DNA of 64,000 nt from Paramacrobiotus metropolitanus (Eukaryota > Tardigrada > Eutardigrada > Parachela > Macrobiotidae), in the NCBI RefSeq assembly GCF_019649055.1, contig NW_026570303.1, positions 62,001-126,000 of the forward strand. The letters are read 5' to 3'. This document shows positions 1 through 64,000 of this stretch, piece by piece. A program made the position numbers and the translations under genes. Within the stretch, counting starts at the first letter, position 1, and every line of letters begins with the position of its first letter. The notes under the pieces were generated by a model. The model was given only the letters and a program-made list of their open reading frames with translations, did not search any database and was not told the origin of the DNA.

Positions 1-312
1 CACTTGGTGCGATCGACCTGTAATAAGCCATGCAACAAAACGCTTTAGTTCGATTGCAGCTACGAGTACATTGCATTTTGTAGGGCTTGTTTACATGTAT
101 GTGCTTTGCACGGAGCATAAAGAGTAACTGGTCAGCAATGAAAGCAAGGAAATGCAAAGCTATAACGATGGTAAAAGTTCCAGCGCCAAAATTTTATCCC
201 GGTATTGCAAATAAATATCCAGTTTCTTCTTGGCATATCTGTGAACCAACAAAGCACAACTGTACAAAAAGGTCAAGAGTTTAGACTGCGTACCGTCGTT
301 GATAGCATTATA
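1..312. other. Unassigned flank
   Basis: No coding exon or RNA gene is recognisable here. It is the 3' flank of the minus-strand ethanolamine kinase gene, whose stop codon is at 313-315. Any 3' UTR of that gene would lie here. Confidence 0.4.
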
Positions 313-1902
313 TTATCGACATATTCGGTCAGAATGCTCGTAAAATGCCATGTTAACTTGGAAGTTTAACGCTTTCTGTAAAATGTGTATGTAGGCACTA
401 AATCTGTCGTACTCGAAAGAGTCCCATTTTAATCGCTTCGCTTGAGCAATGTAGTCAGGATTGTGCTCCTCCGACGCCAGAACGAAGCAGATGATAAACC
501 AATTTTTCAACTGCAAAATTAATATCAGATCAAAGCTGAAATTTGTCAGTACAAAATACAGAAGCCCGAAATATGCATGGGATACATGAAAGGCGACATT
601 TCTTTTTTGACACAGGTTTCCGACCACATCTGAAAAAGCATTTTTGCACTGAACCGACTTACCAAACTGTACCGGCTAGCGTTGACATAGAAATTCCACA
701 CTTCGGTATCGCTGATTGCGCGACCATCCGCGGTAAATTCATTCCACGTCTCCAGGTAAATTCTGATCCATTTCAGCTGAAATTCTTGACTGGGCAACAA
801 GGACGCATCCATTGTATTCACATCCATGCCTGCGAAAATAAAGTTCTGTAAATAAGGCCTTGCTTTGATCCCGAGTTCACTTTGGTACCAAAAAGTCACG
901 GATATTTTCGCTTCATCAGATCTACAAACTGACCAATAAATTCGGAGAAGTGCGTCCCGATATCTTCGATCTGGTATCCCGACGCGGCGAATTCATAATC
1001 GATGATGTGAACGGTGTCGGTTTTTTCGTCGAAGATGATGTTGTTGGGAATAAGGTCATGATGGCAGAACACCACCGGCTGATCGGCATAGATGTTCTGC
1101 ATGCTGGGATGATTTAGCAGATACTGAAATTCCTCTTGCAGTTCCTCCACATCCGGGAATAATTTGTAAGCTAACAGAGTCGCTTGGGGATCTTTATATT
1201 TGATCGGCAAACGATTCAGTATCGGTAAGCAGAAATCTCTGGGGTGGGTGGGTGTCTTGACTCCCGGGAAATCGCGGCTAATCGCGTGGAATTCGGCAAA
1301 TTTTTGGGCTAACAAGCTGCAAAAAAAATTCTCAAGATAAAAAATTTCAGTACTGCTTTATACCATATACCACGTCCCAAATACGACTACATATCCTGTT
1401 GAGTATGTGCACTTATAGTGTTAACATCAGCTGGAGAAACGGCGTTGAACAGTAGAGCCGTTATACTACGACATTCTCCCGTTTCTTACCGAGCTATATG
1501 TGGTTCTTGAATGTCCGCCAACGTCAACGTACGGCCTTTGATAAATTCATAGACAACACCGTTTTGGAATTTCCCGTAAATCTTCCCGTACATTCCTTTT
1601 TGGTACATATAGAACACCAGACGGAACTCCTCTTCGCGATCGAACAGACTTCCCACGATATCGGCGTTGATGCGCACGATGACGGATTCGCCGTGTTCAT
1701 CGGTGGCGGCGAAGATTTTGTACATGTGGTTCATGTAACCGCCGCTCAAAACGTTCACTTTTAAATCTAAGTGATCGGTGGGAAGGGACGGACAGAACGC
1801 GGCCACAACGTGCTTAACGCCGGGGATGGGATCATTGAGATCGATCGTGTAGTTTAGCACAGGCAGTGTTGCCGACATGGTATCGACAGTATTGTAAAAC
1901 AA
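313..1902 (-). CDS. ETNK: Ethanolamine/choline kinase family protein
   Basis: Cytosolic kinase predicted to phosphorylate ethanolamine, the first step of the CDP-ethanolamine (Kennedy) pathway to phosphatidylethanolamine. I read four exons: 1902-1490, 1316-934, 829-663 and 510-313. All phases match and the sum is 387 codons (386 aa), close to animal ETNK length. The Brenner-type catalytic motif FCHHDLIPNNII is followed by IIDYEF, the choline/ethanolamine kinase metal-binding signature. HFSEFIGMDV and EFQLKWIRIYLE match the C-terminal half of ethanolamine kinases and favour ETNK over choline kinase. The exon 2/3 junction uses donor ATTG|GTCAGT, because this alone restores HFSEF-xGMD. A second in-frame ATG (MSATL) lies 24 nt downstream of the first. 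Ethanolamine rather than choline specificity is inferred from motif similarity. Confidence 0.9.
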
Positions 1903-2735
1903 AAAATTCTAAACCGGTTCAAGTGGAATTCTGTCGTCACATTCCATGCAAAGTCGCTTGATATGAAAAACTAAATGCTCGACATCTGCCCTGACGATAC
2001 AAACACAACGGTTCGTCAAACTCTACAAAATTAATTAAGCCTGATACTTTAATGAAACCAATATACTCTTAATCGACGGCGAAGATTGTCGAAACACTTG
2101 ACAGAATACTTTGCAGATAAGATTAGGATGCTGAAACACTGAAACTTTACAGAGAGCTTGCCTAGTTTCGGTTGAATGTATGCGTCGTAAATGCAACTCG
2201 CGTGGCGTGTTGAAAACACTGCAGTGCAATCACAACACGATGCATGCAGTTCATTCCGCCGGTCACAACCTCACAGTTTGAACGAGTGCCGGTTGTGTTT
2301 AAACAAGTATGTAGATATTATGTCCCAGAGATACAGTATGTAACGCATGCGGCGCACGATACTTTAACAATGCCATCGATTTATATTTCAGGGTCAGTAA
2401 AACGAATATTTCCATCGACACACGGACGATGAAAACACTGTACAGCAGCTTATCATCGCACGTTAATAGTCGCGTTCATTTATACATTAAATATAGATAG
2501 AATACAGACAAATAAAAACAACAAAAAGACCTGTGTACATGTGTATCCCGCCAACGAATAATTATTAGAAATCACAAAGAGAAAATCGTAGTGGAAACTA
2601 AAAAGGGAAACACCCAACGCCCATCCCGAGTGATTTACATACACTACACACAGAGAAATATGCCGCTGTACACCTGTGTCCCGCCCGTTATTACGGTATA
2701 TGCTGATGAGCAGTTGTGTAGGATGAGCGGTCAGC
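1903..2735. other. Intergenic, ETNK 5' / Aurora 3'
   Basis: Between the start of the ethanolamine kinase gene and the stop of the Aurora gene, both on the minus strand. Short open frames occur, but none has a recognisable domain. It presumably holds the kinase promoter. No clear TATA box or repeat was seen. Confidence 0.4.
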
Positions 2736-5700
2736 TTAAATTTTCAGGATGCGACTGCGTTCCTGTTTGTTGTTAACGATCCACGGATGCTTCAGCACTT
2801 GTGCCAACGGTAGACGATGGGCTCCAATATAAACAAGTAACTGCAAAGAAAACGAATTCAATAAAGGAGTAAATCACGCACATTATAACACTTACAGCAA
2901 CCGTCATACAAATAAACAAACATGTGCAAACTATGCTAAAAATGATCGACAAGATGACAAATTACAAGGCTGAATTAACGAGATGGCAAATTTACAAAAT
3001 TATTAAGAGCAATAAATTTTTTAATAACAAGGCAACAAAATAATAATAAAAATTTACGAAATTAATATGAAAAGTAAATCTCCTTTACTGTACTGTATAA
3101 ATCCATCCATAGCGAATGCCTAAACTGAAAATCATAACGAAAGGAACATGTAACACTACTCTAGTAAAACTAATGCAATGCATGATTAACTAAGAAAAAT
3201 AATAAAGTATAATTAAAAAACTTAAAAGCTTATAATTAAAAAACACTCAGAATTAAATGTCTTCGTAAATTTCTTCGGGTGCTGCGCCAGAAAAAGAAAG
3301 ATGCTGATGTCACATTTTGAAAGTTAAGATGTGAAAAAAAAGCCATACTGACCTTTTGGATGAGATCAACAGCATCAGGGTTCATAAAATCCGGACATTT
3401 GTAATCCATGAGGGAGATCCTCCTGGCGGTTTCCATCTGGCCACCCTCGTTATCCTTGACGTGGAAGGGTGCCCGGCCGGTGAGGAGCTCGTAGGTCAGA
3501 ATGCCCAGACACCAGATGTCAATGCTTTCGTCGTGCGATTTCCCCTCCACCATTTCCGGTGCCAGATAGTCAAGAGTGCCGCACATGGTGGCCCGCCTAC
3601 CAGCAAAGCCACAGGTCAGCATTACATTCGGTGAAAATTACATTCAAGAAGAACTCAACATAGCTCACCAAAGAAGCACGCGAAATTGAGACAAATTAAA
3701 ATTAAAAATATAACGTTAAAATTAAATCATACCAATAATTAATGATACATTTTAAAATACATCATTTCTTATAGCCGCATATTTATTTTAACTGACATTC
3801 GGAATTACAGTACTGTATTAGCCGCAGTGATGATCTGATATGGATCGTCGAGGTCGGAAAAATTTATCAATATGTACTGCACTCCACATATTATTTTCGA
3901 CCTATCATTGTAAGGTAAGTAGAAGGTATACCTGGAACTGGGTGAATGGACCGACCAGCCAAAGTCGGCGATTTTCAGTTCGCCATAAATGCCCAGCAGT
4001 AAATTCTCCGGCTTGATATCCCGATGAATGATCTTTCTCTCGTGACAGTACATCAGCGCCGTTGTCAACTCGTAAACATACTGCAATTTTACAAAACAAA
4101 AAGTTAAAAAAAAACTATCACAGGCCAGCGAGAAGAGCAAGTGTTGCTAGTAGAACGCAGGTACGAGTAATATCAATTTTCCAACTAATTCCGTTTCCCA
4201 ACTGCAAAATATTTTATAATTTTCAGCCCAGGTCTGGTTACCGTAGCGGCCTCCGTATCCGAAAACCGGCCCTTGTGCTCCAAAAGTTTATACAGTTCCC
4301 CATTCGGAGCGTATTCCAGAATTAAATAGATCTTCGAGGTATCATGGAAAACGCCGTACATACGTATAATGTGGGGATGTCTGGAGAGGAAAACACGGAA
4401 ATGGAAGCTACTACCGCAGAGTATTTGCAAGCGGTCATCTGGTACAATGTCTAGAGTAGCGCATTTAATTAAGCATATTTAACAAGATTATGAAAGGAAA
4501 ACTTTTGAGGCATTCGCAACATTATCAACCTGTTAAAGTGTTAAAACACTCGGATCTACTATTAAAAAACTAAACACCGAGAGCTCATACCGGAGATGCG
4601 TCTGGATCTCAATTTCCCTTCGTAGCTGATGTTCCACATTATTGCTTTTCAGTTCGCTCTTGTGCATAACCTAATAAAATAACACACACACGATAGGCGC
4701 ATTCGCTGCAGAACCGCATCGGAAAACTGTTAAAATTAAAAAAACGGCAGTGCCAACTGAAGTGCAAAACAGCAAATAGGTATCAGCAGTGCTTATATGT
4801 ACGGCTATTACCGGAGCAATAAGTACTAATGTCATAATTGGGAATACAATTATTAAACACTAGCTTATTTTGTTAAATCAACTGCTAACCTTCAGAGCGA
4901 CCACAAACCGACTCTTCTTCTCGCGAGCCAGATAGACTTTGCCGAATTTTCCTTTGCCCAGAACACGGCCCAAATCAAAATCGGTCAACTGCCAATCTCT
5001 GCAAAAATATATATGTGGAAGTACGTAAAACAAGTTAAAGTGTCTCAAACGTAAAATGAAAACAACAAGACACTATATTAAAAATTCCGCAAATAAAACT
5101 GCTTCGTACATGGCGCGAATTATTAACAGTCATAATGTGTAATCAGTAATCACCGTAATGATAACAAAAATGAAAAAAACAACAGCATCACACATATTGG
5201 TAATTCAAGAATATTAGCATAAGCATTCAATATATTACCATATCAGGCTAAAGCAAATGCATATTCCCTGCTCCCTTTAAAAGACAAAACAGCAACTGAC
5301 TTTAATATTTATTCTGCAAATTAATACGATTACTTCTATAATACGAGTATAATCTATCAAAGGAGTTTCGCAAATCCTGTCAACATTACGCAATAAATTC
5401 TTTTAAAAATATTACAAATTCCCCAAACCGTTCAGCAAATGCACTACCAATTCGGATCCCTTACGTGAGCTTTTTAGGTGGTTTACTGGCGATCTGCGCA
5501 TTATCCGGAGCCAGTGGTTCTTTCTGCATGGACGGACCCGCAGCCACAGCGTTCATCGCGGGTTTCTGGGTCTCCGGTTTAAGGGGAATTTTGGGATGAC
5601 GGTCCTTTTCATCGGCCGGTTTCTGGATGGATACGGGCCGTTTGGGCACGGCTGAAGGCTTGGCCACCGTCTGTACTTGGCGGGGAGCGGACGATTTTAA

Positions 5701-5787
5701 AGGAACCTTAGGAACCGCTGACGAGGAGGGCATGATGGATCGCGAGCGTACAGACCCGGGTTTCGTCGGGGGAACGTTCTCCTCCAT
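2736..5787 (-). CDS. AURK: Aurora-type mitotic serine/threonine kinase
   Basis: Mitotic kinase acting on centrosome/spindle or chromosomal passenger substrates. Seven exons are read: 5787-5465, 4998-4890, 4670-4591, 4380-4242, 4080-3932, 3596-3353 and 2840-2736. Phases agree and the sum is 383 codons (382 aa), normal for Aurora. Residues 1-108 are a basic, Pro/Ser/Lys-rich disordered N-terminus. The kinase domain follows: glycine loop GKGKFG, VALK lysine, [11 protein letters not shown] catalytic loop, ADFGW, activation loop [16 protein letters not shown] with the Aurora autophosphorylation threonine, and [13 protein letters not shown] near the end. The residue after MY in RMYGVFHD is Gly, as at the TPX2-contact position of Aurora A (Asn in mammalian Aurora B), while the C-terminal RLPLAQV resembles Aurora B. 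Invertebrate subtype is therefore open. The 24 nt upstream of the chosen ATG are also in frame, so an additional 5' coding exon is possible. Confidence 0.93.
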
Positions 5788-6995
5788 GGAACTCTTGCGT
5801 ACTGCACCATCCTACAACAGATCACAATTTCCTTGTCAATAGGAATTGTTTAAACTGGCAGACAGTTCCCAGAAATCCACACAAAATTTGAAAGATAACG
5901 AAAATCGCAATGAGCGCAAATCTGTAGCACAGCTTTACCATCTTATTAAAAAGTATCAAATCCAAGGAGGGATCATCAAAAAATTATATTGACCAAAAAA
6001 TAAGAAAAATTACAAAATGTATCGAAACCAGAAAACATGCAGTATGTCTACAAGAAACAAGAAAAGAACCGAAACCTTGGCTGTCGATTTGCTGGAATTA
6101 GAATTTTTGGCAACGGTGCGTCGTGGTACGTTGATGCGTACGGGCCGTGACGTTGCGCTCATTGTGGAGAAATTAGTAAATCCGAAGAAAAATCGATTAA
6201 AATGGCAGCACGACCAATGAAACGTGGAAGGCAGCCCTTCGAATTTTTTTCACCAATCAAAATACTATGAAAGCGCAGGATATTAATTTTCCCAAGAGTT
6301 TTGGATAAAAAATAATTTTAGCGATAAAATCATAAAATCTAACGTCTGATGTCGCAGCGCAGACAAAAGCAGTGCGCTTGGTTGACCGCGATTCGAGCCT
6401 GTGCAGCACTTTGCTACAGGGAACCACCGAGTCAGCAGAGTTCAAACTGCGTTAGTTAAGCAAAGTAGCGGCGATACTGATACGGCGCAAGCGCTTGATA
6501 CCCGGTGTATACTGTCGACTTCGATTTCGACTTTCACTTCTGCTCCTAACCATAAGGCATCTGGCATACGCGTTAAAGTTAACGCTTTCACGCGTTAAAG
6601 TTATTTTGGTTTTTACAATAATTTTACTTTTCCTGTTTCCAGCATTTTAATTATTGAGAATCAGTTTTTGGCAAATTTTTGTTTATCCAACTTTATCGCA
6701 CTGGAAAAATTTCAGCGGATCATCATTGTTATTGTTTTATCAAACTTATCTGGAATTTCAGGCTATTTTTGATCAGATCAAATAGCTTCGGTTTTGCTTT
6801 TTTACTTGGGTTTGAAAGTTTCGATCGCCCCGTAGTGAGGTTTGCATTTTGCGATATTTTCAGACGACACCGTTTCGTTCAATTTTTTCCTGTTTTGTTA
6901 TGTCATTGGTGTACTTACTATAATAACTGTAATTTCTCTGACGTGCGGTTTGCTCTCTTATTCTTCGCTGCAAATTCTGAACGAAAAATACGCAG
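5788..6995. other. Divergent intergenic region, Aurora / SECISBP2
   Basis: Region between the minus-strand Aurora gene and the plus-strand SECISBP2 gene, so it should contain both promoters. A 67-codon plus-strand open frame at 6017-6220 has coding-like composition (ETLAVDLLELEFLATVRRG) but no recognised domain. I regard it as unproven. An upstream non-coding exon of Aurora could also lie here. Confidence 0.35.
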
Positions 6996-9097
6996 ATGCC
7001 GTGGCACAGTTCGTCGGATGATTGGTGGGACCTGGAAGCAGCAGAAGCGAAGAAGAATGGTCAGAAAAACAGTAGAGTAATGTGGGCTATACTGCTAAAT
7101 AACTAATTATTATAACTTCATTTGTTGATTAATTTAATCACGGAATTGTTTTATAGCAATGCGATCTCCTCCGCAAATCCTTGAGAAAATCAAACCCAAA
7201 TCCGCTTGGTCGCTGCCCACTGCGGTTGGAAAATTAGCGCTCGGTTGGTGGTCCTTCTTTTTGATTTTCTAGCTGCTCGGTAGCTCGATCCCTTTAACTT
7301 TTTTATTTATATTTGTTGAGATTAGTATTATATTCACTAAAATTATATTAATTAATATTATGTTAATTAATTGTATTTAGTGTTCTATTGTTCTTGTTGC
7401 TGGTTATTTTTAAATACACCTTGGACACTGAACACTTTATTGTTTATTTATCGTAACGATTTTCTTATTCTCTGTTTATTTTTGTGATCATTATTTGTTG
7501 TTCCCTTGTAGACGCACAAAAATATCCCGCACTGGGTGAACATGTCCGCCTTCCGCCGCCGGATCCCCTGCCTGTACCCGTCCTGGATCGCCATCCTGCC
7601 AGTCTGACTGAGCCCCCGGTAGGGAAGAAATCGGCTCAGAAGCCCGTGCTGGATTTGGGTGTGCTGCTGGAACACTCCAGCATCCAGCAGAGGGAGAAGA
7701 AAGCGCGAGCGGCTCTCCACGCCGCTCCCGGCACCGGCCCCGCTCCGGTGAAAGCCAGAGAAGCCGCTGCCATCGCCAATGCGCTCGATGCCAGCGCTCC
7801 GACTAGGATGCGCGGCAAGGAGAGAGAGACGGCAAAACCCAAGAAGCCCTCCACCATGAAGAAAGCCGTCCTGACCAGCAGAAAACAGAACCAACTGGCA
7901 AAAGCCGAAGGTGTACTGAACGTAATTTCTCGCTTATTAATTTTTTTAATATATTGTTAAGTAATTTAAGTTTTTACGGTTTATTTAGTGTTTTATTTTT
8001 GTTGTTGCTTTTTATCGTTTTAATTAATTTATAGAACAACCGTAAATTTATCGTGTTCATAACATTCTGTTTATTTAATCATTATTTATTGTGTTGATTT
8101 ATCATAATTAAATTTTAATGTGTTTGTTGATCATGATTTTGTTATTACTGCTTAGTGTTTTTTTTAATACCCTTTATTTGCAGAGCAAATTCCGGAATCC
8201 CTTTCCGCAATGCCTACTGCGACTTTGGACGGAGCTATTTCCTCATCCACAATCGAGCCAAAGAAATGCCTGCACAGCAAGCGATTTGCACCATATTGCG
8301 ATCAGATTGTTACACCGGAAATTGACCAGTTGGTCGGATTAATTTTGGAAGCGGTAGCTTTCTATCAGGATCGTGCCTTCCGCACGCAGGATCCGACGAA
8401 ATTCAAGAAACGATTTGTTTGTGGTTTGCGAGACGTACGGAAGAATCTGGAACGCAAGGAGATCCGCTTGGTTATTTTGGCGCCGGATGTCGAAGTGACG
8501 GAACAGCCCAACGGACCCGATGCGCTGTTGTTAGAAATTAAAGAATTTGCAAAGGAGCACGACATTCCGGTTTGTTGTAGCTAAAAATACGCAGCAGCTG
8601 TTACTTTTATTTAGAATTTCTCACCTTTCTGTTTATGATGCAATATTTTATAAAAAATTGGCTTAGATTTATGTAGCTTGCAAGGCTTTTTAAGTTGAGT
8701 TATTGGGTTAAGTTTATTACATTAGCTATTTTTTTTATAATTAGAAACGTTAAGTATTTGAAATAATTGTGAAATTGTGCAGGTACTCTTTGCTATGAAA
8801 AGGAAATCTCTGGCCAAAAAATGCCACAAACCGGGAACTGTCAGCGTTGTCGGTCTGATAAACTACGACGTCGCTGCCGCCGATGTCCGGAAAGTGCTGC
8901 AACTTGCGGAAGAAGCGAGTCAGAAGTACAGAAGTCTTCAGTGAGTAATTTTTGTGTTAACTGAACATGCGTATCGGTGTATCGATTCATGCGTATCATG
9001 TGTATCGGTTCATCCCACGCGCCCGTCTGTCCGCAGGGAATCGTCGGGCATTCCGGTGGAAGTGACTCGTAATGTTGCCGGAAGTGCTCCAATCTAA
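6996..9097 (+). CDS. SECISBP2: SECIS-binding protein 2 (selenocysteine incorporation factor)
   Basis: Binds SECIS elements in selenoprotein mRNAs and recruits the Sec elongation factor at UGA codons. Exons read: 6996-7071, 7157-7243, 7512-7910, 8184-8569, 8783-8940 and 9037-9097. The sum is 389 codons (388 aa) and all phases fit. Exon 3 carries the Sec-incorporation-domain signature (NALDASAP...RGKERE...KPKKPS). Exons 4-5 carry the L7Ae/kink-turn RNA-binding domain (KKRFVCGLRDVRKNLERKE, KCHKPGTVSVVGLINYD). The protein is compact, like the short insect form and unlike the ~850 aa vertebrate protein. Exons 1-2 are less certain: they are supported by phase (AACA|GTAGAG; CTCG|GTTGGT) and coding-like content only. 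Exon 5 could read straight into a TGA, but the consensus donor CA|GTGAGT gives a 20-codon terminal exon. Presence implies that the organism makes selenoproteins. Confidence 0.88.
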
Positions 9098-10980
9098 AAT
9101 AAATTTCAGTATTCGAAATTCAAATACACTACCGTTTGAATTCCGAGTAATCAGGTGCAATTGCATGCATTACAATTCGAGTAATCGCAATTTAGAAGGG
9201 CGCTGTTTTAATTGCGAGTATTCGAAATCTAATTTCCGACATTCCAATTCCGAGTATTCGGAATTGCAGCAAATACCTAATATGAATTTAAATAGGTGAC
9301 TGCTATGCGCCCCGACAAACCGGGCGCACAGAATTTGCTTTTGCCCGAATTTCGAGTGCGGAAATATCGGCGATTTGTGTGTTTTTCGGAGGTTTTTTAT
9401 ATTTTGTTTGGCTTCTTTTATTTATTTAACCACTCATTTTCCTGTTGTATTGTCGAATACGCTAGATTGCTTGAAGAGGTAAGATACCAGAATGCACCCC
9501 CATACCCAAACTTTAGGTAATATGCGCTTTCCATAAAAATCTGGAGAAGCAATATTAAAGTTGCTAACTATCGTGTCTGTCCTGAAGTAGCACTTCAGTA
9601 CAGTACAGCCGTAAAGGTTGTAGCGCGCATGAAAGCAGGACAGCTTGCATATGCCTCAGCCTTAACCTGGGAATTTATTAGCGTTAACACAGCTACGGCA
9701 ACAACAGCGACGAAGCGTAATGATTAGGCTTTATGTATCGGTATTTGAGCATTTGGTGAAGACAAAGCACCGGAACACGGGTCACCAGCGCAGCCGTCCG
9801 TCGTCCTAGCTAAAACAACCCCTCCCCGTGTCCTCGCAAAGAGGGTGGGCAGCAGGGAAAAACGACTTGATACATGTAAATCAACTTTACTTCGACACAA
9901 TAGCAACTAAAGGTACTAAACACAGATGTGCATTCGCTGTGCGAAATCGTCAATCATAGTTGCATTGCTTTTCCGGTATCCCAACGACACACCTAATGGC
10001 TTTTCTCGGCTGGACACTGGTTAACCAAGTCGTGAAGCCTTGCAGCTTCCTGCACTGGGTTAACCGGAATTACCGTTGCTAATTCTATGTAGTTTGCTAC
10101 AGTTTTCTGCATGGAGTGAAGTTGAACTTCCGTGCCGCTCTAGATGACCTATAACAATTGTTACTCACAGAACTTGATACCTGCCTTATTAGCTTGCTGT
10201 AAAGGAGAAAATCAGGATTTCTCAGACTGATTCCGTGATGTTTTGAACAACCTTTCCAATAAACCAGGCGGTAAAAGGGATAAACAAAACAAAAGTTAGC
10301 TATTAGGGCTTTCAAATTCTGCAGTTCTCTTCAGCTTCTGCTCCTGCAGCCTTAAGGATAATTCGAGTTAAAAAATTAAGTTAAAACATTCTAGTGCCGG
10401 AAAAACAGAAATTTTGATATTTCTGCGCCCGAACATTCGAGACGCACAGCCAAAATCTGTGCGCCCAAACACTCGGGGCGCACAAATAAATTCTATGCGC
10501 CCGGTTTGTCGGGACGCCCAGCCATTTCGTTTTAAATAATCGGTTTTCTATAAAAATTTTTATTTAAATTTCCGTTATAACGTACTTACCATCAAACTTC
10601 ATACTACGCAAACTAGTGTTGTTCTGCGATACATTATATAGTATAACTGAACATTTATGACCAAATTAACTTTAATAATTGAATGACAGTAGAGTTTTAA
10701 ACTTTTAGCGCTCTGAAAATTCGTCTTAATGATGAATATTCAGTTTTATTTCACCGCATTTTAAATTTCGAGTATTCGAAATTCAAACTATTGCATTTTG
10801 AATTCCGAGTAATCAGATTCAAATTACTGACTTTAAATTTCGAATATTGTATTCGAAAATCTAAAAAATACATTTAGATTACTTGGAATTGGAAATACCA
10901 GAATTTCAATTCCGAGTACTCGGTGGTATCGAAATTATTTCGCATGCAATTTCGAGCACTTCGCTTAACACTAGAAGTGA
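9098..10980. repeat. Palindrome-rich repeat block (probable decayed mobile element)
   Basis: Two AT-rich blocks, about 9106-9290 and 10765-10950, are built from imperfect copies of TTCGAGTATTCGAAATT and TTGAATTCCGAGTAATCAG, which are themselves palindromic. Inside them, CCCGACAAACCGGGCGCA near 9308 recurs inverted near 10497-10516. GCGCCC...TTCGAG...GCGCACA units repeat around 9310-9360 and 10425-10525. No transposase-like open frame is visible between the blocks. The arrangement suggests a non-autonomous element or a nested set of them beside the RBM39 duplicate. The boundaries are my estimate. Confidence 0.5.
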
Positions 10981-11935
10981 AATGCGATGGCAGCGGCTGA
11001 TGTCGTGCAGAACGGCCCGATGCGTAATGCGATGGCAGCGGCTGATGTCGTGCAGAACGGCCCGATGCGGCTGTATGTAGGATCGCTACATTTCAACATC
11101 ACGGAAGCTATGTTAAAGGATATTTTTGAACCATTTGGAAAGGTAAATTGATATGACTTGCGAGTTTAATAAAATTTGTCAGGAAGAAAGCGCTTGCGGA
11201 TTATCAATGGAAGAGTTCTGATTTGTCTCATTTTAATCGATGGGAATTTTGAGATAATAATTTCAGAAAAAACAGTGGCATATTTGAAACTGCAAGGAGT
11301 AATTTTAATTTACCTAATTTTATTGGTTAATTAATCGATTGCCATTTTGAAACCAAAATGTAACGGATCAGACATCGCAAAATCACGTTTCTTTAAATAA
11401 TTTCAAATCATTGATGGGCATTTTTAGTTGGACAGTGTGCAGTTGGCGATGGATCCCGAGAGTGGACGATCGAAAGAATATGCTTTTATCTCAGTAAGTG
11501 AGAGTAAAAAGTGTGTATTTTTGCTTTTATTTGCTGCTATCATGTACCTGTAAGTAATATTTTTCTAGAATTACCTTGAGTTGCGGCCTTGCTGGCAGTA
11601 AGAACTTGACAGTAGACCTGAGCTATTTTTACAAATAAAATTTGTAAAAATAACTCAGGCTCAGGCAAAATTTCCAGTATTTTTAATGATATATTGTATC
11701 ATTAAAATGCGGGAAATTTTGGATTATTCATCAGGCAGACGGCATGTCTATATTGCAGTTCCGAGATGCGCACGACGCGAAGCGAGCCATGGAGCAGTTG
11801 AATGGCTTCGTATTGGCCGGACGCGCCATGAAGATTGGCCACGTGACGGACCGCAACGACAACGCCACGCAGGGCTCTTTGAACTATGACGACACGGACC
11901 CTGCGGGATTTGACCTGGGTCCGACCGGGAGATGA
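10981..11935 (+). pseudogene. Partial RBM39 duplicate (RRM2 exons)
   Basis: Three exon-like blocks copy part of the downstream RBM39 gene: 10981-11142 (end of linker and start of RRM2), 11428-11493 and 11759-11935. They correspond to RBM39 exons ending at 16513, 16921 and 17361. The splice borders (AAG|GTAAAT, TCA|GTAAGT, TTGCAG|TTC) are preserved and the blocks stay open. The first contains a 45-nt in-frame tandem duplication, 10981-11025 and 11026-11070. The last ends in TGA at 11933-11935, where the parent has TTA in GRLQLMAKL. A glycine-arginine pair in the RNP region (SRGYAF in the parent) is SKEYAF here. No RRM1, RS domain, UHM or start exon is present, so a non-functional fragment is most likely. 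Confidence 0.8.
11618..11658. repeat. Short hairpin insert in RBM39-duplicate intron
   Basis: Arms 11618-11636 and 11640-11658 match at 18 of 19 positions with a 3-nt loop (CTGAGCTATTTTTACAAAT / inverted). The parent intron near 17025 has the flanking GACAGTAGACCTGAG but lacks the inverted arm. The hairpin therefore formed, or the parent lost it, after duplication. Confidence 0.6.
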
Positions 11936-13079
11936 CAGCTGATGGCCAAACTGGCCGAAGGCACCGGCAATGGCATGAAGACTCCTACGGTGATTTAACT
12001 TACCATTAGCAAAATTTCCAGTTTCCATTTTGTTTAACGGTTGTATTTCCGTTTCCGTTATTTCTTCTCTGGTATTGTGACTGTCTGATTTGAAATGTAA
12101 GGAATTTGGATACTGGTGGGCTTTCAGTGCGTGCACATAAATAGTTTGTATAGCTGAAACTGTTTTTGTAGAAAGTGGTATCCATTTGGAAAGTGGTAGT
12201 TTCCGGTTTCTTGGTTGTCATTTTACTGTGATGCGAGTTATTTTACTCTTAAAAATATACTTGACCGTGGACTGTTGTGATTTATTTTGTGTTAACTGAT
12301 TTTGTAGATTATTGTTCAGAATGTTTGATTAACCTGGAAAGAAAGGACTGGAAAATTGTGTAACAACTTAATAAATTCAAAATTTACTTATGCGTTTTGT
12401 GCGTTTTGCGCGATTTTGGTAAATGCCGATTTATCGGTTTTATTTGTGTTATAATTTAAATTAGCTAAATAAATATTTTACCGAAATAAAAAACAACAAA
12501 CCTTTGAAATGCGGCTGGTCTGAACGATTCCCTGCAGCGCGATAAGTTTATCCAAACGACGGCAACAGACGGACCATCTGCTGCGCCGTGTCAAAGTGCA
12601 TCGTGCACAAAAGCTAGCGCAGCTGCCAATTTCTCGGTGTAGCTCACTGTGTTCAGGGGTCGATTTACTGGGAAATAGTGTGTTGAATTCTTTTTTTATT
12701 CCACTTCCAGTGCGGTGGCGCCACCTTTCCATCCGGTCGCATGCTGTAAACGCGTAACAGCACCAAGCAACTTCAGCAGAAAACGAAAACGATCATCGTG
12801 TTTGCAACGCAGTTGAAAAATTCTCAAGCGGCAGGTTGGCACGAAGTTTGTTGGTTGTGGAACTGTTTTTGTCCGTTGAAAAATTTTTAATTAGTCACTT
12901 AGTGTCCGACAAATCTTCCCCGTAAGCGGAGAGGATTCTAGCATTTTATCGGGTTTAAAGAAGCGTTTCATTGTGATCGTGGTAAGCTACCTTTTTAACT
13001 CAAATTAACTATGAGCATCAGTGATCCGCGATCGCGATTATCCGTTTCCAAAAAGTAGAATCATTGATGCTTGTAGATC
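11936..13079. other. Intergenic / RBM39 upstream region
   Basis: The first ~60 nt still resemble RBM39 exon 7 downstream of the premature stop (GCCAAACTGGCCGAAGGCACC). The rest shows no recognisable gene and should contain the RBM39 promoter and 5' UTR. Confidence 0.4.
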
Positions 13080-16000
13080 ATGTCGGATGCGGAGGATATG
13101 AAAGTGGACGACATGTTGGAGGAGGTGTTTAAAGGTAATGGGAAGAAAGATCCCTCCAGCGGGAAGATGAACGGCCCATATAAGCAGGTGAGTTCCCCGT
13201 TGTCGCGATTTAGGTTCCCCGCGATTGCGTTCAGCGCGCTGACAATACGTTTGCCTATGTTTAATCTTTGTGCCCATTTGTCTGTAACCGACATCTAAGT
13301 TAGTCTAATCTTGTTCCAGGTTCCCTTTCTTGGTTGTCACGTTTGTTTAGGTTTTGCAAGTGCCGCTGGCTAAAAACACAAGAAATCACACTGGGCCTGC
13401 AAAATAAGGTCACAGGCATCTCTGCGTGATTGATAAGCGGTGCATTCACGAGATATGACGTAATTTTCGCAGTTTTTATCGATTGAAAATTTTCTGTAAG
13501 GATTAAGGTCTTACATGCATATCACGTAATCTTATGGAAATCGTTGGAAAATTGCTTAGTCATCAGGTTTTTATCGGATTATCGATTTTTTAAACTCGAA
13601 TTTTGAAGCTTAAAATTTATAAATATATATTTGTGAACATTCTACTTATTTCAGTTTAGTGATATTAAAATAATTCTTTAATAAGAGCTAATTATTTATT
13701 GGAAGTTTTGAGCTTTATTTTTCATGATTTAAATTTTTCATATTTTAAATAATTTTAACTTATTTAAATGATTTAAAAATTTATTAATCAGTATATCAGA
13801 AATAAGACTGGAATTAAATAGTTTCGTTTTGCTTGAGTAGTTGCGTACTGGAATTTTTAATGGAATATTTTAATGGAATTTTTAATGGAATAGTAAGTTT
13901 TTAATGAGGTTTTTTTGCATTTTTGTCGTAATCATTGTTTGGTAAATTTTTCTCCTAATGATTTTTATCTCAGCGTTTATTGAACCCTCATTGACTCGGC
14001 GATTTATCTAATTGTAGATCGCTGATGGGAGAAATACACAGCGACTGTGGTCGCTCCGTGTTTTTCGTGATTTTGCTCTCTAGGTGTCCAGTGTTTTGAC
14101 AGACTTCTTCGGCGTGGGGAGCTCAGGGAATTACGAGAGTTACACTATTTATGAGAAAATAATTTTTGTAATTCGATTATCGTTGGTGACATGTTGTAGG
14201 CATCTGCACTCGCACACACAAACAATGCGCACTTGTTTATTTGCTTCCGTTCTCCCACACGCGCCTCTTCCGCAGCCGTGGTTTGCCTTATATTCTGTTC
14301 ATTGAGCTTCGTAGCTGTTCTGTGCAGTAATGTAAGACGTAATTTCTCGTAGGCTGTGGTGTATGACCAAAAGAGGGATCTCTGTTGGGTGTGATATGGA
14401 GCCGTTTTGGATTCTGTGCTGAATTATATTCGAGGGATTTTTCGACTGGCTGTATAGCGTAATAATTTGGGGTTTTTCTTTCCTTACAGGACCGCAATGC
14501 CTCACCCGAGCCGCAGAATGGGACCGCCGAGAAACGGGCTGAAGAATCTGGGTAAGGTTTTTTGAAAATAATTGCACTGATTTTGGTATCTGTATCTTCT
14601 TTAAAAATTGTATTGATATCTGTGTTTTTTTTTCCAATTTTTCTAATTCTAATTTTCTTTCTACGCTTTCTGTAATTAAAATAAGCTCCAATAATGATGT
14701 AAGTAAGTAACCTAAAGTGATTACTTATCCTTTTGAATCACGTTTTTACAAATTCGGAAGCGTTTTTTAGCAAAGTAGTGTTTTTTTGGATCAGTATGTT
14801 TCTAATGCCTTGGATGAGAAACAATGCACCACGCAGAATCGTAATTGTTGATACACAAAACCATAACCTGAGGCAAATCTTTGACGATTCAGTTAAACAG
14901 TTAATTTTTAAACACTTACTGAAAACTGCATTTTTAAAGCCTTAGATGTTGTGGATTTTTAGGCGGAAGCGGCGCCCTTCGAAATCACCCAGTCGCAGCC
15001 GGTCCCGCACTCCGAAGCCCAAGAAGAAGCGCAGCCGCAGCAAGGATAAGGAATCGCGTCGCAGTCGTAACAAAGACGAGGAATCCCGTAGCACCCGCAG
15101 CCGGGATAAAGAGTCCCGCCGGCGCCGCAGTCCATCGCGGGAGCGCAGTGATCGGCGTCGCGATCGTGACCGCCGCCGCAGTCCCAGTCCGCCTCCCAGT
15201 GATGCGGATCGGGATCGCAAACGATCGCGGAAGGAAGTCAAAGAGCGCTCCGTGTCCAAGAGTCGATCGCGCACCCCCCGCCGCAGCCCGAAGCGTTCCC
15301 GCTCACGGAGTCCGCGACGCCGCGATGACCGGAGGGATCGGGAGAGGGATCGACGTTCCCCGGTGCGACGTGACCGCTCGCGATCACCACGGCGCTCACC
15401 GCGACGGGATCGCGGGGAAGGTCGACGGTATGAGAGGAGTCCGCCGCGGTATGGAGGCGGACGAGGTGGAGGACGGTAAGGAGATCTTATTTTTTTCACT
15501 GGAAATTTTGGTTTTCTGTCAGCGTTCATGCCGGGGATGAGAAACAATGCACCACGCAGAATCGTCCTTGTTGATACACAAATACCATTTCCTGAGGCAA
15601 TAGAATACGAGATTAACTGAATTAGTTCATATGAAAATAATTGTTTTTTGCTTAGTTCAATTTGAATTACACGTTGGAATACATTTTTTGTCGTATAGTT
15701 CTTTAGCAAATAACGGATAAAAAAAATATGTTATTCAATTTAATGTAAGTTTACCTCTTATTTTTTACTGCTGTTTAGAGATTTTTATGTCGATTTTTTT
15801 GTTTCTGATTTTGGTAACTTCGTTAGTTTTTGTTGTAGTTAGCTGTTCATACTGTTGTTGTGATTGCAGAGGCCGCGGTCGTTTTGATGGCCGTGGGGGA
15901 CAAAACCATATGAGGCAATAGAAATTTAAATTCGTTGAATACATTAATAATTTAGTCGTGTTTATTATTTTGATCGTTATTTCGGTGGTTTTTTTATTTT

Positions 16001-18334
16001 TATTGCGATTTGTAATGCTGTTTGTGTGATTACAGAGATCGTGGAGGTTTTGGAGGGCGTGGAGGCGGCGGCCGGGCTCGGCAGTCCATCGAACGCGCCC
16101 GTTCCGTCCGCAGTGAATCACCGGATATCCCGGCGGAAGAGCGCGATCAGCGCACCGTGTTCTGCATGCAGCTGGCACAGACCATCAACGCCAAGGATCT
16201 GGAGAAGTTCTTCTCCTCCGTCGGCCGGGTGCGCGACGTCCGTCTGATTGTGGACAGTAAGACGCGGCGGTCCAAGGGTATTTCCTATGTGGAGTTTTAC
16301 GAACTGGAAGCCGTGCCGCTGGCGCTGGGTCTGCACGGCCAGAAACTGAAGAACTGTCCCATGAATATTCAACCCACACATGCCGAAAAGAATCGCGCAG
16401 CGATGGCGGCGGCCGGTGCCGTGCAGAAGGGCCCAATGCGGCTGTATGTGGGATCGCTGCATTTCAACATCACGGAAGATATGTTGAAGGATATTTTTGA
16501 ACCATTTGGAAAGGTAAATCAAAATGGCTGGAAACTGAATTATGATAATATTTTCAAAAATAGTTCCCTCTTGGAAATGGCTAGTTTAATTTCAGTCTGT
16601 GGGCACTGTATTAGTGTAATACTGCAATAATTCAGCATATTAATATTTAATGAAACTTTATTGTATGAAATTTTAAGGTAGGAATATCAGGAAAAATAGT
16701 TGCAGCCTTGCAGATCAGAAATTGCATGGTAAATTTATTGAGCTGATGGATCTTATACTAGGTTAACCACGTCAAAATTCAAAAAAGCACAAACTGCCGG
16801 TTAGAAATTGCAGGTTTGGTTTTAAAATAGCTTATTTTATTAATATGCGTTTTAGTTGGACAGCGTTCAATTGATGATGGATCCCGAGAGCGGACGATCA
16901 AGAGGATATGCTTTCATCACGGTAAGTGGAGCAGAAGTGTCGATTTCTCCAGGTTTGCTGCTGTGATGTAATATTTCTCTACAATTACCGTGAGCTGCGG
17001 GCAATGAGAACTTTGACAGTAGACCTGAGATGAATAATTTATAAAGATATCATTAAAACGCTAATGATCTTGGATTATACGTCATACGCATTTGTATTGC
17101 AGTTCCGCGATGCACAGGACGCGAAGCGAGCCATGGAGCAGTTGAACGGCTTTGAATTGGCCGGACGCGCGATGAAGATTGGTCACGTGACGGACCGCAG
17201 CGACAACGCCACGCAGGGCTCACTGGATTACGACGACACGGACCGCGCGGGATTCGACCTGGGCCCGACGGGCAGATTACAACTGATGGCCAAACTGGCC
17301 GAAGGCACCGGGATGAAGATCCCACAATCGGCGGCGCCACCGCCGCCGGCTGCGCCTGCAGGTTAGTCTGAATTTTGATTTGTTTTACCTGTGGCAAATT
17401 AATAATTCTGTTATTTTTGTCATTTTTGCCTAATATCTGGTACTACTTGTTAAAAATTTATTAATCTGAATCACTGTAGTTAATTTCCTGATGTTAAAAT
17501 GTAAATCATTTTGCGTAGTATTCTGCGTATGCACGTTTTGTTGTATTGATGGCTTTTGCCCGATAAAGATTTCCTGATTTGATTTCTGGAGCTTTCAGTG
17601 GTATTCTGCTCCCGAATTCTAACTGGAAATATTTTTACAGCACCGGCTATGGCACCGATCGCTACCCAGTGTTTTATGCTGTCCAACATGTTCGATCCGA
17701 AAACGGAGACAGAGTCCACATGGGCCTGTGATCTGAAGCAGGAGGTGATCGATGAGTGCAGTCAGTATGGCGGTGTGGTGCATGTCCACGTGGACGCCGA
17801 CGCTGCGGAAGGGAATGTCTACGTCAAGAGCGTGTCCATTGCGGCGGCCACCTTGGCGGTGCAGAGTCTCCATGGCCGCTTTTTTGCTGGTACGTACAAC
17901 GAATCTTTTTAAAAAATCGTTTGAAGCTATTATTCTACGTTATGGAAGGTAGATTTGTTGTCAAGTTCTTTTTATATTTGCGGGATTATTTAGAGTTATT
18001 ATTCATAAGTCTTGGGTGTTTACTAGTAATTCAGAGGGAATGTAAGAAATTCTACGTTTTCAGAAATTTATATGGCGTTTTGATTTTTACACTGGTTTTT
18101 TTCCGGGTTTTTCTTGTTTTAAGTTTTTCCATAATGAACCCTTTTTTTGCCCGGGTTATTCCATGTCAAGCATTCGCGTCTTTGATTGGTTTTTCGTTCA
18201 CAACTTCATTTGTTGAATTTCCCTTTTGTTTAGGGCGGATGATCACTGTAAATTATATTCCCACGTTAAACTATCACCAGCTTTTCCCGGACGCCATGAA
18301 GTCGCATTTCCCGCTGGCTCCTTCTCAACGGTAG
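13080..18334 (+). CDS. RBM39: RNA-binding protein 39 (CAPER-alpha-like splicing factor)
   Basis: Nuclear SR-like splicing factor and transcription coactivator. Exons: 13080-13187, 14490-14551, 14963-15475, 16036-16513, 16856-16921, 17103-17361, 17641-17889 and 18234-18334. The sum is 612 codons (611 aa) with every phase consistent. Order: short acidic N-terminus (MSDAEDMKVDDMLEEVF), a long RS/RG domain ending in a Gly/Arg-rich run, RRM1 (RTVFCMQLAQ...KGISYVEF), RRM2 (MRLYVGSLHFNITEDML...RGYAFI), an Ala/Pro linker, and a C-terminal UHM-type RRM3 (ATQCFMLSNMFDP...GGVVHVHVD...ALHGRFFAG), finishing with YHQLFPDAM as in animal RBM39. Introns 2 and 3 each contain a C/D-box snoRNA candidate. A possible alternative exon lies at 15869. 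A damaged partial copy lies upstream at 10981-11935. Confidence 0.95.
14806..14875 (+). ncRNA. C/D-box snoRNA candidate 1 (SNORD32-like D' guide)
   Basis: It lies in RBM39 intron 2, sense strand. A TGCC...GGCA terminal stem encloses a C box (TGGATGA, 14811-14817, one mismatch to RUGAUGA) and a D box (CTGA, 14868-14871). Internally there is a D'-like CAGA (14834-14837) and a C'-like TGTTGATA. The ten bases before D' (ATGCACCACG) complement the conserved 18S segment GUGGUGCAU. The D'+5 position falls on the G that SNORD32A methylates in human (Gm1328), judged from my recollection of those sequences. The D guide (ACAAAACCATAAC) also complements GUUAUGGUU near the 18S 5' end. Its length of 70 nt is typical. 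Confidence 0.7.
15529..15599 (+). ncRNA. C/D-box snoRNA candidate 2 (paralogue of candidate 1)
   Basis: It lies in RBM39 intron 3, sense strand, 71 nt. The TGCC...GGCA stem, C box GGGATGA (15534-15540), the identical D' guide ATGCACCACG followed by CAGA, C'-like TTGTTGATA and D box CTGA (15592-15595) all align with candidate 1. The D guide differs (ACAAATACCATTTC), so this copy may have a second, different target. Conservation of boxes and D' guide within otherwise unrelated intron sequence is the main support. A third partial match (ACAAAACCATATGAGGCAA) lies near 15900 but lacks an intact D box. Confidence 0.68.
15869..15921 (+). other. Possible alternative (poison) exon in RBM39 intron 3
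   Basis: After the acceptor-like GTGATTGCAG, the phase set by the upstream exon reads RGRGRFDGRGGQNHMRQ and then TAG. This is Gly/Arg-rich like the neighbouring coding exons. Inclusion would truncate the protein before RRM1. No obvious donor follows. It may be a terminal alternative exon, or chance overlap with the snoRNA-like remnant. Confidence 0.3.
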
Positions 18335-19818
18335 AAATCGTCCTTTTTGTTTACTTGTTCGGATGGCGCAGCACGGAGAAAACATTTTGTTAAGTGGACG
18401 ATGGGATTTTGAATGGAATGTGAAGTATTTACCTCGAGGGATCCTTTTCGATTATTTTTTGCACTAGCTGTTACTCCGTGCTTGTGCGTTTTTTCCGCTT
18501 CTCCGGTTTTGTTTGTCCGCATCACTGTGAAGTTTTTTTCACCATCCGACTAGCATGTGTTTGAAATCTGAATTATTGACGTTTATATTGTGTTTAGAAT
18601 TTATTATGACCAGCGCTTATAATGCACAACGATCGTACAATAAAATTCAATTAGTTGTAAGTGGAATTCGGAATGAACGACAGTCAAACTGTTGAAACGT
18701 GAATTGTACTGTTTGTTTCATCACTGAACTCGAATTCGCTCACAAATCTTTCTTTGTTTATTGCAAAACCGAAAACACGAAACCTTTCAGAAGGTGAATC
18801 TGCGTAATTGCTTGGCCAAGAAAGAAGTTAAAGCTTGAAAGCAGTTGAAAACTTGACATATTGCGAGCTTGTCCACAGAGGTCTATGATTCGATACGCTT
18901 GAAGAGTACAATAAGTACTTAATAAAGCGCTAAAATATTGTTACTTTAATAATACGTATACAAGTAAGGTATGTACAGAAACTGCACGTAACGGCGCGCG
19001 TAATCCACTTGCCGTTGTGCGCGTTCAATTAGGGATGCCTACCAGTATCAACCGGTACAGCATCAGTAAGCAAATTTTTCTGTGCTTTTGAAAAGCAGAT
19101 TTTCCGGTATTTACTGCTGTATTAAATTACTATTAATGCGGTATTCAACGTATTTAATGTTTTTCGGGTGAGTTTATTCTGATAGGATCACACGAATCAA
19201 AAGACATCATTATCTTCCGGCCCAAAAATATAGTTGCTTTGCATTGACTATCGACAGATATATAACACGAAAGCATAGCATGAAATGCTAAATATTTATA
19301 TGATCCTTATAATAATAATCATTCTCAACCTCACAACTTCTTTAATTAAATTGCACTGTAAATTTGTCATTTAATGAAGGGAACAAAGGTACCGAATAAT
19401 GCCGCCTCCAAATCCTGGCCGCAGAATATATGCATAGTTGCCGGGGTACCTTTGCGTTTCGATAATACGCAGTTTATATGCAGTCCAGCAGTCGTTTATA
19501 TGCAGTAATGTTTATATGCAGTCGTCCTTTAGGATTCCACAATGTTGCTTCCTGGTCCTGCTGCCTGGTGGACTATCCTTGTGGTTAAGGCTGTTAAGCG
19601 TTATGAAAGCGAGGAGTGTTAGTCGTACGTCCGGATTTTCGATAGATTTATGGATACGGGAACGACAAGCAGAGATTGCCAGTTCTTGCCTTGCACACCA
19701 CCGTTCTCCGTTTAAACCGTCTGGACGCCGGCTCTCCATTGCTGACAGTAATTTGACCAATCCGTCGAGGTTCAGCGTACGTTCCGGTTGAAGTTTGTTG
19801 GAGTACTTGATGTTTTAT
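18335..19818. other. Intergenic
   Basis: It holds the RBM39 3' flank, with an AATAAA at about 18640 that could be a poly(A) signal, and unassigned sequence. Near 19450-19530 the phrase GTTTATATGCAGT recurs several times. No gene is seen. Confidence 0.4.
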
Positions 19819-20109
19819 TTACTGGCACTCACATTTAGCCGGCGTTCCGAAGCACTCTCCGCGAGCAAAACCATTCTGTATGCACTTCTCCTGGCACACT
19901 GTCTCGTGACCTTCCCGACAAAAGTACACCAGCTGTCCATTCGACAGCACAACGAGAGATACCATGGGCGTAACGGAACGAATGGGACGCACTTCCTCCA
20001 GGAAAACTTCCTCCGTTACCGTCTCCGGGACGCTTGGTACCATAGGACTGATTGGTAGACATTCGCCTTTTTCCGGTAAAATCACAACCAATAACGCGAT
20101 AAGCGCCAT
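19819..20109 (-). CDS. Secreted defensin-like peptide precursor
   Basis: Single-exon open frame. The chosen ATG (20109) opens directly on a signal peptide (MALIALLVVIL). An in-frame ATG at 20190 would add 27 residues and bury the signal. After a short pro-region, the C-terminal ~35 residues carry six cysteines in the order C-x6-C-x3-C-x9-C-x6-C-x-C (FCREGHETVCQEKC, GECFGTPAKCEC), ending one residue after the last cysteine. This is the spacing of cysteine-stabilised alpha-beta (invertebrate defensin) peptides. A TATA-like TATAAAAAC lies at 20323-20315, suitably upstream. An antimicrobial role is inference from the fold pattern. A different small cysteine-rich secreted peptide remains possible. 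Confidence 0.65.
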   Translation of the reverse strand: MALIALLVVILPEKGECLPISPMVPSVPETVTEEVFLEEVRPIRSVTPMVSLVVLSNGQLVYFCREGHETVCQEKCIQNGFARGECFGTPAKCECQ

Positions 20110-21339
20110 GATGCGCACGCCACTACGCAAACCGGAGAGTGTGTAGAGAAAGCCTTGGACAAATTCATTTCCTACCCGATGAGTTTCCACGTCTACCTCT
20201 CGGACTTCTAGCGGTAATTAAATCAACGGCATCGTTGTAATTTGCAGTCAAAGTACAAGTAAAAATATTCAAGCCAAACTGGAATGAAATGAAATTTAAA
20301 TTCCATGTCGCATAGTTTTTATATCAGATGTTTTTGTCCGCTCGCACAGTGACACATCGGCACCGACTGTACGTCAGGAAAGTATAATTCTAGCGGTGTT
20401 CAAGCGAAAAAGAGGGTTTGCTCGTTATCTATCTGATGCCCGACGCCGATTCTGACCAAATGACGTCATTACTGTATGAATTACTGCTCTTTGTCCTAAA
20501 CATACCGGATGCATAAACCATAAACAGCTAAAATACTGAGCACTATCACTGTTTATAAACATGCAAGAATTATCTATTTTAAAAAGATCATACATGGCCA
20601 CGTTCCGGCGGTGTGAATCGATAAGTTCAACTGGCAATATAATTTACTTTCGAAAATTAACGGAAATCACACGGAGTTTGATCATAATCGTAGACGGCAA
20701 CTGCCGGTTCGTGTGACCGATGACTACCGTCCTAATTTCCGTAAATAACATATATGTACATAACGTTTTATTTTGATACCGATAACAACATAACTACAAA
20801 AGGCTACAAAATGCGGTCTTACTTATTTTTGCGTGTTTTATAGTCAGTATTTCCCAGTCAGCAAAATGTAATGAAATAATGACTGTGGTATATATAATCA
20901 GTCAGCATAACGTAATGAAATAATGATTGTGGCATATTCATTTTGTATGAAATAAGTTTGCTTTGTTTGTTTGTTTGCTTTGTTTGCAGTAAAATAAGCA
21001 GCATACCAACAACAAAAAGATTAAAAACATAAATTGTATAAAAATATTAACACCAATATCAACAACTGTGTAAAATATTAACAAAAATGGAAGTATTGAT
21101 CGGTTTTTGACTGCGTCTGCGGTCCAGCAGCACGCAAATAGTCGTAATCACGAATAATGTTTTGTTGCAAACAAAATCTGGAGCATTGCTCAAAAACGCC
21201 AGGATTATCACGCATGTTTATCGAGCATACGCAGAATTTTCTTGCCGAACAACACCGTATTATGACGGTTAAACAACTGCGTATTATTGCCCTTTGTCAC
21301 GCAATCGATCGGAGTTTATTTTGCCACAAAACCGAACGG
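20110..21339. other. Intergenic with tandem duplication and TTTG microsatellite
   Basis: A 39-nt segment at 20855-20893 is repeated at 20899-20937 with four differences (CAGTCAGCA...GTAATGAAATAATGA). A TTTG-type microsatellite runs at about 20950-20985. The first part is the promoter side of the defensin-like gene. No other gene is seen. Confidence 0.5.
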
Positions 21340-23335
21340 TCACCTGGAGAACACCAGGATTTTTCTGACTCCACTCCGTAGTTCTTTCAAAGCCATGAAA
21401 CAGATCAGCGGATTGACCCATGAATTCAGGTACACCATAAAGAACTGCACAATCATAAAGGTCAAATTCCAGTAACCGAACGCATCCACGAGCAACCAGT
21501 ACAAATGGTTGGGCGTCCAGCAAATGACCACCGCAACCACCAGGTAAGCCAGTGTTCGGTTATGCGGTCGACGTGGTGGTGCGACGCGGTGTCTATGGAT
21601 TTGGTATGCCGCTGATGCTGCTTCGTTGTTGGTATTGCTGGATGCCTCGCGGGCCTGTTCCATTAAGATTACTTGAGCGATATGGTTGCGCTTTGCGCTG
21701 GATGATTCTCGACTGGAATCGAGAGTTCCTAAAACTACAGAAATAGAACACTATGTATAGCGCGCTGCGCCCAAAATGAAAATGATACAAACCCAAATTA
21801 AGAATACAGTGTACAAAAAGAATTCTCAGCACTGAAGTACCTGTACTTCGTTATGTCTCAATAACTGATCAATATGGTGTATGAATATGGACATACTGCG
21901 TGAATGAGGGATCACCCGCGTACACTGATGTTTTTTTGAATTTTTGCTAGTGTAATTATGTTTTTATTAACAAACTTGTGCATTGTGTTTCACATGCATA
22001 ATGCATAGAAGTATGCTGCTTAAGACTCTTCTTAAGACTTAATCAGGTCGACTTATTGCTAATCAACAGTGCATCGTGTAAATTTGTAATGCGGCTGAAG
22101 GATCTGTGTTTCCGGCAGCGATTCGGTACGTAGTGATCCGTTATTGAATACCACAAGTATATCATACTGTCGTAAAAGCGTTTTTTAAAGACAAGACTCA
22201 GTAAATCAGAAGTACTCATAATAAAATATAGATATACTAAGCGGGAGTACGTTGTCCCATCGGTTTACCATGTTGTAACTGCCTTTTTGTACCAGCTTGC
22301 CAAAAGCTTGCTGTAACACGACCACGTATTTATCGAACTCTGACCACGCTGTCTGGTTGTAGTATCGGTTCTTTCGTTATTCGAGCTCTTACGCATCGGA
22401 CGGTATACAGACTACAGTAACTGTTTAATAACTGAGCCTGTGATCCGGTTTTTTCTCGATTGTGATTTCTCGTAAACGTAATCATCGGTGTATGTAGTAT
22501 GCATAAGCAGTTCGGGTGGAGATTGTCTTGTGGCTTCATTTTAACACTTCTACGGAAGCGGTGTTTGACAGAAGCAACTTACGTAAATAACCAAGGGTAG
22601 CTTATGATGCTTACTGCGCACGATTTACTTACCCATAGGCGCTGTACCGACTTGTGCTCTTCGACGATTCCGTCGAGCAATCTTCAGCCATACAGACAAA
22701 CTAGTCCCCACAACCAGAAACTCGGTCACAGTAAATCCTAAAATCTCCACTGCTAACGCTGTCTTCCGCTGGAATTCCACATTAACAGTACATAACGTAT
22801 CGTTGACTTTTGGCCATACTCTTCCCGGCACAACCACGGAAAGATGCAACGTGTTAAGAAAAAGAAAGACCAACAAAATTGTTATGTATGTTAATCTCAG
22901 ATTGTGGTTGTGTTTTCGGTAGTGCATCGGATAGGTCACGGCCCACAGGCGATTAAAGGCAATCAGCACATGCCCATAGCGCACACAGCTGCCGAAAAGA
23001 TTGTTGCAGTACAGGAAAAATGAACAAGCCGCTGTACCGAACGGAAAATAGCCGTATAAGCCACGTATAAAAATCCCAGACATTCCCGTTGCCGCCAGAA
23101 AAACCTCCGCCAAACACAGATTAACGATAAGGAGATTAAAGCCGCTGCGCATACCGGCATCCATCCAGTAAGCGATGACAATTAATCCGTTGAGCAGCAG
23201 TGCGGCCACAATAGAAAATCCCAGAAAAGCGTTTAAAACCGAGAACGCTATGGGAAAATATGATGAGGTGCCATCTCCCATAACACTGCTTTTGCCAAGC
23301 GAAAAGTTTGTACTATTAATAGTTAAGGATGACAT
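21340..23335 (-). CDS. Class A (rhodopsin-like) GPCR, orphan
   Basis: Seven-transmembrane receptor in two exons, with phase-1 splicing (ATGG|GTAAGT to TTTTAG|GA). Exon 1 carries TM1-TM5 and ends at 22633; exon 2 is 21728-21340 with TM6-TM7. From the chosen ATG the protein is 363 aa. N-glycosylation sites sit in the extracellular N-terminus (INSTNFS). TM2 (LLIVNLCLAEV), TM6 (VVAVVICWTPNHLYW) and TM7 (LNSWVNPLICF, a variant NPxxF) are class A landmarks. The DRY motif at the end of TM3 is replaced by NRLWAVTYP. I use the ATG at 23335 rather than the in-frame one at 23368, because a TATA box sits only ~20 nt upstream of the latter. The ligand is not predictable. Confidence 0.88.
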
Positions 23336-23388
23336 GGTTGCACTAGAAATCTCCAATATGAATAGCAAAAGGCTTTGACCTTTTTATA

Positions 23389-23398
23389 AGATATGCAC
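23389..23398 (-). promoter_or_regulatory. TATA box of GPCR gene
   Basis: TATAAAAAGG on the minus strand. With a usual spacing of ~30 nt, transcription would begin near 23366-23360. That excludes the ATG at 23368 and supports translation from 23335. Confidence 0.6.
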
Positions 23399-25096
23399 AC
23401 TGTTTATCTTCGGTATCCTGGTTTATTTACAGGCGATAATGCACAGGAGTGTCACCGCAGAAGAAAGTAAGGCAAGGTATGAGATAAAATCTCCGCTGTC
23501 GTCGTTGACGTCGCATGCCCGCACCCTGCTAGCTACGGAAGCGTCAAATGCGCTTGCAATATATAGACGCACATTAGGCTAATGGGGATGGATGGCCGGA
23601 TAAAAAGGGATCGAATTTCTGCGATTCTCTGTAGCGGCGGCTTTGTTTCGTTCAAGCCGGAAAAGTGCGTGCCACAGTATGCAATGTCTGACACATGGAA
23701 ATACCTGTGACTTTCTGGCTAAAGCTTGTGACCGGGCAATTGGCGCAACACTTACAGTGCCGGATGATTAAAATGCAAAGTTAGACAGTACAGAATACAG
23801 GACAGCTGGTATGGAATATTACTGCGGGCACATAGTACATCTCCTGATTTCCGACGGAAGCGACAACTATAACTAATAACCGATCAATAAGACATTTCGT
23901 GCATAAAAGTCTTTGCGCTTCACAGGATACAATTAGCTATGCTTAAAGGGTGTTGAATCAATGCGACTTATAATTATGCCCGCACGACTTGGTTACCTTG
24001 CACTGAAGCGTAAGGATTAAAGGAAAAAAGTAGAATTCGCTTTATAGAACGCAAATAACCAAGAAATTTCTAAGGAAAATTATCAGGTGACAATGATGTC
24101 AATGTAGACAACGTTTTGCAGCAGATGCTTTGACATCTGTACGTGCGTAGAAATGTTCCACATTACAAATACGGTAGTACTGATTTTCGGTACAAACAAA
24201 AAAAACTAAAAATGTTCAGGTCATTCGATTCTTTTAATAGCTACAGTCTGTATGTATTTCAAAAGTCACGCAGAGAGTACCAGCTGAAAATTAGCAAAAC
24301 GCCAAGAACACATTTCTGTTTTCGCCAACACACCAATATTGCTCTCACGGTTAGCGTCAGACAGGCATGGGCTACTTGATTAGGTGCACTTCCGGTCTCA
24401 TCTTTGCACTCATGGTAAGAATGCAGCGGTTACATGCTTAAAAACGGGACCAGGCATATTTTGACTAAAATATGTGACCTCACGAAATAACAAAATCGTC
24501 GAAATGAACGCTAATTTAGATCTACAGAAAAATGTCATTCTTCCCTCTCCCTACCACATGTAGGCTGTAGAGCAAATCAGCAGTGAGTAATTCCCTCAGG
24601 GACGTACAGTATCGAGGTTACATTACTGATACCTGGAAATTCAGGGAAACTGGAAATCGGAAAAATAGATTTTCTGGTAAACAGAAATGTCGTCTTATCA
24701 GAAATGTAGATTTTCTGGGGCATTGCGCTATTAAATGCTGGTATGTACATTAACAAGGGAAAAAACCTATGGTGAAGGTTACGGACACCACCTTTCACCA
24801 TAAAATTTCCCGACGCCATGTTTCGTCACAACCAGGCTGCCGACACTACTATCTAATAATTTTTTTATTTTTAAGCTTACACCACCGAAATCTCGTTACA
24901 TCACCACGAGAAATGCACTCACCACTGGTATCTCCGGAAACCACTATTTGCAAATTTTCTAGATTAAGGTTATGACAGGCGACAAATTATGACAGATTAA
25001 ATTACGACAGATTAAATTATGTCGAGGTCTAGCTCCTCTTTTATGTGCCGCTCTTCTGCTTCCATTCCTGTAACTGAAACGACATCTTTTGGACGC
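23399..25096. other. Intergenic
   Basis: No recognisable coding exons on either strand. A short direct repeat, GACAGATTAAATTA(T/C)G, is repeated twice near 24990-25020. Confidence 0.4.
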
Positions 25097-25288
25097 TCAC
25101 TCAACTGCTTTACCTGGGCGGTGGTGGAGCTTCTGGATCCACTTGGCTTCAAAGGAAGTTATTTTCCATTTCTTCATCGTTTTCCCTGAAAAGGAACCTC
25201 TTTCAGGATCACTTCCGTTTAGCAGATCGTATGCTAAGGCGAAAAGGCCACAATCAGTTCCCTTTCTCTGGTTTGAACTGTCTTGCAT
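25097..25288 (-). pseudogene. Ulp1/SENP-type cysteine protease fragment
   Basis: A 63-residue open stretch contains RKGTDCGLFALAYDLLNG followed by DPERGSF. This is the C-terminal catalytic segment (Gln/Asn, Asp-Cys-Gly nucleophile block) of C48 peptidases, which often occur in transposons. No catalytic His/Asp region or other protein sequence was found upstream. It is probably a relic of a mobile element rather than a gene. Confidence 0.55.
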
Positions 25289-25369
25289 GTTAAGGTCAGC
25301 CGCTTATCCGGCATGGAGGAGCCGTGGTAGCCGGAGCACCTCCCGGGCACTTTTATTTTAGAAAGTATT

Positions 25370-25700
25370 TGCATGCAGATCCATTTAATAAATGTATGAA
25401 TTTTTATTTAAAAACTCTGAGCGTCCACTTTTGTCTTAAAAATGAATGCGTGCATTTTTATTGTAAAAAATGTGTGCTTGAATGTAGGCGTGCATTTTCA
25501 TTCAAAAAATGTATGCGTGCAATTTTATTTGAGAAAACGTCTGCGTGGAATTTTACTTGAGAAAATGTACAACATACGCCATAAATGTGGTTACACCAAA
25601 TCACCGATTGCCGATACATGCTTTCAGCTATCGGTCTAACCACATTTGCGGCGTCCACTGTATGCGTGCATTTTTATTCTAAAAATGTACGTACTTGTAT
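25370..25700. repeat. Degenerate ~28-bp tandem repeat with embedded hairpin
   Basis: About seven diverged units of the form ATGCGTGCATTTTTATTnnAAAAATGT run from ~25390 to ~25565, with one more unit at 25662-25690. Between them is an 77-nt inverted repeat, 25577-25653, with 17-nt arms (15/17 paired: CGCCATAAATGTGGTTA). The hairpin looks like a MITE-type insertion that split the array. Confidence 0.6.
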
Positions 25701-25711
25701 TGCAGATCTTT

Positions 25712-26699
25712 GGCGCCTTCGTCAGCTGCTGTGAAAGTGGTGTTTTTGGAAAAATGCGAAAATTTTCTTTTCGTAATCTGCAAGAGCTGTCCCAAGAGCT
25801 GCAAAGGTCACGAAACTGTTTCCCACGTGCAGATCGTCCCTCTCATCATTAACATTTAGTTCAAGCAGCGCGTTCAGTCTGCCGAGAAGGAGATGGTGCG
25901 CGAACAGACGACACACCAGCAGGTTTGTTCAAAGGAAAAGAGGCTTTGGTTTTCGAGATTCTGGCATAACATATTCCATTGCTAAGGCTTAAAATTAATT
26001 TAGGTAGATAATCTCGTTCCACATCAAAAAGCACCCAATGAAATATTGGTTATGGTTATTTTTTGTGTGCCGTTGGAAGCTGATAAATCCGCATTCAAGA
26101 CCTCTTTGCACTCCCGTATCGCAGCTCTCGAAGCGGAACTCTCCTCATTGCACGTGACTCACCGCGAACGCAGGACCCAACCCGAACAACTGATTAAGAA
26201 CGGCCAAGAAGGAACCGCTGTTATGCGGCGCAAACTGACGGAAATTGAATTGCTGCTGATGACCGCGCTGCAATGCCATCTGCCCATCGATGAACGGTGT
26301 GCCGGGGATATCCTGCAGACCGGCGTTAATGTGCGAAGAGTTATCGTGAAGTCGATGCGCGCAGTGAAAGAGCTCGACGCGCTACGGGAAACGAATATCG
26401 CCCTGAAGGCTGAAATCAGCAAAATGAACGTGGAGTTGGCCGATGTCCGCGAGAAGCTGGAAACCAGCACCATCCAACGCACAAGTAAGCTTGCCAATCA
26501 GCTTTAAATTTCTTTGCAAAATATTGCCGAATCTCCAGCGTTGTGAACGTGTAATCTTATTTTCGGGATTTCCGTACTTCCTATAGTAGCGACATACATA
26601 ATTCATCTTTATTAATCATTCAAGTGTAAGTTTTTATGGTTAGTTGGTTTATTTTCTGTCATTCTCATGCTGTTTGTAGCTCAAAGGCGAGAGATTTAG
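25712..26699 (+). CDS. Coiled-coil protein with B-box-like N-terminus (frame interrupted)
   Basis: The exon 25712-25921 reads a zinc-finger-like stretch (CENFLFVICKSC, KSCKGHETVSH) resembling the second half of a TRIM B-box. It then continues, in the same frame, into helical QRVQSAEKEMVREQTTHQQ. A TAG at 25857-25859 interrupts this frame. Exon 2 (26004-26484, phase 0) encodes a long coiled coil (IAALEAELSSLH..., ALKAEISKMNVELADVREKLE). A terminal exon at 26680-26699 would end the protein at TAG. No RING exon was found upstream, where the repeats and an Ulp1 relic lie. Either this is a decayed TRIM-like gene, or translation starts after the TAG, or a 36-nt intron (GTGCAG..TTTAG) removes it. 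TRIM assignment is tentative. Confidence 0.45.
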
Positions 26700-26768
26700 G
26701 CATCGCAGACGTTTGAATTAAATTCACAATTGTATGTAACTGTACTGTTATTAATTTTTATTTTGTAG

Positions 26769-28914
26769 GTTGCCTTCTCTCGATTTTCTGGCGAATCCGT
26801 CCCGTACCCGGAGGATTCCACCGTTGTGGAAGTTCTTGGAGAAGATGGGGCACTTCATTGTGGCAAAGCAGTCGCCCGTTCCGCAAGCGGAGTACTCGTT
26901 GATTTTCGGTGTTCAGGCAAGCGGAGCGAGTGGATTCGTTCGGACCAGGTCTTCTTATCCAGCGTTGACTTTTATGAGTGCGATATTCCGGTACGTGTTT
27001 CGTTCTATCACGATCAAGGTAAGCTTGTTTTTATAACAAAAACACGGCAATAACTTTTTCTATTCGTTCCATATTTCTAACGTTGCTTCATAGTAGAATA
27101 CATATTACATGCTTCATACATATTACGCTATCTAACAACGGTTTGAAGGACCTAAAAGGTGTTTCAGGTGGAACAAGGTTGTAGACTTTTTGCTTCATGC
27201 GTGCCAATCACATGCCAAAGTCATAGTTTCGCTTCTTTGCTTATGCTGATATCATTAACATGGGAATTAAATAATAACCATCAACAGTGCACAGCACCCT
27301 GTGCACAATGTCAACGCAGAACACGGAAAAGGGAAGGTAAACTGATCAAAACTAACTTGTCCTTTGTACCGGTGCAGAAATCAGTGATCCGGTTGAAGTG
27401 TTGATGCTGCAGCAGCGTCCAACCGAGCCTTGGAAGTGGCAGCCGGCCACAGCGCTTGTTTTTGACTGGCAGCAACGGCAATTCGCCTGGGTTGCCATCC
27501 ATCTTCCTGACGGAAACGTCAAAGCAATCGTTGCACAGGATAGGATTAGACACCCTTCTACGAGAATTTTGTTGGACTGTGAAGTTCCAGAGCTGGTGGA
27601 GTATATTTTCGTGAAGAAAATGCGGCAGTTATACGTGAGAAATTCTCGAAATAACGTTGTTTACTCGGCTTAGACGAAATTTCCATTGCAGAGTAAGACC
27701 GTGCTCCGGCCTGTTCCTGGCGAGAACGCATTTTCCACTAAGGGAAAGAAGCGAGAATGCCGGGACGCATCTTTGACCACGACAAAACGCCGGAAGGCAG
27801 AGTGGGGCTGTAGCGGTGCCTTCACTTTTTCAGCGGTGGAAGCTGCACTATGGCCGTGGCCTGAGCCGGTCACTGATGATGAAAGTGCACTCCGATTCTC
27901 GCCGGTGGTAATCCTAACGGAGGCCTTTCAGTACCTGCACACCGTGGATCAGTGCCGGCTACGGATGGTCTGTTCCGGCTGCAACGCCATACTTACATCG
28001 GCCGCCGTCAAGAATCTGCTGCACATCGAGTTTCTATCCGAAGGTATTTCACGGCGTCCACGTGTACCTTGCGCCGGCAAAGTGTTTGTGGCTGTGGCTT
28101 GTGCACATCGCTGTTGCAGCAATCGCGCCGTGGCCATTGTTGGCTCGCCGATCACCGATAATTCCAAAGAGTTATCTGGACTGCATAAGTGGCCTCTGTG
28201 TGATGGACGGTTTCTTCGCGAGATCATGCAAGGCGGAGCGGAGAAATTTCCCAGGAATCTAGTTTTGAACATTAACTGTTCGCTACACGAGTGGAATTCC
28301 GTGGATTCCATCAGTGATCTGTGCAACATGTACGACTCTCTAGCGGGGATTTGTGGCACGTTGATCGTTAAGAACTTTATGTGCGTGATTCCTCCGTTTT
28401 TTATGTACGGAGGTATTCGTATCATCTTCCGCATACCGTTTGGACGTATGAGCAGGGATCGCTGTTTGACTGTCACCGATTGTTGGGACTTGACCGAACA
28501 ACGCTGTCCACTGCTGTTTGACCAGCAAACAAGTGTTGTATCCATGGCGATTGAAGAGCGCGATCCGAACGACATCCTTAATAAAAAGCTTATTATGGTA
28601 AGTCTGATATTAACCAGTTAACGTTGAACGCAAAATGGATTTCAACACCGTCTTTGCCAGCAGTTTTGCTGTAATATTCGTATTTTTAACGATTTTGGTT
28701 TTTCACGTGTTGTGCTTTGTAGGTTATCCGTTGGCGCCAGTCCCAAGATTCTCGGAAACATGCCACTTATTTAAAACCGTTCCAATCAGGAAACGACCCA
28801 CCTGAATTCGTCGAGGTGCACCGGCTCTCCCGATTGGTCCAGTACCTCTTGTATCGCGTAATAACTAATACGATATCCAGCTTAGAAGTTAACTGTACTT
28901 TAAGGTTTCTTTAA
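26769..28914 (+). CDS. F-box protein with Tudor-like N-terminal segments (5' end not found)
   Basis: Four phase-compatible exons: 26769-27018, 27378-27634, 27692-28597 and 28723-28914 (stop 28912). Exons 1 and 2 each encode a beta-rich, Tudor/chromo-barrel-like stretch (DGALHCGKAVA...GVLVDF; WQPATALVFDW...WVAIHLPDG). Exon 3 has an F-box helix pattern (ILTEAFQYLHTVDQCRLRMVC). That implies a substrate receptor of an SCF ubiquitin ligase binding SKP1. A cysteine-containing domain of unknown type follows. Exon 1 opens on an acceptor with no in-frame ATG, so one or more 5' exons are missing. The upstream coiled-coil exon ends in the wrong phase to join it directly. The function beyond F-box is unknown. 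Confidence 0.6.
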
Positions 28915-29762
28915 TTTATGTACAGAGTACCGCTGTGTTGGTTTGATTGCCTTCCGGTGTTATACTTTTACCGGTTTTCGTATGTGCACCTATCTTCCCT
29001 TTTGCAATGTGTATAGTACTTACTATCTTCCCCTTTGCAATATTTACGCGGCAAATCAACAACTAGAAATAGTTTTCCAAGTAATGTTAAGTGCAGATTT
29101 TTGCTGAAATTTGTAAGTACAATTTTATTAAGTACTTTAGCTGCAGCCACGTGTATTCGAAGTATAGAGTACATTCAGTACATTTTGCAACTGTAAGGTG
29201 GCATCCTGAGACAAACGGTATTTTATTATAATGAGTGGCGTCTCAAAAATGGTGATCGAGACAAAAAGTGGTGCATATAGTGGTGTCGGGAGTCTGAAGG
29301 GTGATGAAAGGTGGTGCCCGGAGCACTTTCCAAAACTTATCGCCCAGAACACTAAATTTTTCTCTTCAGTACAATGTGTTTTCTAAATAGCGCAAAATGA
29401 TTAATTTTATTGAACTTTTATTACGATGATCAATAATTGTGGCATGAGTGTGATTAATCACTCGGTGAAACTGCATGCTGCTGATATCTGAACGTCGTGG
29501 GAAGGAAAATTGGCAGAACCTTGGCTGACAGTGGCCGCAGTTCAAAAACGAAATGTGAAACAGTACGAGAACTTGTACAGTACTGCACTATACCTACACA
29601 ATGACCCTTTATCGTTCAGCGGTAACATTCATTAAAGTCTTTTTTCGCCATAGACACGACTGCAACAAAAATTGCCCGGATTTCGAGATGAGATACACTC
29701 CCGCTAACGCAAACTGGGAAAAGTATTTATGAGTGTTTATGCCATAATGGTAGTGGCGACAC
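28915..29762. other. Intergenic
   Basis: Convergent 3' flanks of the F-box gene (plus) and the cysteine-repeat gene (minus). A short imperfect direct repeat, TATCTTCCCYTTTGCAAT, occurs at 28990 and 29023. No gene is seen. Confidence 0.4.
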
Positions 29763-30646
29763 CTACTTCGGTGCGTTCAGTCCGTCCACATATTTCAAGA
29801 AATCAACAAAAATCTTTCGGCAAGTGGGATTCGGATGCGTATAATACGTCAGTTTAACCGCCGGGGAAAATTCAAAATTCACATCTGACAGCGTGACCTT
29901 TCCCTGTCGGCATACCGCCACCACGGTGTCGCCGTTGGTGTGTTCATTATTTCCTGCCGGTTTATGAGTATCCACCAGCCATTTGTGAATGTTCTTCAAA
30001 TGCTCTCGGCACTTGAATGCATTATCCGCGGTGTACTCCATCTTCACCGCGTTGCTGAGGTCAAACGGTCGCGCCCGCCCCGTCAGCAGCGTAATATTCC
30101 CGGCAGCACAGCGGAACCGGATGGGTGGCGCGTCTGAACATTGCTCTTCGCGGTTAGTAAAATTGGCTACCACCAACAGGCGCTGTACTGGCTCCGGGTC
30201 GTTCTGGATACCGTAATACTCGTCGATCTTCTCCAGAAATTCATGCAGTTTCCCGGAACACACCAGGCTGTGTTCGCTGTTGAAGACCAGCCGTTTAGCC
30301 AGAGTGTATTCCGGATTACTATTACTGACGCTAACCACCCCACGCCGGCAGCTGACCACCACGTCCTCGGAGCCTAGACGGTCAGTGGTGTTGGGAGTGC
30401 TGCCAGCCATGTGCAGCGCTAGGCTGTGGGCGTCGTGCATCAGATTGCGGCAGTCCAGCGAGGTGTCGGCATCAAACACCGCCTGGATGGTCTCGTATTC
30501 GTCCATGTTGGGCGGTGTGGTTATGTTGCTCTTCCTGCAGCGACTGCGAATTGGTTCCAGGTCGCCGCACGCCACGACGTCCTGCACGGTCGGGCTCTTC
30601 TGGCGCGGAATACTAGGTGTGTCGGAGGGTCTTTGTATTAATTCAC
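29763..30646 (-). CDS. Four-repeat cysteine protein (unknown family), 5' exon missing
   Basis: The main exon starts after the acceptor ATTACAG (exon from 30646) and runs to the stop at 29763, about 294 residues. It contains four copies of a ~70-residue module with consensus C-x2-x-G-x-[IV]-[ST], a central aromatic/Ala-x2-Leu segment, a second Cys, and an amphipathic helix. Examples are SCRRGVVSVSN...LVCSGKLHEFLEKID, RCAAGNITLL...FKCREHLKNIHKWL and VCRQGKVTLSD...PTCRKIFVDFLKYVD. Two cysteines per module suggest one disulphide each, with N-glycosylation sequons. That pattern suggests secretion, although the signal-peptide exon was not located. I do not recognise the family. Confidence 0.6.
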
Positions 30647-30898
30647 CTGTAATGATTCAACGAGCCGTATCAAGTGACTGGGAGATTCTCAGATTTCGGA
30701 ACATTTGCTAATATGTATGACTGTTAACCACCGATGCACTGTACAGAACACACTGCATAAGAATACAGTACAGAACACTGCACAGAATACAAGATCTTCG
30801 TTTTAATGTACGAGTCTGTTGCGCAAACAATGGTTTTGCTCGAATCCAGTGCTGCCGATGTGATGCGCACTCGTCCTTGGCAGCTGTTGCACGTTTAT

Positions 30899-32697
30899 TT
30901 ATTGCTCTAATAAAACTAATAACTGTAACAGTAAGGCTTGCAAAATGTAAGTACTAAGCACAATTGACTGGTCTACCAACAGTCTCGTTACCGGCTCACA
31001 TTTGTCAATAATTCCAGGCAGCGCCACGGGTTTGGAATCCGTACTGTCGAAGGACCAAGTATTGTGCATCCCCGCACCGCCACAATGGAAGTCGAGAGTG
31101 AAACCATGTTGACCTTTATCTTTGACTCTGACGACATCCTGCATCCAGTTGGTTAGCGGCTTAATCTCACAGCATGAACACGTCGTGTAACCGACACAAA
31201 AGGGATTGTGCTTCAGGTTGAAGATGCGCAGTGTGGTCAGGTTTAGCGACGCCAGCACTTCGGCCGATAGGCCCTTCAAGGCGTTCTCCGCCATGTCCAC
31301 AATGACCACCGAGCGCAGTACGAAGCTGGAATTGTGCTCCAGGATGGACAAGCTGGAGGTTTGTTGAGTGGGATCAGGTAGCTGTTTTCTCAGATATATC
31401 TCCTATGGATCACGTTTCATTATTATTATTAAAAGGGATGCTGTGTCATTAGCAAGGCATGACTTGTACAGATAGATTAATCGGAAGCTAGCTAGCTGGC
31501 TATTAGTTCTTAATCTGACTTTATTTCCGGTTCTTTCTTATTTACACTCAGAATAATCTAAACTGCTAATACACTAAAAGTTTACTAACCGTTTAGATTG
31601 TTCCGCACGTAAATCATCGGACCGCAGCCTAATTGGTCTGCGGTCCGATGGTTTACTGATTCTTGTAAACACATAATCACATGTGTTTTGATCACCTTAC
31701 AGCACACGTTCCGATCCCAAAATTGGTGAACTCAGATTTCGTAATTAAACGATCGAACTTTGTGAAAATTCGCATTGAAACCTGCCAAGTCACACAGCCA
31801 GAATAAAACTTCCTCGAAGCACTGGTCAGAGTATCCTGTACCAGAAATTCGAGCTGAGGTGTTTACAGCAGCATCGATTTAGTATTCAGTACAGAAGCCG
31901 ACTACCGACGTGACAGGCAGCATAAAACCAGTTCTCTGCATGGACTTTCTCATAAAAAAAATTATTTTTAACTATTTTCTTGTACTTTTGTATTCTCAGA
32001 GCAACTGATGGATTACGCAGAATCATTTCAAATTCCGTTTGCTTCGTTGCATTAGGTGATCTCATACCTGCACATACGGAGCGATATACTGGAATGCATC
32101 CCAACTAAACACTTCCAGTCGATTCCGGTTGAGATTGACGATCTTCAGCTGGTAGCAGCACTCCTTAAACGTACCCTTATCCACGCTGCTGATATCGTTC
32201 TCATCCAGCCACAACATCTCCAGCGCCTTAAAGCCCTTCAAGAAATCCTTATCCAGATAGCCGATCTCACTGGATTGGATAAGTAAGCGGCGGATGCGCT
32301 CTCTGTTGCTGTAGAACATCTGCTGGATGGGCAGACGGCCGCCGCTGGCCAGCCGGAAACCACGCAGTGCCACACGGTGCAGGAACGGCAGGATGGGTAG
32401 GGTGACGATTCGACCGCGGACGCGGATCTCGCTCTTTCCGGCGTCGGAACGGCTGGAAGCGATCTCCAGCCCGGTGGCCTGGTGGTGGATTTTGTTAAGG
32501 TCAAACTCATCCGGGATGATGAAGTGGGCGTCGGAGCATTTCTGGATGCGGGTGGCGTTGTTGTAGGTGCACTGCCGGTGCGGCGGTTGATACGGGCTGT
32601 CTTGTGCTGTGGAATGCAGTACCAATCCCGCTATACCCAGCACCACGGTTACAAGTCGAGCGGTCTCCATAATCAGTGCAAAAAATGCGATTTGCAA
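30899..32697 (-). CDS. Secreted or GPI-anchored leucine-rich-repeat protein
   Basis: Two exons, 32697-32068 and 31381-30899, joined in phase 0 (GTGCAG|GTATGAG; AACAG|CTACC). They give 370 aa. An N-terminal hydrophobic signal (LVTVVLGIAGLVL) is followed by a Cys-containing cap, LRRs (LEMLWLDENDISSVDKGTF, LKIVNLNRNRLEVF, LTTLRIFNLKHNPF) and a four-cysteine LRRCT-type cap (CVGYTTCSCC...FHCGG...DKC). The last ~25 residues are hydrophobic (ILQALLLQLLVLL) with no basic cytoplasmic tail, as in GPI-anchored proteins. It is probably a cell-surface adhesion or recognition protein. A second ATG ten codons in gives an equally good signal peptide. Confidence 0.8.
31609..31656. repeat. Inverted repeat / hairpin in LRR gene intron
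   Basis: Arms 31609-31627 and 31638-31656 pair at 18 of 19 positions (GTAAATCATCGGACCGCAG), with a 10-nt loop. Weaker pairing (GTTTA) extends outward. It lies in the LRR gene intron. It could be a MITE remnant or a transcribed hairpin. Confidence 0.65.
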
Positions 32698-33590
32698 AGT
32701 TCCACGGGGGTATGCGAAAGGAAGTGTATTTTTGCGGATAGCTTGGTTTTATTATATGAAACAGCTTTTCATGGCGAGCCAGACAGGAAGTCGATTTTCA
32801 TCTGCTTTTCTGTAGCAGTGAATCGAGCACATACCGAAGGTCATTATCGCGTTGATCGCTGCCGCTTGCCCAGTCAAGCAGTTAATTTTTCGTCATTGAA
32901 TCACAAGCGGCTGGCCGGCAAATTTACTGTGCTATCGCCGGCGCCAGGAAGATTCGTACAGTAAACTGCTTACCATCATTAATTTTACATACCTAACACG
33001 CGTAAATTTCATTTTCCTATACAATTTTTATTCTGTTTTATTCAGTAAAAGAGGCAGCCCTGCAGTTTAACACGAGATAAAGGCATCCAATTTTGTTAAT
33101 TTTCATTTAATTAAATCTTCTTTGTTTATTGTATTTTGTATTTGTTACGAAGCAAACATTTATTCACAAAAGTAATGAATGTTCATGGTGGAACAAATCC
33201 AGATGCACACATTGCTGACATAATCAAGAAGTTCGGTATTATTACCAGTATATACTCGCTCGTAAGATTAGTCGTGCAAGATTAGTCGTCGTAGTCCATA
33301 TCTGTAGTTTCGTATTTTCAACAATCGTATTTTATCGAGTCCAAGAGATTTATACAATCCGCACTTTAGCAACTGTCAACGTGTCCAATCCCAAAATACA
33401 ACTTTTTACCACATAATTCCAATTTCCAGATTTTCGAAAATTGCTATACAGTAAACACAATTTTACTTTTTATTTTTATTGAGAACAAACTAATCAATAG
33501 TGAACAAAACAAGTTTGGGTTCCGAAACGATCAGAGAAGAATCGGGATTAACGTCGATCAGTAATTACGTATATTGCATAAGAATCTCTG
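32698..33590. other. Intergenic
   Basis: Upstream region of the LRR gene and downstream flank of the first HSP70 gene. It is AT-rich, with no recognisable gene. Confidence 0.4.
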
Positions 33591-35294
33591 CTAAGAATCT
33601 TCTCTCCTGCGCATTCTGTTATGTTCCAACATCATCTGCATAAACAAATCTCTAAAATCCTCCGCTTCTACCCCCGCCTCCTCCTCCTCGCTCACCGCTT
33701 CTTCGGATCCACCGTCACCCGACTCATTGCGATTAACCTGCACCGCCGCCGATAGCCCGGTGCTCTTATCCATCGCCGTCACGTGGACGATCCCCGAGCG
33801 ATCATACTCAAAGGTCACCGCGATCTGTGGCCCACCGGCGCGTCCCCTCCGAAACTTCCTAAACCGGAACTTCCCCAGCAGCCGGTTCTCCCGGGCCACC
33901 CTCGCCTCGCCCTCGTAGATGGGAATATCCACCCACCACTGTCCCTCCTGCTCGGTGGTGAAGTCCCGCGTCTCCTTGGCCGGGATCTTGGTGTTCTGCG
34001 CGATCAGGGTGACCATGTACCCACCGGCAATCTCCGTGCCCAGCGAGAACGGTGTCACATCGCTGAACTGAATCCGGATGTCGTCCTCCACCACCGGTGC
34101 ATTCTCGTTGGCCAGCTGGTACGCCAGGTTTGCCGCACCACAGGCAATGGCTTCGTCGGCATTGATGTCACGGTTGATCGGCTGTCCCGGGAAGAAGTCA
34201 GCAAGGATCTCGCGGATTTTCAGGATCCGCGAGCATCCACCGACCAGGACGATCTGGTTAATGTCGGTGCGGTCGAGATTGGCGCGTTGCAGCGCTTCCT
34301 GGACGGGCTCCAAGGTCTTGGCGAATAAGTCGGCGCACAGCTCGTCAAATTTGGCAGTTGATATTGTCGATATCAGGTGCTTATCTCCGTGGAACGCGTC
34401 CACACTCAGAATATGCTTGGCGCGCGCGCTTGTCAGACTCTTTTTAATCTCCTCCACCTTCAGCCTCAACCGGGCCACACCCTGGCCCGCCCGGTCGACG
34501 GTCACGTTGTGTTTCGCCTCAAACTCCCCGATGCAGTGTTCTAAGAGGCGCTGATCAAAATCCTCGCCTCCCAGGTTGAGGTTACCGCAGGTCGAGAGGA
34601 CTTCAAACTTCCGGCCGTTCTCGATACGGAGGATGGACACGTCCAACGTCCCCCCGCCCAGGTCGAACACGAGGATGGTTTGGGTCTCCCGGATCTTGTC
34701 CAATCCGTAGGCTACGGCGGCGGCCGTCGGCTCATTGACCACCGCCAATACTTCCAGACCGGCTTTCTCCCCGGCGGTCTTGGTCGCCCTTCGTTGCGCG
34801 TCGTTAAAGTTGGCTGGTACCGTGATAACAGCCTTCAAACGGACCTCCTGCGTATTCAGGAAATCATCGGCGATACTCTTCATCTTCCCCAGAACCAGCG
34901 CACTGATCTCCTCCGGTTTAAACCGCTTGGTGGTGGTCCGTGATTCGGCGTTGACGTGCTCGGTTTCCGTCATCTCCACCTCCGGGAGCCCGGTGTCCGA
35001 CCGGACGAGAGGAAACGGCCATTTGGACTGGTACGACTGGACTTCCGGGTCGTCGTACTTCCGGCCGATGATGCGTTTGATGGCGAAGACGGTGTGGGTG
35101 GGCCGGAGGTAGCTGTTATCGCGGGCCTCCTTCCCCACGATGCGCTGGCCCTCCTCGAAGGCCACACAGCTGGGCGTGGTGCGCAGACCGTGCTCGTTGG
35201 CAATCACGTCGATTCGGCCGCCGGGGCGGTGGACGGCCACGCAGGAGTAGGTGGTGCCCAGGTCGATGCCCACTGCGGGCGGGGAGAGTGCCAT
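33591..35294 (-). CDS. HSP70 chaperone, cytosolic type, lid-truncated (HSP70 A)
   Basis: Intronless, 567 aa against ~640 for canonical HSP70. The ATPase domain is intact: GIDLGTTYSCVAV, FAIKRIIGRK with the catalytic Lys, NEPTAAAVAYGLD, VFDLGGGTLDVSIL and adenosine motif LVGGCSRILKIRE. The beta substrate-binding domain follows (FSDVTPFSLGTEIAGGYM, FEYDRSGIVHVTA). Instead of the helical lid and EEVD tail there is a short acidic stretch and DLFMQMMLEHNRMRRRE before the stop. It should hydrolyse ATP and bind unfolded segments, but hold them weakly and lack EEVD-mediated CHIP/HOP contacts. It is closest in the window to the HSP70 part of the 44.5 kb fusion gene. Confidence 0.93.
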   Translation of the reverse strand: MALSPPAVGIDLGTTYSCVAVHRPGGRIDVIANEHGLRTTPSCVAFEEGQRIVGKEARDNSYLRPTHTVFAIKRIIGRKYDDPEVQSYQSKWPFPLVRSDTGLPEVEMTETEHVNAESRTTTKRFKPEEISALVLGKMKSIADDFLNTQEVRLKAVITVPANFNDAQRRATKTAGEKAGLEVLAVVNEPTAAAVAYGLDKIRETQTILVFDLGGGTLDVSILRIENGRKFEVLSTCGNLNLGGEDFDQRLLEHCIGEFEAKHNVTVDRAGQGVARLRLKVEEIKKSLTSARAKHILSVDAFHGDKHLISTISTAKFDELCADLFAKTLEPVQEALQRANLDRTDINQIVLVGGCSRILKIREILADFFPGQPINRDINADEAIACGAANLAYQLANENAPVVEDDIRIQFSDVTPFSLGTEIAGGYMVTLIAQNTKIPAKETRDFTTEQEGQWWVDIPIYEGEARVARENRLLGKFRFRKFRRGRAGGPQIAVTFEYDRSGIVHVTAMDKSTGLSAAVQVNRNESGDGGSEEAVSEEEEAGVEAEDFRDLFMQMMLEHNRMRRREDS

Positions 35295-36634
35295 GGGTTG
35301 GACGGTATCCTAAAACTACAAAAACATTGGCAGTTCCTCATCAGTCGCGCCGCGTGTATCCGTGAAGCGTATAATATTATTCGGTATTATTAATCATGTT
35401 AGGAAAATACGAAACAAATAGAAAGCAAAACTCAAGAAACAGGCAAAGCTGGTTCTTGTACTTGTACTATTCTTGTAGTATGTATAACCAGTATAAATTA
35501 AATTGGATTAGTACGTCCTCACCTCTATCGATTAATGGCTTCCACACTGCACATGGAGAAATCTTTTCCGCAGTTGGAGAAATTCTGCGCCTGTACGATG
35601 CTGAAGGGTCTACCGTCACCGTGTTTACCGTTACAGCAGAAATAAATCAGAAAGCTAAATGATTCTAAGTCCTCACGTAATGTGCGTCATGATGATATCA
35701 TCGTCGTGCCCCTGCCAAAGAATTTTCGAGCAGCGAACTTGATGTCAATTTGTCAAGCAGCATTAAACGGTTTCAGCTTGTTGCACTTGTTAGTCACCGG
35801 AAGCACTTTCTGATTAAACGAGATACCACGCATTATGGTATGTGCTTTGTTTGCAAGCACTACCAGCTGGGTGCAGTTAACGTTTCTACTGTATTTGCAC
35901 AGCTGAAGCTTCGTACGTTAACTGAAATTATTAAATTTTGCAAAAGACCGAAACACGTAATCTTATCTCAGTCTGAGAACATTGGACGTTGAGTCAAAGT
36001 CATTTACTTTACGATGCGCCTTCAAGTACCTTGTACTTCTAACAAGTCTTCTTTATTTTCTGATTATTCTATAGAAGAAGCGCTACGCGTTTGGATGAAA
36101 CGATGAAAGCGCAATGTAATCTGTAAGCATCTCAAACTTCTTTACCTATGAATTATACTGTACAGTAATAAGTAAATAAGCAATTCTGTATCAACTTCTT
36201 TAATTCTTTCAAGTTATTAGTCTTTGCAGACTATTGAGTGCATATCTATATATAGTACCATGATATTTCTAAATACTGTAGTCGGTAGTTTAGTAATATT
36301 ATGATAGTACGCATCAATTCACCTTATGTAAAGCGTAAAATCAATTCAGTGAAAACGTCTGGGTTTTTGTATCTGCAGATTGGTTTTATCCGGAGTTTTT
36401 GATTAAATAGCACCACTTTACGGAAGTCTCCCATCCACCAGGAACAACACTCTGTCATCGCGTGGTAAGCTGGTATCGTTTAAATGTTTTTATACACCAT
36501 TAAAACTTTCGTACATGGTTCAAAACTTGCGCTATTTGTGTGTTATCGTGCAGCGATAAACCGGCAAATTCCGGTATTGTTTTTCGGCATAACACACAAA
36601 TAAGCTGGTATCGTTTAAATGGTATCGTTTAAAT
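35295..36634. other. Divergent promoter region, HSP70 A / HSP70 B
   Basis: It separates two divergently transcribed HSP70-family genes. A direct repeat, TAAGCTGGTATCGTTTAAAT, occurs at ~36467 and ~36601, and its second copy is partly tandem. I did not find a convincing run of alternating nGAAn heat-shock elements by eye. Confidence 0.4.
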
Positions 36635-36721
36635 ATCCGTAACTTTGGAATAATTAAGGCGAATGACAAACCGTAACTAACCATAAGTAGTTGTTGTTCA
36701 TAGTATTCCAAAGTTACGGAT
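36635..36721 (+). repeat. Inverted repeat just upstream of HSP70 B start codon
   Basis: Perfect 18-nt arms, 36635-36652 (ATCCGTAACTTTGGAATA) and 36704-36721, are separated by 51 nt. They end 32 nt before the ATG at 36754. If transcribed, this would be a stable stem in the 5' leader. Confidence 0.7.
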
Positions 36722-36753
36722 ACAACTGATGGCGGACTACTGCAGCACCCAGA

Positions 36754-38325
36754 ATGGAGGATCTTCCACAAATTCCTGTGGTGGGCATCGACGTGGGCGA
36801 GAGCACCTGCTGCATGGCCACAATTGTTAACGGCCACCCGCACGTCATCCCCAACGAACACGGCGACTACGTGACACCCAGCGTCGTCCTCTTCGACAGC
36901 GACACCACCACCGTCGGGAAGCCGGCACTGTCTAGCGCCTTCCACGACCCCGCCAGCACCGTCTACGGCATGAAACACTGCATCGGCCGCGCGCTCGAGC
37001 ATCCCCGCGTCAAAGAGCTACTGGACCGTGGTCCATGGTCGATCATCTACAGCGATGGATACCCGCAGATTGAAATCTTTAACGAGGAGACGGATGACGA
37101 CGCCTTCCATATCCATCACGGCAGCTACACCCCGCAACAGGTGGTTACCATAATCCTGGAGCACCTCCGAAAGTCTGCGGAGACGCATTTTAACGTGGAT
37201 GCAACCGGTCCTAGGATTAAAGCGGTTTTAAGTGTTCCGGCACATTTTGGGGTGCGGGAGAGGCGCGCGACGATGGAAGCCGGGTTCGCCGCCGGGTTTG
37301 ACGTTCTCGGTTTAATCAACGCGCCGACCGCCGCGGCGCTGGCTTATGGTTTCCGAAAAAACGAGACCCAGAAAGTCCTGGTTTATGATTTTGGAGGCGG
37401 TTGTGTCGAGGCGGCCCTGGTCGCCGTAACCGAAGGTCGAGAATTTAAAATACTCGGTGCCGAAAGTGCGCTGATTGGTGGTGAGGACATTGATGCCTGC
37501 TTAATCGACCACGTGCTCTCTCAGTTCCAGCGTCAACATAACTTCGACGAACTGGAAAATATAGGGAAGCTAAAGGCACGTTTGCGGCTTAAGGTCAAGG
37601 ATGCTAAACATAGTCTAGTTAACGCGGGATCCCGTAGCCATATCGTAGTACCGAGATTCTACCGCGATAAAGACCTCAGTGTCACCTTGACGAAGAACGA
37701 CCTGGACCGTTTGTGCGGTGTCCTCTTTATAGCAGCTATGAAGCCGATTCATGAGATTCTCAGGGACGCCGATTTTGACGTGGACGTTGTCGTGCTATGC
37801 GGCGGTGGTTCGCGTATGGGGCGAATACGGGAGTTGATCCAGGAGCGTCTTCCCGGTGTTCCGATCAGCCGAGATGTTAATCCGGAAGAAGCAGTGGCTA
37901 TTGGAACGGCGTTATGGGCTAAACAGATTGCCGAATTAGCCCTGGAGATTTCCATTGAAGACCGACTAAGCAATACCATCTATCTGAAATCTCCCGAGGG
38001 ACCGACTCGGACACTAATTTCCAGGGGCACTGCGCTTCCGGCTTCCGTAACGGAGATATTCATTACCGAGAACCAAGGCAGCACTGTAATACCGATAGTC
38101 GAGGCCGAGTATAATATTTCCCAGATTATACCGCTGGGAACGTGGCGCTTTGTCTGCCCGGCAGCCGAATTGACGTTCCGCTGCAACAAATCCGGGGTAC
38201 TGGATGTGACTGCCCGGGATAGCGTTTCGGGACGTGCGGTGGCGGTGAAGCAGTGCGCGAAACTCCAGCGGAGTGATTCTGATGAGAGCTTCGAATATGT
38301 TGACGATGTCGGTTTAGAACCGTAG
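36754..38325 (+). CDS. Divergent HSP70-like protein (HSP70 B)
   Basis: Intronless, 523 aa: HSP70 ATPase fold plus a beta substrate-binding domain, with no lid. Key changes: phosphate-1 loop GIDVGESTCC instead of GIDLGTTYS, connect motif NAPTAAALAYG with the usual Glu before Pro lost, and phosphate-2 YDFGGGCVEAALV. The Lys of YGMKHCIGR and the adenosine motif LCGGGSRMGRIRE remain, as do NPEEAVAIGTAL and the SBD core (CNKSGVLDVTARDS). Weak or altered ATP hydrolysis is likely. The tail is short and acidic. Gene and protein are intact, so this is a diverged paralogue rather than a pseudogene. Confidence 0.88.
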   Translation: MEDLPQIPVVGIDVGESTCCMATIVNGHPHVIPNEHGDYVTPSVVLFDSDTTTVGKPALSSAFHDPASTVYGMKHCIGRALEHPRVKELLDRGPWSIIYSDGYPQIEIFNEETDDDAFHIHHGSYTPQQVVTIILEHLRKSAETHFNVDATGPRIKAVLSVPAHFGVRERRATMEAGFAAGFDVLGLINAPTAAALAYGFRKNETQKVLVYDFGGGCVEAALVAVTEGREFKILGAESALIGGEDIDACLIDHVLSQFQRQHNFDELENIGKLKARLRLKVKDAKHSLVNAGSRSHIVVPRFYRDKDLSVTLTKNDLDRLCGVLFIAAMKPIHEILRDADFDVDVVVLCGGGSRMGRIRELIQERLPGVPISRDVNPEEAVAIGTALWAKQIAELALEISIEDRLSNTIYLKSPEGPTRTLISRGTALPASVTEIFITENQGSTVIPIVEAEYNISQIIPLGTWRFVCPAAELTFRCNKSGVLDVTARDSVSGRAVAVKQCAKLQRSDSDESFEYVDDVGLEP

Positions 38326-39035
38326 AAATAATGAAATTGTTTGCTTTCATGCATGCTCGCTTTCTCACTCGTTACCGACTGACTGACGATTTTTTCATGC
38401 TCGAGTTCATGCAGTAAATGCTCTTAACTACAGAGTACTATAAAATCCGCTAATTACATTTACCGACACCTTTAACTGAGTTTTACGGTTGACTTGAATC
38501 ACTTTAAAAATATTTTCATTATTCAGCAATACGAATTTATGGACAACACGACCGTCGTAACCGACAGAACTGTTCAGGGAGGTAAACCGTTCGCTAAAAA
38601 TGCTTCTGCTCTTAAAACGCACTCCGACAGAACCGTGCGGGCGACACTCCGGATCTTTACAGTGTCAAAACTTCTCTACAAAACTTCTTTACAGTATCAA
38701 AAGTGAAAAAAAGCTGAGCGGGTAAGACCTGCGATGTACTGTACATTTTTTTTGACTGACGGACGGTTTCAGGAAAAGACGCGTGACGGTTTATCCATCC
38801 GGATGGTTTTGCCGGTAACTTTCGCACGAACACGTAATCTCTGTGGAATGGAAGGGCATATGTTTACGATAAGATTAGAATGATTCAGAACTATATCAGA
38901 AGGTTTGGTACGTTTCCTCAACTGTCGATGCAGCATCATATCAATAGAGAAACTCGAATAAGTTAGTTCTTCGGGAAGTATCGCTACTTTATGTAGATAA
39001 TAAATAGCTAAATTTATTGTAGAAGTTGATAGATT
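38326..39035. other. Intergenic
   Basis: Spacer between two co-directional HSP70-like genes. No coding or RNA feature is recognised. Confidence 0.4.
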
Positions 39036-40289
39036 ATGGCTTCCACTGCGCCCGGCGCGCCTATTGCTAGTGCTACATTATACATCGACCTGGGCACGGC
39101 GTACGTACGAGCGGCCGCAAAACTCTCCAATGGCACGGTAAAATATTTGGAACCCAAGGGACACCAATGTCTCCCGACTTATTTGTCATTACTCTCCAGC
39201 GGCAGCCAATCCGAAACGTTCATTGGTGAGGACGCTAAAGAGCTCTCCAGCACCAGCCTCCATAATGTTGCCTTCTATCCAACGCTCTTCCTCCGCCCGG
39301 AAGCTAATCCGTCCTGGGTTAACCGATACCGTTTACCGTTTCTCATTAAACACAATAATAACTGTATATCCATGCAGTTTGGAAACGGGTCCGCTACCGT
39401 CACGGAATTACTGGGGAAATTTCTGGCTGAGCTGCGAAATCTCTGTTGCGATGAAATCGGCGACAATGTAGTGATTACAGACTGCGTGATAACGGCTCAC
39501 AATATACCGCTGCTAAAGAGCAAACTACTGCCGGCGTTTTCGCTGACTGGATTTCAACGGGTGGCATTCAAAGAGCGGCAGCAAATGCAAATGTACGGAT
39601 TGCTGACAAATTTTCCCGAACTGCAACGTGATCGCACGCATTTGGTGGTCATCCGCATGGGAGCGGCGTTTACCAGCCTCAGCGTCTGCGAACTCGGAAA
39701 CCGTCAACACAAGGTCACTATCGTCCGACCGGAAGAGATCTTTGGCGGCAACGATATCGATGTTTTGTTAATGAACCACGCGATTCAAGAATTTGAAAAA
39801 CTATACGAAATACGCGGTCAAAATTATTGCACCGAAAGCCTGCATCGCCTACGCCTGAAATCTGAGCAAGTAAAGATCCAGTTGTCCACCGCCCGGGCGG
39901 TCACCCTGCAGGTTCGGCAGTTCCATGCCGGGTGTGATTTGGTGGTGGAGTTTACGGTGGAGAAATTTCGGGAGATTGTGGGTAGTGCGTGCTATCAACT
40001 ACTGCGCCGAGTGACCGACCGAGTGTTGAATTATATCCGTGAGCTACGGAAGACGGTGCGGTACGAAGTGGTCCTGCTGGGCGGGACTAGTAAGATCCCG
40101 TTAATACACGAGATGGTGACGTGGATGATGCGGCGGCCGCATTATCGAGCGCGCAGTGTCATGGACACGCTGACGCTCAGCGGCATGACTATGGCGCACA
40201 GCGAAAAATACGAAGAGGTCACAACCACGAATGGAGCGTTGGCGCTACGCGGAGGATTTCCGTTTCGATCACGTTTTTCATGCTTATAA
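39036..40289 (+). CDS. ATPase-fold-only HSP70-like protein (HSP70 C)
   Basis: Intronless, 417 aa, covering only the HSP70/actin-fold nucleotide-binding region. Phosphate-1 survives as YIDLGTAYVRAA. Phosphate-2, normally DLGGGT, is VIRMGAAFTSL, so the catalytic Asp and the Gly run are gone. The adenosine motif VLLGGTSKIPLI is kept. The FAIKR lysine segment and NEPTAAA are not recognisable. No substrate-binding domain follows; after ARSVMDTLTLSGM the protein ends in an unrelated ~30-residue tail. It groups with the 42 kb and 60 kb genes but lacks their long tails and the intron before RSVM. It is probably a non-catalytic pseudochaperone or a regulatory partner. Confidence 0.85.
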   Translation: MASTAPGAPIASATLYIDLGTAYVRAAAKLSNGTVKYLEPKGHQCLPTYLSLLSSGSQSETFIGEDAKELSSTSLHNVAFYPTLFLRPEANPSWVNRYRLPFLIKHNNNCISMQFGNGSATVTELLGKFLAELRNLCCDEIGDNVVITDCVITAHNIPLLKSKLLPAFSLTGFQRVAFKERQQMQMYGLLTNFPELQRDRTHLVVIRMGAAFTSLSVCELGNRQHKVTIVRPEEIFGGNDIDVLLMNHAIQEFEKLYEIRGQNYCTESLHRLRLKSEQVKIQLSTARAVTLQVRQFHAGCDLVVEFTVEKFREIVGSACYQLLRRVTDRVLNYIRELRKTVRYEVVLLGGTSKIPLIHEMVTWMMRRPHYRARSVMDTLTLSGMTMAHSEKYEEVTTTNGALALRGGFPFRSRFSCL

Positions 40290-40819
40290 AGCCATTACGG
40301 CATTGTAACGTGCATAACCATGTTAAATAAGTAGCAGTAACTGTCATGGTTCACCTGAGCACTTGCACATGATCGACGTAACCGGACGTCTTATGTTTTC
40401 ATTTTGATAAAATATTACAAAAAAGTCAAAATGATTAAAGGTTGCCATGCGGTTTGAAACACCTTCATGACCTTACTGTACGCAAAGCGAATAAAGAGTT
40501 GCAGGGCTAATCCAGGGCTATCGCGCGCTGCATGCTTGCTCAGAAACGTGTTGAAATTTAGGATATTCGTGTGGAATTTTTACGCATGCTTGTTATTCGT
40601 TTGTTTGTTTGTTTGTTTGCTTATTATTTGTTTGTTGGTAATCATGCAGTAAAAAAAACGCAAATACATGGTGAGCAAGAAACAATTAAGGGCACCAGTT
40701 CTGGTGGAATTTTTAAGCATGCTTATTATTCGTTTGGGAATCGGTTAGTAATAACTATACTAAATTTTCTGTCAGAAAGTGTATATATACATATATGTCT
40801 TTGAAAGAGCGATTTAGCG
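40290..40819. other. Intergenic with TTTG microsatellite
   Basis: Convergent 3' flanks of HSP70 C and HSP70 D. TTTG repeats lie at about 40599-40640. TTTTTACGCATGCTTGTTATTCGTTTG near 40576 and TTTTTAAGCATGCTTATTATTCGTTTG near 40709 form a direct repeat. Confidence 0.5.
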
Positions 40820-43442
40820 CTAAACAAGCGTTCCGTAGCAATTGGGACACATCGTACCATCTTTCTCTTCTTCATCTTCCGAAGTAAGGCTAAATTCGTC
40901 GTCGGAAAGCGGCGCTTCGACCTCACCGCACGGATATCTGACGTCCGTGACACGTGGGGCGGTGCCGCCACTATAATTACTGTAATTTGGCTGGTGGATG
41001 ACGGCGCTCTGCATCGTAAGAACCATTTTTGAAATGGGAACCGCTTGGTGGATCAGAGCGGTATTCTTCGACGAATTTCCAGTTTGGACACTTTCCCGAC
41101 GAACCGGCGGGAGCGGTGCCGGCGGCAGGGCGTTCTTCTCGCTAGGTGCCGGTGCGGAATTTTGTGAAGCCGATAATCCGTTCTTCTGTCGTTCAGTTCC
41201 GTGTTCATGCAGCGAAAGGTCATGCTGCAATGCTCCGGAGTCAATCGGCTCTCGGGTATTAAGGAACTCTGTCGCCGGGATCTCAGAGCGCTGATGTCTG
41301 ATCTCAGTGCAAACCTCTTCCTTGGCAGGGGTAGAGACGGAATTTGGTGTTCTCGGAGTCACGATAGCAGGCGGCCATGTGTTAACGTCATTGTTGGTGG
41401 GAACAGAGTTGTCCTTGACGATCAGTGCCGTGTGGATTTCAGTTTCCGGTTGCATCGTGATAACTGTGCGGTTGCTCTCCACGTTTGTCACGCTTCGCAG
41501 CCCACCGAACCGAGCGGTTGGCGGTGGTGTGGTTTGTTCGGTTTTCCGGATGGTTGGGCTTTCACTGGCGGAACGCGACGTCCCCGCTGTATTTCGCGCG
41601 AACTCTGCATTGACGACATCCGGTAGCGGAGTTGCCGAGTGCAAACGCGCTTTATTTTCGCCGGATATACTGAAGTTGCTGGTGGATGGTTGAGCTTCGT
41701 CGGAACGGTGTGGAGATGCGGTGCGGCTTCCTGATGAGGAGCCGGTCTGAACGCCGCCTCTAGATACTAGTGTGGCTTCCACATTTTCAGCACTGATTTG
41801 TTTGCGACCTGTCATTGAGTGCGAAGTCTCCACCACACTGGGAAACGGCGCCAAGCGTGAATTTGGTAAAGGGGCCATTGTAGTGGCCGGTGCGGTCTGC
41901 ACACTGCCGCTGCTGTACGATTCGCTTCCAGATTGCGGCGCTGTCTGGCCAGAAGAAAGCGCCCGAAATGGGTTCGGGTCGAAGAACGTATATGATGCGC
42001 TTGGGGCGGTATTATACAGGGTCTGGTGCGTGGTAGCGGGTTCGATTGGCCTTCGGTTAGATAAGTGCTGCGTGGTCGAAGGACGAGGAGCACTACTCGC
42101 AGGCTTTGCCAATGCTTTAGCCGGCGGCGGTAGGCGCGTTAGGCCGCTGATGACCAGACCATCCATGACGCTGCGTACCTGTATGTGATTTAACGTTGTT
42201 AACGCTTCAGGCCGCCGCAGCGAAAAAATATCGGTTTGATATTACAGTACAACTAACGTAAAATATGTGTACCTGTTGGTTTGGTTTCTGAAGCGTCCAT
42301 GTTACGATATCCTGCACTAGCGGAATCTTGGACGTTCCACCCACGAGTACCAGCTCAAAATCTCGTTTTTGCCCGCTGAAAAACCGGTCCACTTCGCCCA
42401 CCAACGTCTTCAGCGCCTTATAGCAATCCCCGCCTACCAAATCCCGAAAGATCTCACTGGTCATCTCTACCACCAGATCGCCTCCCTGGAAGAACTGATT
42501 CACCCGCAGGGTCACCGCTTTCGTGGTGGACAGCTGAATCTTCACCGCTTCACAATTCAGGCGTAGCCGGTGCAGGTTATCCACGGAGAACTGTACATTG
42601 CCGTTCAAGCGGTAGAGTTCAACGAATTTCTTCAAACAATACTGCACCAGAATGACATCAATGTTGTTCCCGCCAAAAGTCTCCGTCCACGACGCTAGCA
42701 ACACCGGTTCCGGTTGCGTGGTATAGACGCAAAGCGTAGAGAACGCCGCGCCCATGCGAAGAACCAAAATCTGCGAGCGTTTGCGCAGACTCGGGAACTG
42801 TCGCAGCAGGCCGGTAATTTGAGCGGTACTGCGTTCTTTCAGATGATAATCCTCAAAAACACTAGTGTGCAGTGCCTGCCGTAGCCAGCCGTCCACGGAA
42901 GACAGCTCGTGTACGGCGATGACGCAGTTGACGATGCTGTACTGGTCATCCTGTTCCTGGCAGATTTCCCGTAGTTTATTTAAGAACGCGCGGTTTACTT
43001 TGACAGCGTTGATCCAAGCACCGGTTCCGTCCAGGACCCGGTTACTTTTGTCGGTGGCGGTGTCGTAGTCGAGGTATCCGGTGGCGCCCACTAACAGGGA
43101 ACACAGGCCGCTGGCTTGGACGTACGTCGTGAAGGGCATGGCAAAGTCCACCCATGGACTGCTGTTGTAGCTGTCGCACGCCGTCGGTATGGCATCTTTG
43201 CGCAGGAAGAGCGCCGGGTACAACACGATATTTCGGGTGCTGGTGTTAGACAGTTCCCGGGCGTTCAGTCCCACGAAATTCTCGCCCGGCTCGGAGGACA
43301 GGAAGAGGTACGCGGGCAAGGCATTTTGGCCGTTAAACGACAACGGTTTCACTTCGCCATCGGGACACTGGATAGCGGCTTTGATGTACGCGGTACCGAA
43401 GTCCAGGTACAGGGTAACCGGAACTCCTTGCCTTAGCGCCAT
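40820..43442 (-). CDS. HSP70-like ATPase fold with long disordered tail and terminal CxxC (HSP70 D)
   Basis: Two exons, 43442-42273 and 42178-40820, phase 0 (CAACAG|GTACAC; ATACAG|GTACGC), 842 aa. Residues 1-390 are a degenerate HSP70 nucleotide-binding domain: YLDFGTAYIKAA, phosphate-2 replaced by VLRMGAAFSTLCVY, adenosine motif VLVGGTSKIPLVQ retained. There is no substrate-binding domain. Residues ~400-842 are Ser/Thr/Pro-rich and low complexity, ending in an acidic patch (SLTSEDEEEKDG) and CPNCYGTLV. The paired cysteines could bind a metal jointly with a partner or form a disulphide. The paralogue at 60.2 kb shares the architecture. Function is unknown; loss of the catalytic Asp argues against a conventional ATPase cycle. 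Confidence 0.85.
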
Positions 43443-44490
43443 TAGGGTGGGAAAATACTACTACAGGCTTTGTGTGCGTTTTGCTATCTTGCCTAAAATT
43501 AGAACACTGTATTGATCAAGTATCGTAATGAAAGTTAACACTGTTGATGCTGAAGGTAGCTAACTAGTTATCACAAATTATAATGGAGATAGAAATGTCA
43601 ACAAGGCAACACGATAACTGTTGGACTTTCAGCCGGTACGGCGCACAGGCTATCTTGGCTCGACGATCGGCATTCGGCAGCAGTACAATACGGAACAGTT
43701 TTAAGAACTTCAAGCAACTGGAAACAACTTTCAACTGGAAACAAAGTCAACTAAGTTTTGTCTTTGCGGCAATCGGATCAGCCAAGTACTAGTGAATGAC
43801 GATAGTTGCTGTGTGATTCAATAATACGACGTTATCAGAGGAATTCTTCGACCCAGTTGATTGTATGTCGTTGACGCAGTTTGCTTGACTGAGGATACTA
43901 TCTATAATAGTAACCAGTAACAAGTAACAGCCACAGTACTGCAATAATATCACCCAACAAGTACACATTTCTGCCGTTCCCAGTTTTTCTGCCAGAAGGC
44001 TCTAGATATTATAATATGAGTACATGTAGTCATAAAGGATACATGAGTGCTCTCTGTTTAACACGTACCGGTATTTACCAAACAGGAAATGCACCATGAG
44101 TCACCGATTAGACACAATTATTCAGCGTGTTATCATCATACTGTACAATCTGTACTCACTCGCTCCTTCGGCTGAAGAGCACAGGTCAGTCCGATTACAA
44201 TTATTTGAGAAGTGTGTTCTGACAACAGTCTGAGAATTAATTACTTGAATGTGCTATTACACCTGCAGTTAGCACCGCATAGGAGCTTCTACAGTTTTGC
44301 CTGTACTTAATTTTATACCAGTCTTCCCACATACCGGTAACTCCGTCAATGTTTGAATTTGTTTGAATTACGATTTTTGGAGAACGGCCAGTGAGCGTTT
44401 GCTACTTTAGTTTCAGCTAGTACAGTGTGTAACTTACAGTAATTACGGTAATTTAGCAGTTCCTGTTTTTGATATATTTTTTTGGGCTTG
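43443..44490. other. Divergent promoter region, HSP70 D / HSP70-HECT
   Basis: A ~1.05 kb spacer upstream of both genes. No coding exon is recognised. A GAATTCTTC fragment near 43840 resembles a partial heat-shock element, but I do not see an extended array. Confidence 0.35.
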
Positions 44491-44532
44491 ATTGCACAGG
44501 GTGCACCAAGTCTAATTGCACAGGGTGCACCA
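44491..44532 (+). promoter_or_regulatory. Tandem mini-hairpin repeats in the HSP70-HECT 5' leader
   Basis: ATTGCACAGGGTGCACCA occurs at 44491-44508 and again at 44515-44532, 11 nt before the start codon. Each copy can fold TGCAC/GTGCA. Placement just upstream of the ATG suggests a leader structure that could affect translation. That role is inference. Confidence 0.5.
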
Positions 44533-44543
44533 CCAAAGCGACA

Positions 44544-47500
44544 ATGAACAGCCAGTTTACCATCGGTATCGACCTTGGCACGACGTTTTCCTGCGTCGCC
44601 GTGCGTCGTCAGAATGAAGCCTTGGAGGTGATCGCCAACGAGCACGGTCAGCGCGTCACACCCAGCTGCGTGGCTTTCGAGGAGGGTCAACACACGGTGG
44701 GAATCGAAGCCCGTAACAACAGCTATCTCCGCCCGGCTAACACCGTCTTTGCCATTAAACGCATCATCGGACGACGCACCGACGAACCGGAAGTCCAGCA
44801 GTACCGCTCCAAATGGCCCTTCAAAGTCCTCGCGTCGTCCAACGGCCTCCCGGAGGTGGAGATCACGGATATCCAACATGTCAACAACGAAACACGGACC
44901 GTCGTCAGCCGTTACACACCGGAGGACATCAGCGCCTTCGTCCTGGAGAAGATGAAGGCCATTGCCGAAGATTACCTGGGCAACGGTGCCGACAATATCG
45001 TCCTGCACGCGGTCATCACGGTGCCGGCGAATTTCAATGACGCCCAGCGGCGGGCTACCGTGGCAGCCGGGGTAAAGGCGGGGCTGAAGGTTTTGGCAGT
45101 GGTCAACGAACCGACAGCGGCGGCTGTCGCCTACGGGCTGGATAAGCTGAACCAGTCCCAGACAATTCTGGTATTCGACCTGGGCGGTGGGACCCTGGAC
45201 GTCTCCATCCTACGAATTGAAAACGGTCGGAACTTCAACGTCCTGTCGACCTCCGGCGACTCCAACCTGGGAGGGGAGGACTTCGACGAACGCCTACTGG
45301 AATACTGCGTCTCCGAGTTTGAAAGTAAGAATAGCGTGACAATCGATCGCAAGAGTCCCAGCGTCGCCCGTCTGCGCTTGCGAGTGGAGGAGGCCAAGAA
45401 GGGTCTCGTCAATGAGAACTCGAAAGCGGTGGTGGTTCTGGACGCATTCCACGGCGAGCACCACCTTCGGGAAATCATTACCAAAAGAAAATTCGATGAA
45501 TTGTGTGAGGACCTGTTTACGAAGACCCTGGAGCCGGTCGAGGAAGCCCTACGCCGCGCGGACCTGGAGAAAAGCGACATCGACCAGGTAGTTTTGGTCG
45601 GCGGGTGTTCTCGCATTCCGCGTATCCGAGAGCAACTATCGGTATATTTCTCGGACCAGAAAATCAATAAGGATATCAATGCCGACGAAGCCATTGCCTA
45701 CGGAGCCGCCGTCCTGGCGCACCAGTTATTGAATGACGCCACCGGAAATGCCAACACCGGCATCCAGTTTAGCGACGTTACTCCCTTCTCACTTGGCACG
45801 GAAGTGGCGGGAGGTTTCATGGCGGTGCTGATTCCCCAGAACACCCGCATCCCGGCCCGGGAAACCCGGGAGTTCACTACCGAGCGCGACCATGTCTGGT
45901 ACGTTAATATCCCGATCTACGAAGGTGAAGGGAACAAGGTGCGGGAAAACCGATTGCTGGGGAAGTTTCGCTTTGGGGATTACAAACGCGGACCGGCCGG
46001 CGAGCCACAAATCGATGTGACCTTTGAGTATGACCGTTCAGGAATCGTCCATGTCACTGCCGTCGACCGGCGCACTGGACGCTCTGCTGACGTGCAGGTC
46101 AACCGCCAAGGGGTGCCGGATGAGCGTCCTGACAGCGATAGCGATGATTCATCTGGTAAGTAATTCTTTCGATCACTTGCAACAAAATATCGTCGAATTC
46201 GAAAATTATATACCCTAATTCTGTACAAAAATTTGGTCGCTGTCTCGTTGTTTGATATGCGTTTTCTTGTAGAGGAGGAAGCCGATGAGGATCCCAACGC
46301 CGATGATGACCGGCAGAGCCAAGAAAATCAGGTTCGTCCACAATTTATCGAAATCGTTCCTTCGTTGTATCATTCGATTTAATCTTGTGGAGTTGCAGGA
46401 AAATGAAGATCCGGATTCGGAAGAGGAGCTTAGCGAGGTTTTTATGAGTAAGTACATAGATCTTACCAGTAGGCATATCGCCGGACGTGTATGTGCACTG
46501 TATTTTTTTATGGTCTTTAGGAGGATTTTTGCGGTTTTTGGCGGGATGTTTGGAGGAAGAGTTCAACTTTCCCCAGGTCAGCAGCACCCTCCCGGCACCC
46601 GTCACGGAATTTATTAACCGTTTTGTGGCCCGCCGAGCTGACCGACCGGAGCTGCAGTTGTCCAGTATCGATAAGGCTTTCGATGGGCTCCTCCGGCATT
46701 TCCATCATGCCGGCCGCGACGCACTGGCTTCCGTTCTTAAAATCAATTACCAACAGTAAGCTTACACTTGCCGGTTTTTGCGCTGACCGGGACAGTAATA
46801 GTCAAAGAAACCATTTTTATAAAAACATGAAACAACAAAAGAATACCTGGCTCGAACAAATCAAGCAAATCTTTATCAAAAACTATGCTCATAAATTTGG
46901 TTTGTTAACAAATTTATAAACAGATCTAACCTTATAATTTTTAATTATGTATTTTGTTTCTTACAACAAACAGCATCAATTGTATAAACTTTGTACCTGA
47001 AACATTCATTTAATTTTTGTTACCTTGCAGAGGAATTGACCGCGGTGGCGTCTCTCGTGACGTTACCCAGGCCGCCTGGGACCAGGCCAAAGACTTCCGG
47101 CACGCGGGTGTCCGCGTTTTCGAAGGCGAACCCTTTAAGACCGTCACCAGCCAACCGGTGGAAGACTGGGTGCTGCGATCCATCGGCAAGTTCCTCTTCG
47201 CTTCCATAGTCCACGGCTACGCCTGGCCCAGTTGGTTGGATAGCTCCATGTTCTACTACATGGTCGACGTGCCCGTTGACCCTGAGCATGCCGCTCTGGT
47301 TAACGCCACCGTGGCGGACCTGCTGGTGGCTGTTGATCAGTCAACCGCCACCGGGAATTTCCGGCGGCCATTCCCGATCTGTTTGCATGGATGGAGCATC
47401 ATGATTTGCAGGTAACTAGCGACCGCTTTCCCGTTCTCTCTTTCTTCTTTCTATTTGACGTAAAGTATGTAGTATGGGTTCGTGGAAAAATTTGAAATAT

Positions 47501-48326
47501 AAATCATATTAACAGGCTTCCATATGGAAGGATAAAAACAAGGAAGATCTGAAAAAGGAAATCGTCAAATACGAACTGTACACGCGCCGCCGGGGAAATA
47601 TTCTTCTTATTCGCGAGGGCTTCAACCAGGATAATTTTTTGGAGGTACTTTAACACATAATGCCAGGTGTTGCAGTGTTCTGTATATCTTTACAAACACA
47701 CTACAGAAACGATTGAATTTCGAAGTTGCGATTCGTGCCAGTTGCCCATTATTATGCTTAGGTTATCCGCGATCCAGCCATACTGCAAAGTTTAATGGAA
47801 TCGCTGTGCCGCATCGTCACCAGCGCCGACGACATTCTCCGCGAGCTGAGCCTGCCGCGACACTCCGACGAATACCGCGACAAAGAGCAGATCGCCGTCA
47901 CGCATTTTGTTAAATACATCCAGACGGCTACTGTCGACGAGCGACGAGCCCTGATGACCTTCATTACAGGTTTTACACGGATACCGTTGCCGAAGAAAAT
48001 TGAAGTGAGTTACTGTAGAATAACTGTACTACAACCGGCTTTGGGCGAACTTTGGCAGCATATGTGATTCTGCTAACACGCTAACTATAAAAACTAAAGA
48101 AATTGAAAACGCTCTGCACCGCTTTGTATAATTCACTATTGGCTTTGCGTTGATGCAGATTGTCTTCCAAGACTCGGAGGAGCCCCGACTACCGGAGGTG
48201 CACACGTGTGGACCGCAGATCCGTCTCGGAATTCACTATGGCACTGGGCCCTCTGGTTATGCGCAGTTCAAGAAGGACTTAGCCACGTCTGTCACTGCCA
48301 GCCGGCACCAGTTCGGGATGCAGTAG
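44544..48326 (+). CDS. HSP70-HECT E3 ubiquitin ligase fusion protein (one apparent frameshift)
   Basis: Eight exons: 44544-46155, 46273-46331, 46399-46447, 46521-46755, 47031-47411, 47516-47644, 47762-48004 and 48159-48326. Exon 1 is a complete HSP70 ATPase (GIDLGTTFSCVAV, FAIKRIIGRR, NEPTAAAVAYGLD, DLGGGTLDVS, GGCSRIPRIRE) and beta substrate domain. It splices (TCTG|GTAAGT) into acidic exons 2-3, then a helical exon 4, and then a HECT domain. That starts at QQGIDRGGVSRDV, includes SIVHGYAWP (N-lobe), and ends TGFTRIPLPK...LPEVHTCGPQIRL...FGMQ with the thioester Cys at 48207-48209. All junction phases match. Within exon 5 the frame must shift by -1 around 47330-47355 to reach FPAAIPDLFAWMEHH; the exon sum is 3n-1, confirming one missing base. 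The expected product is ~958 aa, a chaperone that could ubiquitinate its own clients. Confidence 0.75.
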
Positions 48327-49172
48327 TACCGCGCACATCGTTAACAGACTCCGTATATCGTTGCCGTTGTTTCGTTCTCCAACCTGGTCGACGTTTGTCT
48401 TGCAACAAAAAGCAACAGTTAGCGCGCTTACGGTCAGTTTACGACTGGCGATCTCGAAATCGGACACGACGGTTGCACGCGTGATGATCAATTTTGTGTA
48501 CCCGTGACGTACAACTTTGCTATTAATAGTGTTTCATTTTAATACAACTATATGCTCATTGCTCAACACAATCTGTTTAGAATTATTTTGTTGTATAAAA
48601 AAACAGGAAGTTTTGTTATCGAGCCTAGACTCTGCGTGCACCGTTTATAGCGAATGAAATTCAATGAACACTTAATCGTGTTGGTGTTTTGTAAACTTCT
48701 ACGCCGTTTTAAGGGCATGGAACGAATGAAGTTCAAAGCTTTTTGGAATCGCGACAACACCATGTACGGACAACGGTTTGCAAATACAAATCTCGGATTT
48801 ATCGTAACTTCACTGACCATTTGGTAGGTTTACCGCAATTTTAGTAGCGTTTGCTTACAGTAATATCGACCAGTGATATCAGTATCAAAACATTTTGAAG
48901 GCAGTGCATCGATGCTTTCCCGGTGAAAACGATGTGCAAAAGTAGTTCACTGATCATAAAATAAGAGTATGTTTTGTAGAAATTATCGAAAGATACACAG
49001 CTCAGGTCAAAAATTCGGCGAACAAAGATCCGGCATTCCCGGTGGCTGTTTTTCCAAAAGCATATTAAGCATAGTATCCAAAGCAAAAAATCCCAAAAAC
49101 CTAGAATAAGGCAAAATATCACGGAAATAATTGCAGTATTTTCACCATAATTGTAGTAGTTTACTTCATTAA
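48327..49172. other. Convergent 3' region, HSP70-HECT / SLC5
   Basis: A minus-strand hydrophobic open stretch at 49122-48841 (FCLILGFWDFLLWILCLICFW) could be a last transmembrane exon of the SLC5 gene if a GC-type donor near 49185 is used. Otherwise no gene is seen. Confidence 0.35.
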
Positions 49173-52100
49173 TTAACTTGCCATAAGAAAGAATGCCGCA
49201 ACCGTTGAAGCGCGCTTCATAACAATATTCTCGTTTAATTCCGTAATTCGTTGCTCATGTTGCTGTATTTCCGCTGTGGAAAGTGGCGTTGAAATATGCT
49301 CCGTGATGCAACAGATGACACCGCATTTTTGGATCCAGGTTTTTGGTTCTTCTACCGTATTCATACAAGTTTATGTTAACGCTGTCAACTTCTCATGATT
49401 ATACAGAGTACACTCTCATAGTACTGCATCTGGAAAGCCGAAATGTTGTACCTTCTGTCTCCACCATATCCATGTCGATTTTACCAATATTGGTATCCGA
49501 ATTGTCAGTCTCATAACCTCTGTCCATGGGATTATGCCGGGTTAAAAACGTCACGCGAGCAAGCTGAAAATATTAAGAGATCAGTGAAATTACAGTACAT
49601 TTGCGGATTTTCGGAAACTGGAAATAAAATAGTGCAGTATATGTACAATACGAGTAGGTACGAAGTAACGCGCACAGGGTTTGTGACGCACAATGATAAT
49701 ATAAAGCATCGAATAAGAAAAAAACGGTAAATCATTTACTCGAACGCTGTTTTTGTAAACAAACGGATTATAAATTAAGTTAAATTAAATTTATAAATTA
49801 TGTATTGGTATTTGTGTACAAATACATAATTTATATTAATTATGTATTTGTATCGGCTATGTATATGTAGGATGTATGACTCTATAATACAGCTTTACAC
49901 AGCTAATTCAGTTGTTTAAGCGCGCAGTATGTCATAATTATGGGATGCACTAACGCATCGTATTAAATACGATGCGTTAGTGCATTTTGTAATTTTCGTA
50001 CATAATTATAGATAGTATAGAAGTACTTCAATGTATATCAAGTGCACAGTCCAATACTGAACATACGTACTGGTCGTGGGTCCTGCGATTCGGTGAGAAG
50101 GCTGATCGAAACAATGACGAAAACGCACAACAGAAAAAGTATTATTCCAAAATGCAGGTAATGGATATTTCTTATTATGCTTGGACGACGGTCGATTTCC
50201 CCACATGGCACACTCGGATATACGAAAAACTCCAGAATAAAACGCACAATTCCTATTATGAGTCCAACTATCAATCCCCAGAACGCTCCCTGTTACAAAA
50301 TGTTGACATAAGGTTTCTTTTTATCGTGTTTCAGATACGATAAAGTACAGATACAGATAGAATTACTTTCTCGTTAATTCTTGTAGTAAAGACTCCCAGG
50401 AAGTATACGGATGCAATTGGAGGTGCCAAGTAGGAAGTGATGGACTGACTGTAATGGATGAGCTGAGATTTCTGCGTAGCTTTTATAACCGGCACCTGTC
50501 AAAGAAAACCATTGTATGAGTACTTCAAAGTCAAGTTTTAATATATTCCGGTCACTTTGCTGTACTTCGAGATCTTTACGTTTTCGTAAACTGGTCAGGC
50601 CCATCTATAGCGCGCTCTTTGAGTAGCCGCCGATCGCGTGCGCGCTTCTGCGTACTCTGTATGTAGTTCGAGTTAAGTAATCTTGTTTGTTTCTTTATGA
50701 AAACCTACTGATGATCTGTATAGTGTATGAGCAAAATTTTGCGAGCAAAGTATTTTACTAATGAAGCCATTATTTCTGAAAACATCGTTGTGCTTAAAAA
50801 TTAGGATTTACTCGTACTTAGAATTAGTGAATGACCAATTATGAAAAGATATGTACGTGGAACATGATAAAATGAGGAAATTTGAAAATAATATTAATGC
50901 AACAGTAAGTCATGACTCTTAATGTCACAACAAATTCAAGACTAAACACCATTCGAATTAAACTTAATATGACAACGAATTCAAATATTTGCAGAATGAC
51001 CATACCCACAGAAATGACACCACAATCATGACCCCGGTTATAATCCTGCAAGCACAAGCTATGATTACGAGTAATAAGTCTGCTCGCGTTTGTATTCAGT
51101 AATTTCACCCATTTAAGTGTATTTGTTAACTGGCTACGCAGAAGACTCCACAAAGTCTGCTTAACATTTTTCTTATTATTTCGTTATTAAATGTGTATTT
51201 AGTGTTGATGCTTGCCTTCCAACGATAACTAACTCGGTTTCCGAGGCGGTCTTGCGAAAACTCTTCCATATATCGATGGTGAATATAGCGGAGCTGCTGT
51301 TAAAAATGGAGGTTAAAGAGCTCATCAATGCTGCCATCATAACCGCCAGCATTAATCCTCTTAAACCTGCATTTAAAAAAGTAATTTCTGTATTGTACAT
51401 GGAGTTGGAAGAAGAAATGCCCGGCGCAAAATACCGTGCGGCATCAGTTCCAGTACGATCTTAGGATAAGCAATGTTGGTGCATCCTAACTTGGATCCAC
51501 ACACGCGTTCACAGATGTCGGGATTTACGCAAGCTACGTCGTCTGCATTAGAAGGACATGATTAACTGAATGGGCAATATCTGTAGTTCCCATGTAGTTG
51601 TGGTGATCATACTGCAGAAGTATACCGTACCTATAACTATGCTGCGTACAGATACCACTATGTAACTGTGTACAACGATTCATGCTCTAATTTTGGTTTA
51701 TGCCGTATTATAATTATACGGCTTATACAGAAGAAATCTAAATGCAAAATTAGAACATTAATGCTGCACATGTGCTACTACGACCGCTTTCCTTTTAGTG
51801 GCGATAAAATAAACAAGTGGTTTTCTATGACCTGGAAATAATACTCGTGCCGCCATTCCTGGAAATACCATGAAAAACATCGGCAGCAGCTTCAGATAAC
51901 CGCCAATTACACAAGAAGCTTTGGCGTGGGAAACATTTTTGCTGGCCAAAACACGCTGGACAATGACTTGATCGGAACACCAGAACCTATTATGACAGTA
52001 AAATTAAGATGTTCACAGTATTGTACATGCTTACATGTCCTTAAGTCTGTCGGAGTGCTGAGCAAAATAAGTTATGTCACAAAATTTAATTACTGAAAGC

Positions 52101-54539
52101 AAAATTAAAGTAATAAAAGTTCGCAATGCGTAATGTTTTCGCATATCGCTAGCTGTCAGTGACCTAATCTAATAAGATTTAATTTAGTTACCAAATGGAT
52201 GATATAGAGAGTCCGAACACTATTCCCGGCCACGGCACTTCAGCATCCTGCGGATCGCGTAGTAAGTGCAGGAAGTTCTCAGGAACCTGAGCGCATTCAG
52301 TTCGGTTAGGCCAGATTTCTGCCGGCTTGGCGAGAGGGAATTTCGTGATTAGCGACTGGTAGCCCCAACTTTCACCATTACAACGATTAAAAGGGCCAAA
52401 GCTCCCGCCAACACTATATGCCAAAAGTAACGACTACAGATACATCTAGTTTACGCTAAAATACACGTGATGTTTTAAGTAATTACATTAAAAGCTTTCT
52501 ATCTCTTACTAATCACACATTGCACGAAATCGGTCCATATAACGGCGCCTAAACCACCTGAAACGAGCAGAATAATTTTACTACCTTCGATATCAGTTAG
52601 TTCGGAGGTCGGACGTGTTCCTGTACGGATGCATGTATACTGCTGCACACTGTGCAAGACATGGAGAAAATATTCTGTTATAAGAAATTTCACGTACCGT
52701 AAATCGTAAAAACTGCCGCAATAAACAGCAAAATGGCTGTACTCAAATATAAATTCCACTGCAACGACTGCTCAATAAAAATTGCTCCCGCAAATAAATC
52801 AGCCTGGAAAGGTTCGGTAAGTCTGATTAGTAAGCGAGCTCTCATTTCTTTTTACATGAGTAAAATTTAGTAATTCTTATCTTCCCGTGCTTAACTGTAA
52901 ATTTGCAACTTTCGAGCCATAGAAGTACAGGTAATTATGACAATATTAGCCTCAATATTTCACAGTTTATGCGTAGACGCGTAACTGACAGAGGTAATAG
53001 CGACTAACGAGTAACAGATAGAGGTACTAAAATGAGTAAATGTTAAGCTAGTTAATTATAACCACTGACTCAGTAATCGCAGTAACTGCTAATTAAAAAA
53101 ATGAATCAGTTATCTACTGTACCGACACTTACCGAAATCTTTGTAAATACATAGAGAAATAGCGTTTGCACCGCTAAGAATATCTGAATCCGTCGACCCC
53201 CGTAACGCCTTTGTAGATACTCTGGCATAGTGTAAATCTGTAAATAAGATAAGTTTTTCCTCGTAATGACACAGAATTATTAAGCGAATACAGCGGATGA
53301 GAAGCACTTACTCCGGCAGCGATGTAAACCGGCACAAAAATCCATCCCAAGATCAATGTTATAAAAACAGTCTGCAATTCAGACAATATCTAGCCAATCT
53401 ATAAAGGTCAAATGTGCGCCGTCATAGAGCTACGGCTCAAAAGAATTAAACAGGCCGCTGCGGGTTTTAAAAGTTAGAGGCTGGAAAGACAGAGTATGAT
53501 GATTCCTACATTAAGCTCATAGGCCGCTATCCCGATCCCTGTGGCAGCGCCGCTCCCAGCTGAAAATTCCCTCAATTTAAACATCGATTTTATTCAGCAC
53601 CATCTTCATTTACTTCATGATCAACATAATATTATTATTTCCTGAAATTCTAATTTGGCACGGAAATTGTACGGGTAATACAGTATACCAAGCCCTATGA
53701 AGTGACCAGATCCGATGTTGGAAGCAAAAAGTGAAGTTCCCACCTGCATTTTGCAACGGAATGAAAATCACAGCATGAAACCATATCACCCTATCATTAT
53801 TTTGTTAGTAAACCAACTGCATTCATTTGTTCATTATCATATACAGTAGTTGTACAAATACAGTACTAACATCTCTTTATAAACGAGGATACTAAAGGAT
53901 CGATGTCACTTTTCTCAAACCGAAAATATGCAAATTTGCTTTTAATTAACTGATACAGCAAATTATTGTTGGTACCAGTATAAAGTTCATGCTCCTTCCA
54001 GCCAAAAAATAGTCTGATACAGATCCAGATCGGACGGTTCGTCGAGAGGACTACAAAAAGTTTGCCCATCAACAGAATTTCGTATTATTTTAGTCATTTT
54101 GATAAACTTGTAATTGCTTCCTGTACAGATACTATGGTTCAATTTTCAGTAGTCTAAATCTTAAGAAACTTAATATGATGATACGAGTAAGTTGTCCAGG
54201 TCAAAACACTTTGCGCCGACCTCGTAAAAAGCGCACGATTAGCACGATAACATTCGTAACATCTACAAAGTGCAGGAGCACTAGCTGCAGTTTGTTAACT
54301 GGTACCAATTAATTATAAAGTTACGCCATACTACAAGTACCTTAGGGATGATCTATAGCAGTATTGCACAATGCAGATTCCAAACAGACGCCAACCTGTT
54401 GGCTGTTTAAACTGGTAACCTGGTAATAAATACTTACCCAAATCCCGACAGCCAAAACCAACACAAAATAGCAGGTAATAACAACGCCATCCCCCCAGTG
54501 TAACGGTGAATCCTGAGTGTTCTGATACGTAGAGATCAT
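49173..54539 (-). CDS. SLC5A: SLC5-family sodium/solute symporter (SGLT-like)
   Basis: Plasma-membrane sodium-coupled transporter, probably for a sugar or polyol. Exons read: 54539-54438, 54050-53976, 53743-53689, 53559-53510, 53371-53312, 53237-53133, 52803-52698, 52557-~52510, 52433-52192, 51986-51832, 51542-51435, 51366-51216, 51045-51006, 50495-50367 and 50289-50071, then a poorly resolved C-terminus. Signature segments run in SGLT order: [145 protein letters not shown] and [14 protein letters not shown]. The junction between exons 8 and 9 does not close in frame. The exon ending at 51216 uses a GC donor. Substrate is not predictable. Confidence 0.88.
49791..49833. repeat. AT-rich inverted repeat in SLC5 3' region
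   Basis: ATAAATTATGTATT and its inverse flank a palindromic core (TATTTGTGTACAAATA). It lies inside a 100-nt run of related TAAATTA/TGTATTTG motifs. Confidence 0.5.
49945..49985. repeat. Near-perfect 41-nt palindrome
   Basis: Twenty-base arms, ATGCACTAACGCATCGTATT and its exact reverse complement, are separated by a single A. Further out, CATAATTAT-type sequence recurs on both sides (49932 and ~50001), so the element may be longer. It lies between the C-terminal exons of the SLC5 gene. Confidence 0.85.
51687..51755. repeat. Small terminal-inverted-repeat element in SLC5 intron
   Basis: CTAATTTTG near 51687 and CAAAATTAG near 51745 bracket a 21-nt near-palindrome, GCCGTATTATAATTATACGGC (51702-51722). 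It lies between the SLC5 exons ending at 51832 and starting at 51542. Size and structure resemble a miniature inverted-repeat element. Confidence 0.5.
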
Positions 54540-56954
54540 TTTTCGTAGCTGAGTTATTCTGTGTGCACAGACGGGAAAAGCAGAACCGAGAGCTTGAAAG
54601 AAATATCAAAAGCTTGATATAAAGCTGAATAAAATGAAGTAACTCTTTGGTACCCAGGTCACTACAAACTTTTGCAAGACACAAAAAAATACCGGAGTTT
54701 CGAGTATAAAATGCCTTGACGCACCCGTTGTAAATTGGATTAAATAAATAGTACTTTCTGAAAAGAATGGGTATGGATTTCTCGTTTCCCCATGAACTGC
54801 CATGCGATATGACTGCAAACCAGCTAAGGATTAAGTACTTAATATTAGGGTTTACGATATAACGCGCAGAAAAGTTCACGGCCGGGTCGGGATCATAAAA
54901 CCGGGATAGTTGTTGTTGACCATAAAATTGTTTTGATCATTAATTCCGCTGGTGATAATCAGCCGATAAACCTCGCCGGTTTTATGGTTAACATGTTCCC
55001 TGGACGTGCCCCAGTGTTAAAAGACATGAAGATTCTGTGTATGTACTGTGTGCATACGGGCTTTGTATTGTATGTACATGTTCGCCTTCTCTAGAAGTAG
55101 TTCACTGTAGTTATGTAGGTATACCATAGAGTATTCTAATTTCCAATACGTAATTAGGTATGTAGCTAACACGGCGTACAATTTTCTCGTACACGAGACT
55201 GTACGTTTCGTTCCCGAAATCAACAAGAAAGCCGCGATGCTTACGTTCGTCGTTTGCTAATATCACCAACCGTAAATTTGATGGAAAGGACCTTGGTGTG
55301 CTTAGGAAGCTTACTACCGATTTGACCCCAATTTTGTATGTACCTTGACATTAAAGTCATGCTGGATTCAAATATTGTACGAGTATCAGTCAAAGTACAC
55401 TATGCACCAGGAAAAGTTTCCAGGAAAGATCAGAGATTTGGACTGCTGTGTATCCCAATGTAATTCGTTTTCTGCATAAATACCTAATTCTGAAGTTTGT
55501 GTAACAAACAAATAGGATGAATCCGTACAAGTACGAAGCACAGTAACGGAATGACCAAACCCACAAACGTCGCGATTTTTTGACGCGCAAATCAGATATA
55601 GTTTTTACGTAAGTATGTCTTTTATATAACGGTCGCGGTACATAGTAGATTATAATGAAGGTGAACACAGAGAAAACAAATGCCGATAAAGAAAACAAAT
55701 GCCAATAATCGATAGCCCATTCCCTCTGATTTTGACGGTCTCTGTCGGAAAAAGAGGTCTTTTGGCCATGGTTAGCTGGGCGTGGTCGCAACGTACGCGT
55801 CAATTGAACCAGCAAATTGCCCGGAGCTGCTGCCAAATCCTCTGGAACGCGAATCGTTTACAGCATGCCTGGGAGACCCCGAGGTATAATCCCGCACCGG
55901 CAGCGTTAGAAATACGTCCCAAATGGGATGGAACGTAAAGAGCCTTGTGTACCGCATCGGCCGCGACATCTGGCAGTCCGTATCAACGCACGCACCACCA
56001 CCGGTAATGGCAGTGGCTAACCATGGTCCCAGTCTCCCAGAGGATCAAGATAATGACGTCCGGGCGTTCCCTGTCTGCGATCGATAAACCTTTTGAGCCG
56101 TTCTGGAAAGAAAGTACAGCGCACTTATTTATCGGATCATGCAACTGAATGAACAAACGATCGAATGGATTCAAGATTACAGCGTGACGTGCAAACCGCA
56201 GAACTAGAAACATAAGTTTTTTATGGGGCAACAGGCCATAAAAAAGTTATATTTTAACCTATCAAAAAATGTTTGCATTACGCGCATACTGAAGTTTTTT
56301 ATTAGTTGAGGCATCAACAAAGTGTGCTTAGCACCCTGAAGACAGTAAAATCATAAGAAAATACAAGTTATACCATCGATCATATTTGAAATACCATCAA
56401 TTGACCATCGGTTGTATTTGTTTGAACTTTGAAGAGCGCTCCATTAATAACTTTTTTTAGTCGGATAATAGATTCCTCCAATTTTTTGGCATTGACTTCG
56501 ATTATTAAAGGTTGTCAGTTATCACGCGCTTCTATCTGTACGAAATATAACAGCGGAATGTTATCCAGTGCGATAATGGGTGGTAAGTCACCATTGGTGC
56601 TGTGGTGGGTTTCTTGGTAACTGCAATCGGTAGCTTATCTAATCTGTTCCGGGGAAAGAACGAAGCATGCCATCACTGCAGGTACACCTACGCACAAAAT
56701 CGGTGAATTTGTGATAAACATTAGGTTCCAAACATTATTACTAATACCGTACCATAGATTTCGAAGTTCTGTTCAGAAAGCATTTAAGGGCAACATTACT
56801 GGACTGCATGCTGTTACGGTACGCTATACTGTAATTGCAGAACGTATTGAGCCTCTCCAAACAATCCATCGGATGAAGCCATTGCACAACACCGAGGTCT
56901 TTTGTCCACTAAGCACTCCGTTCTTTTACGGTGGCATATTGCGGAAAATTTGTC
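54540..56954. other. Intergenic, no confident gene
   Basis: It separates the SLC5 gene (minus) from the kinase-Kelch locus (plus). A minus-strand open stretch near 55836-55640 has a hydrophobic segment (HLFSLSAFVFSVFTFIIIYYV) preceded by a basic region and could be a membrane-protein exon. I could not join it to other exons or to a family. Confidence 0.35.
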
Positions 56955-59094
56955 ATGGAAACCGAGTCTTTCGGTAGTAACTGTCAGTATCGGTACGAAA
57001 GCACCGACTGCATTGGAAGAGGAACATACGGGCTGGTCTACAAAGCCAAGGTCATAAATCCCGGTGATTTTGCTGGTGAACGGATCGTTGCAGTGAAAGT
57101 GGTCCATTTACAAAGAAAAACAGGTTTGGTTGGCCAAATTAGTTCTACCGAATGGATCAAACGCCGAGCTAGACTGAGAACGCTTCTGAATTTGCGGCAT
57201 GAAAACTTGGTAACATACCACAAAGTGACCTTTGCTAACGCCCCAGGAGGGGAGTACGTCGAGCTTATGATGGATTATTATCGAGGTGCGAATAAATTTG
57301 CAATAAACTATTACTTAGTGTAAAAATAGTGAACCTCTTTCTGGAAATAACTTTTGATCAGTTTAGATGGAGATATGGCATCTTCGATAAAAAAAAGGAA
57401 AGAGAGAGGAGAAGCGCTTGAGTACAGATTGGCCCTCCACTACATGATAGAAATCGCCAACGGACTCGACTACTTACATCAGAATAACATAATTCACGGT
57501 GACCTCAAGCCGGAAAATGTGCTTCTAAAGAAAACTGAGAACAACAAGCATAAACTACAAATTGGTGATTTGGATGATCTAGTGGAAATGCAACGCAGTG
57601 TTACCTGTTCGATGGATGTAACACATCTGCGAGGCACTACACAATACATGTCACCAGAAATGGTAAAAAAATTTGCTGGGGTGTCAAATAGCACCCCAGG
57701 AAGAAAGACAGATATCTGGAGTCTTGGCTGTATTATGCTGGAACTAGCTAACTTTGTTATGGATCTGCAGAATGTATGGATCCAAGAGAATGGGCAAGTG
57801 CGACATTCATAATATGCCAAACACACGCTTCTTAACAATGGCGATCGACGGAGGTCTGCCATTTCTAGACAGTTCGCTGCCGTTAGATCTTGCATCATGC
57901 ATTCAGTACTGCTTGTGCGTAAATACCGAGGAAAGAATATCCGCCAGTGAATTACTCTTATACTTATCCGCAGCGAGATACCACGGTGGGCGACTGGAAC
58001 AAACGTTAAGTGTAGACATAACTTCAGGGAAAAAAGTCCTCTTTGTTCATATGGTGGCGGATCCCGATCGGTCTTTGCACATGCGTTGTTACGTACCACT
58101 GGTGCACAGAAATTTGGTGTCCGTTCAACTCTTTGATGCAGCGACAACTACACTAAGCAAACGTCTGCTGCCTGATGATATCCACGGTAAATTCTTGTAT
58201 CCTTTTATTGCCTTAAGGAATCATGGAGTAATTTGCCAGACTACCGATTCTCACATGGATGGCAGCACTGTTAATACATTTTTGTGGAATATTGCAAGGC
58301 AGACCTCACGCCCTCTGTAAATTTCCGATTCGTCCATTCTGTTTTATCGCCCGCTAACGATTTCCAATATGATTTATTTCTGGGACCATCGAGCAAAACC
58401 TGTGGAATTCAAGAGAATCAACACTTTTGGCGGAAACGTGGAGTCCTTATCTGGACCTAAAAATAAAGAACGGTGAGATGCGCGTAATAGTAGTTTCAAC
58501 CACTTTTTTTCGTAGCTGCATGCATTAGTGTAACTCTGACTTTTTGAAACGAACAGGATAGCTGACATAGTGTGTGGAACCGCGTTGGACCATCGAATAA
58601 TCTATCTCACAACGTCATCAGGTTGGCCAGCGAGCCGTTCCCTAAAGCTACATTGTTTCGATACGATAACAGGCGAATGGATGCGCTCCCAGGGGCTGCG
58701 TAGCAATCGTGTGGGGTGTGAGCTAATAGCTCTGCACGGAGAGCTCTACCTGTTGGGCGGAATTGCTGCTGGCATCGGACCTATCGGTTATCTTGTCTTG
58801 AAAACATGCTATCGTTTTAATTTTGAAACACGCCAGTGGACACAAATAGGTTCACTACTGCGAGCACGGGGATGTCACAGCGCATTCGTAATGGGTGACC
58901 AAATATACATTTTTGGCGGTCGAGGCCGGGGAGGCAAAATATCGAAGACGATGGAAAAATACGACGCTAAAGATGACCGCTGGTCAGAAGTAGCCTTCCA
59001 TGCACCAGAGAGTGACCTCTGGCCACAAATGATGTTTTCAGGCGTTTTTGCGTACTCATGTAGATATCTTCGCACAAGAAGTGCCGTATTGTAG
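56955..59094 (+). pseudogene. Kinase-Kelch fusion gene with frameshift and in-frame stop
   Basis: Exon 1 (56955-57285) encodes a kinase N-lobe: CIGRGTYGLVYKAKV and VAVKVVHL. Exon 2 starts at 57367 (YYR|DGDMASS) and gives HGDLKPENVLL, a DLDD in place of DFG-x, GTTQYMSPEM and DIWSLGCIMLEL. Near 57790-57815 the frame must shift by +1 to continue into VNTEERISASELLLYL, the end of the kinase domain. The new frame runs to TAA at 58318-58320. It then continues open without a splice site into IYFWDHRAKPVEF...NTFGGNVE, and across an intron (58472/58557) into Kelch repeats (GELYLLGGI, RQWTQIG, GCHSAFVMGDQIYIFGG, DRWSEV). Intact relatives would be cytosolic Ser/Thr kinases with a Kelch substrate-binding propeller. 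Two disruptions suggest decay, or separate kinase and Kelch genes. Confidence 0.6.
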
Positions 59095-60232
59095 AAACCA
59101 AATTCCAAAACTATTGAGTGTTCCATGCTGGCACGGAAAAATGCACAACGTAAAGAAAGCGAAATGTGGAACCGCTTGTAGTCGTGCACATATGCAGAGC
59201 GGAACATTGTTTTACAGAACGATCGTTATTACTTTTAATTTCGGTGTATGAACTGTGAAATGTGTGCGTTCCTTTAGCTCGATACTTGACCAGGAGTAAA
59301 AGCACGAACCTAAAACAGTACCCGATCGCTAATGTGAGTAAAATAACTCACGGAGTCACGGTAACTGTGTAAAAATGTTTTATATGTATTTTGCCAGTCC
59401 AACGAATAAAGAAAGTTTTATGGTTGTCAACTTGTTAGCGTCGGAAAGGTTGCGAATGGGTGCGTGGACTTTCGACCGCCAGTTTGGAAAAGCTATCGTA
59501 AACCTTGACGAGCAAGTAAAGTATGCACATTGCAGTGACGAATGCTTTGTTAAAAAAACGGGCAGAACAGAAGCCGAATCCATTTTTCAGTGTAACTAAT
59601 AGTTATATAAAAGTGTAACTGTTAGTTGTACTGAAAAAATGGTTTCGCCTCTTGTTCTATATTCTTGTATGGTTCAACTGTACTGACTTAACTTCTACAC
59701 TATACAGAAGCAAAAGCACCTAGGCGTACTTAAAGTTGTCAGTATTACAGCGATCCTATCTATAGTGTCTACAGTATAATTAATGCAGTAGTTTGTAGTA
59801 CCTCCCTGCGCATCGTAACATGGTCCGTGACCATTGCGCGAACACGTATAATGTAATAACTCAGGAATGTCGGTGATAACCATCATCGCGACTTCGGCTG
59901 CTCAAAATGATTCAGACTGACGTTAAGCCATTCAGCAGCAGCTGTGGCTGTACTCGTTCTCTGTTCAAATTTTACCGGTTTATCAGATAAAGAATATTTT
60001 TGAAGTTACAGTGCGCACGTACGTCATATTATTACTCGTAAATAATGAGAATCTCGTACTGCACCACCAACTTAGTTGCCTGCTTAGCAGGTTTTGCTAT
60101 TCATTTCTCCGTGGCTGCACAATTCCGTCCAATGCTCTTTTAAGCACACTACGCTGTTTGTCTACCATTGAACATTTCAATCATTCGGTGGCTCTGATTT
60201 TCTCAGTCGCAAAACTATAGCCTGGTACAAGG
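59095..60232. other. Intergenic; possible extra 3' exon
   Basis: A plus-strand open stretch at ~59386-59599 (MVVNLLASERLRMGAWTFDRQFG) might be a further exon of the kinase-Kelch locus, since an acceptor-like TTTTGCCAG precedes it. No domain is recognised. The remainder is the upstream region of the next HSP70-like gene. Confidence 0.35.
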
Positions 60233-62651
60233 ATGCCACCAATTCGAAAACCAGTTTCCGTTTTACTATGTCTGGATTATGGCAGCGCGTACATTAAAGC
60301 GGCTGTTCAGTTTCCCAGTGGTGAACTGCAACCGTTAACTTTCAACGGGCAGAATGCCCTTCCCACCTACCTTTTCTTCTCCCCGGACCAGGATGAAATC
60401 TTTGTGGGGCACAATGCCAAAGAGCTCTCCAATGCCACGACACGGAACATTGTCTTTTCCCCGGCACTGTTTCTCCGCGATAACGTAACCGCCACCTTGA
60501 ACTCTACCGACCTTAACGACGATAATGAATGGCTGGATTTTGCCATGCCGTTTTCATTACGCGCGGATACCCGCGGCGGGTGCTCCATGAAGATCGGCGC
60601 AGAAGGTAGAGGGTACTACGACACCGCCGAACATTCCTGTCAAATGGATCTGGACGAGAGCGGCGCGTGGACTGACGCCATCGAGCTGAATCGGCTGTTT
60701 TTGCGAGGATTGCGAGAAACCTGCCAGGAACAGATTGACGAGCAGTACAATATTACTGCATGTTGTATCGCCGTGCAACAGATGGAATTTATATCCAACG
60801 CGCTGAATCAGGCAATGCTGCGCAGCGGTTTCAGCCAGTACAAATTGGTTGATCGAGACACGGCGCAGATTAACGGTTTGCTGCGACAGTTCCCTCACCT
60901 TGGGGATCGCGGTTACATTGTGATTCTGCGGATGGGCGCCAATTTTTCTACTGTCTGCATTTATTCCACGAATTACCAAAGGTCAACATTGGAAGCCACG
61001 AGGACGGAGCATTTTGGCGGCAACATCATCGATCTAATTCTGATGCGTTTCTGTTTAAAGCGGTTTGCCGAGTTGTACCGATTAAACGGTGTCGTAAACT
61101 TTGCGGTGGATGATCTGCACAGGTTGCGCTTAAATTGCGAGGCGGTGAAAACTCAGCTATCGACAACGCGAGCAGTTACGCTAAAAGTTAATCAGTTCTA
61201 TAAAGGGTGTGATTTAGTCGTGGATCTGACCAGCGAAGTTTTCCGGGATTTAATCGGAAGTTACTGCTATACGACGCTGAAGACGTTGGTTAAGGAAGTG
61301 GAGGAGTTTTTTCAGGGCAGAGCAAGGAACTACGAGCTGGTGATGCTGGGCGGGACGTCGAAAATCCCCCTGGTGCAGGAAATTGTCACGTGGACGCTAC
61401 AGAAACCGAATCAACAGGTACGGCTTAAAGTAATACAGTAAGACAAGGAAATTAACAAAACTAACAAGGTAACAAGAAAAGACAGTCTACGTCTAGGAGT
61501 ACGATCCATGAAGTGCCACAGTTATATTATTGGAGTGAAATTATGCAGCTCCGGTACTCCAGTTATAAGCTGTGGTAATTTCGCAGGCACGGAGTGTTAT
61601 GGCCATTGTGGTGCTGCATGGAATGGTCGATCACCGTCGTGACAAAGTTCAGCCCAGTGCGTTAGCCAGCATCTCTGATGCCCCGTTTCCGAAGGAAGCC
61701 ATTGCCAGCCGCGTGAAGATCGAGAATAAGTGTTATGGCTCCGCTCAACCGACGACCGCATCTGCTGATATATCGCCGCCGTCCGTTTCCCGTCCGACGA
61801 CGCGATCAGTCACCGCGATGATGGCTGACCGCCTTGAAAACGCCCATGGATCGCCGGCGGACTGTACCCCACTAGCTCCATTGACTACCACCGCTGAGAC
61901 GTCGCATGCGCATACTCTGACGATACGTCGGAATCGCGTTACCTGCAATACGACGGCGACCCACGCAGTTCCTCTTCGTTCCAGGGTCAGTCGCGATAAC
62001 CTGCCCAATGTTAGTAATTCCGTGGCAACGCCATCGGTGGAAACTACGAATTCAGCATCCACGTTAGCCGCCCCCGGATCCGCTACGACCGAGAATATCC
62101 GCGTACCACGATCCTCCAGCGTTAACCGCCCTTTGCCTAAGGAGGGTTCGGAGTCGCCACAGGTTACGTCAGGCAAACCGCGGACGGCCAGTTTGACGCG
62201 CGCACCCACAACAACTAAACCATCGACCGATCCACGCATCCATACCGAATGGAACCAACAGGACCATCGAACTGTTGTCCCGATTGATTGGGTTCCCAAA
62301 GCAAGAGTCGCGCCGACCACAGCTTTAACCAACAATAATTCTATTAGCGCGGAAGAGAAACGAGTATCAAATAGCGAAGTTAGGGCTAACCTCGCTATAG
62401 ATTCCATTCGGAATAAAGAGAGAGACTCCATCGCTCAGAATCCGCCGAGGTCTGACGGCAGCCTTTCTACAACCCACCCCGGAAACAAGCCCGAATGTGT
62501 CGCGTCTAGCTACTTTCACGCCAGCGCCACGGAAACGGCGAGCCACGCGAATGTACCGTCTGCAAAGCGCGGTGCTGTGTACTGTCCCGATATCGATGAT
62601 GAGGTATATCGTGCGCCACCAATACCTGTGCGGCGCGATAGTCTCCGGTAG
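60233..62651 (+). CDS. HSP70-like ATPase fold with disordered tail, C-terminus cut by in-frame TAG (HSP70 F)
   Basis: Two exons, 60233-61417 and from 61587, phase 0 (CAACAG|GTACGG; TTCGCAG|GCACGG), same intron position as the 42 kb gene. The ATPase fold has CLDYGSAYIKAA, phosphate-2 decayed to ILRMGANFSTVCIY, and VMLGGTSKIPLVQ retained. The tail is Ser/Thr/Pro/Arg-rich. It stops at TAG 62649-62651 after RRDSLR, giving 749 aa. The same frame stays open for another 95 codons to TAA at 62937-62939 and ends in an acidic patch and CPRCCHTYV, homologous in position and pattern to the CPNCYGTLV end of the 42 kb paralogue. The stop is therefore probably a recent nonsense change, a readthrough site, or removed by a 78-nt intron (62648-62725, poor signals). 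Confidence 0.82.
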
Positions 62652-62939
62652 CGCACCGTCTATACGGAAGCCCCCGGTACCGGTTTTTCGCAAGCGGCTT
62701 CCGCTGCCACAGCGGTAAGGGACAGCAGACAGCCAGCCGCTGTTCACAGTGCCTTACCTTCCTCTCCATCATCGGGCGAAGTTGAAAGCTTAGAATGGTC
62801 GGCGGATCGGTCTCCAGGTGGTGCAGGGAACCCGTACTACGCTTTGCGCGCTCAACTGGCGGACAGGAGTGTCGTTCGTATCACTGACAGCGAGGTGGAG
62901 GCGGAGACTTGTCCTCGGTGCTGCCATACTTATGTTTAA
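62652..62939 (+). other. Open C-terminal extension of HSP70 F after TAG
   Basis: Ninety-five sense codons in the frame of the upstream exon, ending SVVRITDSEVEAETCPRCC and three more residues, then TAA. The Ser/Pro/Ala-rich composition and terminal CxxC match the tail of the 42 kb paralogue, so this was, or is, coding. Confidence 0.65.
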
Positions 62940-64000
62940 TTATAAAAATAATTACAGTAGTAACCTTTTCGTACATTTCTGGTGGCAATTTAACGTGCAC
63001 GTCGTGCTGTTACAAGTACTAGTAATACTTTACCAAACCATATTTTACCATTTTGCAAGATCATTGCTGGTTTGTCAGTTTTTTTCTTAATAAAGTTAGC
63101 ATATCAAAGAAAAACCTGGACCACGTTTTCTGTAAACGGCTGTTCATTTTTGTTGATGGGCCGGTTCATCGGTACGTGCTACTGTACCGTCGTTGTGAGT
63201 TGTACCAGAAAGCCTATATTATTAAACATATCTATGTATCCATAATAACTACGAAAGTGCACTCGCTGCCCCCGGTCCCCATCTACGTTAGATTGTGAAT
63301 AAGTGTTTGGAAACGGTTAAAAAATCATAACTTATTCTGCCCTCGTGGATTAAGTTGCTGTCCGCTTTAGTTTTTGCAGTGCTGTGCGCGATCACCGGCA
63401 CAAAAGGCACCTATGCACGATAGCGTGTGATGCTGAATGAGGCCTGAATAGTCGGATTTGGTAACGCCGTTGGTTGTTTGTAAAAAGACCATCGACTGAC
63501 CTGAAAATCAAGATTCCTATGCTATAAGTCTTTCATGTTCCAATCTGGCAAAAGGGTTACCGTTTTGGTCATGTGGCAGAGGAACACAATAATGTCCGTT
63601 TGGGGACGTACCTTTGCCGGGTGGTGCAAACAATTGTCGTTTTCTGAGTTTACTTTTGGTTTCTTAGTTTTTGTTAGGTGGCCCAATTGCCTGGTGGCCG
63701 AGATGTCCTGGCAGACATGCCAGGTTGCCGTATGTATTATGAAATTTGACTGTGTTCGCAAGATCAGTAAATAATAAGATTCGAAAACGGTAAGCGAAAA
63801 CTGACACATTGACACTCTCAGTTTATAGATCCTAATAGTCCAAACGATCATATTGGGGCATGAAGGCTAACATGAAAAAACATTTTTGTAAAGTAGATCA
63901 GTGACCTTTTGAAAACTGCCACCAGCGTTATCAAATCCTAAAACCATAATTCGATAACAGACATTGTCTGGAATACTTGCATTCGGTGGCGATGAATATG
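62940..64000. other. Unassigned right flank
   Basis: 3' flank of the last HSP70-like gene. AATAAAG near 63089 could serve as a poly(A) signal. No further coding exon is recognised on either strand. Confidence 0.4.

Follow-up and report, generated by a model that had tools for sequence, protein, structure and literature searches.

Can an HSP70 chaperone and a HECT ubiquitin ligase be parts of one and the same polypeptide? HSP70 clients are normally passed to separate ligases such as CHIP, and the question is raised here by a locus of the tardigrade Paramacrobiotus metropolitanus, for which the original prediction, made from the DNA letters alone, had proposed a single chain uniting both activities. 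The window, namely the whole stretch of 64,000 nucleotides analysed, corresponds to C83:62001-126000 of the genome, and the searched genome comprised 169.8 Mb in 533 contigs. According to passages of PMC11191345, the current P. metropolitanus genome was assembled with Canu from Nanopore reads. Of five DM-domain matches in the searched genome, two are on C5, at 2.135 and 2.163 Mb, in agreement with the two Dmrt paralogues that PMC11191345 places on Parri_scaffold0000005 in a synteny block at 1.96-2.37 Mb.

Within the window, an eight-exon chain runs from 44544 to 48326 with all exons on the + strand, in the order HSP70, acidic linker and HECT. The HSP70 part is a single exon (exon 1, 44544..46155), which starts at ATG 44544, encodes the ATPase domain, the beta substrate-binding domain and the start of an acidic tail, and ends at the donor CTG/gtaagt. 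The D/E-rich acidic linker is carried by exon 2 (46273..46331), for which two of the three frames are open, the joined one among them, and by exon 3 (46399..46447), whose donor is TGA/gtaagt. The HECT part is distributed over exons 4 to 8. The predicted borders 46155/46273 and 46755/47031 are indeed both GT-AG, introns 1-3 (117, 67 and 73 nt) have canonical borders, and the GC content of the introns is 29-40% compared with 43-60% in the exons. Directly 5' of the HSP70 start codon, at 44490-44532, lies an imperfect direct repeat (gattgcacagggtgcacca / aattgcacagggtgcacca).

The HSP70 half was recovered as predicted, with both the ATPase and the beta substrate domain. In the Pfam check, PF00012 matched the chain joined from exons 1-3 at aa 7-559 (2.4e-166, 554.9 bits; profile 2-532 of 599), and IGIDLGTT, VFDLGGGT and VVLVGG, the phosphate and adenosine motifs of the HSP70 ATPase core, are present. 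When the best 60 of 163 matched PDB sequences were compared, the best matches among those listed were 3c7n, 7kw7 and 1yuw. Exon 1 could be aligned to solved Hsc70/HSPA1A chains over aa 5-520, up to Hsc70 residue 504, and so shares the NBD and SBDbeta (~500 residues) with the cytosolic HSP70/HSC70 proteins HSPA8 and HSPA1A. No SBDalpha lid was found, since beyond aa 520 the chain no longer aligns with solved HSP70s and the acidic linker follows, and the EEVD of cytosolic HSP70s is absent from the fusion chain. Because the alignment stops before the lid and EEVD is lacking, the exon 1 product is, as judged from its sequence, a lidless HSP70 relative distinct from canonical cytosolic HSP70.

The closest HSP70 paralogue among the matches listed lies in the same window but outside the fusion (33594..35309, - strand; 68% identity; PF00012 1.3e-162). 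It is a single-exon gene with an acidic tail, without lid and without HECT. Two differences from Hsc70 are common to the fusion HSP70 and this paralogue: the linker LLLLD is replaced with IQFSD, and the Arg before INEPT with an Ala before VVNEPT. Both positions have roles in HSP70 allostery and J-protein coupling. Since the pair shares IQFSD and Ala at functional positions, it would, if these roles apply, have been specialised before the fusion took place.

The HECT half is more divergent. Exon 4 (46521..46755) is the HECT entry segment, in which 46610-46755 is homologous to an exon on contig C158 and, via C158, to contig C21. Exon 5 (47031..47411) encodes N-lobe sequence with a net one-base slip and a two-frame tblastn match; exon 6 (47516..47644) also belongs to the N-lobe and lies within the PF00632 match. 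The end of the N-lobe and the start of the C-lobe are encoded by exon 7 (47762..48004; PF00632; tblastn 2e-6 against C21). Exon 8 (48159..48326; tblastn 6e-5 against C21) completes the C-lobe with LPEVHTC, which holds the catalytic Cys, the C-terminal FGMQ and the stop TAG. When the half was read through the slip with an X, PF00632 matched at 1.6e-14 (54.7 bits) over profile 36-304 of 306, so the predicted HECT domain is present and near-complete. The part after the slip alone gave 8.2e-14 (52.4 bits), while no Pfam match at E up to 1 was obtained when exon 4 and the 5' piece of exon 5 were taken by themselves. C83 was absent from the list of the PF00632 scan across the genome, and its short, divergent exons are the probable reason. 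The predicted LPEVHTC thioester motif is kept, and FGMQ places a Phe at -4, a residue with a functional role in HECT ligases. Apart from the slip, a three-frame read-out of the HECT exons showed no stops, with GT-AG borders and the Cys kept.

Searches of the genome with HECT pieces identified two clear relatives, on C158 (5.0e-12, 38%) and C21 (6.3e-10, 39%), and these are the nearest relatives of the window HECT among the sequences searched. Other genome matches were weaker (26-37% identity, best E 1.4e-5), several of them being repeats. Reading by eye, intron 4 and the phase 0 intron 5 occupy identical codon positions and phases in the window, C21 and C158, and the phase 0 intron 7 agrees with C21 in both respects. 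The donor of exon 5 and its phase also match both relatives. Exon 4 matched C158 by tblastn at 2e-4, and C21 matched C158 in the same region at 5e-11; no direct match of exon 4 to C21 was seen among the best 40 listed. Both contigs are absent among the matches listed for HSP70 (88 and 91), where the 88-match set scored 69 of 130 candidates and absence there is no proof. Comparison of the C21/C158 ORFs with the HSP70 genes of the window likewise gave nothing above noise among the best 40 matches per locus. Because C21 and C158 have these introns in common with the window, and no HSP70 match is listed for either, exons 4-8 are genuine HECT exons, placed 3' of an HSP70. The C21 HECT, joined by eye, scored 43.1 bits vs 55.6 for the window HECT; hence, slip aside, the latter looks at least as well preserved as a relative that seems to be intact.

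Compared with HECT ligases of known structure (E6AP, TOM1 and SMURF1 among the PDB matches listed), the window HECT has the N- and C-lobe signatures, LPxxHTC and Phe -4 in common. It is nevertheless divergent, with marginal PDB matches only (best TOM1, E 0.039), and the window chain differs from these ligases in that its N-terminal module is an HSP70. The C158 locus (L021, C158:196500-204500) keeps the N-lobe exons, no C-lobe match was found there, and this relative may be broken. It also holds a 436-codon open frame at 1220-2530 that is integrase-like by eye. Elsewhere in the genome, HECT-bearing near-identical repeats are found on C121, C2, C4 and C85 (L009-L012; 99.3-99.8% identity over 3.1 kb), and another set (L005-L008) has common stretches 94.9-99.7% identical. 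As far as their sequences tell, these repeats look like mobile elements carrying a HECT ligase. A retrocopied HECT, or one derived from the repeated elements, was ruled out for the window gene by the introns conserved with C21 and C158, and the repeated elements also by the greater distance (26-37%) of the other genome matches.

Are the two halves joined in one gene? The acidic run begins in exon 1 and goes on through exons 2-3 in the HSP70 frame, where 18 of 36 residues are D/E. None of 31,857 open 36-codon stretches of window DNA reaches this density, a count that serves as a guide and not as a P value, the exons having been chosen by the model. From 46460 to its end, the frame of exon 4 is open but lacks any ATG, so the HECT part needs splicing to an upstream exon. 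A reading as two adjacent genes would let the HSP70 end after exon 1 (...DSSGK) or at 46617; the short HECT gene behind it would have its start at ATG 46444 or in an upstream exon not yet seen. It can draw on the stops that the unspliced frames of exons 1 and 3 meet at 46163 and 46617, and on the closest paralogue, which ends after its own acidic tail. It can also draw on the ATG 46444-46446, codon 573, at the end of exon 3, which contradicts the original prediction of no start between the halves. This in-frame ATG, however, has a T at -3, a poor start context by the usual rule, and sits one base 5' of the donor. Read in the HSP70 frame, exons 2-3 moreover look like acidic coding sequence, a promoter would find little room in introns 1-3 outside the HSP70 exons, and the ORFs of C21 and C158 have no match ahead of the HSP70 above noise among the best 40 per locus. 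The two-gene reading, including either choice of HECT start, is weakened by these points and rather unlikely. Poly(A) signals do not discriminate between one gene and two, as no AATAAA occurs in 43901-49000, a range that takes in 674 nt downstream of the HECT stop, and three TATAAA lie in intron 4.

Two further ideas about the join were rejected. Homology to the tail of the closest paralogue had been considered as support for the exon 3/4 junction, the actual HSP70-to-HECT join; the score was reached by 415 of 2000 shuffles for the tail end and by 341 of 2000 for full tails, which is not significant, and the junction is left with no homologous support. That the HSP70 might sit within an intron of a longer HECT gene was examined with ORFs of at least 30 codons at C21 (8.5 kb) and C158 (8.0 kb); no match ahead of exon 1 rose above noise among the best 40 matches per locus, a depth at which weak ones could be missed. 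Taken together, the predicted chain of HSP70, acidic linker and HECT is supported in its order and single strand by the domain models, the conserved introns and the absence of any convincing start for the HECT part alone. We consider that the HSP70 and HECT parts probably belong to one gene.

The frame of this gene is a different matter. All seven splice junctions had been regarded as phase-compatible, whereas six of the seven fit and junction 5/6 fails. Exon 5 enters in phase 2 and leaves in phase 2 (donor 47411), and exon 6 requires phase 0; adding up the exons gives a CDS of 2876 nt (2 mod 3). The literal product has 790 residues, with the stop at codon 791 (window 47550) in exon 6, before the catalytic Cys. 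The assembly contains no single open reading frame across the HECT domain, and the intact single-chain chaperone/E3 of the original prediction is not borne out by it, as the HECT frame is interrupted in exon 5. Exon 5 measures 381 nt (0 mod 3) vs 367 nt (1 mod 3) in both C21 and C158. Against C21, tblastn aligned it in two frames, 47029-47268 and 47337-47417 (grouped E 4e-16). Against C158 it aligned at 47038-47376 (5.9e-16) and in another frame at 47343-47414 (E 0.12 alone). The slip is positioned between about 47333 and 47376, and leaves the exon net one base short of whole codons.

How often such slips occur in this assembly was calibrated on 88 listed HSP70 matches, amounting to 59,583 nt. 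Four neighbouring pairs change frame with a gap of <=20 nt, all with a start difference of 2 mod 3, i.e. one base missing or two extra; a fifth, at C6:1854116/1854438, was left out of the count, its gap being 40 nt and its difference 1. The rate of ~1 slip per 15 kb corresponds to about a one-in-six chance in the 2.9 kb CDS. Slips of the one-base-missing type were located in an EEVD-ending HSC70 gene (L023, C2:3562300-3564900, about 1915-1940) and in a KDEL-ending BiP gene (L028, C6:856600-858900, about 1440-1475). Similar frame changes occur in two divergent C72 HSP70 genes (L024, L027), which could be true pseudogenes. The EEVD-HSC70 and KDEL-BiP are expected to be intact in the living animal. 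At exon 5 an assembly error is therefore plausible, given that HSC70 and BiP have slips of this kind in the same Nanopore-based assembly, and we judge it somewhat likelier than a true break. The calibration is useful in itself, as it reveals frame slips even in the EEVD-HSC70 and KDEL-BiP genes of the assembly.

If the one-base loss were real, the gene would be a fusion with a dead ligase of 790 aa, consisting of HSP70 and a partial HECT N-lobe with no catalytic Cys; its transcript would probably be removed by nonsense-mediated decay, or the animal might be polymorphic for the loss. This is what the assembly says when taken literally; comparison with two relatives confirms the slip, and the C158 relative, for which no C-lobe was found, hints that this HECT type may decay. 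The remaining HECT exons, however, carry no second lesion and keep their splice borders and Cys, and similar slips affect the HSC70 and BiP genes, so we regard a dead ligase as doubtful. Phase could also be restored by an extra intron ending at 47396 (e.g. 47326-47396 or 47332-47396): GT donors of the right phase exist there and farther upstream, and an AG is present at 47396, the phase of 47397 having been hand-counted over 15 nt to donor 47411. But the borders are weak, there is no pyrimidine tract, and residues aligned in both relatives would be removed, which makes such an intron very improbable. Programmed ribosomal frameshifting through exon 5 would fit as a -1 shift, but no X XXY YYZ heptamer occurs in the exon 5 frame and the relatives C21 and C158 need none; we give it next to no weight.

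The best explanation, if still a tentative one, is a gene fusion expressed as one eight-exon transcript that encodes HSP70 NBD-SBDbeta, the acidic linker and HECT. A lidless, EEVD-less HSP70 paralogue in the local cluster would have gained, as its 3' end, HECT exons whose source was a separate HECT ligase gene. As the HECT exons kept their introns, DNA-level duplication or shuffling is indicated and not a retrocopy. We infer a single transcript, a frame intact in the animal, and ligase activity. In such a protein exposed hydrophobic segments would be held by the SBDbeta with the fast kinetics of a lid-free HSP70, the HECT C-lobe would reach them by way of the flexible acidic linker, and the HECT cysteine would transfer ubiquitin to the bound client. 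The ligase would then be carried in cis, instead of an E3 borrowed through EEVD and CHIP, with HECT occupying the place of lid and tail. That the true sequence is in frame, and encodes a single-chain chaperone-E3 whose own HECT replaces the lid and the CHIP-docking tail and triages unfolded proteins, is a possibility we hold a shade more tentatively than the fusion itself. An HSP70-only form possibly alternates with it, made when intron 1 is retained, with a stop after ...DSSGK, or when intron 3 is, with a stop at 46617. The fusion was seen once, in one genome.

CHIP (STUB1), which carries a U-box, likewise couples an HSP70-bound client to ubiquitination, a role that is predicted for the fusion. 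PMC8913300 describes CHIP as an E3 of its own, which docks on the EEVD tail of cytosolic HSP70 through its TPR domain. Here, in contrast, the HECT is predicted to lie in the same chain and EEVD is absent. The Pfam families listed for the fusion chain are HSP70, weaker ATPase-fold families and HECT, with neither TPR nor U-box among those listed up to E 1. HECTD3 with HSP90 is an example of a HECT E3 acting on chaperone clients (PMC5489699); it resembles the fusion in combining a HECT E3 with a chaperone, but the two are separate proteins. No HSP70-HECT fusion is described in the titles and abstract starts of the open PMC papers listed for HSP70 with HECT, and PMC8195603, the one paper containing both 'HSP70 domain' and 'HECT domain', uses them in unrelated passages. 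The HECT part had no confirmed match in prokaryote genome contigs, as expected. The HSP70-HECT architecture is thus provisionally new, by a comparison that covers the open PMC literature. If it is true, binding of an unfolded client and its ubiquitination can be one enzyme in a stress-tolerant animal group, and chaperone-guided degraders would have a natural model in it. Should the break in the frame be real, the locus would be a recently lost fusion, of lesser interest.

The next closest HSP70 paralogue (48%), on C63, is a single open frame of 757 codons with an in-frame C-terminal extension (L026, C63:283500-286500, 1733-2380), and no Pfam family matched its last 216 residues. For comparison, passages of PMC6652013 describe a large expansion in Hypsibius exemplaris, with 69 putative HSP70 genes. 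The cluster in the window includes three short, divergent HSP70-like genes, at 42210-43457 (-), 60221-61438 (+) and 39033-40286 (+), with PF00012 E values of 1.7e-13, 5.7e-15 and 1.6e-23 among the three. The first is followed by a long open frame at 40823-42241 (-) and the second by 61569-62648 and 62652-62936 (+); no Pfam match was found for 40823-42241 and 61569-62648. Both units end in a CPxC motif, CPNCYGTLV in the former and CPRCCHTYV in the latter, where it lies after an in-frame stop at 62649-62651. The CPxC-ending frames are possibly another kind of HSP70 tail.
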